From an uncultured Treponema sp. (GTDB lineage: Bacteria > Spirochaetota > Spirochaetia > Treponematales > Treponemataceae), in assembly GCF_945873775.1 (NCBI RefSeq), contig NZ_CAMCEC010000002.1:124001-188000 (forward strand): a stretch of DNA of 64,000 bases. Direction: 5' to 3'. The notes beneath the pieces were generated by a model. The model did not search any database. It saw only the letters and a program-made list of their open reading frames with translations, and was not told the DNA's origin. The position numbers and the translations under genes were made by a program. Positions 1-64,000 of the stretch are shown piece after piece; the first letter of the stretch is position 1; every line of letters begins with the position of its first letter.

Positions 1-52
1 TCGGCATTTTGAACAACGAAAGAAAATAAATAATGAAGAAAATATCAAAGAT

Positions 53-73
53 GGACAAATCGTTTTTTTGTCC
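53..73 (-). terminator. possible terminator of the recombinase gene
   Basis: A 7-bp inverted repeat (GGACAAA / TTTGTCC) lies just past the recombinase stop codon. Reading on the minus strand it is followed by an AT-rich stretch but no clean T run, so this is a weak call. Confidence 0.3.
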
Positions 74-88
74 GCAATCGTTAATCAA

Positions 89-1036
89 TCACAGCAAGTC
101 ATTCAGCAGGTTCATGCAGCGGATCTTTTGTTTCAGGTTTGCGCTTCCGTAAACATTCAACGTGAACGAGACGTTTTTGTGTCCGAGAATTTCTGAAAGC
201 GACTTGATGTCAAAGTCCGGAATTTCGATGCATCTTACGGCGAATGTGTGCCTGATTTCATGGAACTTTACCTGTTTAAGATTGTTCCGCTTTAAAAACC
301 TGAAGAAAAACTGCCTGTATGTTCTTGGCTCTGTCGGGCTTGTTTTTCCAGTCAGAAAATAATGTTCCGGATTTTCCGTATAGAATTTTCTGACTATATT
401 TACAAGCAATGATGGAAGCGGAATTGTCCTGACGGAACTGGAAGTTTTTGGCAGTCCGACGTTTATGTACGACTTCTGTTTTTGTTTGTTATATATGCGC
501 TGCACAGTTCTGTTCACTGCCAAAGTTTTTTCGGCAAGCGAGATGTCCTTCATTTTTAGTCCGCACAGTTCACCGATTCTAACTCCTGTCATAAGGGCGA
601 TTAGAATTCCTGCTGTCTTGCGGTTCAGTTTCAGATAAATGAGCTGAATCAGTTCCTGTTCCTCGTCTTTTGAAAGGGAAACTATTTTTCTGTTCGTCGT
701 GTCCTTCGGATATTCAATTAGCTCCCAGTTCAGGGGCTGAGTCAGTTTTTCCTTGTAGGCGAAAACTAGCGAAAGCCGCAGCACAAGAATTATGTCCCGG
801 ATTGTCTTTAGTTTTAGTCCGCCTCTTCCGTCTGTTCTGCCATTTAAATGCAGATGAAGAATAAAATGCTGAATTTCAGATTCTGTTATCAGACTGATTT
901 TTCTTTTTCCAAAGTAAGGAACAAGATGATTTTCTGAAATAAGCACAAAATTCGCATAGGTTGATGCGGCAACCATAGGTCTCTTGCACTTTAGCCATTC
1001 GTTCACAAGAGTTTTGTATTGAGTGTTTCCTGTCAT
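89..1036 (-). CDS. tyrosine recombinase, probable hsdS invertase
   Basis: Phage-integrase-type tyrosine recombinase of 315 aa. The N-terminal part is a SAM-like core-binding domain. The C-terminal catalytic domain shows the first Arg in TGVRIGEL, the HxxR box in HEIRHTF, LGH, and the nucleophile Tyr in LNVYGSA. I chose the ATG at 1036 because GGAGG lies 8 nt before it; the ATG at 1051 has no Shine-Dalgarno sequence. The gene begins about 50 bp outside the outer inverted repeat of the hsdS shufflon and points away from it, the usual placing of recombinases that invert hsdS. Its role in inversion is inferred from position; an integrase for the whole island is the alternative. Confidence 0.9.
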   Translation of the reverse strand: MTGNTQYKTLVNEWLKCKRPMVAASTYANFVLISENHLVPYFGKRKISLITESEIQHFILHLHLNGRTDGRGGLKLKTIRDIILVLRLSLVFAYKEKLTQPLNWELIEYPKDTTNRKIVSLSKDEEQELIQLIYLKLNRKTAGILIALMTGVRIGELCGLKMKDISLAEKTLAVNRTVQRIYNKQKQKSYINVGLPKTSSSVRTIPLPSLLVNIVRKFYTENPEHYFLTGKTSPTEPRTYRQFFFRFLKRNNLKQVKFHEIRHTFAVRCIEIPDFDIKSLSEILGHKNVSFTLNVYGSANLKQKIRCMNLLNDLL

Positions 1037-1087
1037 AATTGACACCTCCATTTTGCATTATGGAGAAAAACAGGCTTAAAAAACTCT

Positions 1088-1174
1088 TCAAGGTGCGGCA
1101 AGAGCGATAACGCGCCCCGCCTCAGATTCCCGGAATTCAGCGGGGAATGGGTGGAGAAGAAGCTGGGGGAGATT
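1088..1174 (+). repeat. outer inverted repeat, left copy
   Basis: This 87-bp stretch is the reverse complement of 6359-6445, with several mismatches in the outer 25 bp and near identity from 1112 to 1174 (one mismatch). It encodes the N-terminal RLRFPEF...EWVEKKLGEI part of HsdS. Recombination with the right copy would invert about 5.3 kb and exchange the complete hsdS reading frames. Confidence 0.9.
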
Positions 1175-2332
1175 GCGGAAAGGGTTACTAGAAAAAACAA
1201 AAATAATGAGACTGATTTGCCGTTAACAATTTCTTCAAAAGACGGACTTGTTGACCAGGTAACATATTTCAATAAAACAGTGGCAAGCAAAGATATGTCT
1301 GGTTACTACCTTCTGAAAAATGGCGAATTTGCATACAACAAAAGTTATTCGGTAGGATATGATTTTGGTTCTATAAAAAGACTGGATAAATATCCGATGG
1401 GCGCGCTTTCAACTCTTTATATATGCTTTTCTATAAAGAACTTTGATTCTGATTTTATGAAAGTCTATTTTGATTCTTTGAAATGGTACCGTGAAATTTA
1501 TCTGATTGCCGCAGAAGGAGCAAGAAATCATGGACTTCTTAATATTTCCACAGAAGATTTTTTTGAAACAAAACATAAACTGCCACTTGGTCTCCCCGAG
1601 CAGAAGAAAATAGCCGCCTTCTTCACGCTGCTTGACCGCCGCATCCAAAAGCAACGCCAGCTTGTCGAGTGCCTGAAGACCTATAAAAGAGGTGTGTCCG
1701 AAGCTATTTTTGAAAGGAGACTTAATTTTTCAAGTCTTGTAGCCACAGAATGGAAAAAATATAAACTAGGACAGATTGGAGAGTTTTACAATGGTCTTTC
1801 AGGAAAAAGCAGGGAAGATTTTGGAAATGGGAATTGCAAATTCATAACTTATATGAATGTTTATAAAAATATTATAGCTGATGAATCACTTTGCGAAAGT
1901 GTAAAAATTAAAAAAGAGGAGAAACAAAATCCAGTAAAATATAGCGATGTTCTTTTTACTCAGTCATCAGAAACATTGGAAGAAGTCGGCTACACATCAG
2001 TTTGGACTCATTCGTCGCAACCATATCTAAACAGTTTTTGTTTTGGATATAGATTTTATGACAGTGTTATGACAAATCCAATATTCATTGCACATTATAT
2101 GCGGTCAAATTATATAAGAAAAGCAATAATGAAAGAAGGACAAGGAGCAACGAGAGTGAACCTGTCCGCAGAACGACTGAAAAATCTGAATATCCTTTTA
2201 CCTGACATAATCGGACAAAATAAAATTGCAGAATTTTTAAGTGGACTTGAAAATAGAATTCATAAAGAAGAATCTGCTTTGAAAAATATGAGTATGGAAA
2301 AATCCTCTCTTCTGCAGAAAATGTTCATATAA
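1151..2332 (+). CDS. silent hsdS cassette (specificity subunit, no start)
   Basis: Nearly complete HsdS-like frame carrying two target recognition domains: TRD1 from about 1175 to 1591 and TRD2 from about 1717 to 2332, joined by a central conserved helix segment (PEQKKIAAFFTLLDRR). The HsdS frame stays open upstream to a stop at 1040-1042 without any ATG; only a GTG at 1151 lies inside the repeat and it has no Shine-Dalgarno sequence. The first codons present in the expressed copy are therefore missing, and I read this as a storage cassette. It ends in LLQKMFI, like the other hsdS ends here. Inversion through either long repeat would place it under the hsdS start at 6460. Confidence 0.85.
   Translation: MEKKLGEIAERVTRKNKNNETDLPLTISSKDGLVDQVTYFNKTVASKDMSGYYLLKNGEFAYNKSYSVGYDFGSIKRLDKYPMGALSTLYICFSIKNFDSDFMKVYFDSLKWYREIYLIAAEGARNHGLLNISTEDFFETKHKLPLGLPEQKKIAAFFTLLDRRIQKQRQLVECLKTYKRGVSEAIFERRLNFSSLVATEWKKYKLGQIGEFYNGLSGKSREDFGNGNCKFITYMNVYKNIIADESLCESVKIKKEEKQNPVKYSDVLFTQSSETLEEVGYTSVWTHSSQPYLNSFCFGYRFYDSVMTNPIFIAHYMRSNYIRKAIMKEGQGATRVNLSAERLKNLNILLPDIIGQNKIAEFLSGLENRIHKEESALKNMSMEKSSLLQKMFI
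1592..1716 (+). repeat. central inverted repeat, left copy
   Basis: This 125-bp segment is the reverse complement of 5817-5941 at roughly 90% identity. It codes for the central conserved helix of HsdS, so crossing over here swaps TRD2 without breaking the frame. Positions 1678-1697 match the 20-bp repeat at 4686-4705 in direct orientation with one mismatch. Confidence 0.9.
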
Positions 2333-2463
2333 TTGTTATGGATTATTTATGCACGCTTTCGGAAAACAGTTTTTCAATTCTTATAAAACAAAAAACATAG
2401 AGATTTCCTGATTTTTATGTTATATTCATTAAAGAAATATTTTCTGCTTATATCAAAACGTTC

Positions 2464-2715
2464 TTGGAGGCAAATATGTCTGATTTGGCGTTGCAATATT
2501 ATAATTCTGTTGACAAACTTGATTTGCATGATTTGGAAATACTGTCTCAAAAAATTACATCTTTGATTTTCAAGAAAAAAGCGAAAGAGAATGATGTTGT
2601 AAAAAATGGGCTTGCTTATTTCAACAGCATAAAAGGCTCAGTAACAAGAGAAATTGACGCCGACAAGGAACTTTCAGAATCATTAAGAGAAAAAAACTTA
2701 TACAATCACTCTTAA
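2464..2715 (+). CDS. small protein, antitoxin-like, orphan
   Basis: Protein of 83 aa with a good Shine-Dalgarno sequence (GGAGG, 6 nt before the ATG). The first half is a Leu-rich helix (LDLHDLEILSQKI) and the C-terminal part has GSVTREIDADKELSES, a layout common in spirochaetal toxin-antitoxin antitoxins. No toxin gene follows: the next gene is convergent and overlaps its stop by 4 bp. It lies inside the invertible hsdS segment. The antitoxin reading rests on general resemblance only, and a free-standing hypothetical protein is possible. Confidence 0.6.
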   Translation: MEANMSDLALQYYNSVDKLDLHDLEILSQKITSLIFKKKAKENDVVKNGLAYFNSIKGSVTREIDADKELSESLREKNLYNHS

Positions 2716-3494
2716 AAATATTCATAAAGAAAAAGCGGAAAACTGTTCAGAATTGCAACAGAATCTTGCGGTTCAACATATTTTTCCAGCTGGCTTGAAA
2801 ATATTCGCCTTTGATTTACAAAATCCTTTTTTTCAGGAATTGCGTAATTTTCTGTGCATATATAGTTTGCTTTTGAAATATGCTGGCTGCACAGAAGTTT
2901 CCAGTTGGTTTTTATAAAATTGTATTTTTCTTCTGAAATATCTTTGAGCAGACCTGTTTTTTTATCATGGGGTATTATCATAAAATCCATGCTTTTATAA
3001 AACGGATATTTTTCTGTAACGAAAAGCTTAAAGTTATGACATTCGCTTCTTGTCGCCCTATAGTTTATAAAATTTGAATCAGGAAGTTTGTCTGTGCATT
3101 TTATTGACTCGACCATAGGATAGTTCACATACAGTTTGCCGTTTTCTGTCTCATCATCAAAGAAGCGCAGCATTTCTTCCAGCTGCCGGTTTATTTCATC
3201 AGGGGGAAGATTCTTGTTCTGAAAATCATAATCAAAGAAAAGAAACACTTCTGAAAAATCAGCCACATCTGTAAAATTCTTTAATGGACTGCTTTGAGTG
3301 GCTGGAAGCCTGTTTTTTATAACCGAGACAATATCTTCTGTAAAGTCTGAATCATTCATAAGCCTGTAAAGTTCATAGATATTGCATCCGAAACAACAGA
3401 CTGTCTTTTCTATATCTTGAAGAAAATAAAGTTTCTCCAGTGTTCTGAATATCGAAGGCTCAGTTTTCTTTCCCTCAAAGACAAAAAGCATCAT
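2712..3494 (-). CDS. TOPRIM-like effector partner of ATPase (RloB/AriB-like)
   Basis: Protein of 260 aa. The N-terminus FVFEGKKTEPSIF fits the glutamate strand of a TOPRIM fold and FLFFDYDFQN fits its DxD strand, as in RloB, OLD-family and DUF4435-type nucleases. The start overlaps the stop of the upstream ATPase gene by 4 bp (ATGA), so the two are translationally coupled. ATPase plus TOPRIM pairs are known in anti-phage systems such as PARIS, Gabija and OLD; RloA/RloB genes were originally noted inside type I restriction loci. The exact family cannot be fixed without a profile search. The pair lies within the invertible hsdS segment. Confidence 0.65.
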   Translation of the reverse strand: MMLFVFEGKKTEPSIFRTLEKLYFLQDIEKTVCCFGCNIYELYRLMNDSDFTEDIVSVIKNRLPATQSSPLKNFTDVADFSEVFLFFDYDFQNKNLPPDEINRQLEEMLRFFDDETENGKLYVNYPMVESIKCTDKLPDSNFINYRATRSECHNFKLFVTEKYPFYKSMDFMIIPHDKKTGLLKDISEEKYNFIKTNWKLLCSQHISKANYICTENYAIPEKKDFVNQRRIFSSQLEKYVEPQDSVAILNSFPLFLYEYF

Positions 3495-4591
3495 AAGCCG
3501 AATGTGCCTCCACGGTAAAGCTTTTCAATGTTGTGTCCCTGCCTGAGTTCTTTAGGCGTGCAGTCGTGCAAAGAGCGGATTGTATTATCTTCAATAAGAA
3601 AATTGCAGTCCGGACGCAAAAGGTCGTTAGTGAGCAAAAGCGTATTGTGGGAAGTTAGAAAAACCTGGCAGTCGAGCTTGAAAAGCCATCTGCATACCGT
3701 GCGAGAGAGTTTAAAATGGTAGAACGCATCGAATTCGTCCACAAAAACGAATGAAGCCTGCTCCATGTGCTTAATCCAAAAATACATAAGCTGAAGAGAA
3801 CGAGTTCCGGTCGAGGCTATAAGATAAAATGGTATTGGAGCGCCTTTTATGTAACAGAAAAGCTGCTTGTCATGCGGATTCGGAGGAACAAAAGAAAATT
3901 CCTGATCGCTTACTTCTTTTAGAAAGTTTGAAAAATCCTTTACAAGATTGTTGTTTATTATGTATTCATCAAGAAGCGATGCGTTCGTTTCAAGACCGAT
4001 GAATTCCCTCTCTTCCAGACATCTGAACCAAAGCATTGAATTCACGAATTTCTGCATCTGCAAAAGAGCATTGTCTTCTGCAAGCGGATATGAGGTTATA
4101 AGAAAATTAACAATTGAAACGCTGTTTGCATTCTGCGCCAGATTGTTGCGTGTATTCTCTTCCATTGGAAAAAGTTTTTCATCAATCTCAAAAGATGACT
4201 CATTACGGAAAAAGATTTGTATTTCATTAACTTTGAGCTGTTCCTTTTTTAGAACGCCTTGAGCAGTTTTTGAATAATTATATTCAACAGCTGTTCCGCT
4301 AAAGTCAAAAGTATATTCAAAATCGACAGTCTTCTTTTGCGCGCCGGCGAATGCAAAGTTTACATAGTAGTCCGGCTTTTTCCATTTTTGCGAAAGGTGA
4401 TTCACAATGTCAAAAATAGAAAGCCCGAAATTGCTTTTTCCGCAGCCGTTCTGCCCGACTATGATTCCGTTTTTTACAGTCTTGTTTTTTATTGCAAAGT
4501 CGTTGAATTCATAGTTGCGGATTTTAGTCAAATCCCATTCAATGCGTTTTTCAAAGCCGCGGTAGTTGGTAACTGCAAATTTTCTAAGCAT
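3491..4591 (-). CDS. AAA/ABC-type ATPase of defence pair (RloA/AriA-like)
   Basis: Protein of 366 aa in the SMC/RecF-like AAA_15/AAA_21 group. It opens with FAVTNYRGFEKR, has a Walker A GQNGCGKSN near residue 50, a signature-like STGTRSLQL near residue 263 and a Walker B VFVDEFDAF near residue 285, followed by a FLTSHNTLLL switch strand. I use the ATG at 4591, which has GAGGTG 5 nt upstream, rather than the TTG at 4603. It is coupled to the TOPRIM-like gene downstream. By analogy with known pairs it would sense a phage or DNA trigger and control the TOPRIM partner. Confidence 0.8.
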   Translation of the reverse strand: MLRKFAVTNYRGFEKRIEWDLTKIRNYEFNDFAIKNKTVKNGIIVGQNGCGKSNFGLSIFDIVNHLSQKWKKPDYYVNFAFAGAQKKTVDFEYTFDFSGTAVEYNYSKTAQGVLKKEQLKVNEIQIFFRNESSFEIDEKLFPMEENTRNNLAQNANSVSIVNFLITSYPLAEDNALLQMQKFVNSMLWFRCLEEREFIGLETNASLLDEYIINNNLVKDFSNFLKEVSDQEFSFVPPNPHDKQLFCYIKGAPIPFYLIASTGTRSLQLMYFWIKHMEQASFVFVDEFDAFYHFKLSRTVCRWLFKLDCQVFLTSHNTLLLTNDLLRPDCNFLIEDNTIRSLHDCTPKELRQGHNIEKLYRGGTFGL

Positions 4592-4685
4592 TATGCACCT
4601 CAATAGTGATTATCGGCAAAAATAATAAAAAAATCAAGTTTACCGTAATTTTTTTACGGAGAGATATAGTTTAGGAAATATTTGG

Positions 4686-4705
4686 GACCTATAAAAGAGG
4701 AGTGT
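4686..4705 (+). repeat. 20-bp inverted repeat at start of half-hsdS cassette
   Basis: Perfect 20-bp reverse complement of 5836-5855, inside the central hsdS repeat. It encodes TYKRGV in the same frame in both copies, so inversion between them fuses the expressed N-terminal half to the TRD2 of the cassette that begins here. Confidence 0.85.
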
Positions 4706-5247
4706 TTTCAGTCTTATTAAACAGTTTTTCTAAATATGAAACCTTGTTGTTAGAAAACTGTGCTTCCATAAAAAAAGGTGAACAGTTGAATAAAACGGAC
4801 ATGATTAAAAATGGAAAATACTATGTCTTAAACGGAGGCGTTGCTGCTTCAGGACGTACCGATAATTTTAATACTGATAAAAACACAATATCCATAAGTG
4901 AGGGCGGAAATTCCTGCGGTTTTGTATTATTCAATACAGAAAAATTTTGGAGCGGAGGTCATTGTTATACGCTGCAAAACTTAAAACAAAATATAAATAA
5001 TCAGTATTTGTTTCATTATCTGAAATTTCATGAAAAACAAATAATGTCTTTGCGAGTTGGCTCAGGGCTTCCAAATATACAAAAATCGGAACTTGAAAAA
5101 TTTGAAGTCTTACTTCCTTCTGAGGATATTCAAAATAAAATTGCAAATATTATGAGTAATATTACCTCATACGAAGATGTTGTAAAAAAAGAACTGCTCA
5201 ATTTGGACAAATTGAAACTTGCATTATTACAGAAGATGTTTATATGA
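4702..5247 (+). CDS. silent half hsdS cassette (TRD2 only)
   Basis: Open frame of 181 aa holding only one target recognition domain plus the C-terminal helix ending LLQKMFI. It starts inside the 20-bp repeat, and the frame upstream reads TYKRGV like the expressed hsdS. There is no Shine-Dalgarno sequence at the GTG at 4702, so it is probably not translated alone. It converges on the expressed hsdS and the two stops overlap by 8 bp. Inversion of 4686-5855 would place this TRD2 in frame in the expressed gene. Confidence 0.85.
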   Translation: MFSVLLNSFSKYETLLLENCASIKKGEQLNKTDMIKNGKYYVLNGGVAASGRTDNFNTDKNTISISEGGNSCGFVLFNTEKFWSGGHCYTLQNLKQNINNQYLFHYLKFHEKQIMSLRVGSGLPNIQKSELEKFEVLLPSEDIQNKIANIMSNITSYEDVVKKELLNLDKLKLALLQKMFI

Positions 5248-6460
5248 ACATTCTATGTAAAAGTTCGTTTTTCAACATAGATAACTGAGACAGTTTTTTT
5301 TCTTCAATAGATATTTTGCTATCAAATTTATGCAGAAAATTTGCAATCGCGCATTGCTCTTTGTATTCTGGTACATATAAGTTTATTTGTGATAATTGTG
5401 CATATTTTAAATTCCAAGTATCAGAAGTCAATCCTTGTGAGAATTTTTGAAATGTTCTTATAAGATTCGTATGCTTAAAATAATGCCCCCAAAAATCAAT
5501 ACATTGATTTTCTTTATCTTTTAATACGATTACTGTATAGGCAGGACTCACAATTCCAGCATAACATGAAACACCGCTAGCACCTTGCCACATACGCATT
5601 GTATTATAGGCAATATCTCCAATATGAACTCGTTTGTAATTTGATTTATCCTCACTTGAATTATCTTTTAATTGAATTTCGTTTCTTTTTTGTATTCCAC
5701 CGTTTATTGTTACTGCTAAAAGTTCTTCGTTTCCAATGGCACGTTCACAACGTTCAGAAAACAGGTTTTCTATTTTTATTTTCTTCCAGTTTGTTTTATT
5801 AGGAAAACCAAATTTTCTTTCGAAAATAGCTTCGGACACTCCTCTTTTATAGGTCTTTAGGCGCTCTACGAGCTGGCGCTGCTTTTGGATGCGGCGGTCA
5901 AGGAGCGTGAAGAAGGCGGCGATTTTTTTCTGCTCGGGGAGGGAGGGAATGTTTACAGGCATAGCAAAGAAAACATCATCTCGCATGCTAACCCTGTCAT
6001 GTCTTGCGCCGTTATCACCTGATAAATAAATATATCTATGCCAAGAAGATGACTTAAAATAGAATTCATAAAAGTCGGAATTTATTTTTTCTGTTGCCCG
6101 AAAACATAAATACAATGGTGAAACGATTCCTTTATCCGGATATTTATATACACTTACAGGTCCGTATGGAGCTTCTGTTGATTTTCGTGGGTTATAAACA
6201 AAATCATACTTTTGGATTATGTAATATCCATTTATGTTTTCAGAATTGGCAATATCCTTGTCAAAATATTCTCTTTGAGGAATAAGTCCATTTTTTGCAG
6301 AATTGCAGATTACGTTGGTTATTTTTAACTCTGTATTCTTTTCAGTGTTTTTCTTAAAAATCTCCCCCAGCTTCTTCTCCACCCATTCCCCTCTGAATTC
6401 CGGGAATCTGAGGCGGGGCGCATTGTCCCTGTTGCCGCACCTTGATGATACATTTTCCAT
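5240..6460 (-). CDS. hsdS: type I restriction-modification specificity subunit, expressed copy
   Basis: HsdS of 406 aa, the DNA-sequence recognition subunit of the type I complex. Domain order: short constant N-terminus, TRD1 (about residues 35-172), central conserved helices (PEQKKIAAFFTLLDRR, about residues 174-213), TRD2, and a C-terminal helix ending LLHRMFI. The ATG at 6460 has GGAGGA 5 nt upstream and follows hsdM by 53 bp. The outer inverted repeat begins about five codons after the start, so nearly the whole protein is exchangeable. With two TRD1 and three TRD2 modules at the locus, six HsdS combinations are possible in principle. Confidence 0.95.
   Translation of the reverse strand: MENVSSRCGNRDNAPRLRFPEFRGEWVEKKLGEIFKKNTEKNTELKITNVICNSAKNGLIPQREYFDKDIANSENINGYYIIQKYDFVYNPRKSTEAPYGPVSVYKYPDKGIVSPLYLCFRATEKINSDFYEFYFKSSSWHRYIYLSGDNGARHDRVSMRDDVFFAMPVNIPSLPEQKKIAAFFTLLDRRIQKQRQLVERLKTYKRGVSEAIFERKFGFPNKTNWKKIKIENLFSERCERAIGNEELLAVTINGGIQKRNEIQLKDNSSEDKSNYKRVHIGDIAYNTMRMWQGASGVSCYAGIVSPAYTVIVLKDKENQCIDFWGHYFKHTNLIRTFQKFSQGLTSDTWNLKYAQLSQINLYVPEYKEQCAIANFLHKFDSKISIEEKKLSQLSMLKNELLHRMFI
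5817..5941 (-). repeat. central inverted repeat, right copy
   Basis: Partner of 1592-1716 (125 bp each, inverted). It includes the 20-bp core 5836-5855 that matches 4686-4705 perfectly in inverted orientation. It lies between TRD1 and TRD2 of the expressed hsdS. Confidence 0.9.
6359..6445 (-). repeat. outer inverted repeat, right copy
   Basis: Partner of 1088-1174. It covers codons just after the hsdS start, so the ribosome binding site and first codons stay fixed while the rest can be exchanged. Confidence 0.9.
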
Positions 6461-6513
6461 AAAATTCCTCCAAAATCGTTAAAGTTCAAAAATCAAAATT
6501 ATAAAAGTATTTT

Positions 6514-8082
6514 CTAGTCCTCGAAAGGAAAATCCAGTCCAAGTTCCTTGAAGTACGGCTTAAGCTCGCTGTTTATCTGCTTTATGTCTTTCTCAAGATT
6601 TCGGATATTCATAGAAACCTCCGCAAGGTCAATTTCCGGCTCTTTTTCAAATGTATCCACATAGCGCGGAATGTTCAGGTTGAATGCGTTTTCTTCTATT
6701 TCCTTCATGGACGCAACGTGGGCATATTTTTCAACATCTGCACGCTTTTCGTAGGCTTGTACAATTTTGTCTATGTCGCAGTCTCGCAGAATGTTCTGGT
6801 TCTTGCCTGCCTCAAAATCCTTTGACGCGTCTATAAAAAGAATGTTGTCCTTATTTCCTTCGCGCTGGGCTTTAAGAACAAGCACGCAGACAGGAATTCC
6901 TGTTCCGAAGAAAAGATTTGCCGGAAGTCCGATTACGGCGTCAAGCACGTTCAGTTTTTCTATCAGATATTTCCGGATTGTCTCCTCGGAGCCTCCGCGG
7001 AAGAGAACTCCATGCGGCAGGAGGACTGCAGCTCTTCCGTCCTCGTCCATGTGGTAGACCATGTGCTGAACAAACGCAAAGTCTGCCTTTGACTTTGGGG
7101 CGAGTTTTCCGTATTGGGCGAATCTGTCGTCTTCCATAAAGCGCGGGTCAGCCGACCAGTTTGCGGAGTACGGAGGATTTGCAACCTGAACGCGGTATTT
7201 TGTTTCTCTTGCAGTTTCAAAATAGTCGTGCTCAAGGGTGTCGCCGTTAAAAATCTCAAAATTAGTATATGGAATTCCGCGCAGAATCATGTTCATTCTT
7301 GCAAGGTTGTATGTTGTGGAAGTAAGTTCCTGTCCGAAGTAAAGACGCACGTTCGCATATTTTTTTAGGCGCAGAAGAAGCGAGCCTGAGCCGCAGGTTG
7401 GATCTGCGGCGGCTTTTACGTCCGTAAGTCCAAGACAGGCAAGGCGGCACAAAAGCTCGGCAGGACCAGACGGCGTATAGAATTCTCCAGCTTTCTTGCC
7501 GGCAGTCGCGGCAAACTGTCCGATAAGATATTCGTAGGCATTTCCTAGAATGTCGATTTTTGTGTCCTCGACAGAAAAATTTATTTCGTCCAGAGAGGCT
7601 ATTATCTTTGACATTACCGCGCTTCTGTCTTTTACGGTGTGTCCGAGTTTTGTGGAGTCCAGTTGCATATCTGAAAAAAGCCCCTCAAAGTCGGACTGGC
7701 TCTCGTTTCCGATGGTGGATTCCATAAGGGCGTTTATTCCTTTCTGCAGGAATTCTATGTCGAACGAGCGGTTTTCCACCATTTTTATCATGTTTGAAAA
7801 AAGAAACTGAGGCTCAATTACAAATCCTAAGTCCCGCAATGACTCTTCTTTTACGGCTTCGCGGTATTCATCATTTTTCCATGCGTCCTCATAAGAAATA
7901 TTGTCGTCTTTCAGAAGTTTTGCCATATATTTTTCTGTGCGGTCGGAAAGATAATAGTAGAAAATCATTCCAAGTATATAGTTCTTGAATTCGTAGGCTT
8001 CCATGTTTCCGCGAAGCGCGTTCGCCATTGCCCACAGTTTTTGGCACAGTTCTTTCTGGTGCTGCTGAATGTCGTTTTCCAT
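6514..8082 (-). CDS. hsdM: type I restriction-modification DNA methyltransferase subunit
   Basis: HsdM of 522 aa, an adenine-N6 methyltransferase. The N-terminal helical HsdM domain is followed by the Rossmann methyltransferase with the SAM-binding motif DPTCGSGSLL (near residue 229) and the catalytic NPPY (near residue 303). With HsdS it forms the modification enzyme. The start has a GGAG Shine-Dalgarno sequence 9 nt upstream. It sits between hsdR and hsdS in a minus-strand operon and its length is normal for the family. Confidence 0.97.
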   Translation of the reverse strand: MENDIQQHQKELCQKLWAMANALRGNMEAYEFKNYILGMIFYYYLSDRTEKYMAKLLKDDNISYEDAWKNDEYREAVKEESLRDLGFVIEPQFLFSNMIKMVENRSFDIEFLQKGINALMESTIGNESQSDFEGLFSDMQLDSTKLGHTVKDRSAVMSKIIASLDEINFSVEDTKIDILGNAYEYLIGQFAATAGKKAGEFYTPSGPAELLCRLACLGLTDVKAAADPTCGSGSLLLRLKKYANVRLYFGQELTSTTYNLARMNMILRGIPYTNFEIFNGDTLEHDYFETARETKYRVQVANPPYSANWSADPRFMEDDRFAQYGKLAPKSKADFAFVQHMVYHMDEDGRAAVLLPHGVLFRGGSEETIRKYLIEKLNVLDAVIGLPANLFFGTGIPVCVLVLKAQREGNKDNILFIDASKDFEAGKNQNILRDCDIDKIVQAYEKRADVEKYAHVASMKEIEENAFNLNIPRYVDTFEKEPEIDLAEVSMNIRNLEKDIKQINSELKPYFKELGLDFPFED

Positions 8083-8149
8083 TTTATTTTCTCCAGTTCA
8101 ATGTTTTATAAATTAAGGCTGTCCTCTGTCGTATTACTAGAGGAGCATT

Positions 8150-10921
8150 TTAGCTGCTGTATTTTTCCACGTGGGATTTTATAAAGTCCGCAATCTTGCT
8201 TACAAGCGAGCGTTTTTTCAGAAGCGACATAGGCTGCGTAAGGCTGTCTCTTATTGCGCCTTGGTTTATTACTCCTGAAAACGCATACTCCGAGATAAAA
8301 TCTCCTAAAAGTTCTGCGCTTATGTGCTCGTTTTTTGCAAACGCTTCTATTTCTTCCTGTTTTTTTCTGTTCTCAAAGTCGTTGTATTTTACGTCGATGT
8401 CTTCTGTTCCGTTCATGCCGGAAACGACTTCGTCAAGGAATGCGCGCAGAATGTCAATCTTCTTGTGCAACTGAAGATTGTCCGAGCGTCCAAGCTCCGA
8501 TTTTATATGCTCAATGTCATCGTTCTTTGCTTGCTGCGAGTTGAATCTTATGTTCCGTATAAGGTTCATGATGTACGCCACGTTGATTCTGTCGGTTTCC
8601 ATAAGCTCAATGCAGAAGTCAACGTCATTAAGAACGGAAACAACCTCGCGCTCGTTCTGTGCTTTTCTGTAAAGAAGAAAATACTTGCTCTTGTAGTCCT
8701 GAAATTCCTGGTCGCTCATTTCAATTGAATCGCGCTCTATCTTGAATTCCACGAAAGTCTGCAACGAAAGAAGGTATTTTGAAAGTTCCCTGAACGTTAC
8801 GACGAAATTTTTCTGAGTTTCTTCATCCATAATCATGTCCACAGAGGATGGCGTAGGGGCGATTTCCTTAAGTTTTATTGCAAGCTCGTTGAATTTCTGG
8901 ACATAGTATTCAAATGATTTTGCAAGGATTCCGTCCGTGTCGTTCGATTGGGAGAAAAGAGCAAGCGCATCATCTGTGTTCTTCTTAAGATTTCTGTAGC
9001 ATATTATTATTCCCCACGGCTTTGTTTCTTTTTCTACTCGGTTCGTGCGGCTGTATGCTTGGAGCAGGTCATGGTACTCAAGCTTTTTGTCCACATAAAG
9101 AACCGAAAGAGGCTTGCTGTCAAAACCTGTAAGGAACATATTCACTACAAGAAGGATGTCAAGGCTCTTTGTCTTTTTGCCCTTTACACGGTCGCTTATG
9201 TCCTTGTGATATGCGGAAAATGTTTCCGTTGAAAAATTCGTGCTGAAAATTTCGTTGTAGTCTTTTATTATGCGCTCAAGTGAACTGCGGCTATGCTCGT
9301 CTGCGTTTTCATAGTCCTCGTTTGCTCCGTAAGAGAAAATTCCGCTTATGTTCAGGTCATGGTCAATACCCTTGAATATGTCATAGTATTTTACAAGCGC
9401 CGGAATTGATGAGACTGCAAAAATTGCTGTGTACTGGCGGTTGCGAGTTTTTGCCTTGTGGTTCTGGATTATGTGGTTTGCAATCATGGTCATCCGCTCG
9501 TCCGCCATATAAAGCTCGTTCACGTCGATTGCATTCGTCATCGTGTTGTCATCAAGGTCGTAGTCGCCGTCCATCGTCTTTATGTATTCCACATGAAATC
9601 CAAGAACATTGTTGTCAAAAATCGCGTTCTTTATCAGATATGAGTGCAAACATTCTCCGAAAAGGCTTTTTGTTGTCTGCACAATTTTTCCGTTCACTTT
9701 GCCGTTTACCTCGAACCTTGGTGTTCCGGTAAAGCCAAAGAACTGTGCGTTCTGAAAATGCCTTACAATATCCTTGTGCATTTCCCCGAACTGAGAGCGG
9801 TGGCACTCATCTATTATGAACACAACTTTTTCTTTCTTGTACAAGTCCATTGCAAAAGCGTAGCGGGGATTGTTCACTGCGTTCGCCATTTTCTGAATAG
9901 TCGTGATTATCAGCTGGCGGTTCTTGTCCTTCATCTGCTTTACAAGAATGTCAGTCCGGTCAGTCGCATCCACCGAGCCAGCTTCGAATTTGTTGAATTC
10001 TTCCGTTGTCTGGGTGTCAAGGTCTTTGCGGTCAACAAGAAAAACCACTTTTTTTATTGCGGGATTTGAGGCTAGAATCTGCGCTGTCTTGAATGCGGTA
10101 AGAGTTTTTCCGGCTCCTGTGGTGTGCCAGATATATGCGTTGCGGCTTGTCATTGTCGCCTGCCGGATAAGGGCTTCTGCTGCATAAACCTGATAAGGAC
10201 GCATGACCATCATTATTTTATCCGTGTCATTCAGAACGGTGAATTTTGTCATCATTTTTATGAGCAAATCCCGCGCAAGAAAGACAACGGAAAATTCCTT
10301 TAAGTTTGTGATTCTGATATTGTTGTCGTCTGTCCAAAAGAATGTATTTGAATAGAAAATATCCTTGTCGCTGTTCGCAAAATATTTTGAGTCCACTCCA
10401 TTAGACACTACAAAAATCTGAATAAAGTGAAACAGCCCCTGATATGAATGTTTTCTGTACCGCATAATCTGATTCACGGCTTCCTTTAAGTCCACGCCAC
10501 GCCGCTTTAGCTCAATCTGCACAAGCGGAAGACCGTTTACAAGAAGAGTAACGTCATAGCGGTTTGTGTAAAGACCTGTAACTGTAACCTGATGCGTAAC
10601 CTGATAAATGTTTTCTGTAAAGTCGTTGCTCAGAAGCTTGAAGTATGGCTTTGTGCCGTCATCGCGCTCAATCTGGAATTTATCCCGCAGAATTTTCGCG
10701 CTCTCAAATACGCTTTTTCCGTTTACATAATTCAGAATGCGTTCCCATTCCTTTTCGCTTAAAGGCTTTCCAGCAAGTTTGTCCTTGTTGAAAGCCTCAA
10801 ACTGCATCCTGAAATTGTTTATAAGCGCATTGTAATCCGCCAGTACCGTATGCGTATAGTTCTGTTTTTCAAGCTGATTAACCAGCTGCTCTTCCAGCTG
10901 TGCTTCACTCTGATATGACAT
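8150..10921 (-). CDS. hsdR: type I restriction endonuclease, motor and nuclease subunit
   Basis: HsdR of 923 aa. The N-terminal nuclease domain shows the PD-(D/E)xK pattern in NRYDVTLL...QIELK. The SF2 translocase follows with Walker A TTGAGKT, the DECH box (IIDECHRSQFG), FTGTP and motif VI SRTNRVEK. It cleaves DNA after translocation when the HsdMS site is unmethylated. I start at the ATG at 10921, not the TTG at 10930. No Shine-Dalgarno sequence is present; a TATAAT ends 8 nt upstream, suggesting a leaderless message. It is first in the hsdRMS order. Confidence 0.97.
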   Translation of the reverse strand: MSYQSEAQLEEQLVNQLEKQNYTHTVLADYNALINNFRMQFEAFNKDKLAGKPLSEKEWERILNYVNGKSVFESAKILRDKFQIERDDGTKPYFKLLSNDFTENIYQVTHQVTVTGLYTNRYDVTLLVNGLPLVQIELKRRGVDLKEAVNQIMRYRKHSYQGLFHFIQIFVVSNGVDSKYFANSDKDIFYSNTFFWTDDNNIRITNLKEFSVVFLARDLLIKMMTKFTVLNDTDKIMMVMRPYQVYAAEALIRQATMTSRNAYIWHTTGAGKTLTAFKTAQILASNPAIKKVVFLVDRKDLDTQTTEEFNKFEAGSVDATDRTDILVKQMKDKNRQLIITTIQKMANAVNNPRYAFAMDLYKKEKVVFIIDECHRSQFGEMHKDIVRHFQNAQFFGFTGTPRFEVNGKVNGKIVQTTKSLFGECLHSYLIKNAIFDNNVLGFHVEYIKTMDGDYDLDDNTMTNAIDVNELYMADERMTMIANHIIQNHKAKTRNRQYTAIFAVSSIPALVKYYDIFKGIDHDLNISGIFSYGANEDYENADEHSRSSLERIIKDYNEIFSTNFSTETFSAYHKDISDRVKGKKTKSLDILLVVNMFLTGFDSKPLSVLYVDKKLEYHDLLQAYSRTNRVEKETKPWGIIICYRNLKKNTDDALALFSQSNDTDGILAKSFEYYVQKFNELAIKLKEIAPTPSSVDMIMDEETQKNFVVTFRELSKYLLSLQTFVEFKIERDSIEMSDQEFQDYKSKYFLLYRKAQNEREVVSVLNDVDFCIELMETDRINVAYIMNLIRNIRFNSQQAKNDDIEHIKSELGRSDNLQLHKKIDILRAFLDEVVSGMNGTEDIDVKYNDFENRKKQEEIEAFAKNEHISAELLGDFISEYAFSGVINQGAIRDSLTQPMSLLKKRSLVSKIADFIKSHVEKYSS

Positions 10922-10929
10922 AATACACA

Positions 10930-10935
10930 ATTATA
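10930..10935 (-). promoter_or_regulatory. -10 box of hsdR
   Basis: Perfect TATAAT on the minus strand, 8 nt before the hsdR ATG. No good -35 hexamer is seen 17 bp upstream. The spacing places the transcription start at or beside the start codon. Confidence 0.45.
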
Positions 10936-11003
10936 ACATATTTTTGCTATTTTGCTGACTGATTTCTTCTATAAAGTAATGTGGAAAACTGGTGTAAATT
11001 TTC

Positions 11004-11090
11004 TTCCGCTTCCAATCCTGCCTCCTTTCCGCTTCCAGCCGGAACTTCTTTCCTGCTAGAGCAAAAAGCATCTTCCTGTTCTAAGCGGAA
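11004..11090. repeat. cluster of TTCCGCTT boxes
   Basis: Between hsdR and the XRE gene, TTCCGCTT occurs at 11004-11011 and 11027-11034, and its reverse complement AAGCGGAA at 11083-11090. A related CTTTCCTG motif is also repeated. These could be operators for the neighbouring regulator or remains of a repeat element; no coding gene is seen in 10922-11230. Confidence 0.35.
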
Positions 11091-11185
11091 CGTCTTTCCT
11101 GTAAAAGCCGGAATCTTTTAAGCAATAAGCTGTTCTTTGAATTTTATCCATTCTTAAAATATATGTAAATTTTGACAATTTTATA

Positions 11186-11215
11186 CTTGACAATGACAAG
11201 TTTGTAATCTATATT
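11186..11215 (+). promoter_or_regulatory. promoter with overlapping operator of XRE gene
   Basis: TTGACA at 11187-11192 and TATATT at 11210-11215 are spaced by 17 bp. The inverted repeat ACTTG...CAAGT (11186-11202) overlaps the -35 box, which suits autorepression by the HTH protein encoded just downstream. AGGAGG follows at 11222-11227. Confidence 0.6.
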
Positions 11216-11230
11216 GTTTTTAGGAGGTTA

Positions 11231-11650
11231 ATGCTAAAAACGAATAGAAAGTGCCGCAAAATAAAATGGCGATTGCGGCGGATGTGCCGTAAGGCAAGAA
11301 TTGAATTAGGAATTGAAATAATTATGGAAAGCATGGCTGTTAAAGACAGAATCGGTAAACTGCTTTCGGAAACAGGAATGAGCCAGAAGGCTCTTGCCGA
11401 TGCAACAAACTTGAGCGAGGGTGCGGTTTCCCACTACCTTAAAGGGGATAGGGTTCCGAAGGGTGCAATCCTTCTGAACATAGCAAATGCGCTGGGTACG
11501 ACGGTCGATTATCTTACTGGAAAAAGCGACGATGCCCATAAGTTCTCATCAGAACAGGAAATTGAACAGGCATTCGAGCTTATCGCGCGCAATGCCAAGA
11601 CCCTTACTGATGAGGAGCGCAAAAAGTTCGCGAAAATTCTTTTTTCGTAA
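11231..11650 (+). CDS. XRE-family HTH transcriptional regulator
   Basis: Protein of 139 aa. A Cro/C1-type HTH begins at KDRIGKLLSETGMSQKALADA and runs through SEGAVSHYLKGDRVP, about residues 36-95. The stretch before it is very basic (RKCRKIKWRLRRMCRK). AGGAGG stands only 3 nt before the ATG at 11231; an alternative start at 11324 (MESMAVKD) would remove the basic stretch but has no clear Shine-Dalgarno sequence. It is followed 12 bp later by the ImmA/IrrE-like gene, a pairing typical of mobile-element and defence-island regulation. Confidence 0.85.
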   Translation: MLKTNRKCRKIKWRLRRMCRKARIELGIEIIMESMAVKDRIGKLLSETGMSQKALADATNLSEGAVSHYLKGDRVPKGAILLNIANALGTTVDYLTGKSDDAHKFSSEQEIEQAFELIARNAKTLTDEERKKFAKILFS

Positions 11651-11662
11651 GATGAGGTATGA

Positions 11663-12253
11663 ATGGAAAGAGCGGTTCAGCTTTTGGGAAGTGAATATGA
11701 TGAGATAGAAGAAGAGGCGAATTGTCTTTTTGAGGATTTGGGAATAAAAAAATATCCGGTGGACTGCTTTGAGGTTGCTCGCCTGCTTGGAATTGAGCTT
11801 GTAAAATATTCAGATTCCTCAGATGAGGACAGAAAATTTATGACCTCAAAGTATGAGGAGGGGTTTTCCACGATGACGGCAAAGTCAAGGTACGCGATTT
11901 ACTACAATGACTTGCTTCCGCCTTGTACCGTCCGTTTTACAATCTGGTATGAGATTGCCCATATACAGCTCGGGCACTTGTACGAGAATCAGGGAAAGTC
12001 GGCGGCCAGGATGAAAGCGGAATGCAACCGTTTTGCAACTTATGCTCAGGCTGCAATGCCGTTCGTGATAAAGCTTTCACCGTGCTGTCCGGATGAGCTT
12101 ATGCAGGAATTCGGGCTTGGCTGGACTTGCGCAAACTATGTCTTTGACAGTTATATGCGCATAAGGCAGTACCCGAACATTGTGAGAAGAATTCTTTCAA
12201 ACAGGATTCTTGATTTATTCAGTTCAGAACAAGTGCTGGAGGAGGCTGTATGA
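11663..12253 (+). CDS. ImmA/IrrE-like protein with altered zinc motif
   Basis: Protein of 196 aa resembling the ImmA/IrrE metallopeptidases that cleave partner XRE repressors. The family motif RFTIAHELGH is here RFTIWYEIAHIQLGH: the first His of HExxH is Tyr (codon TAT instead of CAT), near residue 95, and the Ala before it is Trp. The Glu and second His remain. Zinc binding and proteolysis are therefore doubtful. It sits 12 bp after the XRE gene and probably still works with it as a sensor or is decaying. Confidence 0.75.
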   Translation: MERAVQLLGSEYDEIEEEANCLFEDLGIKKYPVDCFEVARLLGIELVKYSDSSDEDRKFMTSKYEEGFSTMTAKSRYAIYYNDLLPPCTVRFTIWYEIAHIQLGHLYENQGKSAARMKAECNRFATYAQAAMPFVIKLSPCCPDELMQEFGLGWTCANYVFDSYMRIRQYPNIVRRILSNRILDLFSSEQVLEEAV

Positions 12254-12271
12254 AAAATGAAGCAAAAAATT

Positions 12272-12328
12272 AAGCCCTTAGGATTTGCCGAAAACATTTG
12301 CGGTGCGTAAGGCATTTCTTAAGGGCTT
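12272..12328 (+). other. inverted repeat with long loop
   Basis: AAGCCCTTA at 12272-12280 and TAAGGGCTT at 12320-12328 are perfect complements separated by 39 nt, just after the ImmA/IrrE-like gene. It may be a terminator-like element, although there is no T run. Nothing else is recognised in 12254-12499. Confidence 0.3.
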
Positions 12329-12499
12329 TAAAAAGACACTCCAGACGGAGAATCTTCAAATCTGATTTTAGAAGTATACTCCTGTCTTTCGTGTCTGGTC
12401 AACAGAAAATCTTGCGAAAAGCGGAAATTCTGTTCAGTGTGGAAAAGGAAACTCACCTTTTTATAACAGACAGTCCAAAAACGGACAAGGAACTTACTT

Positions 12500-13267
12500 A
12501 TGAGTACAACTACAAACATTAACTATTCGGACACAGATGGAAGCGGAAATCTCACTCTGTACAAAAATTACTTTGACAATGGCGGAAAATATTACGCACG
12601 TTTTGACCGGCGCAATGTTACGATTGACAATCTTATAGCGCGCACGCAGAAAAAAGACATAGGCGTGAACGCCATAACCGCAAAGCACATTCTTTCCTTA
12701 ATAAAGGCGGAAATAATAGAAGCCTTGCAGCGCGGCGAAAGCGTGAACCTCATGGACTTGGGAACTTTCTATATTGCGGCAAGCGGCACAAGCGGAAACA
12801 CCGCCGAAACCGCCGAGATAAAGAAGCTTTTTGTAAAATTCACATCGTCAAAGGAGACAAACGAGGCGGTCGCAAAACTTGGGATAAACAAAATAGTGAT
12901 TGCGGATTCAAGTCCTTCAATTGATTCTGTCACTGACCTTTTTACGGGGCTTAATGACGGAACTCTTACATCTAAAAAAGCCGCGAGACTTGACGGCGGC
13001 AGACTGAAAATTTCTGGCAGTGATGGCGGAATTTTCTTTGCCGAATGTGGCGCAGACGGGATTTATTCCGAAGATGAAAGCTTGTGGCACAAGGTGAACC
13101 CGGAGTCCATAATGCGAAACCTTTCAAAGACGCTCGAATTCTTCCTGCCAGAAAGCCTTGAAATCGGCAAAAGCTACAGAATAATCCTGCGCACAAACAG
13201 CCGAAAAGGAAATGAGGACAAAAAGACCTTTGTTTCCGCAGTGTCTGACATTGTCACTGTAAAATAA
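12500..13267 (+). CDS. HU/IHF-like DNA-binding protein with DUF4469 domain
   Basis: Protein of 255 aa. The first about 125 residues have an HU/IHF-like fold: two helices followed by LQRGESVNLMDLGTFYIAASG, the usual HU core signature. The C-terminal half is beta-rich and ends in an Ig-like DUF4469 segment (SYRIILRTNSR...TFVSAVSDIVTVK). Such proteins are common in Bacteroidetes and Treponema, where their role is unknown; nucleoid association is inferred from the HU-like part. An AAGGAA lies 7 nt before the ATG. Confidence 0.75.
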   Translation: MSTTTNINYSDTDGSGNLTLYKNYFDNGGKYYARFDRRNVTIDNLIARTQKKDIGVNAITAKHILSLIKAEIIEALQRGESVNLMDLGTFYIAASGTSGNTAETAEIKKLFVKFTSSKETNEAVAKLGINKIVIADSSPSIDSVTDLFTGLNDGTLTSKKAARLDGGRLKISGSDGGIFFAECGADGIYSEDESLWHKVNPESIMRNLSKTLEFFLPESLEIGKSYRIILRTNSRKGNEDKKTFVSAVSDIVTVK

Positions 13268-13284
13268 AAGCGGTGATTTTGTAA

Positions 13285-13324
13285 TTAACTCTACTATGCT
13301 TGGAAAACCACATAGTGGAGTTAA
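13285..13324. terminator. bidirectional terminator-like hairpin
   Basis: TTAACTCTACTATG and CATAGTGGAGTTAA form a 14-bp stem with one G-T pair and a 12-nt loop. It lies between the convergent DUF4469 and symporter genes. Confidence 0.6.
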
Positions 13325-13344
13325 TCGTTGTTAATATTATATTT

Positions 13345-14682
13345 CTATTTCCACTTGAACGTCGCAAGCCCGATTATGTAGATTGCGATTATGCAAAGCG
13401 GAACAAAGTACGCGAAGACTGGCTTCATCCAGTTTTTGACTTTTAAGCCTTCGCCCTCGTTCGCTTCCTGAACGAGTTTTTCCCAGCCTAAGCCGAATCT
13501 GCTGCTGCAGCTGAAAACTGCGAAAATCAGCGCGCCTAGCGGAAGAAGGTTGTTGCTTACGATAAAATCCCAGAAGTCAAGCCACGCCGAGCCTTCGCCG
13601 AACGGATGAAAATGAAGCACGCTGTAGCCGAGCGCGGTTGTTAGCGCAATTAAGAAAATGCCTGTTCCGCAGATTATGCAGCCTTTTCTGCGCGACCAGC
13701 CTGTCATCTCGCGCACGCACGCAAGAATATTCTCGCAGACTGCAAGCTCCGTTGAGAACGCCGCGAAAACCATAAAAAGAAAGAAAAGGCTTCCCCAGAG
13801 TCTTCCAGCACCCATGTTGTTGAAGACTGTCGTCATCGTGTTGAAAAGAAGAGACGGACCTGCGTCAACTGCGATTCCGAACGACGCGCACGCCGGGAAG
13901 ATTATCAAGCCTGCAGTCACGGCAACAAAAGTGTCCAAAATGATGACTTTTACAGTCTCGCCCATAAGGCTCCTGTCTTTTCCGATGTAGCTTCCGAAAA
14001 TCGACATCGCGCCGATTCCAAGAGAAAGCGTGAAAAATGCCTGGTTCATCGCGCCAACGACAACCGGAACTGTGAGCTTCTTAAAATCGGGAACGAGATA
14101 GAATGAAAGTCCTTTTGCGCCTCCCGGAAGAGAAATGCTCCGCACCGCAAGAACCGTCATCAAAACCAAAAGAAGAACCATCATATATTTTGTGATCCGC
14201 TCGAGTCCGCTCTGGAGATTCCTCGTGAGAATCAAAAAGCAGACCGCAACGGCGATAAAAAGATAGCCCACGTTTATTTTCGAATTTGAAATCATCTTGC
14301 CGAAGCTAAGCTCGCCTGACTTTCCCGCGACAAACGAGACAAAATAGTAAATCAGCCAGCCCGTAACGACCGTGTAGAATGCCATCAGAAAAATGTTTCC
14401 AAGCAGGCAGACGTAGCCGTGAATGTGCCATTTCGAGCCGGGCTTTTCAAGCTTCTGATACATTTTGACCGGGCTTGCCTGAGCCGCCCTTCCAAGCGCG
14501 AATTCCATTGTCAACGCTGGAAGTCCCAGCACAACAAGAAAAGCAAGGTAAACAAGAACGAACGCGCCGCCTCCGTTATGACCGACCATCCACGGAAATT
14601 TCCAGACGTTTCCGCACCCAATAGCGCAGCCTGCGCTCAGCAGAATAAATCCAAGTCTGCTGCTCAATCTTTCTCTAGCCAT
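13345..14682 (-). CDS. sodium-dependent symporter of the NSS/SNF family
   Basis: Membrane protein of 445 aa from the ATG at 14682 (MARERLSSRLGF). The first helix has the NSS signature GCGNVWKFPWM, which contributes to the sodium and substrate sites, and about 11-12 hydrophobic helices follow. Members import amino acids or related amines with sodium; the substrate cannot be told from sequence. A longer frame to 14766 is open but lacks family similarity. TAAAAT ends 7 nt before the ATG without a good Shine-Dalgarno sequence, so the message may be leaderless. Confidence 0.9.
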   Translation of the reverse strand: MARERLSSRLGFILLSAGCAIGCGNVWKFPWMVGHNGGGAFVLVYLAFLVVLGLPALTMEFALGRAAQASPVKMYQKLEKPGSKWHIHGYVCLLGNIFLMAFYTVVTGWLIYYFVSFVAGKSGELSFGKMISNSKINVGYLFIAVAVCFLILTRNLQSGLERITKYMMVLLLVLMTVLAVRSISLPGGAKGLSFYLVPDFKKLTVPVVVGAMNQAFFTLSLGIGAMSIFGSYIGKDRSLMGETVKVIILDTFVAVTAGLIIFPACASFGIAVDAGPSLLFNTMTTVFNNMGAGRLWGSLFFLFMVFAAFSTELAVCENILACVREMTGWSRRKGCIICGTGIFLIALTTALGYSVLHFHPFGEGSAWLDFWDFIVSNNLLPLGALIFAVFSCSSRFGLGWEKLVQEANEGEGLKVKNWMKPVFAYFVPLCIIAIYIIGLATFKWK

Positions 14683-14755
14683 AAGTCCTATTTTATCAAA
14701 ATTTCGGGGCGGTGTGTATAAAAATTTTTCAGTATTTAAATTCAGATTGCAAGTC

Positions 14756-15784
14756 TTAAGGAACAAAAATTATTTTTCTTGAATCGTCCTGAACAAATTC
14801 CAAAGAACCTTTTAAATTCTCGGAAGCAAAAACTGAACCATATTTACAGATAAAAACAAATGAAATATCTGTTCCGAATTCTTTTTTGAATTTATCAAGG
14901 AGCTTAAAAGATTTTTCCACGCCAAGAACAAAAGTCGCAGTTGAAAGCGCGTCCGCCGCAATGCTCGAAGGTGAAATTACAGTTGCGGAAACAATTCCAG
15001 AATCCGCAGGAAATCCAGTCGCAGGATTAAAAATGTGATGATATTTTTTTCCGTCCGCTTCAAAAAAACGTTCGTAGCTTCCGCTTGTAACAACTGAATT
15101 TTCATTTATGCAAAGACGCAGAAGGGGAGCAGATGAAGGAGAATCTGGATTTTTTATTCCAACAGTCCATTTGCTGCCATCAGATTTTTTTCCATAAACG
15201 TAAATGTTTCCGCCTAAGTCCACAACAGCTTTTTTAACGTTGTGTTTTTTTAAAATCTTACAGACTTCATCAGCGGCAAAGCCTTTTACAATTCCGCCAA
15301 GATTTACTTTCATTCCTGCTTTCCGCAAAAAAACTGAATCTCTGGAAAGTCCCACACAGCCAAAATCAACAAGTTCAAGAGCTTTGTTTATTTCAGCTTG
15401 CGAAGGAATTCTCTGGTGATCTGTGTTTATGCCCCACAAGTCAACGAGCGGACCTGCAGCCGGAGTAAATGCGCCGTCAGAAATCCAGGCGGTTTTCAAT
15501 GCAAAGTCCATAACATTTAAAACTTCCTCATTTGTCTGCACTGCGGAAATTCCCGCCATTGAATTTATCTGTGAAATTTCAGAGTCTGGCAAAGTCGCGC
15601 TGAATTCTTTTTCAATCTGCGCAAGACGTTCAAAAATTTCATCATAAAGTTTTTTTGTTCCGTCTTCAAAAGCGTTGACTGTGCAAAGTGTGTCCATTGC
15701 AGTTTGCGTTCTTGGCTCAATTTTTCCAGAGCATGAAAAAAATAAAAAAACAAAAGCAAGGCAAATATGAAAAATAAATTTCAT
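14756..15784 (-). CDS. apbE: FAD:protein FMN transferase, lipoprotein
   Basis: ApbE/Ftp of 342 aa. It attaches FMN covalently to Thr or Ser residues of periplasmic flavoproteins such as Rnf or Nqr subunits, or removes FAD. The N-terminus is a lipoprotein signal ending FFSCSG. Family motifs seen are GGIVKGFAAD, VVDLGGNIYV and the metal-site region AADALSTATF. It overlaps the helicase gene by 4 bp and so is translated from the same operon. Acting outside the cytoplasmic membrane is inferred from the signal. Confidence 0.92.
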   Translation of the reverse strand: MKFIFHICLAFVFLFFSCSGKIEPRTQTAMDTLCTVNAFEDGTKKLYDEIFERLAQIEKEFSATLPDSEISQINSMAGISAVQTNEEVLNVMDFALKTAWISDGAFTPAAGPLVDLWGINTDHQRIPSQAEINKALELVDFGCVGLSRDSVFLRKAGMKVNLGGIVKGFAADEVCKILKKHNVKKAVVDLGGNIYVYGKKSDGSKWTVGIKNPDSPSSAPLLRLCINENSVVTSGSYERFFEADGKKYHHIFNPATGFPADSGIVSATVISPSSIAADALSTATFVLGVEKSFKLLDKFKKEFGTDISFVFICKYGSVFASENLKGSLEFVQDDSRKIIFVP

Positions 15785-17991
15785 AAATCGTTTTCAACAA
15801 GCAAAGAATTTTTTTGATACTTTGGAAGAAACTTTTTAATTCCTCCAGTTTCAAAACTTACCGTAACAACATACTCGCCTTCATCGCTGTAGCTGGTTCT
15901 TATAATTTGTCCGTGCCCATAATCATCATGAAAAACGCAAGCTCCCATGCAGTATTTTTTTTCAAGCGGACTTTTTTCTGTTCGGCCGGCGGAAAATGAC
16001 TCTGGCTTTTGTCCAAGTATGCGGACTTCATTTCCTAGCTCAGCAAGAAACGGACTTGGAATCATAAAATTGGTTCTTCCAAAAAGCCTACGTACTCCGC
16101 ATGAAGTAAAATAAAGCTCATCTTTTGCGCGTGTAATTCCAACATAAAAAAGCCTGCGCTCTTCTTCAAGCTCCGATTCTGTTTTTCCTTCGCGCGGAAA
16201 AATTCCAGATTCCATTCCAGTTATTATTACACGCTTAAACTCAAGTCCCTTTGTATTATGCAGCGTAATCAAAGTAACTTTGTCTTCTTGCTTTTCTTCT
16301 TCGGATTCAGTTTTTAAAGTGCGGTCAAGATTTATGTGATCCAAAAAGTCCAAAAGACCTTGCTTTGTGCACGGATACAAAACTGCGCTATTCACAAGCT
16401 CCTGAAGATTTTCAATTTTCTGCGTGCCAATTTCTTCATCTTGGTCCTTGTGGAATTCTTCAAGTCCGCTTTCTTTTACAACTTTTTCAACAAACTCTGA
16501 AAGTTTTTTTTCATCCGTTGAAACAACATTGTTTTCATTTATCGCCTGACCTGCAAGCAATGCCGCTTCTGAAGTTACAGGAACATCTGGCAGCTCGGCG
16601 GAAAATTTTTCAACAAGCGACTTAAAAAAATCAAATCCTTCTTTTGCCTTTTTTGAAAGCTTTAAAGATTCCGCGCCATTTAAAATTGAATTTCCATCGG
16701 AAGCTTCGATTATTTTATCTTGCGTTGTATTTCCAATTCCGCGCACAGGTTTGTTTACAATCCGCCTAAAAGAAATTTCATCCCGCTGATTCACAATAAA
16801 TGAAAGCCACGAAATAATATCTTTTATTTCTTCACGCTCATAAAATTTCAAAGAGCCTACAACTTCATAAGGAATTTTTTTATGCAGAAATTCTGTTTCA
16901 AAACCAAGCGACTGCGCATTTGTTCTGTAAAGAATTGCCCAATCGCTGTAAGGAATTCCATGCTCGTAAGCCTGCTCAATAAGACTGTAGCAAAATTCAG
17001 TTTCGTCATCTTGCGACGGAAGAAAAACCAATGCCGGCTTTTTTCCTTTTCCGCGCGCAGACACAAGTTCTTTTCCAAGACGGCCGGAATTATTTCTTAC
17101 AACATTTCCTGCGCAATTTAAAATTTCAGAAGTAGAACGGTAATTTGTTTCAAGACGGATAATTTTTGTTCCCGGAAATTCATCTTTAAAATTCAATATG
17201 TTTTGAATTTCAGCTCCGCGGAATTTATAAATACTTTGGTCATCATCACCAACAACGCAAACATAAGTTCCAGAATTTTCATTTACGCCGGAAAGTTCCT
17301 TCAAAAGCTTAAACTGCGCAACGTTTGAATCCTGATATTCATCAACCAAAATAACTTTATAACGCGCATGAAAACTTTTTCTAATCAAATCGTTTTCTTT
17401 TAAAATCAAATACGGAAGCAAAATCAAATCGCCGAAATCCACATTTCCGGTTTTTCTAAGACGTTGCTGATATTTTTCATAGACCTCAGGAAAAATCGGC
17501 TCGTCGCAAATCCGGCTCAATTCCAAATCTCCGGGAAGAAGACAATAATCTTTTGCCAGCGCAATTTTTTTTGCATAATGCGACGCATCTTTTTTTGTAA
17601 GCGAAGGAACTGCTTTTGAAATTAGAGAGCACACATTATCATCATCATAAACTGTAAAATTATTTTGAATTCCAATTCCAGAATCTTCCGCACAGAGCCG
17701 AAGAAACCAAGCACCAAATGAGTGAAATGTTCTTATATGGGATTTTTGCGCGCGTGGTTCAAGATTTATTGCACGCTCTTTCATTTCTTCCGCGGCTTTT
17801 TTTGTAAATGTAACAGCAAGAATCGAAGCCGGATTTATTCCAAGCTCCGAAATCATATACGCAATTTTCGTTGTGATTACGCGGGTTTTTCCAGAGCCTG
17901 CACCAGCCAAAATTAAAAGCGGACTTCCCTCATGCTCAACTGCTTCCCGCTGCTCTTTATTTAAAACTGAAAGATAATCTTCCGCATTCAT
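15781..17991 (-). CDS. pcrA: UvrD/PcrA-type ATP-dependent DNA helicase
   Basis: SF1A 3'-5' helicase of 736 aa. Motifs in order: Walker A AGAGSGKTRVIT (near residue 30), the DEYQDSN box (II), GDDDQSIYKFRGA (III), ETNYRST (IV), LITLHNTKGLEF (V) and YVGITRAKDELY (VI). The C-terminus has a Tudor-like tail (HDDYGHGQI). It acts in nucleotide excision repair and removal of RecA or stalled polymerases. UvrD and PcrA cannot be separated here. Its ATG overlaps the rimO stop by 4 bp. Confidence 0.95.
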   Translation of the reverse strand: MNAEDYLSVLNKEQREAVEHEGSPLLILAGAGSGKTRVITTKIAYMISELGINPASILAVTFTKKAAEEMKERAINLEPRAQKSHIRTFHSFGAWFLRLCAEDSGIGIQNNFTVYDDDNVCSLISKAVPSLTKKDASHYAKKIALAKDYCLLPGDLELSRICDEPIFPEVYEKYQQRLRKTGNVDFGDLILLPYLILKENDLIRKSFHARYKVILVDEYQDSNVAQFKLLKELSGVNENSGTYVCVVGDDDQSIYKFRGAEIQNILNFKDEFPGTKIIRLETNYRSTSEILNCAGNVVRNNSGRLGKELVSARGKGKKPALVFLPSQDDETEFCYSLIEQAYEHGIPYSDWAILYRTNAQSLGFETEFLHKKIPYEVVGSLKFYEREEIKDIISWLSFIVNQRDEISFRRIVNKPVRGIGNTTQDKIIEASDGNSILNGAESLKLSKKAKEGFDFFKSLVEKFSAELPDVPVTSEAALLAGQAINENNVVSTDEKKLSEFVEKVVKESGLEEFHKDQDEEIGTQKIENLQELVNSAVLYPCTKQGLLDFLDHINLDRTLKTESEEEKQEDKVTLITLHNTKGLEFKRVIITGMESGIFPREGKTESELEEERRLFYVGITRAKDELYFTSCGVRRLFGRTNFMIPSPFLAELGNEVRILGQKPESFSAGRTEKSPLEKKYCMGACVFHDDYGHGQIIRTSYSDEGEYVVTVSFETGGIKKFLPKYQKNSLLVENDL

Positions 17992-19448
17992 TCAAGAAAT
18001 TCTCCGTCAACATCGACATCGGATGCGGCAAGAGCCTTTGCCTTTACAACAGCTCCCGGAATTATTTTTTTCACAGCGTTTTCATTATCAAGGTCATAGC
18101 GCACAACAAAAGCTCCGTCAACTTCCGGCGCATCAAACCAAGCACGTCCGATTGCAAGACCTTCATCAGAGCCGTCTTTATTTTCGATTATTTCTTCAAT
18201 GAGAACATCGTAAATTTTTCCGCAACGCATTTTTAAACTTTCAGAAGTTATTTCATGCTGAATTTCTTCCAGCCGGAAAGCTCTCGCCTTTGCTTTTTTT
18301 GAAGAAACCTGCGATTTCATTTTATCGGCGGCAGTATCTTCTTCTCTGCTGTAAGGGAAACAGCCGGACCAGTCGCTTTTTATTGACTTTAAAAATTCTT
18401 CTGTGCGCAAAGCATTTTCGTCTGTTTCCCCAGGAAAACCTGTAAGAAAAGTTGTGCGTATGCAGCTTTCAGGAAAATAAGAGCGGATTGTTTTTATGAG
18501 CGAAGTATAATTTTCAAAGCTGCCCTTTCGGTTCATGGCGCGGATTATCTTGTCATCTCCAGACTGAAAAGGAATGTCAAAATAAGGAAGAAATCTTGAA
18601 TCTTTTTTCATAACTTCAAGAATATCTTTGTTAAAATGATCAGGGTGAATGTACAAAAGCCGAATCCAAAATTTTCCTTCAAGCGCAGAAATTTTTTTTA
18701 TCAAGCTACACAAAGGAGACTCGCCGTTTTTCTCATAAAAATTTTCTTCTGCGCAAACAGGAACTTTTAAATTCTTGTAAATTATTTCGTGCCAGTTTTT
18801 TTCAGAAGAAAATTCTTTGTCTTCTTCTCCGCAGCCATAAGCCGCCAAATCCTGGCCAATCAAATTGATTTCAAAAATTCCACGGGTCAAAAGCGATTTT
18901 ATTTCCGCAACAATTTCATTTGAATTTCTTGAACGAAGTTTTCCGCGTATAACAGGAATTGCACAGAACGAACATCTGTTGTCGCAGCCTTCTGTGATTT
19001 TTACAAACGCGCTTCCTTTAAAAGATAAAAGTGAATTCCGCTCGCCGCAGCAAACTCCTTTTTGTTCAGCTTTTAAAACCGGACGCTTTTCTTCAAACAA
19101 ATCTTTTACAGCGGAATCAATCAGCTCTAAATTTCCGTTTCCAACAATTCCGTCTGCTTCAGGCAAATCATTTTTAAAGACATCCGCATAACGTTCGGCA
19201 AGACAGCCCGCCAAAAGAATTTTCGCATTCGGAAATGCAGAGCGCGCTTCCATAAGGGAATCCAAACTTTCCTTTTTTGCGCTCTCAATAAATCCGCAGG
19301 AATTTACAATAATTAGGTCGGCTTTTTCAGGTTCAAAAACTTGCTCAAATCCAAGGCTCGAAAGCCGGTTCATTATAAGCTCGCCATCAACCTGATTTTT
19401 TGCGCAGCCATGCTGGTCAAGAAAAAATTTTTTACTAGTCAAGTTCAA
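17988..19448 (-). CDS. rimO: ribosomal protein S12 methylthiotransferase
   Basis: RimO of 486 aa, a radical-SAM enzyme that methylthiolates an Asp of ribosomal protein S12. The N-terminal UPF0004 domain has Cys in QHGCAKNQ, NSCGF and AGCLAERY for the auxiliary cluster; the radical-SAM cluster is in EGCDNRCSFCAIP; a TRAM domain ends the protein. It is longer than usual (about 440 aa) because of an insertion of some 35 residues after the DLAAYG strand (EEDKEFSSEKNW...). It overlaps the RodZ-like gene by 14 bp. Confidence 0.93.
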   Translation of the reverse strand: MNLTSKKFFLDQHGCAKNQVDGELIMNRLSSLGFEQVFEPEKADLIIVNSCGFIESAKKESLDSLMEARSAFPNAKILLAGCLAERYADVFKNDLPEADGIVGNGNLELIDSAVKDLFEEKRPVLKAEQKGVCCGERNSLLSFKGSAFVKITEGCDNRCSFCAIPVIRGKLRSRNSNEIVAEIKSLLTRGIFEINLIGQDLAAYGCGEEDKEFSSEKNWHEIIYKNLKVPVCAEENFYEKNGESPLCSLIKKISALEGKFWIRLLYIHPDHFNKDILEVMKKDSRFLPYFDIPFQSGDDKIIRAMNRKGSFENYTSLIKTIRSYFPESCIRTTFLTGFPGETDENALRTEEFLKSIKSDWSGCFPYSREEDTAADKMKSQVSSKKAKARAFRLEEIQHEITSESLKMRCGKIYDVLIEEIIENKDGSDEGLAIGRAWFDAPEVDGAFVVRYDLDNENAVKKIIPGAVVKAKALAASDVDVDGEFLE

Positions 19449-20550
19449 GCACCACTAAACGATATTTTCCGTCACTGTCGCGAACCCATTTTATGTCTTC
19501 CGCCTGAACTTCGCCTGCACGTCCAACTTCAAGGTCATAAGAAGAAAGTCCTGCGATAACATGAATTTTCAAAGCGTTAATGTTGCTCATCCAAAGCCGA
19601 GTTCCGTTGTTTGAAGTAATCGTAACAAGCTCGCCGCTTTTGTAATAGCCTTCAACATAATCCTGACGGTCGCTTTTGTATCTGAAAAGGCAAGAACCGC
19701 GGAATGTAACATTTATTGTAAACGGATAAGCGCGCGTGTCTTCATGGATTACCGTTCTGTTTGCATTATTTTTTACAGCTGAAGCCGCAGGAATTTCTGA
19801 AAGTTCTGTTCCGGATTTTCCATCTGAAAGCGCGACAAAAGAATTTTCAATAGATTTTTCAAGAATTCTAACTTCCGCGCCGTTAGCCTCATTGTCATTT
19901 GAAACATCGCTCAAATAAATAATCAAATCCGCAAATCCGTCGCCGTCAATGTCTATATCGCGTTCCTCGCTAAGCTCCACAATCTGATTTCCAGAAGGCG
20001 TAAGAATTGAAAGATTTCCCAAAGTTCCGCCAACTGTCAAGACAACATTTCCCTTGCCCTGTTTTGCGGGAACAAGAATCTGGTCGCCTTTGTAAAGACG
20101 CTTTGTTTCAGGCTTGCCAGTAAACTGATACTGATGGATTTTTTCTTTTTCAACTTGCTCTCTTGCCTTGAGTTCTTTTTTCTGCGGAATTTTCAACACG
20201 CTGAAATAAACATAAATTCCAACCGCCGCCAAAACCAAAATGACCGAAGCAACAATTACAGGAACAAGAAAAACCGGCTTCTGATTTTTTAAAAGTTCAA
20301 CTGGAACTGGAGATTCCTGAATTTTTTTTGCATGATAAAGCCGCAAAATCTCATCTTTGTCCAGCCCAAGAAATTCACAATAATTTGAAAGAAATCCTAT
20401 AAAATAAGATTCTCCCGGAAAATCTTCAACACGCTCATTTTCCAGTGAATCTATATAATTTTTTGTAATCGCAGTTGCACGTTCAATTGCTTCCATGGAA
20501 ACTTTTTTTTCTTCACGGGCATTGCGCAAAATTTCTCCGTAGCTTTCCAT
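19435..20550 (-). CDS. rodZ: RodZ-like HTH membrane protein
   Basis: Protein of 371 aa with an N-terminal cytoplasmic HTH_25 domain (SYGEILRNAREEKKVSMEAI), one transmembrane helix around residues 111-133, and a periplasmic part ending in a DUF4115-type beta domain (GELVTITSNNGTRLWM). This is the RodZ layout, linking the MreB cytoskeleton to cell shape and wall growth. A segment of about 150 residues between the two periplasmic parts (IDIDGDGFADLIIYLSD) is unusual. It starts 4 bp after the LolA-like gene. Confidence 0.8.
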   Translation of the reverse strand: MESYGEILRNAREEKKVSMEAIERATAITKNYIDSLENERVEDFPGESYFIGFLSNYCEFLGLDKDEILRLYHAKKIQESPVPVELLKNQKPVFLVPVIVASVILVLAAVGIYVYFSVLKIPQKKELKAREQVEKEKIHQYQFTGKPETKRLYKGDQILVPAKQGKGNVVLTVGGTLGNLSILTPSGNQIVELSEERDIDIDGDGFADLIIYLSDVSNDNEANGAEVRILEKSIENSFVALSDGKSGTELSEIPAASAVKNNANRTVIHEDTRAYPFTINVTFRGSCLFRYKSDRQDYVEGYYKSGELVTITSNNGTRLWMSNINALKIHVIAGLSSYDLEVGRAGEVQAEDIKWVRDSDGKYRLVVLELD

Positions 20551-20553
20551 TTA

Positions 20554-21219
20554 TTACTCCGAAAGAAGAAAGTTGTTGTAGTTGTTTGCAGATGACGGCG
20601 GATCATAAATAAAACGCTGATCGCTTATATTCACATTCAAGTTGTAATTATGAAAATCAAAAATGTAATCCACATCCTGAGAAGAAACCGCAGCAACACG
20701 GCGGATTAATTTTGTCAAAGGATCTACTGAAAGTTTTATTGTGCGGAACGCTTCTGCCGCGGATCTTCTTGAAAGCAAAAGATTCACAACCATTTCATCG
20801 CTGTTTTCATCCAAAGGAACCGCGCTTTGCCCAGATTCGTAGGCAACTGTGTAATAACGGCGCAAAAGAGAAAGTCCCTGGGATGTAGCCGCATTTGGAC
20901 CAGAAGCGGTAACGTTCTGCTCAAGGATTGCGGAAGTCGGGCTTGGCAAATAAATTGTAAGGTCATCACCGTTAAAGACAACAACCTGTTCCGCCGGATC
21001 TGAAAAATCTATCCTAAGCATTTCCGGACGCTTAAAGCTGACTTTTCCTTTCATTTCACTTTTGCCGATTGTTATGTCGATGTCGGCTTCATAGTCTTTT
21101 ATTTCCGCATAACGGTCGCTGACAGATTTAAAGAAATCGCTCGCCGTTGTAATTTCCTGTGAAAAAACCGCCGTGCAAAAAACGCACACAAAAACTGCGG
21201 CACACAAAAACTTTTTCAT
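20554..21219 (-). CDS. lolA: LolA-like outer-membrane lipoprotein carrier
   Basis: Protein of 221 aa with a cleavable signal peptide (about residues 1-20, ending VFSQE) and a LolA-type beta sheet. KGKVSFKRPEMLRIDF and VVFNGDDLTIYLP match the family core. LolA shuttles lipoproteins across the periplasm. It heads the lolA-rodZ-rimO-pcrA-apbE cluster, with GGAG 8 nt upstream of the ATG. Confidence 0.8.
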   Translation of the reverse strand: MKKFLCAAVFVCVFCTAVFSQEITTASDFFKSVSDRYAEIKDYEADIDITIGKSEMKGKVSFKRPEMLRIDFSDPAEQVVVFNGDDLTIYLPSPTSAILEQNVTASGPNAATSQGLSLLRRYYTVAYESGQSAVPLDENSDEMVVNLLLSRRSAAEAFRTIKLSVDPLTKLIRRVAAVSSQDVDYIFDFHNYNLNVNISDQRFIYDPPSSANNYNNFLLSE

Positions 21220-21279
21220 TTAAAGTACTCCAAACTGATATATTGTAGAAAAATAATCTTTTATCGTCAACAGGCATAT

Positions 21280-21494
21280 CAGGGCAAACGTATTATAAAT
21301 GTATTCAGCATAAAACTGGCTCCCAGGCACGGTTTCGTGGTTCAAAATCGCGCAATAATGCGCTACACGCTGACTGTTGCAAAGTGACTATAGAATTGCC
21401 CGCTCACGCGGTCGCAACAATCAGAGTGTTTTTGCCCCAGGAACCGTTCCTTCGCGCAAACTTTACTTAAATTATTTATAATGCGTTTGCCCTG
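21280..21494. mobile_element. MITE-like element with target duplication
   Basis: A 215-bp non-coding element begins CAGGGCAAACG and ends with its complement. The ends 21279-21300 and 21474-21495 are inverted at 21 of 22 positions. The 10-bp sequence ACAGGCATAT stands directly repeated at each side (21270-21279 and 21495-21504), as a target-site duplication would. The inside holds further partial palindromes and no reading frame. This fits a miniature inverted-repeat transposable element moved by a transposase encoded elsewhere; the family is not identified. Confidence 0.75.
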
Positions 21495-21560
21495 ACAGGC
21501 ATATTTAAACTGCGAAAAATATCAAAAGTGATTTTTATTCAGAAAAAAGTTTGGGGAATT

Positions 21561-22688
21561 TTATTTGATTATTTCTTTTATTTCTTCAAGAACTGAAAGC
21601 GCGTTTATTCCAGTCTGAAGTGTCGAGCGCAAGTTTGCTTTTCCATCTAAAAAGTCAACCGCGTTTTGAATCATATTTGAAAAGTAAAAAGTTTTTTTTG
21701 GCAGGCTTTCGGAACGGTCATTTAAAAGTGAATAGAATCCGCTGTAGAGAGAAGATTTTTCCCGGTGATACAATTTTAAATATCCGTTTCCAATGCAGAT
21801 TCTGCCTTCTGTTCCCGTAATGGAAATTTCAAATCCAAAGAAACGAGAGCGTCCGCTAATTCCAATTGTAACATCTGGACATTTTGAAGTTGAATAATGC
21901 GCGCTGAACTGCCGGATGTTTTTTTCTTCATCACGGAAAACGCCAGTTACAATAGGAAATCTAAGAAGCGAATTTACAGTTTTGATTTTTTTTTCGCAAG
22001 TGTTTAAATCCGAAGCACGGCTAAGAAGTCCGCCTTTTTTTTCAGAAGGATTTTCCAAGGATATTTTTTTCAGCGTTGAAGGCAAATCGTCCTCAAGGAA
22101 AAACAGAACTGCGTCAACCAAATGTGTTCCATCGTGAATAAGACTGTAGGCACCAGTTTTTTCTTCCGCCGGATTATAAACGCAAAGACTTGAGCAAAGC
22201 TCCGCACGAATGCTTTGAATCTCCCCGATTTTTTTCATATAGCTCTTTGCCAACTTGAAATCTTCCGCAAAACGCCGCTCATGGTTTACAAGAACTGGCA
22301 CTTGAAATTTTTCCGCCTCTTGCTGAATTTTTTCCGCTTCCAAAAGATTGAGCGCAACAGGCTTTTCCAAAATCACAAGTTTCGGTTTTGCGTGGATTGC
22401 TTCAACAGCTTCTTTTAAATGGGCATTTTCATTCACGGCGACTGTAACAATGTCCGGGCGGCATCGCGCATAAAGGTTTGCGCTGTCCGAATATCCAACG
22501 GCTTTTTTATTTGCGTCCTGCCATTTTGAAAGCGCAATGGAATCAGTGTCGCAACCGGCAATCAGATTTATCCGAGGATTATTCAAAAGTGCCATTGTGT
22601 GGCTGGCGGGCTGCTCGCGGTTTTTGTCAAGTCCAAGACTGTAACCGATTCTGCCCAAGCCAACCAAAGCCGCCGTGTATTTTTGCAT
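21561..22688 (-). CDS. Gfo/Idh/MocA-family NAD(P)-dependent oxidoreductase
   Basis: Protein of 375 aa. The N-terminal Rossmann fold shows GLGRIGYSLG, and the LEKPVAL strand carries the Lys typical of the family, followed by VNHERRF. The C-terminal alpha/beta domain is the usual substrate and dimer part. Members oxidise or reduce sugars, inositols or related compounds; the substrate is not evident. It lies 9 bp downstream of purB on the same strand, so it is likely in that transcript, without a clear functional link. Confidence 0.88.
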   Translation of the reverse strand: MQKYTAALVGLGRIGYSLGLDKNREQPASHTMALLNNPRINLIAGCDTDSIALSKWQDANKKAVGYSDSANLYARCRPDIVTVAVNENAHLKEAVEAIHAKPKLVILEKPVALNLLEAEKIQQEAEKFQVPVLVNHERRFAEDFKLAKSYMKKIGEIQSIRAELCSSLCVYNPAEEKTGAYSLIHDGTHLVDAVLFFLEDDLPSTLKKISLENPSEKKGGLLSRASDLNTCEKKIKTVNSLLRFPIVTGVFRDEEKNIRQFSAHYSTSKCPDVTIGISGRSRFFGFEISITGTEGRICIGNGYLKLYHREKSSLYSGFYSLLNDRSESLPKKTFYFSNMIQNAVDFLDGKANLRSTLQTGINALSVLEEIKEIIK

Positions 22689-22697
22689 AAGCTAAAA

Positions 22698-24119
22698 TCA
22701 GTCCATCAGCTTTTCGTATTTCTTTGCAAGCCTGCGGGATTTTTTTGCAGCAAGTCCGCAATAGTTCGCAGGATGCTCAAAGAAGTTTTCTGGATTTTCC
22801 ACGCCGAGTTTTTCAAGCTGGGCAGTTATTTTTTCAAACGCTTCTTTGTGGGTTTTTAGAACTTCAAAGAATGTTTTTCCAGATTTTTCAGCTTCCAAAG
22901 TAATTTTGCGGATAACTTCGTGGCCGTCATTGATTCCAGCTTCGCCAAGCAAAATGTAAGCAGGCTCGGCAAGAACTCCGCCTTTTACTTTTCCGCCGGC
23001 ATTTTCAAGATTGCGCGCCATTGTTTCTTTATCAGCCTGAAGTCCAGAAACAACGCTGTTCATTCTTGCAACTGCCATTGTAAAACCTGCAACGTAATCC
23101 GCCATAAATCTCTGGCTTGCCGAATTTGTAAGGTCGCGCTGATGCTCAGAAATCTGATCCATATAAAATGTAATCACACGCGGACACATTGCCTTCCAAA
23201 GGGATTTTACGTGCTCGCTGTTCCACGGATTTCTTTTCTGCGGCATTGTGCTAGAGCCAACTTGCGTAGAAGCAAAATATTCAAAAACCTCTCCGATTTC
23301 TGAACGCTGAAGATTGCGAAGGTCGTCTGCAAGATTCGCAATAATTCCAAACGCAACATTCATTTCCAAGAGAAGGCGCAAAAGATATTCCGGTTCAACA
23401 AGCTGATTTGAATATTCGCTGGCAGAAAGTCCAAGAAATTCAACATAGACGCGCTCAAGTTCTTCCGGGTCTTTTACAATCATTGAAGGTCCGTTGTAAG
23501 AGCCGACAGGTCCTGCAAGTTTTCCTACGAGCTGATTCGAAAGCTCTTCTATGCGCAAAATCGATTTTCCCAAACGGCTTACGAATTCTGCAATGCTCCA
23601 GCCAAAAGTAATAGGAACTGCGTGCTGTCCATGAGTGCGTCCAACCTGCGGAACTTCTGAATCGCGGTCTGCAATAGCACAAAGATGCTTTTCAAGTTTT
23701 TTAAGTTCAGGAAGAACAACATTTTTTGTAACATCTCTCATTCTGCACGAAAGAGCTGTATCAAGAATGTCAACGCTGGTTGCTCCAAGGTGAACCAAAG
23801 GTCCGATTTCCGCCGAAACTTTTGTCTTCATGACGTTTACAAGCGCGCGGATATTATGCTTTGTTTTTTCCTCTTCCGCATAAACTTCGGCAGGATCAAT
23901 TTTCGAAGCGACTTTATCAAGACTCTGCGCAATTTCATCCGTGAGTTTTCCGCGCAATTTCAAATGGCTTTTTACAAGGGCAGCCTCGCATTTTGCGCAT
24001 GAACGGATTGAAGCTTCTTCTGAAATATACTTAGAAAGACCGTTAAAAACTTCGGCCTCTGACAATGAATATCTGTGGTCGATACAAGAAATGTTTTCAA
24101 AAATATTACGTGTTTCCAT
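22698..24119 (-). CDS. purB: adenylosuccinate lyase
   Basis: PurB of 473 aa, of the fumarase/aspartase superfamily. It splits SAICAR and adenylosuccinate with release of fumarate in purine synthesis. The superfamily signature GSSTMPQKRNP near residue 260 holds the catalytic Ser loop, and GRTHGQHAVP carries the conserved His. It is followed 9 bp later by the Gfo/Idh/MocA gene. Confidence 0.95.
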   Translation of the reverse strand: METRNIFENISCIDHRYSLSEAEVFNGLSKYISEEASIRSCAKCEAALVKSHLKLRGKLTDEIAQSLDKVASKIDPAEVYAEEEKTKHNIRALVNVMKTKVSAEIGPLVHLGATSVDILDTALSCRMRDVTKNVVLPELKKLEKHLCAIADRDSEVPQVGRTHGQHAVPITFGWSIAEFVSRLGKSILRIEELSNQLVGKLAGPVGSYNGPSMIVKDPEELERVYVEFLGLSASEYSNQLVEPEYLLRLLLEMNVAFGIIANLADDLRNLQRSEIGEVFEYFASTQVGSSTMPQKRNPWNSEHVKSLWKAMCPRVITFYMDQISEHQRDLTNSASQRFMADYVAGFTMAVARMNSVVSGLQADKETMARNLENAGGKVKGGVLAEPAYILLGEAGINDGHEVIRKITLEAEKSGKTFFEVLKTHKEAFEKITAQLEKLGVENPENFFEHPANYCGLAAKKSRRLAKKYEKLMD

Positions 24120-24187
24120 GAAAAAATATTGTAGTTTATCTTGGAATAATTTTCAATTGCGGATTTGGCGCGCAGACTTTTTGCGAA

Positions 24188-24643
24188 TTAACTTTCCGTA
24201 AATTTAAACAATTTTCTTTTTTCTTCTCCGGCCAAATTTGAATATGTGCATCGGTTTTTAAAATCCACAAGGACAACCTGACTTTCCGCATAGCTCCAAA
24301 ACTGGCCTTTTTTTGCCCTGCTGAAATTGAACGACCTAATTTTTTTTACAAGTTCAAACGAAACGTCCTGCATTACAAACACGCGCAAAACAACAGAACG
24401 CCTGTTTCTTGAAAAACCATCCGCGCCAGAAAGAGTTATTTCAGGCAATCTTTGAAGTTCGGACAAAACAAAATTTTCATCATTGCAAAAGGAAACCAAG
24501 CACGCTTCTTTTTGCTCAAAGCCGTCATCATTTTTAGAAAACGTTCCTGCAATGTCGTATTCTTCGCCAAGATAAAAAGAATCAATTTTGTAAGTTTGCG
24601 AAAGTGAAGAAATCAAAAGCTCTTTGTAATTCTGAAAATTCAT
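24188..24643 (-). CDS. conserved-looking hypothetical protein
   Basis: Soluble protein of 151 aa without signal peptide or membrane segment; I do not recognise the family. It has alternating hydrophobic strands (VVLRVFVMQDVSFELV) suggesting an alpha/beta fold. The start overlaps the stop of the SUMF1-like gene by 4 bp, and it is the last gene of the corA-SUMF1-hypothetical operon. Coding is supported by this coupling. Confidence 0.7.
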   Translation of the reverse strand: MNFQNYKELLISSLSQTYKIDSFYLGEEYDIAGTFSKNDDGFEQKEACLVSFCNDENFVLSELQRLPEITLSGADGFSRNRRSVVLRVFVMQDVSFELVKKIRSFNFSRAKKGQFWSYAESQVVLVDFKNRCTYSNLAGEEKRKLFKFTES

Positions 24644-25614
24644 TTTACGCTGGCTGCAATTCTGAATCCAAAAAAGTTGTAGGCTTCATTCGGGTCATAA
24701 GAATAACGGTCTCCTGCAGAAACAAAAAGCGTGTATTCATTCCAGCTTCCGCCGCGCATAACACGTTCAGCGCCATATTTTGGACCTGAATATCTTTTGG
24801 ATAAATCACCGGCTTCATAAGGAGCTTCCCAGTCCCAGCAGAATTCGATTACGTTTCCGCTCATGTCAAAAATTCCGGCTCCGTTTGGATTTCCGCTGGA
24901 AGGACTTGGAGGCGCGCTTGTGGAAAATGGAGTTCCGGCTGTTCCAACTCGTTTTGTTCCATTTGAATTTTCAAAATACCAGGCAACTTCTTCAACTGGA
25001 ACTGAAGAATCATCTTTTCCATTTGAATCAATCTGACCGCTAGCCAAAGCTCCAGACTGAAGTCCACCCGGAGTTTTTCTTGCCGCATATTCCCATTCAG
25101 TTTCTGTCGGAAGCCTGTAGCCATTATTTTTCCAGTTGCATTCCGCCAAGTCGCATGAAGCTGTGTCCGTGGCGTCTTTTAAAATCTGTCCGTTATAAAA
25201 ATAGCAGGGAACTTTTCCGTCCATTTCACTGAACGCATTGCACCAGACAACGGCATCGTACCAGTTTATATTTGTAACTGGTTCATAGCAATTCATTTGT
25301 GTTGGAGCTTTTCCTCTTGAGCCAGAAGAACCTTCCTGTCCCGGATTCGCAAAAACGTATCCATTTTCTTCCGCCCACAAACGGACTTTATACCAAAGAT
25401 TGTAAGTTGTTTCGTAACGGTTAAGCTTGAACGGAAAAACTCTTCTTTTTGCAGTTACTGACTGGGAATTTTCTCCAATCACATATTCAGTTTTTTTTCT
25501 TGAAGAGCCGAATTCAACAAAATCAATATCATTAAAAAAATCATCGGAAGATTCCTGCGCAAAAATCTGTGCCGCCGCAAAAAAAATCAATGCAAAAATT
25601 TTTGTAAATTTCAT
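24640..25614 (-). CDS. exported SUMF1/FGE-sulfatase-domain protein without catalytic Cys
   Basis: Protein of 324 aa with a signal peptide (cleavage likely after IFAQ) and one formylglycine-generating-enzyme-like domain: YETTYNLWY, WYDAVVWCNAFSE, RLPTETEWEYAAR, RVMRGGSWNEY and FFGFRIA. Active FGEs carry Cys residues in the C-terminal RGGSW...C region; here the stretch after GGSW has none, so it is probably a binding or structural member. Overlaps the neighbours by 4 bp on both sides. Confidence 0.85.
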   Translation of the reverse strand: MKFTKIFALIFFAAAQIFAQESSDDFFNDIDFVEFGSSRKKTEYVIGENSQSVTAKRRVFPFKLNRYETTYNLWYKVRLWAEENGYVFANPGQEGSSGSRGKAPTQMNCYEPVTNINWYDAVVWCNAFSEMDGKVPCYFYNGQILKDATDTASCDLAECNWKNNGYRLPTETEWEYAARKTPGGLQSGALASGQIDSNGKDDSSVPVEEVAWYFENSNGTKRVGTAGTPFSTSAPPSPSSGNPNGAGIFDMSGNVIEFCWDWEAPYEAGDLSKRYSGPKYGAERVMRGGSWNEYTLFVSAGDRYSYDPNEAYNFFGFRIAASVK

Positions 25615-26666
25615 TTTCTTTTCTCCGCTATTTTTTCCTGCTTTTTTATGTAGCGTCTTTGCTTTCGTTCCGCGCGCCGAGCTTTAAATGAAACTCTTTT
25701 TCTTGCTTCAACAGACGGAGTAATCCGGCGTTTCATAAACATAAAATATCCAAACACAGAAGTAAAAACGCAAAGCCCCGCAATCGCAACTGCTCCAACC
25801 CATTTTGAATTTGCCCAAGGAAGCGGAACATTTATTCCAAAATAGCTTGTTACCAAAGTAGGAAGCATAAGCACAAGATTCCATGCTGTCATTGTTTTCA
25901 TAACGATATTCAAGTTGTTGGACAAAACAGAAGCAAAGGCATCGTTCATTCCTGCCATAATATTCGTGTAAGTTCCAGCCATGTCCAAAGCCTGCTTGTT
26001 ATCAATTTCAACGTCGTCAATCCAGTCCTGATCTTCTTCGTCCAGCTTGATAATTTTTGTCTTGCGGAGTTTTTCCAAAAGCATCTGGTTGCTTTTTAAA
26101 GATGTTGTGAAAAACACGAGCGATTTTTGAATGTTCAAAAGCTGAATCAATTCATGGTTCTGAACAGAGCGGAGCATTTCGTTTTGAATTGTTGTGGCGC
26201 GTCGGTTAAGTTCCTTCAAGTAGCGCAAAAATGTAAGGTCAGCGCGGGACATAAACCGAATTGTAAAAGCTGGAAAATCGTTAAGCGAAAGTTCTTTGAT
26301 TCTGTTTGCGGCAAAATCCTTTAAAACCTCGCAGTCAGTCCAGCAGATTGTTATAAAAAATTTATCGAATGTAATAATTCCCAACGGAGCCGTAAAATAA
26401 CTTACATCGTCCCCCGGAGAAAAAACAGGAAGCTTTATAATTGTAAAAGTATATCCAGTATCGTCATTCCGCTCAATTCGGGAAAGTTCGTCCGGGTCAA
26501 GAATATCAAGCATATTTTCAGAGTCGATTCCGTAAGTTTCTTCAAGCTCGCGGATGTCGTCTCTTGTAACAGATCTTGCGTCAACCCAAGTGTTCATTTC
26601 CGGGACAAGCTCTTCTTTTTCCTTGCTTACAAGTTTTCCGTTTTCCTGCTGCCAATATGTAATCAT
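25611..26666 (-). CDS. corA: CorA-family divalent cation transporter
   Basis: Protein of 351 aa with a large cytoplasmic N-terminal domain and two C-terminal transmembrane helices. The pore signature usually read as YGMN is FGIN here (TSYFGINVPLP), with Ile in place of Met. Members move magnesium, cobalt or zinc. The C-terminal tail is strongly basic (RKRVSFKARRAERKQRR). The GMN change makes the transported ion and direction uncertain. First gene of a three-gene overlapping operon. Confidence 0.88.
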   Translation of the reverse strand: MITYWQQENGKLVSKEKEELVPEMNTWVDARSVTRDDIRELEETYGIDSENMLDILDPDELSRIERNDDTGYTFTIIKLPVFSPGDDVSYFTAPLGIITFDKFFITICWTDCEVLKDFAANRIKELSLNDFPAFTIRFMSRADLTFLRYLKELNRRATTIQNEMLRSVQNHELIQLLNIQKSLVFFTTSLKSNQMLLEKLRKTKIIKLDEEDQDWIDDVEIDNKQALDMAGTYTNIMAGMNDAFASVLSNNLNIVMKTMTAWNLVLMLPTLVTSYFGINVPLPWANSKWVGAVAIAGLCVFTSVFGYFMFMKRRITPSVEARKRVSFKARRAERKQRRYIKKQEKIAEKRK

Positions 26667-26782
26667 AGCAAATCCCCGCTAAAAGGCAGCTTCCAAAATT
26701 CTATGCAAGCAAAACTGAAACTGCCGTAATTTTTTCTAATCCACGTTGATAACAACTGCCGCTATCCATAACCGACTCTATT

Positions 26783-28717
26783 TTAGTTTGAAGGCAAATT
26801 TTTTACAATCTTTATGATGTAAAGCTCAACGTATCTTTTTAAAGCCGGATGATTTTTTATTTTCATCATGCTCGGAGTGTCCACCAAAGATTCTGCAAGC
26901 CGCTGGATTCGTTCCGCATTGAAAGTGTCTGCCTTTAAAGTGCGCAGAACTTTTCTAAAATAATCGCGGATTAATGAATTTACATCTTCGCCAAGATTTT
27001 CGTAATTCTGCTTTCCAATTCTGTCGTTCCATTCGTGCATATAGCCTTTTAGCTCGCGGTCCAAAGTGCTGCTTTCTGGAACAAATTCCTTTTCAATTTC
27101 AACGGCAAGTTTTCTTAATTCCCTGCGCCTTGTGTTTTTTGGATCTATGCTGTCATCTTCATCGCGGCGTTTCAGAATTTCGCTTTCTTTTTCTTTAAGT
27201 TCATTTTGGATTTTTAAAGCTGCGGAAGCGTCTTTTCTTGTTTTTGGCTTAGGCTTTTTAAACAAAAGCTTCATTATAAATGAAACAATCGGCATTGCGT
27301 ACCAGAAAGGCAGTTTCAGCTTTGCGTCCGCAAGAAGTTCCTGCCTGCTAAGCATAAGAAGCTCGCTGTAAGAAATAAGGGAATCGTTTCTGAACAAAGT
27401 TATATGCCCCGGAGTCTGGTCTTCAAAAGCGACAACCGGCAAAAACGAAGCGTTCAAAAGAGCCGAAAGCACAGGTTCAATAGAAGAAACTTCGCGTTCA
27501 AGACATCTTTCAAAGGCCGCGTTTTCTTTCATTTCCGGCAAAAGCTCATATTCCCTAAGATTATTGTACCAGCTTTTTATAAGAGCTTCTCGCACCAAAA
27601 TGCGCACATCGTTTGCAAGCCTGATTATAAGCGGAATGACGCGCTCCTTGAAAATATAATATCCGTTTCCGTCATTCACTTTAAAAATCAAAAGCTCCGG
27701 CATCTGATTTCCAATTGATTCCTGAGTTTTCGCCTTTAAATGGTTCATCAACTGCTCTTCTTTGTACTGGCCCAAAAGCGGAATTCCAGTTTTATCCTTC
27801 ATTTTTCTGATGTCATTCAGATTGTAATAATATGGAGGATTTTTCATAAGAATATCCAGCTGTTCAAACGCCGCCTGTGCCTGCAATTTTTCCGCAGCCT
27901 TAGATTTGTAATAAGAAGTCGCAATTTCAATTATAGCAACTGACTGCAAAATCGTAATGTCTTCCGGCGCAAAATCCTTGAGTTTGGTATAATCCTGCTT
28001 TATAAAATAACAGAGCTGGCTCCAGTAATAAAAGTTGTCGCCTGTGTTCTTTAAAATATCAAGAACAGTTGACGGATTCGCGCAGAACTGATTGAAAAAT
28101 GTTTTTATAGAAAGTTCTTTTCCAGGATTTGAAATTGAAAGCTTTTTCAAAAAATAATCATGCGACTCTTCCTTGTGCATGAGCTCCTGAATCTTTTTCA
28201 GCGCAAGGTTTATAAGATTTGCAATCGGGAAAGAAGACGGAAAAATCAGCGAAGGAACTGTCTTTGAAAAAACAATGCAGTAAAGGGTTCTGTCGTTAAG
28301 CTCTTCCTTGTCCAAGCGTCCGTAAATAATTTCATCAGCCTGCTTTTTTGTAACAACATCAATCGGAACAATTTTCGGCATATCATTTATGCTTGGAAAT
28401 GGAATCGAAATATTCGCATCAATCTGATTAAATAAATCGTTGTATTTTTCAATAAAATACGGAACAACAAAAATGTAGTCTTTATTTCTTATAGAACTGA
28501 TTACAACCTGACGGTCAGCCACAAGACTATTTATTTCAGCCTCAAGCGCAACTTTATAATCGCTGGTGCAGTAGCTTTCAAGCGCTGAATTTTCTTCAAT
28601 ATGATGCTGGGCATATCTGTGAACATAGTCTGCGAACTGTCCGTATTCAAGCATATCTGTTTTCTGCTTGGAACAATTGAATTTTAAAAGTGTCAAAATA
28701 TTCGAGGTCGTAGCCAT
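26783..28717 (-). CDS. large spirochaetal hypothetical protein
   Basis: Protein of 644 aa from the ATG at 28717 (MATTSNILTLL). I do not recognise a domain. It is helix-rich, with one hydrophobic stretch near residue 480 (FWYAMPIVSFIMKLLF) followed by a basic KKPKPKTRK segment and a charged coiled-coil-like region. The longer frame to 28765 adds a hydrophobic leader but lies upstream of the promoter described at 28725-28753, so I reject it. Style and size resemble the DUF5312 protein at 31792. Confidence 0.75.
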   Translation of the reverse strand: MATTSNILTLLKFNCSKQKTDMLEYGQFADYVHRYAQHHIEENSALESYCTSDYKVALEAEINSLVADRQVVISSIRNKDYIFVVPYFIEKYNDLFNQIDANISIPFPSINDMPKIVPIDVVTKKQADEIIYGRLDKEELNDRTLYCIVFSKTVPSLIFPSSFPIANLINLALKKIQELMHKEESHDYFLKKLSISNPGKELSIKTFFNQFCANPSTVLDILKNTGDNFYYWSQLCYFIKQDYTKLKDFAPEDITILQSVAIIEIATSYYKSKAAEKLQAQAAFEQLDILMKNPPYYYNLNDIRKMKDKTGIPLLGQYKEEQLMNHLKAKTQESIGNQMPELLIFKVNDGNGYYIFKERVIPLIIRLANDVRILVREALIKSWYNNLREYELLPEMKENAAFERCLEREVSSIEPVLSALLNASFLPVVAFEDQTPGHITLFRNDSLISYSELLMLSRQELLADAKLKLPFWYAMPIVSFIMKLLFKKPKPKTRKDASAALKIQNELKEKESEILKRRDEDDSIDPKNTRRRELRKLAVEIEKEFVPESSTLDRELKGYMHEWNDRIGKQNYENLGEDVNSLIRDYFRKVLRTLKADTFNAERIQRLAESLVDTPSMMKIKNHPALKRYVELYIIKIVKNLPSN

Positions 28718-28724
28718 GCCGCAT

Positions 28725-28753
28725 ATTATATAAAGAAAAACAACAATAGTAAA
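28725..28753 (-). promoter_or_regulatory. promoter of the 26783-28717 gene
   Basis: TTTACT (28748-28753) and TATAAT (28725-28730) on the minus strand, spaced 17 bp. The -10 box ends 7 nt before the ATG at 28717, so the transcript probably begins at the start codon. Confidence 0.55.
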
Positions 28754-28919
28754 CAAATAACGCAAATGTAGCAGGTGTTTTTATTTAAAGGAAATTTCTG
28801 AAATTTTGAATTTTATTTTTAAAGACAAGGCATTTTTTGTAAAAAATCGGAAATAAATTTAACTGAAATCACGAAAGCAAAAAGCTTCGGAAAAATTATT
28901 TTATTTTATGGAGGATTTT

Positions 28920-29378
28920 ATGAACGCCTTGAATCAAATTATTCTGGAAGGAAATGTCGTCCGTCAGCCAGAAAGAAAAAACTGCAAAAACGGAGCCTCA
29001 TTCTGTCGGATTCCAATCGCTGTAAACAGAAAGTACAAAGCCAGCGACGGAAACTACGTTGATGAAGTTTCGTACTTTGACGTTGCAACTTTCGGGCAGA
29101 CTGCTGAACTTTGCGAAAAATGGTGTCCAAAAGGAAGAGGAATCCGCGTAGTTGGAAGGCTCAAGCAGACAACAATGCAAACTGAAGACGGCAAAAAACG
29201 CAGCATAATAGAAATAATCGCTGAGCACGTTGACTTTAAGCCGATTCCCAAAAAAACTGAAGAAGGAAAAGCTCTTCCCGCTCCTAAAAAATCATCTGGT
29301 AAAAAAACAAAAGAAGAATCTCTTGAAGCCGCGCCTGATGAATTTTGCGAGCCTCCAGAAGAAGATTTGGAATTTTAA
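28920..29378 (+). CDS. ssb: single-stranded DNA-binding protein
   Basis: SSB of 152 aa. OB fold from LNQIILEGNVVRQPE through GRGIRVVGRLKQ, then a flexible Lys/Glu-rich tail and the acidic tip EEDLEF that binds partner proteins. I use the ATG at 28920 because GGAGGA lies just upstream of it; the ATG at 28908 overlaps that site. It coats ssDNA during replication and repair. Confidence 0.93.
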   Translation: MNALNQIILEGNVVRQPERKNCKNGASFCRIPIAVNRKYKASDGNYVDEVSYFDVATFGQTAELCEKWCPKGRGIRVVGRLKQTTMQTEDGKKRSIIEIIAEHVDFKPIPKKTEEGKALPAPKKSSGKKTKEESLEAAPDEFCEPPEEDLEF

Positions 29379-29449
29379 TGTCATTATCGGGCTTGACCCG
29401 ATAATCCATGTACAAATCGCAGATTCCCCGATCAAGTCGGGGAATGACA
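29379..29449. repeat. dispersed TGTCATT double-hairpin repeat, copy 1
   Basis: Palindromic unit opening TGTCATTATCGGG and closing CGGGGAATGACA, made of two hairpins. Related copies are at 51243-51317 and 54663-54739 and a half copy at 54509-54537. It begins on the last base region of ssb and may also act as its terminator. Confidence 0.7.
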
Positions 29450-29486
29450 AAGTACTGTGAAACGGGAATGGCATTTTTTTCAAAAA

Positions 29487-31706
29487 CTATTTTCGCTTTT
29501 TATTGTCTTTTGCAGCTTGGGCATTTCTAGCTTGAGCTGCCTGATAAGCTTCCATTTTTTCAGGATTATAAAATCCATTTTTCCAGTTAAAGCGGGAAGC
29601 TCCTTCTATAAATTCATGCTTCTGGATAATAGAAACGAGATTTCTTATGTCGCTCTTTAAAATCTTTGTCTTTGAAAAATCTATAAGCTGATGTGTCCAG
29701 CCTTTGCTTTTCAAAGTTTCCATTTTATCCAAAAGACTGAACGGATATTCCGGCATTACAAACGAACCGTCCGGCGTCGAATTCACTTTAAATCCCATGC
29801 CTTCTTTGTCGCTGAAATAAGTAAAGTCATAATCGCCCGGAAGCTTGAATCTCATTCGGAACAAAACCGGATAAGAGAAAACGCTAAGAAGAACACGGGA
29901 ACGTTCCGCAGAATTTTCAAAAATGGCTTCAATATTTTTTTCCGAATTTTCCGCAGGAGACTGCAACGCCATAATATTGCTGTTTTCAAGGAAACTTACA
30001 GCCCAGCGGTTAAATGTGTAAAGGTAAGGTCCGGCAATCAAATTCACTTTGTATTTTTTCAGGATATTTATGTACGCAATGTTGTTTACAATAAAAGTTG
30101 AATATCCTTTTTCCACAAGCACGGAAATAACATTTTCAAATTCCTCGGATTTTCCTTCAGCAAAGAACGGATCAAGCGAAATCACAAGCATTTTTTTGCT
30201 GTACGGAAGCAATGGTTTTGCAGGCGAATCTTTGTTCAAAATGTCATAAGCTGTTTCAGAATTAAGTTCAAGTATAAGCCGCACCGGATGAAGCGAAGAA
30301 ACAATATGCGCGTCCGCCACAGTCGAAACCTGAATGTAAAGTCCTTCCGGAAACCAGCTAAGCTCATTTTTTGCAAGCGGTGTAAGATCCAAAATCGGCA
30401 AACGTTCCGGGCCAGGCTGTTTTCTAAACTTTGAAAGGTCAGACGGAAGAACTCTTTTGTAACGCTTAGACATAGATTTTGTCTGCAAAAGGTAAACGCT
30501 GTCTCCATTGGAAAATCCAGAAGGAATATCAATCCACCTTGAGCCTTTTGCGTCCTCGGAAAGAACACGGATTTTGTGGCTTTCCCGGCCAGTGTCATCT
30601 TTTTTATGAAGCCGGATGCTGTCTCCAGGATCAGGACTGTAGTCGCCGCCAGAAATTGTCGCCATTTGAATAGAAAATTCTTGCTTTTTTTCCAAAGAAG
30701 ATGCATATTGTTCTTTTTCAGAAGCAGAAGCCGGTCTTGTCTGGTTTATTTTTCCAAGGTAAATTCCTGTTCCGCCCGCCTGTTTTGGATTCAAAATTTT
30801 TGAGCCAGCAGAATCAACGCCTTCTTCCACGGATTTAAAACCGTACCAATAATCAGTTTTTGAACGCGCAAAATCTGTGCTTAAAATTCGCTTTCCTTCC
30901 GCAATAGAGCCTTTTTTATCTTCTCGCCAATGATCCATTACATAGCGGTAGGCGGCAGTAACAGCTCCAACATATTCTGCGCTTTTCATTCTGCCTTCAA
31001 TTTTAAAGCTGTCAACTCCGGCTTCCATCAATTCTGGAACATGGGAAATAAGCTCCAAGTCGCAAGGTGAAAAATAATAACCGTTCGCAACAGTTCCGGG
31101 AATTTCAGCTGAATAAATTCTGCGGCAAGCTTGAGTGCAAACTCCGCGGTTAGCTGATTTTCCGCCAAGATAGCTTGAAAAAAGGCAAAGCCCTGACTCA
31201 CTTACACAAAGCGCGCCGTGAACAAACATTTCAATTTCGGCATTTGTCTTTGATTTTATCGCTCGGATTTCCTCAAGACCAAGCTCACGGGCAACAACAA
31301 CACGCTTTACCCCCTGCTTGCACAAAAGATTTGCAGCCGCCGCGCTTTCCACATTCATCTGGGTTGATGCATGAAGCTCCAAGTCCGGAAAAAATTCCTG
31401 GCACATTCTTATTACACCAAAATCCTGAACAATTATTCCATCCGGCCCAACTTTATTTAAATATGAAAGAAATCTATAAAGACGTTCTGTTTCATTTTCT
31501 TCACAAACAGTATTTACAGTCACATAAATTTTTTTGCCAAGCCGATGCACGCTTTGAACAGCAGCTTCAAACTGATTCCAGGCAAAATTTGAAGATCTAA
31601 GCCTTGCATTAAAACTCTTCAAACCCATGTAAACTGCATCCGCGCCTTCGCCTATAGCAGCATCAAGCGCTTCAATATTTCCCGCAGGAGCTAATAATTC
31701 TGTCAT
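29487..31706 (-). CDS. peptidase U32 family protein
   Basis: Protein of 739 aa from the ATG at 31706 (MTELLAPAGN, the canonical U32 start). The U32 signature region EMFVHGALCVSESGLC with GVCTQACRR holds the conserved Cys residues thought to bind a cluster. Relatives include RlhA and the UbiU/V and TrhP tRNA/rRNA hydroxylation proteins; members with this long C-terminal domain are often annotated collagenase-like protease. RNA hydroxylation is the more likely role but is inferred. The frame upstream to 31883 crosses the promoter and is rejected. Confidence 0.88.
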   Translation of the reverse strand: MTELLAPAGNIEALDAAIGEGADAVYMGLKSFNARLRSSNFAWNQFEAAVQSVHRLGKKIYVTVNTVCEENETERLYRFLSYLNKVGPDGIIVQDFGVIRMCQEFFPDLELHASTQMNVESAAAANLLCKQGVKRVVVARELGLEEIRAIKSKTNAEIEMFVHGALCVSESGLCLFSSYLGGKSANRGVCTQACRRIYSAEIPGTVANGYYFSPCDLELISHVPELMEAGVDSFKIEGRMKSAEYVGAVTAAYRYVMDHWREDKKGSIAEGKRILSTDFARSKTDYWYGFKSVEEGVDSAGSKILNPKQAGGTGIYLGKINQTRPASASEKEQYASSLEKKQEFSIQMATISGGDYSPDPGDSIRLHKKDDTGRESHKIRVLSEDAKGSRWIDIPSGFSNGDSVYLLQTKSMSKRYKRVLPSDLSKFRKQPGPERLPILDLTPLAKNELSWFPEGLYIQVSTVADAHIVSSLHPVRLILELNSETAYDILNKDSPAKPLLPYSKKMLVISLDPFFAEGKSEEFENVISVLVEKGYSTFIVNNIAYINILKKYKVNLIAGPYLYTFNRWAVSFLENSNIMALQSPAENSEKNIEAIFENSAERSRVLLSVFSYPVLFRMRFKLPGDYDFTYFSDKEGMGFKVNSTPDGSFVMPEYPFSLLDKMETLKSKGWTHQLIDFSKTKILKSDIRNLVSIIQKHEFIEGASRFNWKNGFYNPEKMEAYQAAQARNAQAAKDNKKRK

Positions 31707-31712
31707 TTTTTC

Positions 31713-31741
31713 AGTATACAAGTTTTTTTTAAGTTTGTCAT
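31713..31741 (-). promoter_or_regulatory. promoter of the U32 gene
   Basis: ATGACA (31736-31741) and TATACT (31713-31718) on the minus strand with a 17-bp spacer. The -10 box ends 6 nt before the ATG, so the message is probably leaderless. It lies back to back with the promoter at 31757-31785. Confidence 0.6.
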
Positions 31742-31756
31742 TGCAAGTCAACAGCC

Positions 31757-31785
31757 TTGAATAAGCTCGTTTATTTAGGTATATT
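31757..31785 (+). promoter_or_regulatory. promoter of the DUF5312 gene
   Basis: TTGAAT (31757-31762) and TATATT (31780-31785), 17-bp spacer, ending 6 nt before the ATG at 31792. No Shine-Dalgarno sequence fits between, so a leaderless start is likely. Confidence 0.6.
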
Positions 31786-31791
31786 TTCCGC

Positions 31792-33324
31792 ATGGGGAAT
31801 CGAAACTTTTTTAAGGACTTGCTCAATTCATTCTTTGGAGGAAACAGTCCAGAGGCCGCAAAAAAACGCGCCTTAAAAAACATTGCAAAAAATCTTTCTA
31901 AAACTAAATATCATTTTTACAAGACTTCTTCTAATGAAATAGATCCAAGTTTTGCAAAATTCTTCTATGAAATATATAAAGCAATTTCGCCGGCACAGGC
32001 AATGATTCAATCTATAAATCCGAAAGCATTTAAGCGGATTGTAATCGACAATTCCCTTTCGGATAAACAACTGGAATCACTGGGAAACATCTCGGAGCTT
32101 GCAATTATAGACGCTGCAAAGAAAAAGCCGCTAAAAGAAGTTTTCGAGCAGACAAAACTTTATATGGACGCCTTTTCCTCAGAATTCGACAGCAACAAAA
32201 TTTCTGCCATTGACGGCGTTTACACAAAACTCATGAGCTTTGTAAATTTTGTGCAGTTCGATTATTTCTTTATGCTCAAAAAATTTGACAGTTCGCTTAA
32301 AGAACACAACTTTTCTAATCCACCGAGATTCATACCAATAAGCGGAACTTATGTTCTTGAAGACTTGAAAAATTTCATGGATGTCGCCTGGTCGCTTCCG
32401 TTTGATTCTTCTTGGGATGAAGTTTTTAAGCTGATAAAGAAAGTAAAAGGCGTGGATCCGGTATCGCCGGGCGTTTGGAAAAAAATCCTTGCAAGAATCC
32501 GCTATTTAAAAGAAAACAAAATTGTGGAAATGCTCATTCAGCTTATTTCCGAAGATCCGTCTTACAACGAAGTTTATGCGGCAAAAGATTTGTACATCGT
32601 TGACGATTTTATCACGGAAGTAAAAAAGCAGGCGGAAAACACTTTGACTGCTCTAAAAGAAAAGCAGACAGAAGGAAAAATAGAGGTTCTGCTGAACCAA
32701 ATTTTTGGAACAACTCAGATAGAAAAACTAAAATTTTACACAGAAGCAGGAAGCGCTCCTTTTGAACGCAAGGAAATCGGAAAGTTTGAATATTGCGAAC
32801 CGCTTTCGTATTTAAAGAAATTTATTCTTGACTACGTAAAAAAAGACGTAAAAGAACTTTCTGACATTCTTCTTGTCCGCGGTGAATGGGCGAGCCAGCA
32901 GCTGGCAACTCCAATGAGCGAAGCTTTCCATCAGCTTGTTGAAAACGCAGACAAAATCATAGCTTTGGACAACAGCCTTGACGACAGCGTTGATCTTGGC
33001 TTAAAAATGAAAACTCATCTTCCGCGTACAGAACGCGACAAGGAATCAAGAAACATCATTCATTCAACACTGAATTTTGTAAACACATCCGCCGCAAGAA
33101 TCATTCTTGGCTCTGTAAATCTTTTCATCACTTATGGAAGAAACCTTAAAATGGTTCTCGAAGACTGCATAAAACCGCATCCAACTTTAATAAGAAACTG
33201 GAAAGACATAGATCATTTTGCAGAAGGAAAACTCAAGCAGATGTGCATCGGTGTATACAAAGAAATTTTTTCTTTCGTTTCCCTTATGCAGAATTTCCAT
33301 ATTGAAGTAAACGAAGACGCTTAA
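31792..33324 (+). CDS. DUF5312 spirochaetal protein
   Basis: Protein of 510 aa, helix-rich and soluble, with no signal peptide. It resembles the DUF5312 family found in treponemes, whose function is unknown. Features are the basic N-terminus with GGNSPEAAKKRALKNI, and a long series of amphipathic helices. It is followed 16 bp later by a thioesterase, probably co-transcribed. Confidence 0.8.
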   Translation: MGNRNFFKDLLNSFFGGNSPEAAKKRALKNIAKNLSKTKYHFYKTSSNEIDPSFAKFFYEIYKAISPAQAMIQSINPKAFKRIVIDNSLSDKQLESLGNISELAIIDAAKKKPLKEVFEQTKLYMDAFSSEFDSNKISAIDGVYTKLMSFVNFVQFDYFFMLKKFDSSLKEHNFSNPPRFIPISGTYVLEDLKNFMDVAWSLPFDSSWDEVFKLIKKVKGVDPVSPGVWKKILARIRYLKENKIVEMLIQLISEDPSYNEVYAAKDLYIVDDFITEVKKQAENTLTALKEKQTEGKIEVLLNQIFGTTQIEKLKFYTEAGSAPFERKEIGKFEYCEPLSYLKKFILDYVKKDVKELSDILLVRGEWASQQLATPMSEAFHQLVENADKIIALDNSLDDSVDLGLKMKTHLPRTERDKESRNIIHSTLNFVNTSAARIILGSVNLFITYGRNLKMVLEDCIKPHPTLIRNWKDIDHFAEGKLKQMCIGVYKEIFSFVSLMQNFHIEVNEDA

Positions 33325-33340
33325 AAAGCACGGAGCATCT

Positions 33341-33733
33341 ATGACTTACACAACAAATCTTACAGTCCGTTCTTACGAATGCGACAGCTACAGCCACGTA
33401 AACAATGCGGTTTACCTGAACTATCTTGAAACGGCGCGCATGGATTATCTGCACCAGATTGGATTCAACTACAAAGGAATTGTTGAAGCCGGCTATTATC
33501 TTTACGTAACGCACATTGATATTTTTTACAAGAATTCAGCATTTCTTGATGACAAGCTGATAATCGAAACAACTCCTGTAAAACTTGGAGCTGTAAGCGG
33601 AACTTTTCATCAGACTATAAAAAAAGAAGACGGACACATTTGCGCGGAAGCTGATGTAACTTGGGCTTCTGTAAAAAACAATGCGCCTGCCCGCCTGCCA
33701 AAAGAATTTATCGTGGACGGACTTCGCCCGTAA
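33341..33733 (+). CDS. acyl-CoA thioesterase, YbgC/4HBT hotdog fold
   Basis: Protein of 130 aa. The 4-hydroxybenzoyl-CoA thioesterase motif appears as YECDSYSHVNNAVYLNYLETARMD, with the catalytic-type Asp and the HVNN turn. It hydrolyses an acyl-CoA; chain preference is unknown. GGAG stands 6 nt before the ATG, and spacing from DUF5312 suggests one transcript. Confidence 0.88.
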   Translation: MTYTTNLTVRSYECDSYSHVNNAVYLNYLETARMDYLHQIGFNYKGIVEAGYYLYVTHIDIFYKNSAFLDDKLIIETTPVKLGAVSGTFHQTIKKEDGHICAEADVTWASVKNNAPARLPKEFIVDGLRP

Positions 33734-33736
33734 AAT

Positions 33737-34012
33737 TTATTTTAACACAGAGTCAACTAAAGCCTTTAAGCCCGGATCTTGCTTTACCGATGAAGTTTCA
33801 AGATTTTCTTTTATTGTAAAGATTCCGTTCTGCTCAACAATCGCCTTAGTCATATTTTTTGTCCTTAATGATGATTTTGTAATTTTTGAAAGAAGTCCCG
33901 AACTGCAAGCATTGTTTTGCTTTGTCATTTCAAGAGCTTTTTTCATAAGTCCATGCTCCAAGGAAGAAGAGGAAGATTTACAGATTTTTTGTTCTTTTTC
34001 AAATTCCGGCAT
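33737..34012 (-). CDS. small hypothetical protein
   Basis: Frame of 91 aa, convergent with the thioesterase gene, whose stop it nearly touches (3 bp apart). Lys/Ser-rich N-terminus and a Leu-rich amphipathic end (DPGLKALVDSVLK). A weak AGGA lies 12 nt upstream. I do not recognise a family; coding is plausible because it fills a gap cleanly, but not proven. Confidence 0.5.
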   Translation of the reverse strand: MPEFEKEQKICKSSSSSLEHGLMKKALEMTKQNNACSSGLLSKITKSSLRTKNMTKAIVEQNGIFTIKENLETSSVKQDPGLKALVDSVLK

Positions 34013-34162
34013 TTTCTTTTAGAGTCCTGAACTTATAAATTTTCGACATAAGGATAAAAAAGTTTAGCACATTTATTTTCTGAAAATTCCAAAGAAAAAT
34101 CAAGCGTAAAGTTAGCATAATGCAAAAATTAAGCCGCACTTTCATTTGTTTATTTTAAAATG

Positions 34163-34168
34163 TATAAT
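34163..34168 (+). promoter_or_regulatory. -10 box of hflX
   Basis: Perfect TATAAT ending 7 nt before the hflX ATG at 34176; no clear -35 box and no Shine-Dalgarno sequence. Confidence 0.45.
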
Positions 34169-34175
34169 AAATTTC

Positions 34176-35465
34176 ATGATTGAAATACAGCAAGAGCAAG
34201 AACGCAAAGTAAAATGCCTTTTAGTCGGCGCGCCAGATAAAAAAAATGGAAATCCAGAGCCAAAGGAACTGCAAAATTTAGTGCAGACGCTGGACATGGA
34301 AACTGCCGGAACAATCGTACTTACGCGCATAGAGCCGACTCCCGCTTACGGAATGGGAACTGGAAAAGCGCAGGAAATTGTGGACAAGGCAAAGGAAGTT
34401 TTTGCGGACTGCATAATTTTTGACTGGGAAATAGATCCGTCCAAGCAGCGCAACTGGGAAAAACTTGCCAATATGCCGGTCTTTGACAGAAACGAAGTAA
34501 TAATAAGAATTTTTGATTCACGCGCACAGACAAAAGAAGCAAGCCTTCAAGTTGAACTTGCTAAGCTTCAGTATTCGCTTCCAAGGCTAAGCCACACTTA
34601 CGGAGACATGGCGCGTCAAAGAGGCGGCTCATTCGGAAACAAAGGCAGCGGCGAAACTCAGCTTGAACTTGACCGCCGTCAAATCGAAGACAAAATTGTC
34701 CAGATAAAAAAAGAACTTGCGCAAGTAGCAATAAACAGAAACATTCAGCGCAAGCAAAGGGAACGAACAGCAACCGCAACTTGCTCTTTGGTCGGCTACA
34801 CAAACGCCGGAAAATCGAGCCTGCTAAATGCGCTAACAGGGGCGGACGTTCTTGTAGAAAACAAACTTTTTGCAACGCTAGATCCAACCACAAGAAAATT
34901 CGCGCTTTCAGAGGCATCATCTGTTTTAATGACGGACACAGTCGGATTTATTTCAAATCTTCCGCATACTTTAATCGACGCATTCAAATCTACGCTGGAA
35001 GAAACTTCGCTTTCCGATTTTCTTTTGATTGTAGTTGACGCTTCTGATCCTGACTGCGAAAAACAATATCAGCAAGTGCAGAAAGTTTTAAAGGAAATCC
35101 ACGCTGAAAAAATTCCGCAAGCAATCATTCTGAACAAATTCGATCTTGTAAAAGAAAATTTCATCACTGTTTCCCAGCTAAACAAATCATTTCCAGACGC
35201 AATCCATGCAAGCGCAAAAACAGAACTCGGCTTTGAAGAAATAATTTCGGTGCTTACAGAAAATCTTCTTGGCAAGGAGCGGAAATTCAAAATCCCAATG
35301 GAAAGAGCAGACTTGGTTGAGCTTGCAAGAAAAAACGGAACAATCGAAAAAGAAGAATGGCTTGAAAACTTCATCGAGCTGACTGCAAGAATTCCTGGAA
35401 CACTCGATGAAAACGGAAGCGCAACAACCAGAACACTTTCTTTGCTAAAGGAATTTATTGTATGA
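34176..35465 (+). CDS. hflX: ribosome-associated GTPase HflX
   Basis: HflX of 429 aa from the ATG at 34176 (MIEIQQEQ). The N-terminal HflX domain has the glycine-rich PAYGMGTGKAQEIV, then a coiled region, then the G domain: G1 GYTNAGKSS, G3 DTVGFISNLP, G4 NKFDLV. HflX splits stalled 70S ribosomes under stress. Its stop overlaps the FliL-like start by 4 bp. Confidence 0.95.
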   Translation: MIEIQQEQERKVKCLLVGAPDKKNGNPEPKELQNLVQTLDMETAGTIVLTRIEPTPAYGMGTGKAQEIVDKAKEVFADCIIFDWEIDPSKQRNWEKLANMPVFDRNEVIIRIFDSRAQTKEASLQVELAKLQYSLPRLSHTYGDMARQRGGSFGNKGSGETQLELDRRQIEDKIVQIKKELAQVAINRNIQRKQRERTATATCSLVGYTNAGKSSLLNALTGADVLVENKLFATLDPTTRKFALSEASSVLMTDTVGFISNLPHTLIDAFKSTLEETSLSDFLLIVVDASDPDCEKQYQQVQKVLKEIHAEKIPQAIILNKFDLVKENFITVSQLNKSFPDAIHASAKTELGFEEIISVLTENLLGKERKFKIPMERADLVELARKNGTIEKEEWLENFIELTARIPGTLDENGSATTRTLSLLKEFIV

Positions 35466-35959
35466 ATCTGAATAAACTAAACAAAATTCTTCTTGCACTG
35501 GCAGCCGCAATTGTTCTTACAATAATAATTGTTACAATCGCCTTTTATATATTCACAAAAGAAAATCCTGCAAGCGCATACAGAAAATCAGATCCAAGCC
35601 CAAAGAAAATCACAAACATGAATGCAGGAAAAGAAAAAAGCATGGACGCATTCACGGACATCGGGCAGCTGCGCATTTTCACAAAACAAAACTCAGAAAA
35701 AGACGAGCAAGCTGTAATCGTAGTCTCCCCGTGGTTTGCGTATCCTGCGGAAGACAAGGCTTTATTTGAAGAACTTTCGCTAAAGGAACGGCAGATAAAA
35801 TCGATTTTCACAAATTATTTTTCAGCTCTCACATTCAGCCAAATCCGGGCAAAAGGAGAAAATTTAATAAAAGAGGAATTGCTTCAAAAAATAAACGAAA
35901 ATCTTGTAATGGGGCAAATCCGCGCAGTTTATTTCAACGATTACATCTTTATAGAGTAA
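35462..35959 (+). CDS. FliL-like flagellar basal-body protein
   Basis: Protein of 165 aa with one N-terminal transmembrane helix (about residues 9-33) and a periplasmic domain ending in VMGQIRAVYFNDYIFIE, the pattern of the FliL C-terminus. FliL surrounds and supports the stator of the flagellar motor. It is coupled to hflX, not to a flagellar operon, so it may be a second FliL copy. Identification rests on layout and the C-terminal pattern. Confidence 0.65.
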   Translation: MNLNKLNKILLALAAAIVLTIIIVTIAFYIFTKENPASAYRKSDPSPKKITNMNAGKEKSMDAFTDIGQLRIFTKQNSEKDEQAVIVVSPWFAYPAEDKALFEELSLKERQIKSIFTNYFSALTFSQIRAKGENLIKEELLQKINENLVMGQIRAVYFNDYIFIE

Positions 35960-35995
35960 AAAATATTCTCTTTACAGAAAATTTGCGGACAAATT

Positions 35996-36454
35996 TTATC
36001 CTTGCTTGTCCATTTCCATGTTGCAAAGCTCATCGCAAATTTCGTTGTACTTTACGCCCGCATGGCCCTTGACCCATTTCCATTCGATGTCAAGGAGATT
36101 GTAAACTGAATCAAGCTGAATCCACAAATCTTTGTTAAGAACAGGTTTCTTTGCGGAAGTTTTCCAGCCGTTTTTTTTCCAATTTTGAATCCAAGAAGTT
36201 ATTCCATTTTTTACATACTGGCTGTCTGAATAAACTGCAATATGCTGATTTTTCCAAAGCTCATTTTTAGCAATTGAATTCAGCGCGCTTATTGCCGCCA
36301 TCAGCTCCATGCGGTTGTTAGTAGTCAATTTTTCTCCGCCGGAAAATTTATATTCTTTTTCGCCGTCAATGATAACGCAGCCCCAGCCGCCACAGCCAGG
36401 ATTTCCGCGGCAACCGCCATCAGTATAAACAATAATGCCCGAATTATTTTCCAT
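35996..36454 (-). CDS. rnhA: ribonuclease HI
   Basis: RNase HI of 152 aa that cuts RNA in RNA-DNA hybrids. The catalytic acids are visible in VYTDGGCRGNP (Asp), NRMELMA (Glu), VYSDSQYV (Asp) and the C-terminal ICDEL; the handle KGHAGVKYNE is present. Its upstream neighbour on the same strand is the DnaJ-domain gene. Confidence 0.95.
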   Translation of the reverse strand: MENNSGIIVYTDGGCRGNPGCGGWGCVIIDGEKEYKFSGGEKLTTNNRMELMAAISALNSIAKNELWKNQHIAVYSDSQYVKNGITSWIQNWKKNGWKTSAKKPVLNKDLWIQLDSVYNLLDIEWKWVKGHAGVKYNEICDELCNMEMDKQG

Positions 36455-36515
36455 TAAGATTTCCTTTCATTTTGTTATTCCGCAAGAATCCACTTTAAAT
36501 TTCCTGCAGCTGATT

Positions 36516-36980
36516 TTATTCCGTTGACCAGCCCGATAAAAATAAAACGCCGAGCAAAAAGCTCCACCTGCCAACTGTTGTAAATCCCAAGAAGCAGAAC
36601 AAAATTTGAATTACGCTTAGAAAAAATCCTATTACAGAAAAGCCTTTTTTGTTCTCTGAATTTTTTGAAGAATAAGTGTAAGTGTACTGATAATTTCTGT
36701 TGTTGAAAAAATCCGCAAAAGGGTCGCCTTGATAAAATCCGCCGTTCTGCTGAAAATTTTCAGAAAAGCCGTTCATGTTGTACTGGTCATACTGGCGGCG
36801 TTTTATTTCATCTCCTAAAACAGAATAAGCTTCGTTTATCTTTTTAAAATTTTCTTCCGCGGATTTATCGCCCGGATTTCTGTCTGGATGAAATTTAAAT
36901 GCTAAATTTCTATAGGATTTTTTGATTTCTTCCGCAGAGGCATTTTTTTCAACATTCAAAACTTTATACAAATCTTCCAT
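36516..36980 (-). CDS. DnaJ-domain membrane protein
   Basis: Protein of 154 aa from the ATG at 36980. The N-terminal J domain (about residues 1-65) holds HPD in [10 protein letters not shown] and would stimulate a DnaK ATPase. A Tyr/Asn/Gly-rich linker follows, then a C-terminal hydrophobic segment that anchors it. The frame ends early in GWSTE; reading the -1 frame from the T-rich stretch near 36535-36552 continues to a stop at 36475 with a sensible ending ([17 protein letters not shown]), so the last part may be frameshifted. Confidence 0.85.
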
Positions 36981-37044
36981 ATCAGCAAACAACTCTTAAA
37001 ATTAAACTTACTAAAATCCAATAAATAAATCAATTGAAAAAAAA

Positions 37045-37602
37045 CTAATTTTTTATTATTACCCAAGTCGCTCCAGAACCGCCGTGATTTCTGTCTGGAT
37101 GACCAGAAGCTCCAAGCCGCTTGTCCTGCTCAATAAAAAGTCGCACAACCTGTCCAAGAACTGGATCTGTGCCGTGGCTGTGATTTCCTTTTCCGTGGAT
37201 GATAAGAATTTTCTTGAGCTTTTTGATGTAGCAACTGTCAACAAAAATTTTAAGTTTGTCCCAGGCTTCTTCTCTTGTAAGCTGATGCAAATCTATTGTA
37301 GCTTCTGGAGCAAGCGTCTTTAGATAATTTATATCATTCAGTTTTTCCTGACGCGCATTTTCTTCAAACGCCTTGTCTTTGTCTACCGTGCCATATCGTC
37401 TAAGCCAAAGCTCCATAGGATTTATGCGCTTCTTGCTATCCTGCTCCATAATCTGCTCATAAGAATAACCTTGGCGTGCAGCTTCTTTTTCTTCTTTTGT
37501 AGGCGCATTTGCTTTTTTGCGGCAGACTTGCGGTCCTTTATTTTTTTGAACAGGCTTCTTCTGAATAGAATCCCACTGCGACAAAATATCACCAAAATCC
37601 AT
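37045..37602 (-). CDS. Smr-domain protein
   Basis: Protein of 185 aa. The C-terminal Smr domain (about residues 98-185) has the entry DLHQLTREEAW, the IIHGKG loop and the terminal GGSGATWVI. Smr domains are nucleases: in MutS2 relatives they act on DNA or on mRNA in collided ribosomes. The N-terminal 95 residues are charged and helical. It lies 14 bp after the BatD-like gene. Confidence 0.88.
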   Translation of the reverse strand: MDFGDILSQWDSIQKKPVQKNKGPQVCRKKANAPTKEEKEAARQGYSYEQIMEQDSKKRINPMELWLRRYGTVDKDKAFEENARQEKLNDINYLKTLAPEATIDLHQLTREEAWDKLKIFVDSCYIKKLKKILIIHGKGNHSHGTDPVLGQVVRLFIEQDKRLGASGHPDRNHGGSGATWVIIKN

Positions 37603-37616
37603 TTTTAAATTCCTTG

Positions 37617-38999
37617 CTATTTTATTAGATAAACATTTTCCGCAGAAACCCAGCCGTAAGTATCATTGTGCCTTATGTACATCCAGCCGCCCGCAGTTCT
37701 TATTATAGAAACAACACTTCCAGCCTGAATGGTTACACCAGTTGGAGCTGTTTTTTCTGGAATTGGACTCATTGTTCCGCCTGCATAAATTCCGCGAGAA
37801 CTGAACAAATGGTATCCGTAAATCGACAAGAAAACCGCAAATGTTACAAATATAGAAACAAAAATTGCGCACGTTTTTTTCCGCTTGAAAATAAAAAGCA
37901 CAACTGAAACAGCCTGCAAAATAAAAACAGCAAAAAACATTATGGCAAAGAAAACAACGCTCGGTTCAACTCCAGACGGAGAAAGTCCAACAGAAAGCTC
38001 AATTTGCCTTCGTTCTTTAAATGCTGAATTAAAAAATGGAATTGAATGCCGTTCTTTTTTATGAAGTTCAATCAAATTTAAAATGTCGTAATTTTTGGCT
38101 TCCGGTTTGGAAACATTTTTATCATAATTTGAAGGTTCTATAAAAGCATAGGCAAAAGGACTTTCCTGCTTTTGCTCGCTGACTGCTGATTTTTTTTCAT
38201 GAACTTTAAAAGCAATGGGCGGACATTTTACATCGCTGATTGTTCCATTATACGAAACTGCCGTAACAAAAATTTCAGGAAGAGTCCAGTTTCCAGATTT
38301 TAAAGGCTGCCAGTCAAACACAGCAACAGGCTTGAATTCCGTAGAAAATGAATCTTCATTAGAAAAATTGAATTCCCGAAGTTTTTTAAATACAGAATCT
38401 TCCGGAATATTCCAGGAAATATTTTTTACAGAATTCGCATATTTCACATTCACGGTAAAAATAATGTGCTGGCCTTCATAAGCTTCAGTAGTTTTTCCTC
38501 TTGAAGAAACATTCAGATTATTGAAAGAAACTGAAACCTGCGGATTTATAAATTTTGGATTTTCAAAAACTTCAACAGGGTTAAACGGAATTTGATAAAA
38601 GCTTCCGTTTATAACAAGATCGATTGGACTGATTTTATAAAATCCGGTTTTTAAAAATTTCATCCAGATTGTAATTCTTGTTCCTGCCGAATATTTTTCG
38701 TTCTGTCCGTTTCCGCTTTTAATCATAACAGTTTCTTTTTTTGACGAAACAAAACTTACATTATGCGGAAGAGAATTCACTGCAAGCTGAATGCTGTCTG
38801 GAGTAACGCCTTCTATTTCAACATAAAATGAGTTGTCAGTTTCTGTAAATAAAGTTTCCTGATTTTGCCTGAACCGCAAGCTCCATAAATAGTTCCATGA
38901 AACTGGCTTTGCAAAAACAAAAAATGTCTGCGCAAAAAACAAAACAAAAATTAATAATCGCGGGAAGTCCGTTCTGAATCTTTTTGCATATTTTTCCAT
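37617..38999 (-). CDS. batD: BatD-like protein with C-terminal SH3 domain
   Basis: Protein of 460 aa. Signal peptide at the N-terminus (LLIFVLFFAQTFFVFA), then BatD-type beta domains (VTPDSIQLAVNSLP, EGQHIIFTVNVKYAN), two transmembrane helices near residues 354-373 and 383-402, and a bacterial SH3 domain (GGWMYIRHNDTYGWVSAENV). It is the last gene of the moxR-bat operon and overlaps batB-C by 49 bp, with no better start inside. Bat proteins are tied to oxidative stress tolerance in Bacteroides and Leptospira, but their mechanism is unknown. Confidence 0.8.
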   Translation of the reverse strand: MEKYAKRFRTDFPRLLIFVLFFAQTFFVFAKPVSWNYLWSLRFRQNQETLFTETDNSFYVEIEGVTPDSIQLAVNSLPHNVSFVSSKKETVMIKSGNGQNEKYSAGTRITIWMKFLKTGFYKISPIDLVINGSFYQIPFNPVEVFENPKFINPQVSVSFNNLNVSSRGKTTEAYEGQHIIFTVNVKYANSVKNISWNIPEDSVFKKLREFNFSNEDSFSTEFKPVAVFDWQPLKSGNWTLPEIFVTAVSYNGTISDVKCPPIAFKVHEKKSAVSEQKQESPFAYAFIEPSNYDKNVSKPEAKNYDILNLIELHKKERHSIPFFNSAFKERRQIELSVGLSPSGVEPSVVFFAIMFFAVFILQAVSVVLFIFKRKKTCAIFVSIFVTFAVFLSIYGYHLFSSRGIYAGGTMSPIPEKTAPTGVTIQAGSVVSIIRTAGGWMYIRHNDTYGWVSAENVYLIK

Positions 39000-40567
39000 T
39001 GCTGTCTTTCATCCTCCCGAATTATAGAATAAAGCGCATTTTGAATATTCTGCTCTTCTTTATTTTCCGACAAAGGCACAAGTTCCTGCGCTGCGTCTCT
39101 TGAATGCTCTGAATTTTCCCTTAGAGAAAGCTCAAGATTAATTTTTGCATTTATGCTTGTGCTGTCTATTAAAATAGCTTTTTTGAAAAAATCAGTTGCG
39201 GCTTTATAATCTCCGTTGCGATGCGCAATTATTCCAGAGTTATAAAGAATTGCAAATTTTATTTTATCTGGAGAATTTTCATACACTTGCGAAAATCTTT
39301 TTAATGCGGCGTCAGTTTCACCTTGCATAAGGTAAGTTGAGCCAAGTCCAAAAACCGCATATTGCTCAACAAGGGAATCTCCGCGGGCTTCTGCATTTGA
39401 AGCTGTTTCCAAAAAATCTCCGACTGCATTTTGGTAGTCTTGCTTAGACCAATCAAGTTTTCCTTCAAAAATTCTCATGCCATCATAAAAGCGCGGTGAA
39501 CATCCTGTAAACAAAAAAACAAGAGAAGCTGCGGAAACTGATGAAATTAATTTTTTCTTTCCGCCTGCAATATCAAGCTCGCCAAAAATAATCGAAGCAA
39601 GGAAAAATAAAATTGCAAGCGAAATAAAAAGTCCGTAACGCTGAGTATTCTGAACTTCATAAGAAACCGACGGCAATGAACCGTTAAGGTCAAGCATTTT
39701 TAAAATGGCGGCGGCAGATCCCATTTCCGAAGCATCAATGTAAACAACAGAAGGCGCAGATCTATTTCTTTTGGATGAAACAAATTTTTCTTTTAAAGAC
39801 AAAATCATTTTTTCAATACTGCCAGACCTTAAAGCCGTTTTTACTTTTGTAATTCCATCGCCTGCAAAAATTTCGCTTTCGCGCTCAGAACCAAATCCAA
39901 TAATCACAACTGGAATTCCAGCTTTTAAACATTCAGAAAGAGAAGACTGAAGGCTGCTGTCAGTTTCCTCGCAGTCGGTAAAAAGCCAAATAAACGAAGC
40001 TACGGAAGATTGTTCTGGAAACGAAGAAAGCGCGGATTTTATTCCATTGCCAAGGCTCGTTCCCTCGGAAGTCATAAGCAAAGGCGAAAGATTTTCTATT
40101 AAACTTCTTACGCTCTGAAAATCTTCTGTAAGCGGAACTGCAATAATTCCATCTCCCTTTGCAAGAACAGCAGAAACCGCGCATCCGTTCATTCTGTCCA
40201 AAAGTTCGCTCGCATAACTTGAAACTGCCTGAAGCCTTGAAATTCCGCCGGGCGCATCTTTTGCTTCCATGCTATAAGAAATGTCAAACACAAGAGACAC
40301 GGCTTTTCCATTTTTCTGGACAGGCACAGAATCCGTTCCAAACGAAATTCCTGCAAGCGCAAGAACAACACAAATTCCGCTTAAAAATCTAAAAAAAGTT
40401 CTGCTCCAAAAGCAAACTGAAATTCTAAAAGAGCCGTTTTTAAATTCAAAAACTTTTCCGCAGATATTTTTTCTTAAGCGAAGATAACGCGCCACAACAA
40501 AAACAAGCGCAAGGACAAGAGGAATAAAAAGATAAAACATAAATGGATTTTCAACAGAAAAATTCAT
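38951..40567 (-). CDS. BatB-BatC fusion: VWA membrane protein with TPR tail
   Basis: Protein of 538 aa from the ATG at 40567, which overlaps the batA stop by 4 bp. The N-terminal half is BatB-like: two helices then a VWA domain with the MIDAS motif DISYS (near residue 95). After a further membrane helix comes a second stretch LVFLFTGCSPRFYDG that looks like a lipoprotein signal, followed by TPR repeats as in BatC. BatB and BatC are often separate genes, so this appears to be a fusion keeping the old BatC signal. Confidence 0.82.
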   Translation of the reverse strand: MNFSVENPFMFYLFIPLVLALVFVVARYLRLRKNICGKVFEFKNGSFRISVCFWSRTFFRFLSGICVVLALAGISFGTDSVPVQKNGKAVSLVFDISYSMEAKDAPGGISRLQAVSSYASELLDRMNGCAVSAVLAKGDGIIAVPLTEDFQSVRSLIENLSPLLMTSEGTSLGNGIKSALSSFPEQSSVASFIWLFTDCEETDSSLQSSLSECLKAGIPVVIIGFGSERESEIFAGDGITKVKTALRSGSIEKMILSLKEKFVSSKRNRSAPSVVYIDASEMGSAAAILKMLDLNGSLPSVSYEVQNTQRYGLFISLAILFFLASIIFGELDIAGGKKKLISSVSAASLVFLFTGCSPRFYDGMRIFEGKLDWSKQDYQNAVGDFLETASNAEARGDSLVEQYAVFGLGSTYLMQGETDAALKRFSQVYENSPDKIKFAILYNSGIIAHRNGDYKAATDFFKKAILIDSTSINAKINLELSLRENSEHSRDAAQELVPLSENKEEQNIQNALYSIIREDERQQWKNMQKDSERTSRDY

Positions 40568-41565
40568 AAAGTCTCCTGCAGAAGAAATCTGCGCACAATC
40601 CAGGCAAGACAAGCCAAAACAACAGCGGCAATCAAAAATTGTCTGTAATAAAATATATCCTGATTTTTTATGTAATAACTTTGCGCAACATTTTCAGTTT
40701 TTGAAATTGAAGAAACAGCCTGCGACAATGCGGAAAGAGATTCAATCTCAAAAAATTTTCCATTTCCCTCTGACGCAATCCGAGCAATTGAAGATGTGTC
40801 AAATTTCGATTCAAGATAGCCTGAATAAATTTTATTTGACTTTGGATCTACGTAATCAATTGGAACAACGCCCCTTGTTCCCACGCCAAGAATGTAAAGC
40901 GAAATATCTTTGTTCACGGCAAGACGAGCCGCAGTATGAGGATGAACCGCGCCTGAATTGTTTTCTCCGTCAGTGATAAGGACAATACTTTTTTTTGGCG
41001 ACTTTGATTTTTCAAGATGATAAATTGCGCAGCTAAGACCTGTTCCAATAGCAGTTCCGTCTCCAAGTTCCCCGACACTTACAGTTTTAAGCCGGTTCAA
41101 AAAGAATTTTCTGTCCATTGTGGGAGGGACTAAAACAGCGGCATTTTCAGCCATTACAACAAGCCCAAGTTCCGCGCCGCCATTCATTTCCGCCATGGAA
41201 ACAATGGAATTTTTTGCGGCTTCAAGACGGCTTTGTGAACCAATATCTTTTGCAGCCATTGAAGGACTCACATCCAAAACGAAAACAACTGACGCGCCTT
41301 TTGAAGAATAAACTTTTTGCTGAAGATGAAAAACAGGATCCGCATATGCAAAAACAAGACAATTATAAAACAAGACGCAAACCGCTCTTCCAAAAACAGA
41401 AAGAAATTTTCTTGCATTTCCTTTCCATTTAAAATTGCTTCCATTCCAATCGCTTAAATTCAAGGGCAAAGAAAGCCGTGAAAAAATTTTTATATAGCGC
41501 AAAATATAAAGCACCGGAATCAAAAGCAAAAGAAAAAATGCCGGAGGATTTTCGAATTCAAACAC
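40564..41565 (-). CDS. batA: BatA, VWA-domain membrane protein
   Basis: Protein of 333 aa: two N-terminal membrane helices, a VWA domain with a complete MIDAS (DVSPSM, then GDGTAIGTGL and TDGENNSG), and a C-terminal membrane helix that anchors it. It probably forms a complex with BatB and the MoxR ATPase at the inner membrane. Coupled to batB-C. Confidence 0.88.
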   Translation of the reverse strand: MFEFENPPAFFLLLLIPVLYILRYIKIFSRLSLPLNLSDWNGSNFKWKGNARKFLSVFGRAVCVLFYNCLVFAYADPVFHLQQKVYSSKGASVVFVLDVSPSMAAKDIGSQSRLEAAKNSIVSMAEMNGGAELGLVVMAENAAVLVPPTMDRKFFLNRLKTVSVGELGDGTAIGTGLSCAIYHLEKSKSPKKSIVLITDGENNSGAVHPHTAARLAVNKDISLYILGVGTRGVVPIDYVDPKSNKIYSGYLESKFDTSSIARIASEGNGKFFEIESLSALSQAVSSISKTENVAQSYYIKNQDIFYYRQFLIAAVVLACLAWIVRRFLLQETL

Positions 41566-41574
41566 TTTTTTCTC

Positions 41575-42606
41575 CTATTCCCCTTTTTCTAGCAAATCAA
41601 TTATCTTGCAAGTTTCCACGACCATTGACTTTTTTTCATTTTTAACAAATAAAGCCTGATGAGTTTCCGCGGGCAAAAGCTTAGAATCAATTGAACCGCT
41701 TGCAAACCGAATATAATCTGTGCGCACAAAAAAACATGAAAGAGATTCAATTGCTTCGGACACTTTTTCTCCTGCAAGACCGTTCATTATATCAAATATT
41801 TTTGCGCCGACATTTTTTCCAGGCACAGAACAAAATGAAACTGCAAATCTAAATTCCAAATACTCTCGGATTGCAAGCTGCCATTTTTCGCAAAAATCCT
41901 TGTCGTCAATTTTCTTTTTTAAAAGCGCGGAAAGTTTTTTCTTTGTCCGTTTTGCATTTCTGTAAAGCTCAAACTGCTCTCTTAAGAATTTCAGTTTTTT
42001 CAAAATATGCGGAAGCCTTATTAGGACAATGCAAGACAATGAAAAAAATCCGGCGACTAAAAAGCCTGCAATCCACAAAAAATAATTTGTGTTAGGAAGC
42101 AAAAGAGGAGCTTGCGGAGATTTTAAATTATTTACTTCAAGTTTTTCTACAAGTGAAAGAATTGTAACCGGCGCAAGCTGAATTCTAAAATCAACATTTT
42201 CCTGCGCATTCTTTTTTTGTCCGCTGCAAAATTTTTCCAAGCTGAATTCTTTAAACTTTATTGTTCCAGTTTTCCATGGAATTATCGTTATGCAAAGATT
42301 GTAATTTACGCCGTTTCTAACAAGAACCGATTTTGTAACAAGACAATCGTCCGGGTTTTCTAAAAAATCATTTGAAGAAAGATTCAGCGAAAGCACTTCA
42401 TCTTTTATCATTGATGGATCTGCAAAAGAAAAAAAATCCACAGGCGTTCTAAATGAATATTGAATCTGTCCGCTGTCTCCAATGAAGACATCGCGCGGAA
42501 CCATAACTTGCGTTCCAAAAGACGATGCGTTTTCATTTGAATTCTGCGCAGCTAAAAACTGAATAAAAAAGCACAAGCCAAAAACAAAGCAAAGATTTTT
42601 TTTCAT
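41575..42606 (-). CDS. Bat-operon membrane protein
   Basis: Protein of 343 aa with a signal peptide (cleavage after FLAAQ), a periplasmic beta domain, one transmembrane helix near residue 185 (FLWIAGFLVAGFFSLSCIVL) and a cytoplasmic helical tail. Its place between DUF58 and batA is that of the unnamed Bat membrane component found in many such operons. The exact family is not recognised. Confidence 0.7.
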   Translation of the reverse strand: MKKNLCFVFGLCFFIQFLAAQNSNENASSFGTQVMVPRDVFIGDSGQIQYSFRTPVDFFSFADPSMIKDEVLSLNLSSNDFLENPDDCLVTKSVLVRNGVNYNLCITIIPWKTGTIKFKEFSLEKFCSGQKKNAQENVDFRIQLAPVTILSLVEKLEVNNLKSPQAPLLLPNTNYFLWIAGFLVAGFFSLSCIVLIRLPHILKKLKFLREQFELYRNAKRTKKKLSALLKKKIDDKDFCEKWQLAIREYLEFRFAVSFCSVPGKNVGAKIFDIMNGLAGEKVSEAIESLSCFFVRTDYIRFASGSIDSKLLPAETHQALFVKNEKKSMVVETCKIIDLLEKGE

Positions 42607-42615
42607 GCTATTTTC

Positions 42616-43494
42616 CTAAAACGAATGTCTGTGCCTGCTGCTGAAAAATTTTATAAGTTCTGCAGCAGGATCTTGAACAGTGCTTATAAACAAAGGGATT
42701 CCTCCGTGGCGAGCGCATTCCTTAAACCAGTTTTCATTGCGCTGTTCATTTTCTTCTCTCCACCCACGGATAAATTTCTGGCTTGAAGTCGGAAGAACTG
42801 CTTCGTATCCTGTTTCTGGATCTGCAAAAAGAACAGAGCCAACAGAAGGAATATTGTCATCAGAAGAATCAACAATCTTTATTGCAATAACATCATTTTT
42901 CTGGCAAAGACGCGCAAAAGAAGCCTGCCATTCCGCAGCTCTAAAATCAGAAATAACAAAAACAAGACTTCTTTTCTTTAAAAGTTTTTCAGCTCCTCTA
43001 AGCGCGCTGTCAAGAACAGAACCAGGCTTTTGTTTTTTCCTATCAAGTTCAAAGTGGGATAGAAGCATTAGCGAATGTTTTTTTCCAGATTCTGGGGAAC
43101 AAAAAAATTCAAGCTCGCCGTCAAAAACAACCGCGCCAACAGGACTGGAATTATAAAACGAAGCAAGCGTCAAAAGAGAAGCGCACTCCATTGCTTTTTC
43201 AAGTTTTGTCTGCTGGCCTGTTCCCACGCACATGGAAAGAGAAGCATCGGCAACTATAAAGACATCAAGTTCACGCTCTTCTTCAAAAACTTTTACAAAG
43301 GGCTTTCCCATTCTTGCCGTAACATTCCAATCGATTGCGCGCACATCATCACCGCGAAGATATTCACGGACTCCGCTGAATTCAATTCCTCGTCCACGGT
43401 AAAGCGAACGAAATGAACCGCTTTTCATTTTTTCAGCAAGAGAAAGAGAAGACAAATGCAAAAGGGAAGCACGGCGGCTTATGTCGTTTTTCAT
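42616..43494 (-). CDS. DUF58-domain protein of the MoxR operon
   Basis: Protein of 292 aa with the DUF58 hallmark RGIEFSGVREYLRGDDVRAIDWNVTAR, followed by a VWA-like fold with DASLSM. DUF58 proteins are regular partners of MoxR ATPases. Its start overlaps the moxR stop by 4 bp. Confidence 0.9.
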   Translation of the reverse strand: MKNDISRRASLLHLSSLSLAEKMKSGSFRSLYRGRGIEFSGVREYLRGDDVRAIDWNVTARMGKPFVKVFEEERELDVFIVADASLSMCVGTGQQTKLEKAMECASLLTLASFYNSSPVGAVVFDGELEFFCSPESGKKHSLMLLSHFELDRKKQKPGSVLDSALRGAEKLLKKRSLVFVISDFRAAEWQASFARLCQKNDVIAIKIVDSSDDNIPSVGSVLFADPETGYEAVLPTSSQKFIRGWREENEQRNENWFKECARHGGIPLFISTVQDPAAELIKFFSSRHRHSF

Positions 43495-44480
43495 GGAACT
43501 GGCATCAAGTCTATGATTTTTGAAATCAAGCTGTCCGCAGAAATATTATCCGCAGCAGCTTCATAATTCAAAACAAGCCTGTGCCTTAAAACCGGCTTTG
43601 CAACAGCCTGAACATCTTCCGCAAGAACAAAGCTTCTGTTTTCAAAAAGCGCATGAACTTTTGCGCATCTTAAAAGAGCAATTCCAGCACGAGGAGAAAC
43701 TCCAAATGAAATGTAACGCTGAATGTCGTTGCGGCGGTTCATTTTTAATGCGACATCGGCTCTTGTAAAATTCACAATCGAAACTATGTAGGCAAGCATT
43801 TTGTCAGCAACAGTAACAGCGTCCACAGCGTCCCGGCATTTTTGAAGAGCTGCTGCAGAAAAAACTTTGTTCACAGGAATTTCATCTGCCCTGCCTTCCG
43901 ACTTTATAATTGAAATTTCTTCTTCCGGCGTAGGATATGAAATAAGAAGCTTAAGCAAGAAACGGTCAAGCTCCGCTTCTGGAAGACTGTAAGTTCCTTC
44001 CTGCTCAATTGGATTTTGTGTGGCAAGAACAAAAAAAGGCTCGTTCAGCTTGTAAGTAGTTTCGCCGATTGTAACCTGATGTTCCGCCATAGCCTCAAGC
44101 AGCGCAGACTGAACTTTTGCCGGCGCACGGTTTATTTCGTCCGCAAGAACAAGATTTGAAAATACAGGCCCTTTCCTAACAGAAAATTTTCCAGTGCCCT
44201 GCTCATAAATCAGCGTTCCGCTAACATCAGCAGGAAGAAGATCCGGCGTAAACTGAATTCTTTTATATTCAAGTCCTGAAACATCAGCAAAAGTTTTTAC
44301 CGCCAAAGTTTTTGCAAGCCCCGGAACGCCTTCAAGAAGAACATGGCCGCCTGCAATAAGAGCTGTGATGATTCCGTCCACAACATCTTTCTGGCCAACA
44401 ACACGCTTTGCAACTTCCGCGCGGCATTTATTTATATAATCAAAACATTCATCAAGTTCAGCTTTTGTAACAACTTTCAT
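43491..44480 (-). CDS. moxR: MoxR-family AAA+ ATPase
   Basis: Protein of 329 aa from the ATG at 44480, preceded by GGGGT; the longer frame to 44510 begins with a TTG. Walker A in LEGVPGLAKT, Walker B in LADEINRAP, sensor ATQNPIEQEGTY. MoxR proteins act as chaperones that load metal or remodel VWA proteins, here DUF58, BatA and BatB. First gene of the Bat operon, with its own promoter at 44510-44537. Confidence 0.93.
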   Translation of the reverse strand: MKVVTKAELDECFDYINKCRAEVAKRVVGQKDVVDGIITALIAGGHVLLEGVPGLAKTLAVKTFADVSGLEYKRIQFTPDLLPADVSGTLIYEQGTGKFSVRKGPVFSNLVLADEINRAPAKVQSALLEAMAEHQVTIGETTYKLNEPFFVLATQNPIEQEGTYSLPEAELDRFLLKLLISYPTPEEEISIIKSEGRADEIPVNKVFSAAALQKCRDAVDAVTVADKMLAYIVSIVNFTRADVALKMNRRNDIQRYISFGVSPRAGIALLRCAKVHALFENRSFVLAEDVQAVAKPVLRHRLVLNYEAAADNISADSLISKIIDLMPVP

Positions 44481-44509
44481 TTGAACCCCAACTTTTCCTT
44501 TTTGCAACA

Positions 44510-44537
44510 ATTATATCTATAAAACTATTCCATGTAA
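44510..44537 (-). promoter_or_regulatory. promoter of the moxR-bat operon
   Basis: TTTACA (44532-44537) and TATAAT (44510-44515) on the minus strand, 16-bp spacer, located in the end of the sugar-binding protein gene. The leader to the moxR ATG would be about 25 nt and contains the Shine-Dalgarno sequence. Confidence 0.55.
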
Positions 44538-45562
44538 ACTTCACCATAAGTGTGAAAACCGGAATCAATTATAACATCGTCTATATTGTTTTTTGTAACC
44601 AGCACAGGCTTTAAAAGAATCGCAGGAATTTCTGCAAAATTATTATCGATTGATTTTAAATTAGAAAGCGACTGGATTTTTTCTCCGCGTGCAACTCTCA
44701 CTGAAATTTCAGCGGCAGTTCTGGCAAGATCCACAATCGGTTTGTAAACAGTAAAGTCCTGAAGCCCGCGCACAATATTTTGGCAAGCGGCAATGTCAGC
44801 ATCTTGTCCGCAAATAGGAATGTGCTTATCCGGATAGTAAGTCTGCAAAACAGAAATCACGCTGTCCGCAACCGCATCGTTTCCGCAGATAATCGCGCCT
44901 GGAATTTTTCCGCTTGTAATAACGTCAAGCATTTTCTGACGGGACAAATCATAGTTCCAGTCCTGAGTGTAAAAAATTTCATTTATAATCGGCAAGGAAG
45001 TTTTTATAGTTCCGCTAAGTCCGCGCAAAAGCATTTCCATGTTGTAGTCTTCCTGCGGTCCCAAAATACAAAGCCAGTTACGCAAAGGCGCAATACGCTG
45101 AAGCTCTTTTCCCATAATCACGCCGACTTGCCCAGAATCAATCGTAATGTACAAATCAATTTTTGTGTTCAAAATCAGGCGGTCGTAGGCAATGACAGGA
45201 ATATTTTTTGCACGGATTTTTTCAATTTCATCTTTAAGAGAATCTGCGACTTTTGCAAGAACAACAACCACATCCACATTTTTATCCAGAAGATACATGA
45301 GCTGTTTTTTCTGAACTTCAACATTGTTGCCCGCATTCTGAACAATAACATCCGCATCAAAATCTCTTGCGCGCGCCATAAAAACATCCAAGTCCCTTTG
45401 CCACCGTTCAATTGCAAGAGTGTCTATAGAAAATCCGATTGTAGTTTTCTTTTCATCCACAAAAGAATTTTGCTTCTGCACAGAAAAAGTTCTCTTGCTC
45501 TTTGCGCATCCGGCAAAAATAAATGCAAGAAAAACTGCCAAAACTAAAAAAGTTTTTTTCAT
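44525..45562 (-). CDS. periplasmic sugar-binding lipoprotein, XylF/ChvE-like
   Basis: Lipoprotein of 345 aa (signal ending IFAGCA). The mature part is a Peripla_BP_4 fold of the XylF/ChvE kind: TIGFSIDTLAIERWQRD, VVVVLAKVADSL, AYDRLILN and VISVLQTYYPDKHIPICGQDAD. Pentoses or related sugars are likely ligands. It is the last gene of an overlapping operon with a two-component system; no permease or ATPase genes follow, so it may serve sensing or share a transporter elsewhere. Confidence 0.85.
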   Translation of the reverse strand: MKKTFLVLAVFLAFIFAGCAKSKRTFSVQKQNSFVDEKKTTIGFSIDTLAIERWQRDLDVFMARARDFDADVIVQNAGNNVEVQKKQLMYLLDKNVDVVVVLAKVADSLKDEIEKIRAKNIPVIAYDRLILNTKIDLYITIDSGQVGVIMGKELQRIAPLRNWLCILGPQEDYNMEMLLRGLSGTIKTSLPIINEIFYTQDWNYDLSRQKMLDVITSGKIPGAIICGNDAVADSVISVLQTYYPDKHIPICGQDADIAACQNIVRGLQDFTVYKPIVDLARTAAEISVRVARGEKIQSLSNLKSIDNNFAEIPAILLKPVLVTKNNIDDVIIDSGFHTYGEVYME

Positions 45563-47127
45563 AAGGACTCCGAATTTCTATTTGTGTTTCTAAAATCAGT
45601 TGGCGAAATTCCAAACTTGTTCTTAAAAATTCTGCTGAAATAATTCTGATCGTTGTAGCCAATTTCCGCAGAAATTTCCTTTATAGAAAGCTCGGTTTCA
45701 CAAAGCATGAGCCGACCTTTTTCCAGCCGCCTGTCCGTCACATAGTTTATAAAAGTTTCGCCTGTTTCTTCTTTAAAAAGTTTGCTCAAATAAAAAGAAC
45801 TTACACCTGCAAAAGAAGCCGCATCATCAAGCGAAAAATTTTCCGCGATGTGTTCCTGAATATATCCGAAGACTTTTTTTACAAGCGGATTTTCTTTTTC
45901 ATCTTTTGAACTGCAAATAAAAGCCGCGCACTCGGAAAGCCTGTTCTTAAAAAAATTCAAAAGCTCCGTCTTGGAGTCAATCTTGCTCAAGTCAGAAAAA
46001 ATATTTTCAAACGCAGCATTTTTCCATGAAGAACTTGCGGACTTTGCAGAATTTTTTGCTTCAATCAAAATTTCAAAAATGTTTCCTTTTATTTTATCCA
46101 GCGGAAAATTTTGCTCGTAAAGCTCCCCAATATAATGCTCTGCCAAAAACTGAACTCCGGCAGCATCACCAAGCTTTAAACGGTTCAAAATGCGCTCGCA
46201 CAACTCCTGAATTTTTTCATCGCCGCTAGAAGAATTCAAAAGCTCATCAGAAAATAAAAGTCCTCCGTCTGGAGAAGTTCTGTTCAAAGCCTGAATCGCA
46301 TCTTTGCAGCGGTCAGAAACTTCTTCAAGCTCGCCGCAAACGTTGCTTATTCCAACCCGAAGCTTCTGCCCGATTTCCAAAGTCAAAAGTGTAAATATTT
46401 CCTTGACCGCAGAATGAAAATCATCTTGCAAACTTTCCGCAGAATTTTCCATAGAAACAAAAACAGCGATTCGGTTTGTCATAAACAAGCCGGCCAAGCA
46501 CTTGAACTTTTGCGAAACAATTTTTCTGACTTTAGAGCAAACCTCGTATATATTTTTTTCAGAATCTGGAACTTCTATGCAGGCAAAAAAGAAATCATCA
46601 ACCTTCATGTTGAAATAGTCAAGATAACTTTGAAAATCCTCGTTCTTCGCCTTGCTGAAAATGCACGAGTAAATAAAATCGCTTTCAATCATCGGGTAGA
46701 CAATATCCAGTTTTTTCTGAAGCTCCAAATTTCCAGAAGTTGTTCCGTTGCGCTCGTCAACAAGATTCATGGCATTGCGAACAGTTTGAATTACAATGTT
46801 GCGGTTTACGGGCTTTGTAATATATTTGTACGCTCCAATGTTCATGGCTTCCTGCGCATACTGAAATTTATCAAACGCGCTCAAGACAATAATCACTGCG
46901 GAAGGCTTAAGACTTTTTATGCAGCTGATTGCGTCAAGTCCGCTCATTCCCGGCATATTTATGTCCATAAAAATTATGTCGATTTTTTCCCGGCTCACAA
47001 TAGAAACAGCATCGCTTCCAGACAATGCAGAAAATAAATTCACCTGCCCTTCAAAATTCTTTTTGATTATAAACTGAAGCGAGTCAATCACAATCTGCTC
47101 GTCATCACAAGTTAAAATGTTATACAT
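45559..47127 (-). CDS. YesN-type response regulator with AraC DNA-binding domain
   Basis: Protein of 522 aa. Receiver domain at residues 1-120 with the phospho-Asp in IIFMDINMPGMSG; a long linker; an AraC/XylS double HTH at the C-terminus (FSLDDAASFAGVSSFYLSKLF ... SIKEISAEIGYNDQNYFSR). It would turn on sugar-use genes after phosphorylation by the kinase encoded just upstream. It overlaps both neighbours by 4-8 bp. Confidence 0.93.
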   Translation of the reverse strand: MYNILTCDDEQIVIDSLQFIIKKNFEGQVNLFSALSGSDAVSIVSREKIDIIFMDINMPGMSGLDAISCIKSLKPSAVIIVLSAFDKFQYAQEAMNIGAYKYITKPVNRNIVIQTVRNAMNLVDERNGTTSGNLELQKKLDIVYPMIESDFIYSCIFSKAKNEDFQSYLDYFNMKVDDFFFACIEVPDSEKNIYEVCSKVRKIVSQKFKCLAGLFMTNRIAVFVSMENSAESLQDDFHSAVKEIFTLLTLEIGQKLRVGISNVCGELEEVSDRCKDAIQALNRTSPDGGLLFSDELLNSSSGDEKIQELCERILNRLKLGDAAGVQFLAEHYIGELYEQNFPLDKIKGNIFEILIEAKNSAKSASSSWKNAAFENIFSDLSKIDSKTELLNFFKNRLSECAAFICSSKDEKENPLVKKVFGYIQEHIAENFSLDDAASFAGVSSFYLSKLFKEETGETFINYVTDRRLEKGRLMLCETELSIKEISAEIGYNDQNYFSRIFKNKFGISPTDFRNTNRNSESL

Positions 47128-48610
47128 TTGGAATCCTGATTAAAAATTTCATTTCTGAATCATCTTCAGAAAAAATATCAAAAACATCGTCACGGTGAAA
47201 ATAAATTCTAAGCCGCGAAAAAACATTTATAAGCCCAATACCCGTATGATCTCCGCCTTTGCCTTCCAAAGAATTTTCCTTTGCAGAAAGAGATTTCATT
47301 CCGCCGCTTCTTGCAGCTTTTAAAATTTCTTCACGCACAGCCGAATCAAATTTGCTGCCGTTGTCGCCCACAAGAATTTCAACAAATCCGTCAGCTTCCT
47401 TTACAGAAAGAAAAACTTTACCCATGGAATTTTGCAAGCCATGCTGAATACAGTTTTCAACTAGCGGCTGCAAAGTCATTGCAGGAAGCCTCTGAGAAAA
47501 TTTATGCTGCTCGGGAATATTTTTTACAAACTCAAGCCTTTTTCCAAAACGAACTTTCATAATGTAAACAAAACTGTCCACAAGTCCAAGCTCATCATCA
47601 ATACTAGCATCTTCTTTTTGCGCAATGTTGTATCTAAAAAAATCCGAAGTCTGCTCAATAAAAAAACAAGTTTTGTCAGCGCCTTCCATCATGGCAAGCT
47701 GCGCCCCGGTGTTCAATGTGTTAAACAAAAAATGCGGATTTATCTGGCTCTGAAACGCCTTGAGCTGGGCATCCGCATAAAGAGCCTGCATTTCCATCTG
47801 GCGTTCCCTAAGCTCGTTTTCAGTTCTAGCCTTTTCCCAAATTTTGTCTATGTATTCTCTTATGCTGATTATCATTCTGTCAAAAGCGCGGCAGATGTTT
47901 CCAATTTCATCATGCGACTTTTTGTTAAAAAGCGGAACATCAAAATCTTGCTGAGCCACACGAAGCGCAACCGAAGAAATTTCCGCAAGAGGCCGAGTGA
48001 TTTTTCCTATGAGAAGATTCAGCAAGGCAAGAATAAAAACAAAGAAAAGCGCAAAGAAAACTGCATAAACTTTAAAAAGCAAATTTATATTGTTTCTGTC
48101 CGTAGCGTAAAATTCGGCGTTATTCTGCATATAGAGAATGTTCAGCTTTTGAATTTCCTCCAAAAGAAATCTGTAGCATTCAAGGCTCTGCAAATAAAAA
48201 TTTCCGCTTGTGCTGTTTGCCCTTCGTTCCGCAACTGCTTTAGAACTATAATATAGAAAAGACTGCGCAAGCTGATTCACAACATATTCTTTTTGGCGCA
48301 CTTCATTTGTAGACGGAGAATCCTGCATCGCATCGCAAAGATCTTCAACTCTGGCTAAACTTGCATAATAAGCGTCAATGCTTTCAAATGTTCTATATTC
48401 AATGTAAAGTTCAAGTGAATTTTCAAGACGAGCCAAATCATTTGCAAACACATTCAGCTCGGAATTTGACTTGTAGGATTCGCCCACGGATTTTAAAACG
48501 TAATGTTCCATAAGCATTGTAAGCGCAAGGCTCGCACTCATTATAAGAAAGGCGGCAACTATGCTTGCCATGATTTTCCATCGAAGGCTTTTGTTTTCTG
48601 CAAGCTTCAT
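47120..48610 (-). CDS. YesM/LytS-type sensor histidine kinase
   Basis: Protein of 496 aa with transmembrane helices near residues 13-34 and 173-197 bounding an extracytoplasmic helical sensor of about 135 residues, then HAMP, a His_kinase domain with the phospho-His in INPHFLFNTLN, and an ATPase domain with PLVENCIQHG and GIGLINVFSRL. It pairs with the YesN-type regulator. A binding protein encoded upstream probably presents the sugar signal to it. Confidence 0.93.
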   Translation of the reverse strand: MKLAENKSLRWKIMASIVAAFLIMSASLALTMLMEHYVLKSVGESYKSNSELNVFANDLARLENSLELYIEYRTFESIDAYYASLARVEDLCDAMQDSPSTNEVRQKEYVVNQLAQSFLYYSSKAVAERRANSTSGNFYLQSLECYRFLLEEIQKLNILYMQNNAEFYATDRNNINLLFKVYAVFFALFFVFILALLNLLIGKITRPLAEISSVALRVAQQDFDVPLFNKKSHDEIGNICRAFDRMIISIREYIDKIWEKARTENELRERQMEMQALYADAQLKAFQSQINPHFLFNTLNTGAQLAMMEGADKTCFFIEQTSDFFRYNIAQKEDASIDDELGLVDSFVYIMKVRFGKRLEFVKNIPEQHKFSQRLPAMTLQPLVENCIQHGLQNSMGKVFLSVKEADGFVEILVGDNGSKFDSAVREEILKAARSGGMKSLSAKENSLEGKGGDHTGIGLINVFSRLRIYFHRDDVFDIFSEDDSEMKFLIRIPNV

Positions 48611-49587
48611 TTTTTTTCTGCCCTCCTTACTTGAAGGTCAGCTGTAATGTAGCTGTTCGCATAGCCTTTGTTTCTGTATTCAAAAAGTTCCGCCATTGCC
48701 GTTCTTCCGATTTTGTTAAGATTGAACGAAACAAGCTTAGAAAGAATTCCTTTTTCAAGATACATTGTTACAGTTTCATTTTCACCATAGCCTAAAATTT
48801 TTATGCGTCCAGAAGCAGGAGAGGCTGCAACAAGCTGAAGAGCCATAATCGTGTCTTCTTCTGTAAGACAGACAACGGCGCAGCAGTCAGTTTTTCCATG
48901 CAGAAGAACTTCTTCCACACTTTTTTTGTTTTCCTTGAGCGACTTGTCAAACACTTCAAAATTTGAAATTCCCCTAGCTTTGTAATAATCCATTAGGCTG
49001 TTTAAAAGATTGCTGTGGTTCGGGCTGCCTGAAATTCCGCTTATAACGATATATGCTTTTCCACTTGGCTCAAAAAGCTCTTCGGATTCAATGCCGATTC
49101 TGCGCCCAAGATTTGAATAGTTGCTTCCGATAAAAGAAATCTGCGGATTTTCTGCAAGATAATGTCCGATTGTTATAACAGGAATTTCTGTGCCGTCAAT
49201 GCGGCTTACTGATTCAAACGGAAGCGATGAAGGGCTTACATAGGCAATGATTCCATCCGCATTTACAAACGAACCGTAGTCAATTAAAGACTGAAGCGAA
49301 ATATTTTCCGCAAGGGAATCCGGGGACTTTAGTTCCACCAGCGCGCTATAGTCATGGCTCATGCTTTTTGCGCCTTCAAAAATCTGGTTAAGGAAAACGG
49401 AACTGTCAGCCTGCCCCACAACAAGAATATGGTAGTTTCTGTCTTCGCCTTCAAATTCCGCGCCATGAGTAGAAATTCCAGAGACAATGCGCATAAGAAA
49501 AAAAATTCCCGCCGCAAAAAGAACAGCAAGCGGAACCGCCGCCTTTAGCACAAAACCATTTTTATCTTTCACTGGATTTTTCCCCAT
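48607..49587 (-). CDS. membrane-tethered periplasmic sugar-binding sensor, XylFII-like
   Basis: Protein of 326 aa: short cytoplasmic N-terminus, one transmembrane anchor (about residues 13-34) with no cleavage site or lipobox, and a Peripla_BP_4-type binding domain (HILVVGQADSSVFLNQIFEGAKSM, IPVITIGHYLAENPQISFIGSN). In Clostridium the anchored XylFII binding protein works with LytS and YesN to sense xylose; gene order here is the same, so a sugar-sensing role is likely. Upstream ATGACA-17-TATTAT (49600-49628) is a good promoter. The first codons are inside the 47-bp repeat duplicated at 51111. Confidence 0.8.
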   Translation of the reverse strand: MGKNPVKDKNGFVLKAAVPLAVLFAAGIFFLMRIVSGISTHGAEFEGEDRNYHILVVGQADSSVFLNQIFEGAKSMSHDYSALVELKSPDSLAENISLQSLIDYGSFVNADGIIAYVSPSSLPFESVSRIDGTEIPVITIGHYLAENPQISFIGSNYSNLGRRIGIESEELFEPSGKAYIVISGISGSPNHSNLLNSLMDYYKARGISNFEVFDKSLKENKKSVEEVLLHGKTDCCAVVCLTEEDTIMALQLVAASPASGRIKILGYGENETVTMYLEKGILSKLVSFNLNKIGRTAMAELFEYRNKGYANSYITADLQVRRAEKK

Positions 49588-49608
49588 AAACGCAATAAAA
49601 TAATAACA
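49562..49608. repeat. 47-bp direct repeat flanking hipBA, copy 1
   Basis: Identical to 51111-51157 except for one base. This copy spans the first nine codons and the -10 region of the XylFII-like gene, so it is the functional original; the other copy is a fragment beyond hipA. Confidence 0.9.
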
Positions 49609-49653
49609 GTTTTATATCTGAATGTCATTATCCGCTTTTCTTTGCCAGAAATC

Positions 49654-49716
49654 TTCCCGAACGGTAACAAAAGATTTAAATTACCTTTAAAATACATAGA
49701 TTTTACCGTTCGGGAA
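49654..49716. promoter_or_regulatory. paired operators at the hipBA promoter
   Basis: TTCCCGAACGGTAA (49654-49667) and its exact complement TTACCGTTCGGGAA (49703-49716) are 35 bp apart. Each contains CCGNNCGG. The right copy ends just before the TATAAT at 49720-49725, so HipB bound at both sites would block the promoter, as is known for hip operons. Confidence 0.65.
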
Positions 49717-49732
49717 TGCTATAATTGCCGTT

Positions 49733-49954
49733 ATGATAATAAACTCTATCAGCGATATTTCAGAAGCTGTAAAAAAACGCAGAAAATCCCTAGGAATTAC
49801 CCAGTCTGAATGCGCCGTAATGTGCAATGTTGGAAACCGTTTTTTTTCCGAGCTTGAAAACGGCAAAGAAACTCTTCACATCGGAAAAGTAATAAATTGC
49901 CTTCAAATTCTTGGAATAAACATTTCTTTGACAAACCGCGAGGATAACGAATGA
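49733..49954 (+). CDS. hipB: HipB-like antitoxin, XRE HTH protein
   Basis: Protein of 73 aa, a single XRE HTH (KKRRKSLGITQSECAVMCNVGNRF... with FFSELENGK). It is coupled to hipA by a 4-bp overlap and has operator-like palindromes upstream. TATAAT ends 7 nt before the ATG and no Shine-Dalgarno sequence is seen, so the transcript may be leaderless. It should repress the operon and neutralise HipA. Confidence 0.88.
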   Translation: MIINSISDISEAVKKRRKSLGITQSECAVMCNVGNRFFSELENGKETLHIGKVINCLQILGINISLTNREDNE

Positions 49955-51105
49955 AGCTGAATGTTTATTTTGGAGAAAAAAAATGCGGTGAATTGTTCAC
50001 TACGGAAAACAGAGGAATTGCATTCTGTTATATAGAAGAATATCTTTCATCTCCAGATTCAAAGGCTATTTCACTTTCCCTTCCGCTTAAAAAAGGAGAA
50101 TTTTCGCAGAAAGAATGCCTTCCTTTTTTTTCAGGACTGCTTCCAGAAGAATTTACAAGGAAAAGAGTTGCCGATTATCTCCATATTTCAGAACTCAGCG
50201 ACATGAAACTTCTTGCGGCTTTAGGTCAGGAATGCGCGGGATTTATAACAATTGCAGATGATGATTTTAATCCAAAGAATCTTAAAACAGAATATGAATT
50301 AAACAGTTCAAATTACGAAAAGATTTCAGATAAACAATTGGAAGATTTTGTTTTAAACATTCCTCAAAGACCATTTCTAAAAGCTGATGACAAGCTTAGA
50401 CTTTCTCTTGCTGGCGCACAGGAAAAACTTTCGTTGGCATTTTTTGAAAACCAGTGGTATTTGCCTTTAAACGGCGCGCCTTCAACCCATATTTTAAAGC
50501 CAACACGAGAAGGAAGCCTTTCCACGCTAGCGCAAAATGAATATGACTGTATGCAGCTTGCAAAAAAATGCGGCTTAAATGCGCCGGAATCAAGACTCGA
50601 AAAAATCGCAGAAAAAGATGTTTTTATAATTCAGCGATATGACCGCATTATAAAAAACGGAAAAATTACAAGGCTTCATCAGGAAGATATGTGCCAAGCT
50701 CTTGGAATTATGCCGGAAAACAAATATCAGTCTGACGGCGGACCTGGAATCAAAGAGATTTATGAATTGCTGAAAGTCTATTCCGTTGTGCCGATTATTG
50801 ATTTGCGTTTTTTTATAACTGAAATTCTTTTTAACTACCTTATTGGAAACTGCGATGCCCATGCAAAAAACTATTCAATTCTTTATGACCAAAAAGGAAA
50901 TGCAAGGCTCTCTCCAATTTACGATATTGTTTCTACAAAAGCCTTTCCGTCTTTAACAAAAAAAATGTCAATGAAAATCGGCACGCATTATGACTTGGAC
51001 AAAATCAACAAAGACGATTTTATTTTACTAGCACAGCAACTAAATATAAATAAGAAAATTATTTTTGAAACTCTTGAATCCTTGAATGAAAAAATGCATT
51101 CATAG
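49951..51105 (+). CDS. hipA: HipA-family Ser/Thr kinase toxin
   Basis: HipA of 384 aa. The N-terminal HipA_N subdomain (KLNVYFGEKKCGEL ... FSGLLPEE) is followed by the kinase-like C-terminal domain with LAGAQEKLSL, the catalytic NCDAHAKN and the metal-binding DIVST. HipA toxins phosphorylate targets such as glutamyl-tRNA synthetase and cause growth arrest. All expected active-site residues seem present, so it is probably functional. The hipBA pair sits between 47-bp direct repeats. Confidence 0.92.
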   Translation: MKLNVYFGEKKCGELFTTENRGIAFCYIEEYLSSPDSKAISLSLPLKKGEFSQKECLPFFSGLLPEEFTRKRVADYLHISELSDMKLLAALGQECAGFITIADDDFNPKNLKTEYELNSSNYEKISDKQLEDFVLNIPQRPFLKADDKLRLSLAGAQEKLSLAFFENQWYLPLNGAPSTHILKPTREGSLSTLAQNEYDCMQLAKKCGLNAPESRLEKIAEKDVFIIQRYDRIIKNGKITRLHQEDMCQALGIMPENKYQSDGGPGIKEIYELLKVYSVVPIIDLRFFITEILFNYLIGNCDAHAKNYSILYDQKGNARLSPIYDIVSTKAFPSLTKKMSMKIGTHYDLDKINKDDFILLAQQLNINKKIIFETLESLNEKMHS

Positions 51106-51110
51106 ACATC

Positions 51111-51157
51111 TTATCTTTCACTTGATTTTTCCCCATAAACGCAATAAAATAATAACA
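51111..51157. repeat. 47-bp direct repeat flanking hipBA, copy 2
   Basis: Partner of 49562-49608 (46 of 47 identical, direct orientation). It holds a truncated 5' end of the XylFII-like gene that leads into unrelated sequence, showing that one copy arose by duplication. Confidence 0.9.
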
Positions 51158-51242
51158 TAGATTGAACAAATATTCGATACAGAAAAAACAAGACATATTT
51201 AACAAAAAAATAAATATGCGGTAAGAAAAAGAAAGCGGCATT

Positions 51243-51317
51243 TGTCATTATCCTGCCTGACAGGATAATCTGTTGAAATTTTATAATAGATTCCCATGTC
51301 ATAGCATGGGAATGACA
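51243..51317. repeat. dispersed TGTCATT double-hairpin repeat, copy 2
   Basis: Opens TGTCATTATCCTG, closes ATGGGAATGACA; two hairpins with different stem sequences from copy 1 but the same frame. The rest of 51158-51389 is AT-rich without a gene. Confidence 0.65.
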
Positions 51318-51389
51318 GTAAAATGACTTCTTTTATCAAAACTTGATATTTGACCTAATAAAGAATTTACCACTAACTGGAGGATTTTT

Positions 51390-52917
51390 ATGAATACAAA
51401 GAAAATTGCTCTTGCATTATTTCCGCTGCTTCTTGCATTTGCTTCATGCATGAATATTGACGGCTCTAACGGCAAAGAAGGAGCAATCCGTGTTACCTTG
51501 CCAGAAAGCGGTTCGCGCGGAACTTATACACTTTCAAAAGATAATCCTTTATATGAAGTAAGCCTTATGCAGGGCGACAAAACACTTAAAACCCTGTCAT
51601 CGGAATCCACCGGGGGGGGGCGATTTTGTATTTGACGAGCTAGAACCTGGAACATACAAAATAGTTGTTACGGCAAGACAGCAGGACGGAACATTCCTTG
51701 CCCGCAACAGCGCAGAAGTAGAAGTTACAGCCGGCGAAACCCAAAACTGCCCGATTACACTTATTCTAGCAGGCAATAAAGGAAAAGTATTCAACTCGGA
51801 TTATTATGTGCTTACAGACTCCAGCGGATACACAGATTTTGTAAATTCCGTAGATTCAACAACATCTATATCATCAACACAAGCTAGGCTTGGGGCAGAA
51901 GATATAAACAGAACGCAGTTCACTGTAGATAAAAGCTATGGATCCTCAAATTGTACTTTTAATATATTTACACAAGAACAAGCAGCTGCAAAAGCCGGAA
52001 TCGAAATAAATGGCGATAATGTTAAGCCTATAACTGACTACATTTACTATGATGCTATAAATGATTCCCTTTGGCTCGGAGCATATTCTTCAAGCGGATT
52101 TTATTTTATAAACAAAGCAAACAAAATAACCACAGCAAATTATTCAAATCCCTGTACACTTTCAGGACTTTCAATTTATCCGAATGCACAATACACGGCT
52201 TTTGCTGCAAGTGGAACAGAGCTTTACATTGCATATACAAATAACGGAACTTCATATCTTCAGCGCGCCAAAATTGAAGGAGAAAACGATTCCTTTACAA
52301 TAACAGCAATAGGAAATCCGCAGTCCACACAAGACATGGGCGTAGACGGCACAATAACAGACATTGTTATCCATTACGATGACTACGTTTATGCGCTGGT
52401 TTCAGACAGGGAAAAACTCAACGGCTCTGCAATAAATGATGGCGACACCGTAAAAAGCCGCGGAGCAATTTTAAAGATTTCAGGCACAGATTCAGGATTT
52501 GAAGTAGAAGACATTTTGGGCTGGACAAATTCCGCAAGAGCAATCAAGTCAAAAAAACTGAATGACGAAAACAATCCATACAACGGAGTAAGCGAGCAGA
52601 TAGATTCAATAAACGCATATATTCCTGCACTTTCAGAAAGCTCAAAGAAATTTTATGGCGCAGAACGTTTTGTTGCAATAAAACCAAAAGAACTTGCAAT
52701 TGCGGACTGCGGCGCAAACATAATACTTCCAGACTACAAAAACAAAAAGAACGGAAATATGTTCCAGCACGACAGAGTTGTTACAGTAAATCTTTATGAC
52801 TTTGCAATAAGCAATGTTACAGAACTAAACAACCTAGACTTCAAAAGCCTTTCTATAAGCGGAGTCATTTCATATATAACTGACTTTACTCCATCTTCTT
52901 CTTCAGATGAGGAATAA
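51390..52917 (+). CDS. phase-variable lipoprotein 1, frame interrupted (OFF)
   Basis: Lipoprotein gene with signal LLLAFASC at the N-terminus and GGAGG before the ATG. The frame from 51390 stops at 51635 because of a run of 9 G at 51612-51620. With 8 G it continues through FVFDELEPGTYKI and on to the stop at 52917, giving about 508 aa. The downstream part is beta-rich with repeated sequence like a propeller (DYIYYDAINDSLWLGAYSSSG, GTITDIVIHYDDYVYAL). The protein would be surface-exposed. Its N-terminal layout is shared with lipoprotein 2 at 54828, so they are paralogues. Confidence 0.85.
51612..51620 (+). repeat. poly-G tract, 9 G (lipoprotein 1)
   Basis: Run of nine G at codon 75. The frame upstream and the frame downstream join only when the number of G is 8 or 11, so the present state is OFF. 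Confidence 0.9.
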
Positions 52918-52945
52918 ATAAAAGACATTTCATTATGATGATTAC

Positions 52946-52995
52946 AAGCACACGGCAGCCCTACTGTCGTATGCTTGCAACATCCCCTGCCGTGT
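52946..52995 (+). other. two mutually exclusive hairpins
   Basis: ACACGGCAG (52950-52958) can pair perfectly with CTGCCGTGT (52987-52995), or the longer 52946-52958 can pair with 52964-52976 at 11 of 13 positions, one of these being a G-T pair. The choice between the two resembles an attenuator but may be chance. It lies just after lipoprotein 1. Confidence 0.35.
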
Positions 52996-53066
52996 ATATG
53001 TCAGTGCCCCTTGCAAAATGCAATTCCGCAAAAATCCTGCTCGATAAGCCAGTTTACAATATCAAG

Positions 53067-53250
53067 TTTCTATTTCCCAAAATCAATATTTTTTCAATTT
53101 TGGAAAGTGAAACGCTATTTCTATTTCCCATTTTTAACATTTTTTCATTTTTGGGAAATGGAAAAGCAAAACAAATAAAAAGTTTTTATTACATTTCAGC
53201 AAAAACTTTATAAATTTACATAGTTTTTATTTAAACTCAGTAAAAACTAT
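53067..53250. repeat. tandem palindromic repeats upstream of AAA_14 gene
   Basis: Two divergent 49-50-bp units (53067-53115, 53118-53167) share TTTCTATTTCCCA and end near GGAAA, each able to fold. Two further units (53179-53207, 53222-53250) run AGTTTTTATT ... AAAAACT. Together they fill most of the 367-bp gap before the ATPase gene and could be operators or regulatory hairpins. Confidence 0.5.
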
Positions 53251-53284
53251 GGAAAAATTTTACATTCCGTGATATTCTTTTTTT

Positions 53285-54502
53285 ATGAAAATGCCTGAAA
53301 ATCAATTGTTTTTAAGAAAAGAATATTTGGAAGAACTTAAAAAATACAAAGACATTCCGCTTGTAAAAATTCTTTCTGGAATCCGCAGATGTGGAAAATC
53401 ATCTATATTGTCCTTGTACAAAAATCTTTTGCAAAAAAGCGGAATAGAAGAAAACCAGATTATTTCTATTTCATATTCAGACATGGATTTTTCCGCTGTT
53501 GAAACGGCAAATGAAATGTATCAGGATATTCTGCAAAAAATACCAAAAGATAAAAAATGTTACCTTCTTCTTGATGAAGTTCAAATTATTGATGGCTGGG
53601 AAAAAGTTATAAACTCGCTTTTAGAAAACAAGAATGTGGATATTTATGTAACCGGCTCAAATTCAAAGCTTCTTTCCTCTGAAATTTCAACTTATCTTTC
53701 CGGGCGATATGTTCTTATCCATGTGCTGCCGCTTTCTTTTTCTGAATTTCTTGAATTCAAAAATATTACTAGTAAAGATAAAATCGATGATGCTTTTGAT
53801 AACTTCCTGCGATTCGGTGGATTTCCGCTTATTGCAAAAAATAATTTTGATGAAAAAACTTGCTATCAGATTGTAGAAGGAATTTATCTTTCCGTTGTAG
53901 ACCACGACATTGCCATTCGCCATACAATTTCCAACAAAGAACTTTTCGACAGAATTGTAAAATTTGTTTTTGAAAATCTAGGAAAGAATTTTTCAGCAAA
54001 CTCAATTGTGAAATTTCTAAAAAGCCAGAACAGAAGCGCAAATGTTGAATCAGTTTACAATTACCTTGAATATCTGCAAAAAGCTTTCATAATTTACAAG
54101 TGCAGCCGCTATGACATTCAAGGAAAAAGCATATTAAAAACGCAAGAAAAATACTATCTTGCTGATTCTTCTCTAAAATATTGTATCTTAGGATACAACC
54201 CAAAATCTGTTGCTTCTATGCTTGAAAACATTGTTTATCTTGAACTTCTTCGCCGCAAATACAATGTTTATATTGGAAAGGACGGAAACAAGGAAATTGA
54301 TTTTGTCGCAATCAAGAATAATGAAAAAATTTATATACAAGTTTGCAGAAGTTTGCCTGATAATGATGAGCGGGAAATTGGAAATTTAAGAGAAATAAAA
54401 GACAACTTTCCAAAGTATGTTCTTACATCAAATAAAATGGACGTTGGAACTATTGACGGAATAAAAATTATGCTTTTATCAGACTGGCTTTTACAGTATT
54501 AA
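53285..54502 (+). CDS. AAA_14 ATPase with DUF4143 domain
   Basis: Protein of 405 aa. Walker A in SGIRRCGKSSIL, Walker B in YLLLDEVQIIDGWE, then TGSNSKLLSSE. The C-terminal DUF4143 part contains a nuclease-like core (GNKEIDFVAIKN ... YIQVCRSL). Such ATPases are abundant in gut anaerobes and have no settled role. The gene is flanked by repeats on both sides, suggesting mobility or variable expression. Confidence 0.88.
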   Translation: MKMPENQLFLRKEYLEELKKYKDIPLVKILSGIRRCGKSSILSLYKNLLQKSGIEENQIISISYSDMDFSAVETANEMYQDILQKIPKDKKCYLLLDEVQIIDGWEKVINSLLENKNVDIYVTGSNSKLLSSEISTYLSGRYVLIHVLPLSFSEFLEFKNITSKDKIDDAFDNFLRFGGFPLIAKNNFDEKTCYQIVEGIYLSVVDHDIAIRHTISNKELFDRIVKFVFENLGKNFSANSIVKFLKSQNRSANVESVYNYLEYLQKAFIIYKCSRYDIQGKSILKTQEKYYLADSSLKYCILGYNPKSVASMLENIVYLELLRRKYNVYIGKDGNKEIDFVAIKNNEKIYIQVCRSLPDNDEREIGNLREIKDNFPKYVLTSNKMDVGTIDGIKIMLLSDWLLQY

Positions 54503-54508
54503 CAGGTC

Positions 54509-54537
54509 TGTCATTCCTTTGCTACGACACAGGAATC
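54509..54537. repeat. dispersed TGTCATT repeat, half copy
   Basis: A single hairpin TGTCATTCC ... GGAATC just after the AAA_14 gene; half of the unit seen at 54663-54739. It may serve as the gene's terminator. Confidence 0.5.
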
Positions 54538-54662
54538 TTTCCACACAAACATAAATCAATAAAAATTTAAAGAATTTTCTGCCAAAAGTGGAAATCAGCT
54601 GGAGTTTGATATAGAATAGTAATAGCCCAAACTTCGAGTTTTGATAAGAACAGTAATTTAAG

Positions 54663-54739
54663 TGTCATTCCCGTGCTACGACACGGGAATCTGTTCGTGT
54701 ACAAACACAAAGATTATCGGATCAAGTCCGATAATGACA
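54663..54739. repeat. dispersed TGTCATT double-hairpin repeat, copy 3
   Basis: Opens TGTCATTCCCGTG, closes CCGATAATGACA, two hairpins. Outside it, TTCGAGTTTT near 54632 and AAAACTCGAA near 54774 form another inverted pair. No gene is seen in 54503-54827. Confidence 0.65.
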
Positions 54740-54827
54740 AATAGTCAAACTAGATAATGACATTAAATTATAAAACTCGAAATTAAGGTTAATAGGTTAT
54801 CTTAACAATTTTTTTACAGGGGGAATT

Positions 54828-56425
54828 ATGAAAAAATTTGCGTTTTCAATTTTACCAGCGTTATTGCTCGCGTTTGTTTCCTGCATGAATATGTCATCTG
54901 GAAGCGAAGGCGGTTCTGTCCGGGTTGTTCTGCCCAGCTCTTCACGCGCGCTTTATTCATCAGGACATGGCGATGTGGATTCATTCACGGTAAGACTTTT
55001 GCTAGATGAAAAAATCATAAAGGAAGAAACCATAAGCAAAGAGACCGCGGACACGGGGGGGCAATTGTATTTGACGAACTTGAGCCTGCCACATACACAG
55101 TAGAAGCAGAAGGTTGGATGTCTAGCAAAGATGTTCTTTTATATTTTGGATCAGAAGAAGCAAAAGTAACAGCAGGACAAGATTCTGATTGCCAAGTAAA
55201 TTTAAAGAAAAAAGACTGCCAAATTTACAATATTTCAGCTGATGCAGAAGAACTAAAAAAAGCTTGCGAATCAGACGGAAACGCATATATTTTTATGGGC
55301 GAAAATTCTTCTGTAAGCACGAATCAAGCTACACAAGCAAATAACTATCAATTTGCAAACATAACTTCCGGCACAAAAATTATAAGAGGCAACGGTGGAA
55401 AAGTTCAAGAAAGCACAGATGACAACAAAACTCTTGCAACAGAAGGCGGCCAGATAAAACTTTTCAATGTAACCGGAAGCTCCACAATCCTTGAAATAAA
55501 CAATCTTACATTTACAGCAGTTTCAGGCAAAACAGTCGGAACTACTTCTACGCTTGACGGAGCTCTAATCTGTGTAGATGACAGAGCAACTGTAATTTTA
55601 AAGCAATGCTATATAAATGGAATGTCCATGTCAAACCAAGGAATAAGCCTTATATATGTAAAAAGCGGCGGGACACTTCTTCTCGAAAATTGCACTTTTT
55701 ATAATAACACAAGTACAAACAAAGGTGATGTATCTTTTTCCGAATGTATACGCATAGAAAATGGAGCGCAAGTGGAAGTTGTTTCATGCAATTTTGAAAG
55801 CAACGGTGATGGAAATTTAATGTCAAACGCCGCAGCAATAGAAAATTCTGGTTCATGCCACATAACCAATACAACATTTAAAGGCAACACAGCAAATAGA
55901 GGCAGCGCAATAATGAACAATGACAATGGAATTCTTGAAATTGAGGATTCAACGTTCGACAGCAATACGTGCACTTCTAACGGCGGATATTATGCAAGAA
56001 GAGGCGGCGCAATATTTATTCAAGGCGGAAGTGTAAAAATCACAGACAGCACATTCACAGGCAATAAGGCTGGTGGTTATAATCCAGGAAGTGAAGTCAC
56101 AGAAAATGGAAAATTCCAAAAACTTGGCGGAGGTGCAATCAGTATAAAGAAAGGCTCGCTTACTTTGCAAAGCACAAGATTTGAAAACAACAGCGTAACT
56201 TCAACAGATAGCGATGACGCTTACGGTTATGGCGGAGCTGTTTTAATAGAACAGTCAGATGCAAATCTGTTCCTAAAAGATGCAAGCGGCGCAACTATGG
56301 AAATAGACAGTTACATAAGTAATTACATGAACGGCAATACTACAGCAAAAAATAACGCAGGCGCAAACATCTACTGCAACGGCGGCACAATAAACGGCAC
56401 TGTTTATACAAAAGCATGGGAATAG
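54828..56425 (+). CDS. phase-variable beta-helix lipoprotein 2, frame interrupted (OFF)
   Basis: Lipoprotein gene with signal LLLAFVSC and AGGGGG before the ATG. A run of 7 G at 55055-55061 sends the frame to a stop at 55103; with 8 G it would continue to 56425, about 532 aa. The downstream part is a right-handed beta-helix with repeated FxxN/GGAI-type strands (STFDSNTC, ARRGGAIFIQGGS, STFTGNKAGG), like polymorphic outer-membrane adhesins. Just after the tract, VFDELEPATYTV matches lipoprotein 1. A surface adhesin role is inferred. Confidence 0.85.
55055..55061 (+). repeat. poly-G tract, 7 G (lipoprotein 2)
   Basis: Run of seven G at codons 76-78. Frames join only at 8 G (or 5), so the present state is OFF. 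Confidence 0.9.
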
Positions 56426-56483
56426 CTTTTGTCATGGATATATCCAAGTTCTAAATGTCGTGCCAATCTTAGGTGCAAAACAA

Positions 56484-56680
56484 TGGGTTCTTAGGGCGAC
56501 AGCCCTAAGCGATGCTGGGAAAGAAGGGAGGTTTGGAGGGAAAGAAACCGGCGATTGAATCGCTTCGCTTTCGAAGTAGAGGGTTAGCCTCCCTCCAAAA
56601 GGAAACCGGTCATCCGCTGCGGGGTTACAAATACAGCAGACAACCGGCATATAACCTGCGGATTGCTCCGCGGATTTTCG
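56484..56680. other. GC-rich structured intergenic region
   Basis: Much richer in G+C than its surroundings. It contains a perfect CTTAGGGC-GACA-GCCCTAAG hairpin (56490-56509) and paired GGAGG / CCTCCCTCC segments. Short frames on both strands cross it but look like noise. It could be the 3' end of the lipoprotein transcript or a structured RNA. Confidence 0.3.
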
Positions 56681-56694
56681 CTTTAAACTACAGA

Positions 56695-56733
56695 CAGGCC
56701 TGGAGCTTTTTCTTTCTCCAAGCCTGCTTTTTT
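56695..56733 (+). terminator. intrinsic terminator after lipoprotein 2
   Basis: CAGGCCTGGAG pairs with CTCCAAGCCTG (one mismatch) around a 10-nt loop and is followed by a run of seven T. Confidence 0.8.
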
Positions 56734-56742
56734 TGCTAAACG

Positions 56743-58494
56743 TTACTCTTCATCCTGAAGTGCATCGTATCCAGATTCACCAGTGCGAACCTTGATTACA
56801 TTTTCAACAGGGTAAACGAATATCTTTCCGTCTCCGATGTGTCCTGTATACAAGGCTTTCTTTGCGCTTTCCACAACAGTTGCTACAGGTACCTTTGAAA
56901 CTACAATCTCTACCTTGATTTTTGGCAGCAGGTTAATTTCAACTGGAACACCGCGGTAGTATTCGCTTGCGCCTTTCTGCATTCCGCAGCCCATAACATT
57001 TATAACTGTCATTCCAGTTACGCCAATGGAGTTCATGGCAGCTTTAAGAGCATTGAACTTGTTCTGGCGTGTTATAATTACAACCTTGTGAACTGCAGCA
57101 TCCTTAGAAGAAGGAGTTGTGGCAGGAGCAACAACAGGAACAGCTTCATGCATTGGAATTGCAACGCCAGCTTCAGCAGCTTCGGCAATTTCTTCTGTGC
57201 TGTAAGGTGTCATAAATCCTGCATAACCTGAATCAAGACCATGCTCAAGCTTATCAAGACCGATGATTTCCTCTTCCGCAGATACACGCAATCCAAAAAT
57301 CTTCTTGATTAAGAAGAACAAAATAGTAATTGTTACAACAGTCCAGGCGATTGTGCAGACCATTCCAAGAAGCTGAAGTCCAAGACATTCAAGTCCGCCG
57401 CCGTAGAAAAGTCCTGAAATCTGCTCGCCAGCTTTGTTTGCAAGTGAATATCCAGGAACTGAAGGGCTTGCAAAAAGTCCAACCGCAATTGTTCCCCAGA
57501 TACCGTTAAAGCAGTGAACGGCAACAGCACCAACAGGATCATCTACATGGAGCTTGTTGTCCAAGAACCAAACTCCAAATACAACCAAAAGACCTGCAAC
57601 AATACCAATGATTGAAGCACCCAAAGCATCCGCAACATCACAAGGAGCAGTGATTGCAACAAGACCTGCCAAAGAAGCGTTCAAGCACATTGAAACATCA
57701 GGCTTGCCGAATTTTATCCAAGTAAAAATCATACAAGTAACAGTTGCAAGAGCCGGAGCAATTGTTGTAGCAACAAAGATGCTTCCAAGCTGCGGAACAG
57801 AAGTTGCAGCCGCACCGTTGAATCCGTACCAACCCAACCACAAGATGAACACACCAAGCGCGCCAATAGGAATGTTATGTCCAGGGAAAGCGTTTACCTT
57901 TATAGAACCATCAGCGTTCTTTGTAAACTTTCCGATACGAGGACCAACCATTGCAGCACCAATCAAAGCGCAGATACCACCAACCATGTGGATACAGTTT
58001 GAACCTGCAAAGTCATGGAATCCAAGCTGAGCAAGCCAGCCGCCGCCCCAAGTCCAGTGAGCTTCAATCGGATAAATTACTGCTGAAATTACAGCTGAAT
58101 AAACACAGTATGAAAGAAACTTTGTGCGTTCTGCCATCGCGCCAGAAACAATTGTCGCTGTTGTAGCGCAGAATACAAGGTTGAATACAAATCCAGACCA
58201 GTCAAAGTTTGCATAGTCTGTAAATATCTGCCAGTTCGGTTTTCCCAGAAAACCAAAAAGCATATTTTCACCAAGGAAAAGACCAAAACCAATAAGGATG
58301 AAAACAACTGTACCAATACAGAAGTCCATCAGGTTTTTCATAATAATGTTGCCGGTATTTTTTGCGCGTGTAAAACCGGTTTCAACCATTGCGAATCCTG
58401 CCTGCATCCAGAATACGAGGGCAGCGCCAAGCAAGAACCATACGCCCCATAAATCCTTGGAGACGCTTTGAACAGCTTGCATTACATCTTCCAT
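56743..58494 (-). CDS. amtB: ammonium transporter fused to a P-II domain
   Basis: Protein of 583 aa from the ATG at 58494 (MEDVMQAVQS), preceded by AAGGGG. About 430 residues form an Amt/Rh channel with 11 helices (FWMQAGFAMVETGF, HWTWGGGWLAQLGFHDFAG). The last about 120 residues are a P-II signal protein (VVIITRQNKFNALKAAMN ... LLPKIKVEIVV). In the T-loop the residue matching Tyr51 of GlnB is Val (RGVPVEINLLPK), so uridylylation there is impossible. The fusion lets P-II gate its own channel by 2-oxoglutarate and ATP/ADP. The leader carries two terminator-like hairpins. Confidence 0.93.
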   Translation of the reverse strand: MEDVMQAVQSVSKDLWGVWFLLGAALVFWMQAGFAMVETGFTRAKNTGNIIMKNLMDFCIGTVVFILIGFGLFLGENMLFGFLGKPNWQIFTDYANFDWSGFVFNLVFCATTATIVSGAMAERTKFLSYCVYSAVISAVIYPIEAHWTWGGGWLAQLGFHDFAGSNCIHMVGGICALIGAAMVGPRIGKFTKNADGSIKVNAFPGHNIPIGALGVFILWLGWYGFNGAAATSVPQLGSIFVATTIAPALATVTCMIFTWIKFGKPDVSMCLNASLAGLVAITAPCDVADALGASIIGIVAGLLVVFGVWFLDNKLHVDDPVGAVAVHCFNGIWGTIAVGLFASPSVPGYSLANKAGEQISGLFYGGGLECLGLQLLGMVCTIAWTVVTITILFFLIKKIFGLRVSAEEEIIGLDKLEHGLDSGYAGFMTPYSTEEIAEAAEAGVAIPMHEAVPVVAPATTPSSKDAAVHKVVIITRQNKFNALKAAMNSIGVTGMTVINVMGCGMQKGASEYYRGVPVEINLLPKIKVEIVVSKVPVATVVESAKKALYTGHIGDGKIFVYPVENVIKVRTGESGYDALQDEE

Positions 58495-58529
58495 AAAAAC
58501 CCCTTGTCTAAAAAGACGGTAATAAAAAT

Positions 58530-58601
58530 AAAAAAAGCGACAGTGATACCGACAAGAGAATTCCACTGCGGAATCTCTTAACCGACACCATTGTCGCTTT
58601 T
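58530..58601 (-). promoter_or_regulatory. second leader terminator with ANTAR-type hairpin
   Basis: On the minus strand AAAAGCGACA pairs with TGTCGCTTTT around an inner hairpin, with T7 after it: an intrinsic terminator ending about 36 nt before the amtB ATG. Its left arm overlaps a small hairpin CGAC-AATGGT-GTCG (58583-58596) whose six-base loop has A at position 1 and G at position 4. Inner mismatches are mostly G-U pairs on this strand, so the structure acts as RNA. Confidence 0.65.
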
Positions 58602-58626
58602 CACAAGTTATAGTTCAGTTTAAAAC

Positions 58627-58672
58627 AAAAAAAGCCACAAACTGCCCAAGGCAATCTGTGACTCCGTTGTCA
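58627..58672 (-). promoter_or_regulatory. first leader terminator with ANTAR-type hairpin
   Basis: GTCACAGATTGCC pairs with GGCAGTTTGTGGC (13 bp with three G-U pairs), followed by T7. Its left arm overlaps TGAC-AACGGA-GTCA (58659-58672), another hexaloop with A1 and G4. It could also end the upstream glycosyltransferase transcript. Confidence 0.65.
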
Positions 58673-58684
58673 ACTGATGTTTTA

Positions 58685-58713
58685 GTTTTATCATTCTGAA
58701 AAAAAAATGTCAA
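58685..58713 (-). promoter_or_regulatory. promoter of amtB leader
   Basis: TTGACA (58708-58713) and TAAAAC (58685-58690) on the minus strand, 17-bp spacer, in the gap after the glycosyltransferase gene. The start site would fall just upstream of the first hairpin. Confidence 0.5.
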
Positions 58714-58727
58714 TATATTTATAAAAT

Positions 58728-59720
58728 TTATTTTTGCATTTCTAGCGCACGCTCAATTGTTTTTACGTAGTCTTCGCCCCAGTATTCGCAAAGAAGATTG
58801 TGTGCCTGCTCTTTAAGTTCCGGAGCAACACGCTGTTCAAGCTGCTTTAAATTGTTCGCCACAAAATTATTGCAAGCCGCCTTCATGCTTTCCACCAAGG
58901 AACTGCTAAGACAAGCTCCTTCTGGAGACTGTATAAACTGCACGACTGGAACAAACGCCGATGCCGCGGAACACACACGCCGCCACCGCCCAATGTCCGT
59001 AATCGACTGCGCGCTTGAAATTCCTGAATCCACGGAATATCTGTAAAAGCGTTCCTGCACTCCAAAATATTTTTTTGCAAAAACCGAAAGAAAAAAGTAA
59101 AGGCAAAGATCTTCCGCCATGGTGCATTCTGTAAACGGAATAAAAGAAAACGCTTTTTCCATCAAAGATCTTTTTATAAGCTTGCCCCACAAAAAACCGC
59201 AGTGCTTGCAGTTTACAAAGCAGTCTTCTGAAATCTGACTTCCAGAAAGCTCGCCCAAAGTTATCTTGCCTATTTTTTTCTGAAGATGCTCTTGCTGCGC
59301 TGAATTTTTTTCAGGATTTTCTGTAACTGCAATAGCTGTGGAATTTACTATGTCGGCATTTGTGCGTTGCGCTTCATTATATAAAAATGAAATTGCGTTG
59401 CTTCCTTCCAAATAGTCATCGCTGTCAATATAAAAAATAAAATCGCCGCTGGAAAACGAAAGCAAGTCGCGCCTAGTTTCAAGAATTCCAAGGTTGTTCA
59501 AATGCTCTTTGAACACAACCGGAACTTTTGTTTCCTTGGCAAACTTCTTTACGATTTTTTTTGCATCCTCGCCTTTTTCATTGACTCCACATGAAGCATC
59601 GCTTACAACAACAATTTCCTTTTCAGCAAAATCCTGCATCGCCACAGAGTCAAGACATTTTCTTAGAACTTTTTCCGTTCCATAAACCGGAATGCAAACA
59701 GAAACCTTAGGCTTTTTCAT
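58728..59720 (-). CDS. family 2 glycosyltransferase
   Basis: Protein of 330 aa with a GT-A fold: VSVCIPVYGTEKVLRKCLDSV at the N-terminus, NNLGILETRRD, and the metal-binding DxD in FYIDSDDYLEGS (near residue 96). It transfers a sugar from a nucleotide donor, probably to a cell-surface glycan or protein. It follows the CAP-domain lipoprotein gene by 22 bp on the same strand, so the two may be co-transcribed. Confidence 0.9.
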   Translation of the reverse strand: MKKPKVSVCIPVYGTEKVLRKCLDSVAMQDFAEKEIVVVSDASCGVNEKGEDAKKIVKKFAKETKVPVVFKEHLNNLGILETRRDLLSFSSGDFIFYIDSDDYLEGSNAISFLYNEAQRTNADIVNSTAIAVTENPEKNSAQQEHLQKKIGKITLGELSGSQISEDCFVNCKHCGFLWGKLIKRSLMEKAFSFIPFTECTMAEDLCLYFFLSVFAKKYFGVQERFYRYSVDSGISSAQSITDIGRWRRVCSAASAFVPVVQFIQSPEGACLSSSLVESMKAACNNFVANNLKQLEQRVAPELKEQAHNLLCEYWGEDYVKTIERALEMQK

Positions 59721-59742
59721 AAAGCTTTTCTCCTGTAGAGTT

Positions 59743-60221
59743 TTACCTTTTTATAAAAATTTGCGTGTAATACCATGCGCCTTCTGAATTTTTAACTGCG
59801 CTCACTGCGGAATGCGTTGCCTGAGTGCTTTCAATATTAGCTCTATGCCCCGAACTAGTAAGCCACATATTTACAACATCTTCTGGGTTTGTGGAATAGT
59901 TGAACGCAACGTTTTCAGCAGCTCCATAACAAGGTGTCAAATTTTTCACCCTATCACTAAATCCGTCATGCCCAAATGCAGTTTTGCCAGTCGCCATATT
60001 TTTAGAATGAATATAACACTGGTTAAAAATATCATCATCATATTTAAGGGCAGAAAGACCAATTTTTTTCCTGTGCGCATTCACAAGGTCAAAAATCTGC
60101 ATATCATAGGAAGTAGCTTCGCCCCCCCGGAAGAATTTTCATCGTCCTCGTCAAAGGCATCGCAAGAAACGAAAAGCCCGCACAAAAGTAAAAGCAAAAC
60201 AAATATTTTATTGAATTTCAT
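59743..60221 (-). CDS. phase-variable CAP-domain lipoprotein 3, frame interrupted (OFF)
   Basis: Lipoprotein gene that starts at the ATG at 60221 with signal LCGLFVSCD. A run of 7 G (C at 60122-60128 on the plus strand) at codon 32 shifts the frame to an early stop; with 8 G it would continue through EATSYDMQIFDLVNAHRK to the stop at 59743, about 159 aa. The mature part is a CAP/SCP (PR-1) domain: LVNAHRKKIG, AFGHDGFSDR, GAAENVAFN and WLTSSGHRANIES. Surface exposure is inferred. Confidence 0.85.
60122..60128 (-). repeat. poly-G tract, 7 G (lipoprotein 3)
   Basis: Seven G on the minus strand at codon 32. Frames join only at 8 G (or 5), so the state is OFF. Confidence 0.9.
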
Positions 60222-60228
60222 GCGTAAG

Positions 60229-60257
60229 ATTATAGCACAAAAACATGGAAATTTAAA
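60229..60257 (-). promoter_or_regulatory. promoter of lipoprotein 3
   Basis: TTTAAA (60252-60257) and TATAAT (60229-60234) on the minus strand, 17-bp spacer, ending 7 nt before the ATG at 60221. No Shine-Dalgarno sequence is present. Confidence 0.55.
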
Positions 60258-60264
60258 ACAAGAA

Positions 60265-60293
60265 TCCCCGGCACAGAAAAACCATACCGGGGA
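60265..60293 (-). terminator. terminator of glnN
   Basis: TCCCCGG and CCGGGGA form a 7-bp GC-rich stem, followed on the minus strand by TTCTTGTTTT. It lies 40 bp past the glnN stop. Confidence 0.65.
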
Positions 60294-60332
60294 AAAGTGT
60301 ATTTTTAAGGAGTCAAAATGCTATTCAACAAA

Positions 60333-62426
60333 TTACACTCTAAAAAGCAAATCCTCGTAGCTTGGGAATGGCTTGTATTCTTCTCCAAGCAAAGGCTCAA
60401 TTGCATCGGCAACATCGCGGGCTTCTGTCATTGCAGGAATAACTGTATCAACATAAGCGCGGGCAATCTTCATGCAGTCGCCGGCATTCTGTGCAGCTTC
60501 GTGGAGCTTGTCAAGTTTTGCAGCTTTTTCTGCCAAGCTGTTTACAAGAGTGTCCAGCTTAGAAAGAAGTTCTGCCTGTGCGCTTGCCTTTGCTCCCGGA
60601 ACAACAGCCTTGAGGTCTATTGCAGTCTTGCTTACTGAATCCATGTACTTGAATGCAGCAGGAAGAATATCCTTGCTAATCATCTCAAGCATTGTCTGAA
60701 CTTCAATATTCAGAATCTGCGCATATTTTTCAAGCTTGATTTCATAGTGGCTGTTCATTTCAACATCTGTATAAACACCCATTTCTGTAAAGAGCTTTAC
60801 GTTCTTGGAATCAAGGTAATGAGCCATTGCGTCAGGAAGAGTGCGAAGATTCAAAAGTCCGCGTTTTTCAGCTTCAGCAACCCAGCTTGAATCGTAGCCG
60901 TTTCCGTTGAAGATAACTCTCCAGTGCTTTGTAACTTCGCGCTTGATAAGCTCAGCAAGCGCAGCGTCAAAGTCAGTTGCTTTTTCAAGTTCGTCCGCAA
61001 ACTCTTTGAGAGTGTAAGCAACGATTGAATCCAGTGTTGTGTTCGGACCAGAAATTGAAAGTGAAGAGCCGCATGAACGGAATTCAAATTTATTTCCAGT
61101 AAAGGCAAACGGAGAAGTTCTGTTGCGGTCAGTTGAATCTTTTGGAATCGGCGGAAGAACGTCAACTCCAATTGTCATCTTCTGCGCTCCATGCTCGCCA
61201 AGAGGCTTTCCGTCTTTTATAGATTCAAGAACAGCATAAAGCTCATCGCCAAGATACATTGAAATAATTGCTGGCGGCGCTTCATTTGCTCCAAGGCGGT
61301 GGTCGTTTCCGGCAGAAGCAACAGAAATTCTAAGCAAGTCCTGATTTTCATCTACAGCTTTGATTACGGCTGTAAGGAACAAAAGGAACTGCGCGTTTTT
61401 CTCTGGAGTCTTTCCAGGCTCAAGAAGGTTTTCTCCAAGGTTTGTAGACATTGACCAGTTGTTATGCTTTCCGCTTCCGTTAAGACCTGCAAAAGGCTTT
61501 TCGTGAAGAAGGCAAACAAGACCGTGGCGGCGCGCAACTTTCTTCATAACTTCCATTGTAAGCTGGTTCTGGTCAGCGGCAAGGTTTGTAGTTGTGAAGA
61601 TTGGCGCCATTTCATGCTGAGCCGGAGCAACTTCGTTATGTTCTGTTTTTGAAAGAATTCCGTACTTCCAGAGAGTATCGTTCAAGTCTTCCATGTATTC
61701 AACAATGCGAGGATTGAGGGCGGCAAAATACTGGTCGTCCATTTCCTGACCTTTTGAAGGCTTTGCACCGAACAAAGTGCGTCCTGTCATGCGGAGGTCT
61801 TTGCGCTGGCTGTAAAGTTTCTGGTCAACAATAAAATATTCCTGCTCTGGTCCTACTGTTGTAGCAACATGAGTTACATCATCGTTTCCGAAGAGCTTAA
61901 GAATTCTAAGAGCCTGTTTATTCAGTGCTTCCATTGAACGCAAGAGCGGAGTCTTTTTGTCCAACGCTTCGCCTGTGTAAGAACAGAAAGCTGTAGGAAT
62001 ACAAAGAGTGTGCTCCTTTACAAACGGATATGCAGTTGGATCCCATACAGTGTAACCGCGGGCTTCAAAAGTTGCACGGCGGCCTCCGCTTGGGAAAGAA
62101 GAAGCATCCGGCTCACCCTTTACAAGCTCCTTTCCGCTGAAAGACATGATAACAGTTCCGTCATCCTGGGGAGTGATAAAGCTGTCATGCTTTTCCGCAG
62201 TAATTCCTGTGAGCGGCTGAAACCAGTGTGTAAAATGTGTTGCGCCCTTTTCAATTGCCCATTCTTTCATTGCGTGAGCAACCTGGTTCGCTACATCGAT
62301 TTTAAGCGGCTCGCCATCATCCAAAGTTTTTTTCAAAGCCTTGAATGTTTCCTTTGGCAGACGTTCTTTCATTACCTTCTGATTGAACACCATGCTTCCA
62401 AACAATTCTGGTACATTTGTAGACAT
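60333..62426 (-). CDS. glnN: glutamine synthetase type III
   Basis: GSIII of 697 aa, the large dodecameric glutamine synthetase of anaerobes, which makes glutamine from glutamate, ammonia and ATP. Motifs: [10 protein letters not shown] near the N-terminus, [34 protein letters not shown] and [16 protein letters not shown]. The C-terminal helical DUF extension of GSIII is present. The ATG has GGGGG 8 nt upstream. The leader shows a terminator-like hairpin, as does that of amtB, so both nitrogen genes probably share control. Confidence 0.96.
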
Positions 62427-62458
62427 TTGCTAACCCCCATTATAAATATAAAACAAAG

Positions 62459-62516
62459 AAGGCGATGTGATTGAACGCCAAGAAAACTTAGCACTCAGCC
62501 ACATCGCCTTTGATGT
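62459..62516 (-). promoter_or_regulatory. glnN leader hairpin with ANTAR-type hairpin
   Basis: AAGGCGATGTG pairs with CACATCGCCTT, and the inside pairs further with G-U pairs, giving a stem of over 20 bp followed by CTTTGTTTT. The left arm overlaps ACATC-AAAGGC-GATGT (62501-62516), a hexaloop with A1 and G4, so the two folds exclude each other. Confidence 0.65.
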
Positions 62517-62527
62517 TTACATGGATT

Positions 62528-62556
62528 ACTCTAATTAATTCATCAAAAAATGTCAA
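62528..62556 (-). promoter_or_regulatory. promoter of glnN
   Basis: TTGACA (62551-62556) and TAGAGT (62528-62533) on the minus strand, 17-bp spacer. The -35 box is followed by a T run, as in the amtB promoter. Confidence 0.5.
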
Positions 62557-62585
62557 TGAGTTTTTGAAAAGAAATTTCAAGGAAT

Positions 62586-63464
62586 TTAAATACAGTTTTT
62601 GCAAAGCGGACTTCCATACGATGTGGAATAACATTCTTTTCCGCATTTGCAGCAATATCGTTCTGTATAATCTATATTCCCAAACTGAGCCCAGGTATGA
62701 TAGCATTCATCGCATAACGGCTTTCTTAAATCGTATGAAATTTTTGCTCCGCATCTAATGCAAGTTCCTTCCGTTATTTCTGCATTGTTCGGCGGCGCAT
62801 CAGAACTGTTTTCTTCAACAATTCCCATTGACTTTTCTATATCGTTTATGACTTTTGTCAAACCGTTTCTAATTTCTGAACTTGTAAATCTTAAAACTAC
62901 ATATCCTAAATTTTGAAGCTCACGGTCAATGCTTCTGTCTCGCACAGCCTGATATTCGGTTCTTTCATGATAAGTGTGTCCGTCAGTATAAATGCAGATT
63001 TTCTTGTTACCTGATTCCAAATAAAAATCAGGAATTGTTAAAATCTTTTTTGAATCAACAGGTTCTGGAAAATGGCAAACTGTATTGTCTTTATTTATTC
63101 TAAGTTGAAGCTCAACTTCAATATTATTTCTAACAAGTGCCTTAAGCAAATCTCTTTCAAGAGGACTTTCACAAACATTGCAGCATCGGTAACATTCCTT
63201 CAATTTTAAATCACAGTCCTTACAGTCAGAATTTCTATCAATCTTTTTTCTTATCTCTTGGGCTTCTTCTATAGTGCAATTGAATTTTTCCATGATCGGC
63301 TTATATCCAAGCACTGTTACAATATCGTCCAAAAGCTCTTTCATATCTGATTCAGAAAGCTTTTTTGCAACTTCTATATCGCCAGCCAACTGAAATGAAA
63401 TTTTATAACAGTCAATTTTTGAAGAATCATTTTCTTTTGCTTCAACATCAATTTTTACTTTCAA
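62586..63464 (-). CDS. DUF559/Vsr-like nuclease with zinc ribbons
   Basis: Protein of 292 aa. The middle has a PD-(D/E)xK-like core: ESPLERDLLKAL, then IPDFYLESGNKKICIYTDG and a final strand YVVLRFTSSEI, as in DUF559 or very-short-patch-repair nucleases. Two zinc-ribbon pairs close the C-terminus (CIRCG...CDEC and CCKCG...CKNC), and a CxxC-rich patch precedes the core (DCKDCDLKLKECYRCCNVC). Nuclease function is inferred; DNA repair or defence are both possible, and the DinD-like neighbour fits either. Confidence 0.7.
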   Translation of the reverse strand: MKVKIDVEAKENDSSKIDCYKISFQLAGDIEVAKKLSESDMKELLDDIVTVLGYKPIMEKFNCTIEEAQEIRKKIDRNSDCKDCDLKLKECYRCCNVCESPLERDLLKALVRNNIEVELQLRINKDNTVCHFPEPVDSKKILTIPDFYLESGNKKICIYTDGHTYHERTEYQAVRDRSIDRELQNLGYVVLRFTSSEIRNGLTKVINDIEKSMGIVEENSSDAPPNNAEITEGTCIRCGAKISYDLRKPLCDECYHTWAQFGNIDYTERYCCKCGKECYSTSYGSPLCKNCI

Positions 63465-63559
63465 TTTTCCTATCCTTATTGATAGAAAACTTTAATTCGT
63501 TTAACAAATTTAGTAAATATATTTTTATAAGCAATATTATTTTTTTTATATTCAATCAT

Positions 63560-64000
63560 TCACTTGCTTTCTTCATCTTCTTCCAAAACTGACATCTTTG
63601 TATCTTGGATAAGTCCGATTCCATCTTTTGCATTCAGTGGAGTTACAACTTTTTTGCCGGTTTTTTGCTCAAGCTCAGCTCTTGCGTTTTTAGCGATTGT
63701 TGCGCCGTCCACCGCATTTTGAATATGCTCTCCAAAACTCTTCGGATTTTTTGACTCTGAAATTTCTTTTGTGGAAAGCTCGGCAAGCATATTTAAGACA
63801 AGTTCCTTGTTTGTCATGTTGTCCCGAAGATTTTCTTTTTTGAGCCCTTTGAATTCCTTGTATTCCTTTGCGGTCTTTCCTGCCCAAGTCTTGTAAATTA
63901 TATCTGTAAGAGTCGCAAACTGAACGCCCTCTTTTAGACCATGCTTTTTCCATTCATCGGTAAGGTCTTTGCGAATTTCGATTGACTTTAGACGCTGATT
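63560..64000 (-). CDS. dinD: DinD-like DNA-damage-inducible protein, cut by window edge
   Basis: C-terminal 146 residues of a gene running off the right edge. The frame is open to 64000. NMTNKELVLNMLAELSTKEIS, followed by PKSFGEH and the GATIAKNARAELEQKTGKKVV stretch, matches the C-terminal part of DinD/BRO-N proteins, which inhibit RecA filaments in E. coli. The N-terminus is outside the window. Confidence 0.8.
   Translation of the reverse strand, partial: NQRLKSIEIRKDLTDEWKKHGLKEGVQFATLTDIIYKTWAGKTAKEYKEFKGLKKENLRDNMTNKELVLNMLAELSTKEISESKNPKSFGEHIQNAVDGATIAKNARAELEQKTGKKVVTPLNAKDGIGLIQDTKMSVLEEDEESK

Follow-up and report, generated by a model that had tools for sequence, protein, structure and literature searches.

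A hipBA module between two copies of a sensor-operon start in Treponema: probable insertion with target duplication

Background

How chromosomal toxin-antitoxin pairs move between genomes without a carrier element is an open question. It is raised in concrete form by a 64,000-nucleotide window of an uncultured Treponema sp. (the whole stretch of DNA analysed here), where the start of a sensor operon occurs twice, once on each side of an intact neighbouring hipBA pair. Insertion with a long target duplication is known from restriction-modification genes of H. pylori (Nobusato et al. 2000, in PMC1643837), and insertions of this kind are described as leaving long, variable target duplications (PMC3874152 and PMC3031569, citing Furuta et al. 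2010), reported in H. pylori to be of the order of 100 bp. PMC1643837, PMC3874152 and PMC3031569 ascribe long target duplication to restriction-modification systems. The open-access papers searched contained no such case for a toxin-antitoxin pair, a silence which weighs little as evidence.

Results

The hipBA module and its flanking repeat

The pair shows the features of a type II toxin-antitoxin system, namely toxin domains in HipA (HipA_C PF07804 at 8e-53 and Couple_hipA PF13657 at 1e-22, Pfam), an upstream, overlapping gene for an HTH antitoxin, and palindromic operators (Table 1). HipB matches HTH_3, and its match to couple_hipB lies below the cutoff of that model, while HipA aligns with the structures of E. 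coli HipA at an E-value of 1e-50, kinase motifs included. The module is probably maintained as an ordinary HipA-kinase addiction module. A plasmid or phage origin was rejected on the grounds that the best plasmid and phage matches remain below 60% identity; moreover, none of the viral contigs encoded a close relative.

Table 1. Coordinates of the hipBA locus and the adjoining sensor operon, in positions of the window
Feature	Position	Strand	Remarks
XylF-like sugar-binding protein	44525..45562	-	sensor operon
AraC-type response regulator	45559..47127	-	sensor operon
LytS-type histidine kinase	47120..48610	-	sensor operon
Periplasmic-binding sensor gene (PF13407)	48607..49587	-	insertion target
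R copy A	49562..49608	-	first 26 nt of the sensor ORF and 21 nt upstream with extended -10 (TGTTATTAT)
U2, 21 bp beyond R copy A	49609..49629	-	contains -35-like ATGACA; beyond copy B in G107
Paired 14-nt inverted repeats TTCCCGAACGGTAA / TTACCGTTCGGGAA	49654..49716		presumed HipB operators, left edge of the module
hipB antitoxin (HTH)	49733..49954	+	between the R copies
hipA kinase, predicted toxin	49951..51105	+	4-nt overlap with hipB
R copy B	51111..51157	-	duplicated fragment, 6 nt past the hipA stop
U1, 171 bp beyond R copy B	51158..51328	-	in G107 beyond copy A, upstream of the sensor
REP/BIME-like two-hairpin repeat TGTCATT...AATGACA, 75 bp	51243..51317		inside U1

The original prediction, that the same 47 bp with one mismatch stands on both sides of hipBA, was borne out: the two copies of this direct repeat, R, are identical at 46 of 47 positions, start 1549 nucleotides apart and enclose hipB, hipA and no other gene. 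It had further been proposed that one copy is the real 5' end and -10 region of the sensor operon and the other a fragment, which agrees with copy A, containing the beginning of the sensor ORF and an extended -10 (TG-T-TATTAT), and with copy B, a fragment behind hipA. The genome holds only these two copies when up to 3 mismatches are allowed. A chance origin of R was rejected, as only 0.35% of size-matched random flank pairs contain a direct repeat scoring at least 20.

The best sigma-70-like promoter of the sensor gene, ATGACA-17-TATTAT with TG before the -10, is split by the repeat boundary, the -10 and its TG lying inside R and the -35 hexamer outside it, in U2. Loss of hipBA through recombination between the R copies would therefore be less clean than had been supposed. 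The sensor coding sequence and the extended -10 would be spared, as the claim of an intact operon requires, but the -35 region ATGACA would be exchanged for U1, which is the sequence found upstream of the sensor in G107.

Relatives and the search for an empty site

Two further genomes, G168 (near-complete, two contigs) and G107 (the MAG contig JAUNWH010000011.1), carry hipA at 95-96% identity adjoining the same sensor operon, whose sensor is 99-100% identical. R is doubled in these two and in the present genome (G000), which represent three species, and is absent from the rest of 200 congeneric genomes; a search of GTDB contigs, viral contigs and the 200 congeners returned nothing outside the three species. 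Related genomes with hipBA at this place and without the second copy, which would have spoken against the duplication, were looked for and did not turn up, G168 and G107 each having both copies. The search for empty-site strains was unsuccessful at this locus, no sensor operon with a single R and no hipBA being present among the 200 congeners. The nearest operons devoid of hipBA have 49-66% sensor identity, different upstream genes and no R.

An independent insertion with its empty site

An unrelated hipBA insertion was found in another species, G014, where an AraC-family gene stands on one side and an esterase gene on the other, and the module is bounded by two copies of the 25-bp end of the AraC gene. 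In G024 these two genes lie next to each other and form the matching empty site, with one 25-bp copy; the left flanks of the two genomes align at 80% over 923 bp and the right flanks at 83% over 1287 bp, both alignments crossing the single copy. This pair is direct evidence of hipBA insertion with target duplication. The repeat in G014 and R have no common sequence, and their lengths are 25 and 47 bp.

Across the genus, homology between hipBA modules extends no further than the distal operator on one side and the hipA stop on the other, and the modules stand in differing contexts. At about 12 other hipBA loci of the genus no long flanking repeat rose above shuffle level, so target duplication is either not universal or often lost. 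Repeats scoring at least 20 thus occur at 2 of about 14 distinct insertions, compared with the random rate given above, a probability near 0.001 by our own binomial estimate. No clean empty site was obtained for the locus in G137 (DUF72), the relatives of G137 and G075 being too divergent or rearranged. At the G075 locus (flavoprotein) the neighbours are rearranged in relatives, and neither a duplication nor a clean empty site was seen.

A 93-bp flank repeat in G157 (L030, about 550-643 and 2848-2941) was rejected as a target duplication, as it repeats the operator region of hipB. The second copy lies about 0.9 kb behind hipA, beside a Phd- and RelE-like pair, and is possibly a remnant of another hipBA.

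Exchanged flanks in G107

From sensor to lipoprotein gene, the order in G000 and G168 is sensor-R-U2-hipBA-R-U1-lipoprotein, whereas in G107 it is sensor-R-U1-hipBA-R-U2-lipoprotein; the exchanged segments are conserved at 97-98% (U1, 171 bp) and 95% (U2, 21 bp) identity. The exchanged state is known from one MAG contig, and U2 is only 21 bp long. The break coincides precisely with the outer edge of R, the sensor or hipA side of each copy being unchanged, so R has acted as a crossover point. The junction between hipA and copy B is common to all three genomes. The alignment, in which G107 keeps CATTTTT beside both R copies, suggests an original duplication of about 54 bp, a few bases longer than R. 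Furthermore, the two R copies of a genome agree at one dinucleotide that distinguishes the lineages (CG in G000 and G168, GT in G107), which suggests exchange or conversion between the R copies within each lineage.

On the far side, both ends of the exchange bear ends of the 75-bp REP-like repeat, which forms two hairpins (z -4.7) and belongs to a family with 34, 13 and 36 matches in the three R-bearing genomes. The exchanged junctions do not lie exactly inside the REP element, and the two orders have different sequences between the lipoprotein gene and the adjoining U1 or U2. A second REP/BIME-like two-hairpin repeat occurs in the window at 29379-29449, the family being dispersed in tens of genomic copies.

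The lipoprotein gene beside hipBA (51390-52917) contains a poly-G tract at 51612, with G9 and a frame broken after 81 aa in this genome, and G8 and an open frame in G168 and G107 (528 and 533 aa); the difference resembles phase variation, or may be a sequencing slip. The remainder of the gene (51808-52917) shares 48-53% identity between near-identical genomes whose neighbouring genes share 95-100%, and judging from these values it is a hypervariable allele.

Discussion

The reading in which we have fair, though far from full, confidence is that hipBA was inserted upstream of the sensor operon with duplication of its target, and that R later became a recombination junction. The module would have entered just upstream of the xylose-type sensor operon as a minimal unit, from the operators to the hipA stop, without a transposase, duplicating about 47-54 bp of target with the extended -10, the start codon and the first codons of the sensor. 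Copy A, on the sensor side, would still serve the operon, and copy B would be a leftover behind hipA. By analogy with G014, we infer that R was made in the same manner as the 25-bp duplication. The two loci share what is expected of insertion with long target duplication: a direct repeat of the target that varies in length and sequence, and no transposase or terminal inverted repeats. The latter features, together with the missing short fixed duplication, led to the rejection of an IS or composite transposon, and the repeats, being copied from host genes, argue against an integron cassette.

The rearrangement-prone character of the region, with its REP-like repeats, hypervariable lipoprotein gene and exchanged upstream segments, would suit a different history, in which the sensor 5' end was duplicated locally by tandem or illegitimate copying, perhaps with the REP elements, and hipBA lies between the copies by chance. 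This is unlikely: copy B starts right at the module edge, the same geometry recurs with an empty site in G014 and G024, and no genome has a doubled R without hipBA. An even less probable account, to which we give little credence, makes R the attL and attR sites of an integration event, carried out by a trans-acting tyrosine recombinase or left over from a decayed integrative element. Repeats at gene ends that restore the gene do resemble the att sites of phages and islands. However, no recombinase or integrase ORF lies between the R copies, the two duplicated targets are unrelated in sequence, unequal in length and devoid of a common att core, and most other hipBA loci have no flanking repeat at all; a tyrosine-recombinase integrative element was rejected on these grounds. 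Thus, of the original prediction that the module was inserted at the operon start, target duplication is upheld by the minimal module, the unrelated contexts and the G014/G024 pair, while site-specific integration went unsupported because of the missing recombinase and common core.

Whereas these alternatives concern the arrival of hipBA, the order in G107 poses a separate problem. The simplest route, as we infer it, starts with recombination between the R copies, which would release an R-U2-hipBA circle from a chromosome then reading sensor-R-U1. Had this circle inserted again where U1 ends on the far side, among the REP-like repeats, the G107 order would be the outcome. The exchanged flanks thus make excision of hipBA through R plausible. 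There is nevertheless a substantial chance, somewhat short of even, that the G107 order reflects two independent hipBA insertions, recombination with DNA from a different strain, or an assembly error, any of which is compatible with insertion by target duplication. G107 is a metagenome-assembled genome, the REP repeats are multicopy, and the differing sequences next to the lipoprotein gene point the same way. Usual sequencing reads are long relative to the 47-bp R and the 75-bp REP repeat, which speaks against these alternatives, as does the hipA-to-copy-B junction common to all three genomes. U1 also has 11 more shared bases past the REP repeat in both orders, and the break is therefore not at the repeat edge.

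The insertion in G014, with its empty site in G024, shows that toxin-antitoxin pairs can arrive in a genome through duplication of the target sequence, a way of moving that has until now been reported chiefly for restriction-modification genes. A broader conjecture, which we advance tentatively and consider rather unlikely as a whole, is that chromosomal hipBA is a transposase-free mobile unit that would insert at gene ends with long target duplication, exit through recombination between the copies and swap the sequence upstream of a neighbouring promoter on re-entry. If this were true, a hopping toxin-antitoxin pair would rewire a sugar-sensing operon. The G014/G024 pair and the R locus offer concrete insertions in which duplication length, empty site and excision product are directly testable, and they connect the mobility of hipBA with the mechanism put forward for restriction-modification genes.

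Among known systems, E. coli hipBA (PDB 3tpd, 2wiu and others) shares the HipA kinase fold family, the upstream HTH antitoxin and the palindromic operators, but the present HipA is shorter (384 aa), its context is a spirochaete chromosome, and its operators read TTCCCG(A/T)(A/T)CGG(G/T)AA. Integrative islands and prophages with gene-end att sites are alike in the repeat at a gene end and the restored gene; unlike them, the hipBA insert is 1.5 kb long, with no integrase and no common core. The pattern fits insertion with long target duplication rather than phage- or IS-like insertion, and the restriction-modification insertions of H. pylori, as described in the cited papers, are similar in being two-gene selfish units without a transposase, flanked by target-derived direct repeats of variable length, with an empty site in a relative and linked rearrangements. 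The Treponema insertions differ in that their cargo is a type II toxin-antitoxin pair, their duplications are shorter (25 and 47 bp, against the order of 100 bp), and upstream segments are exchanged at the repeat.
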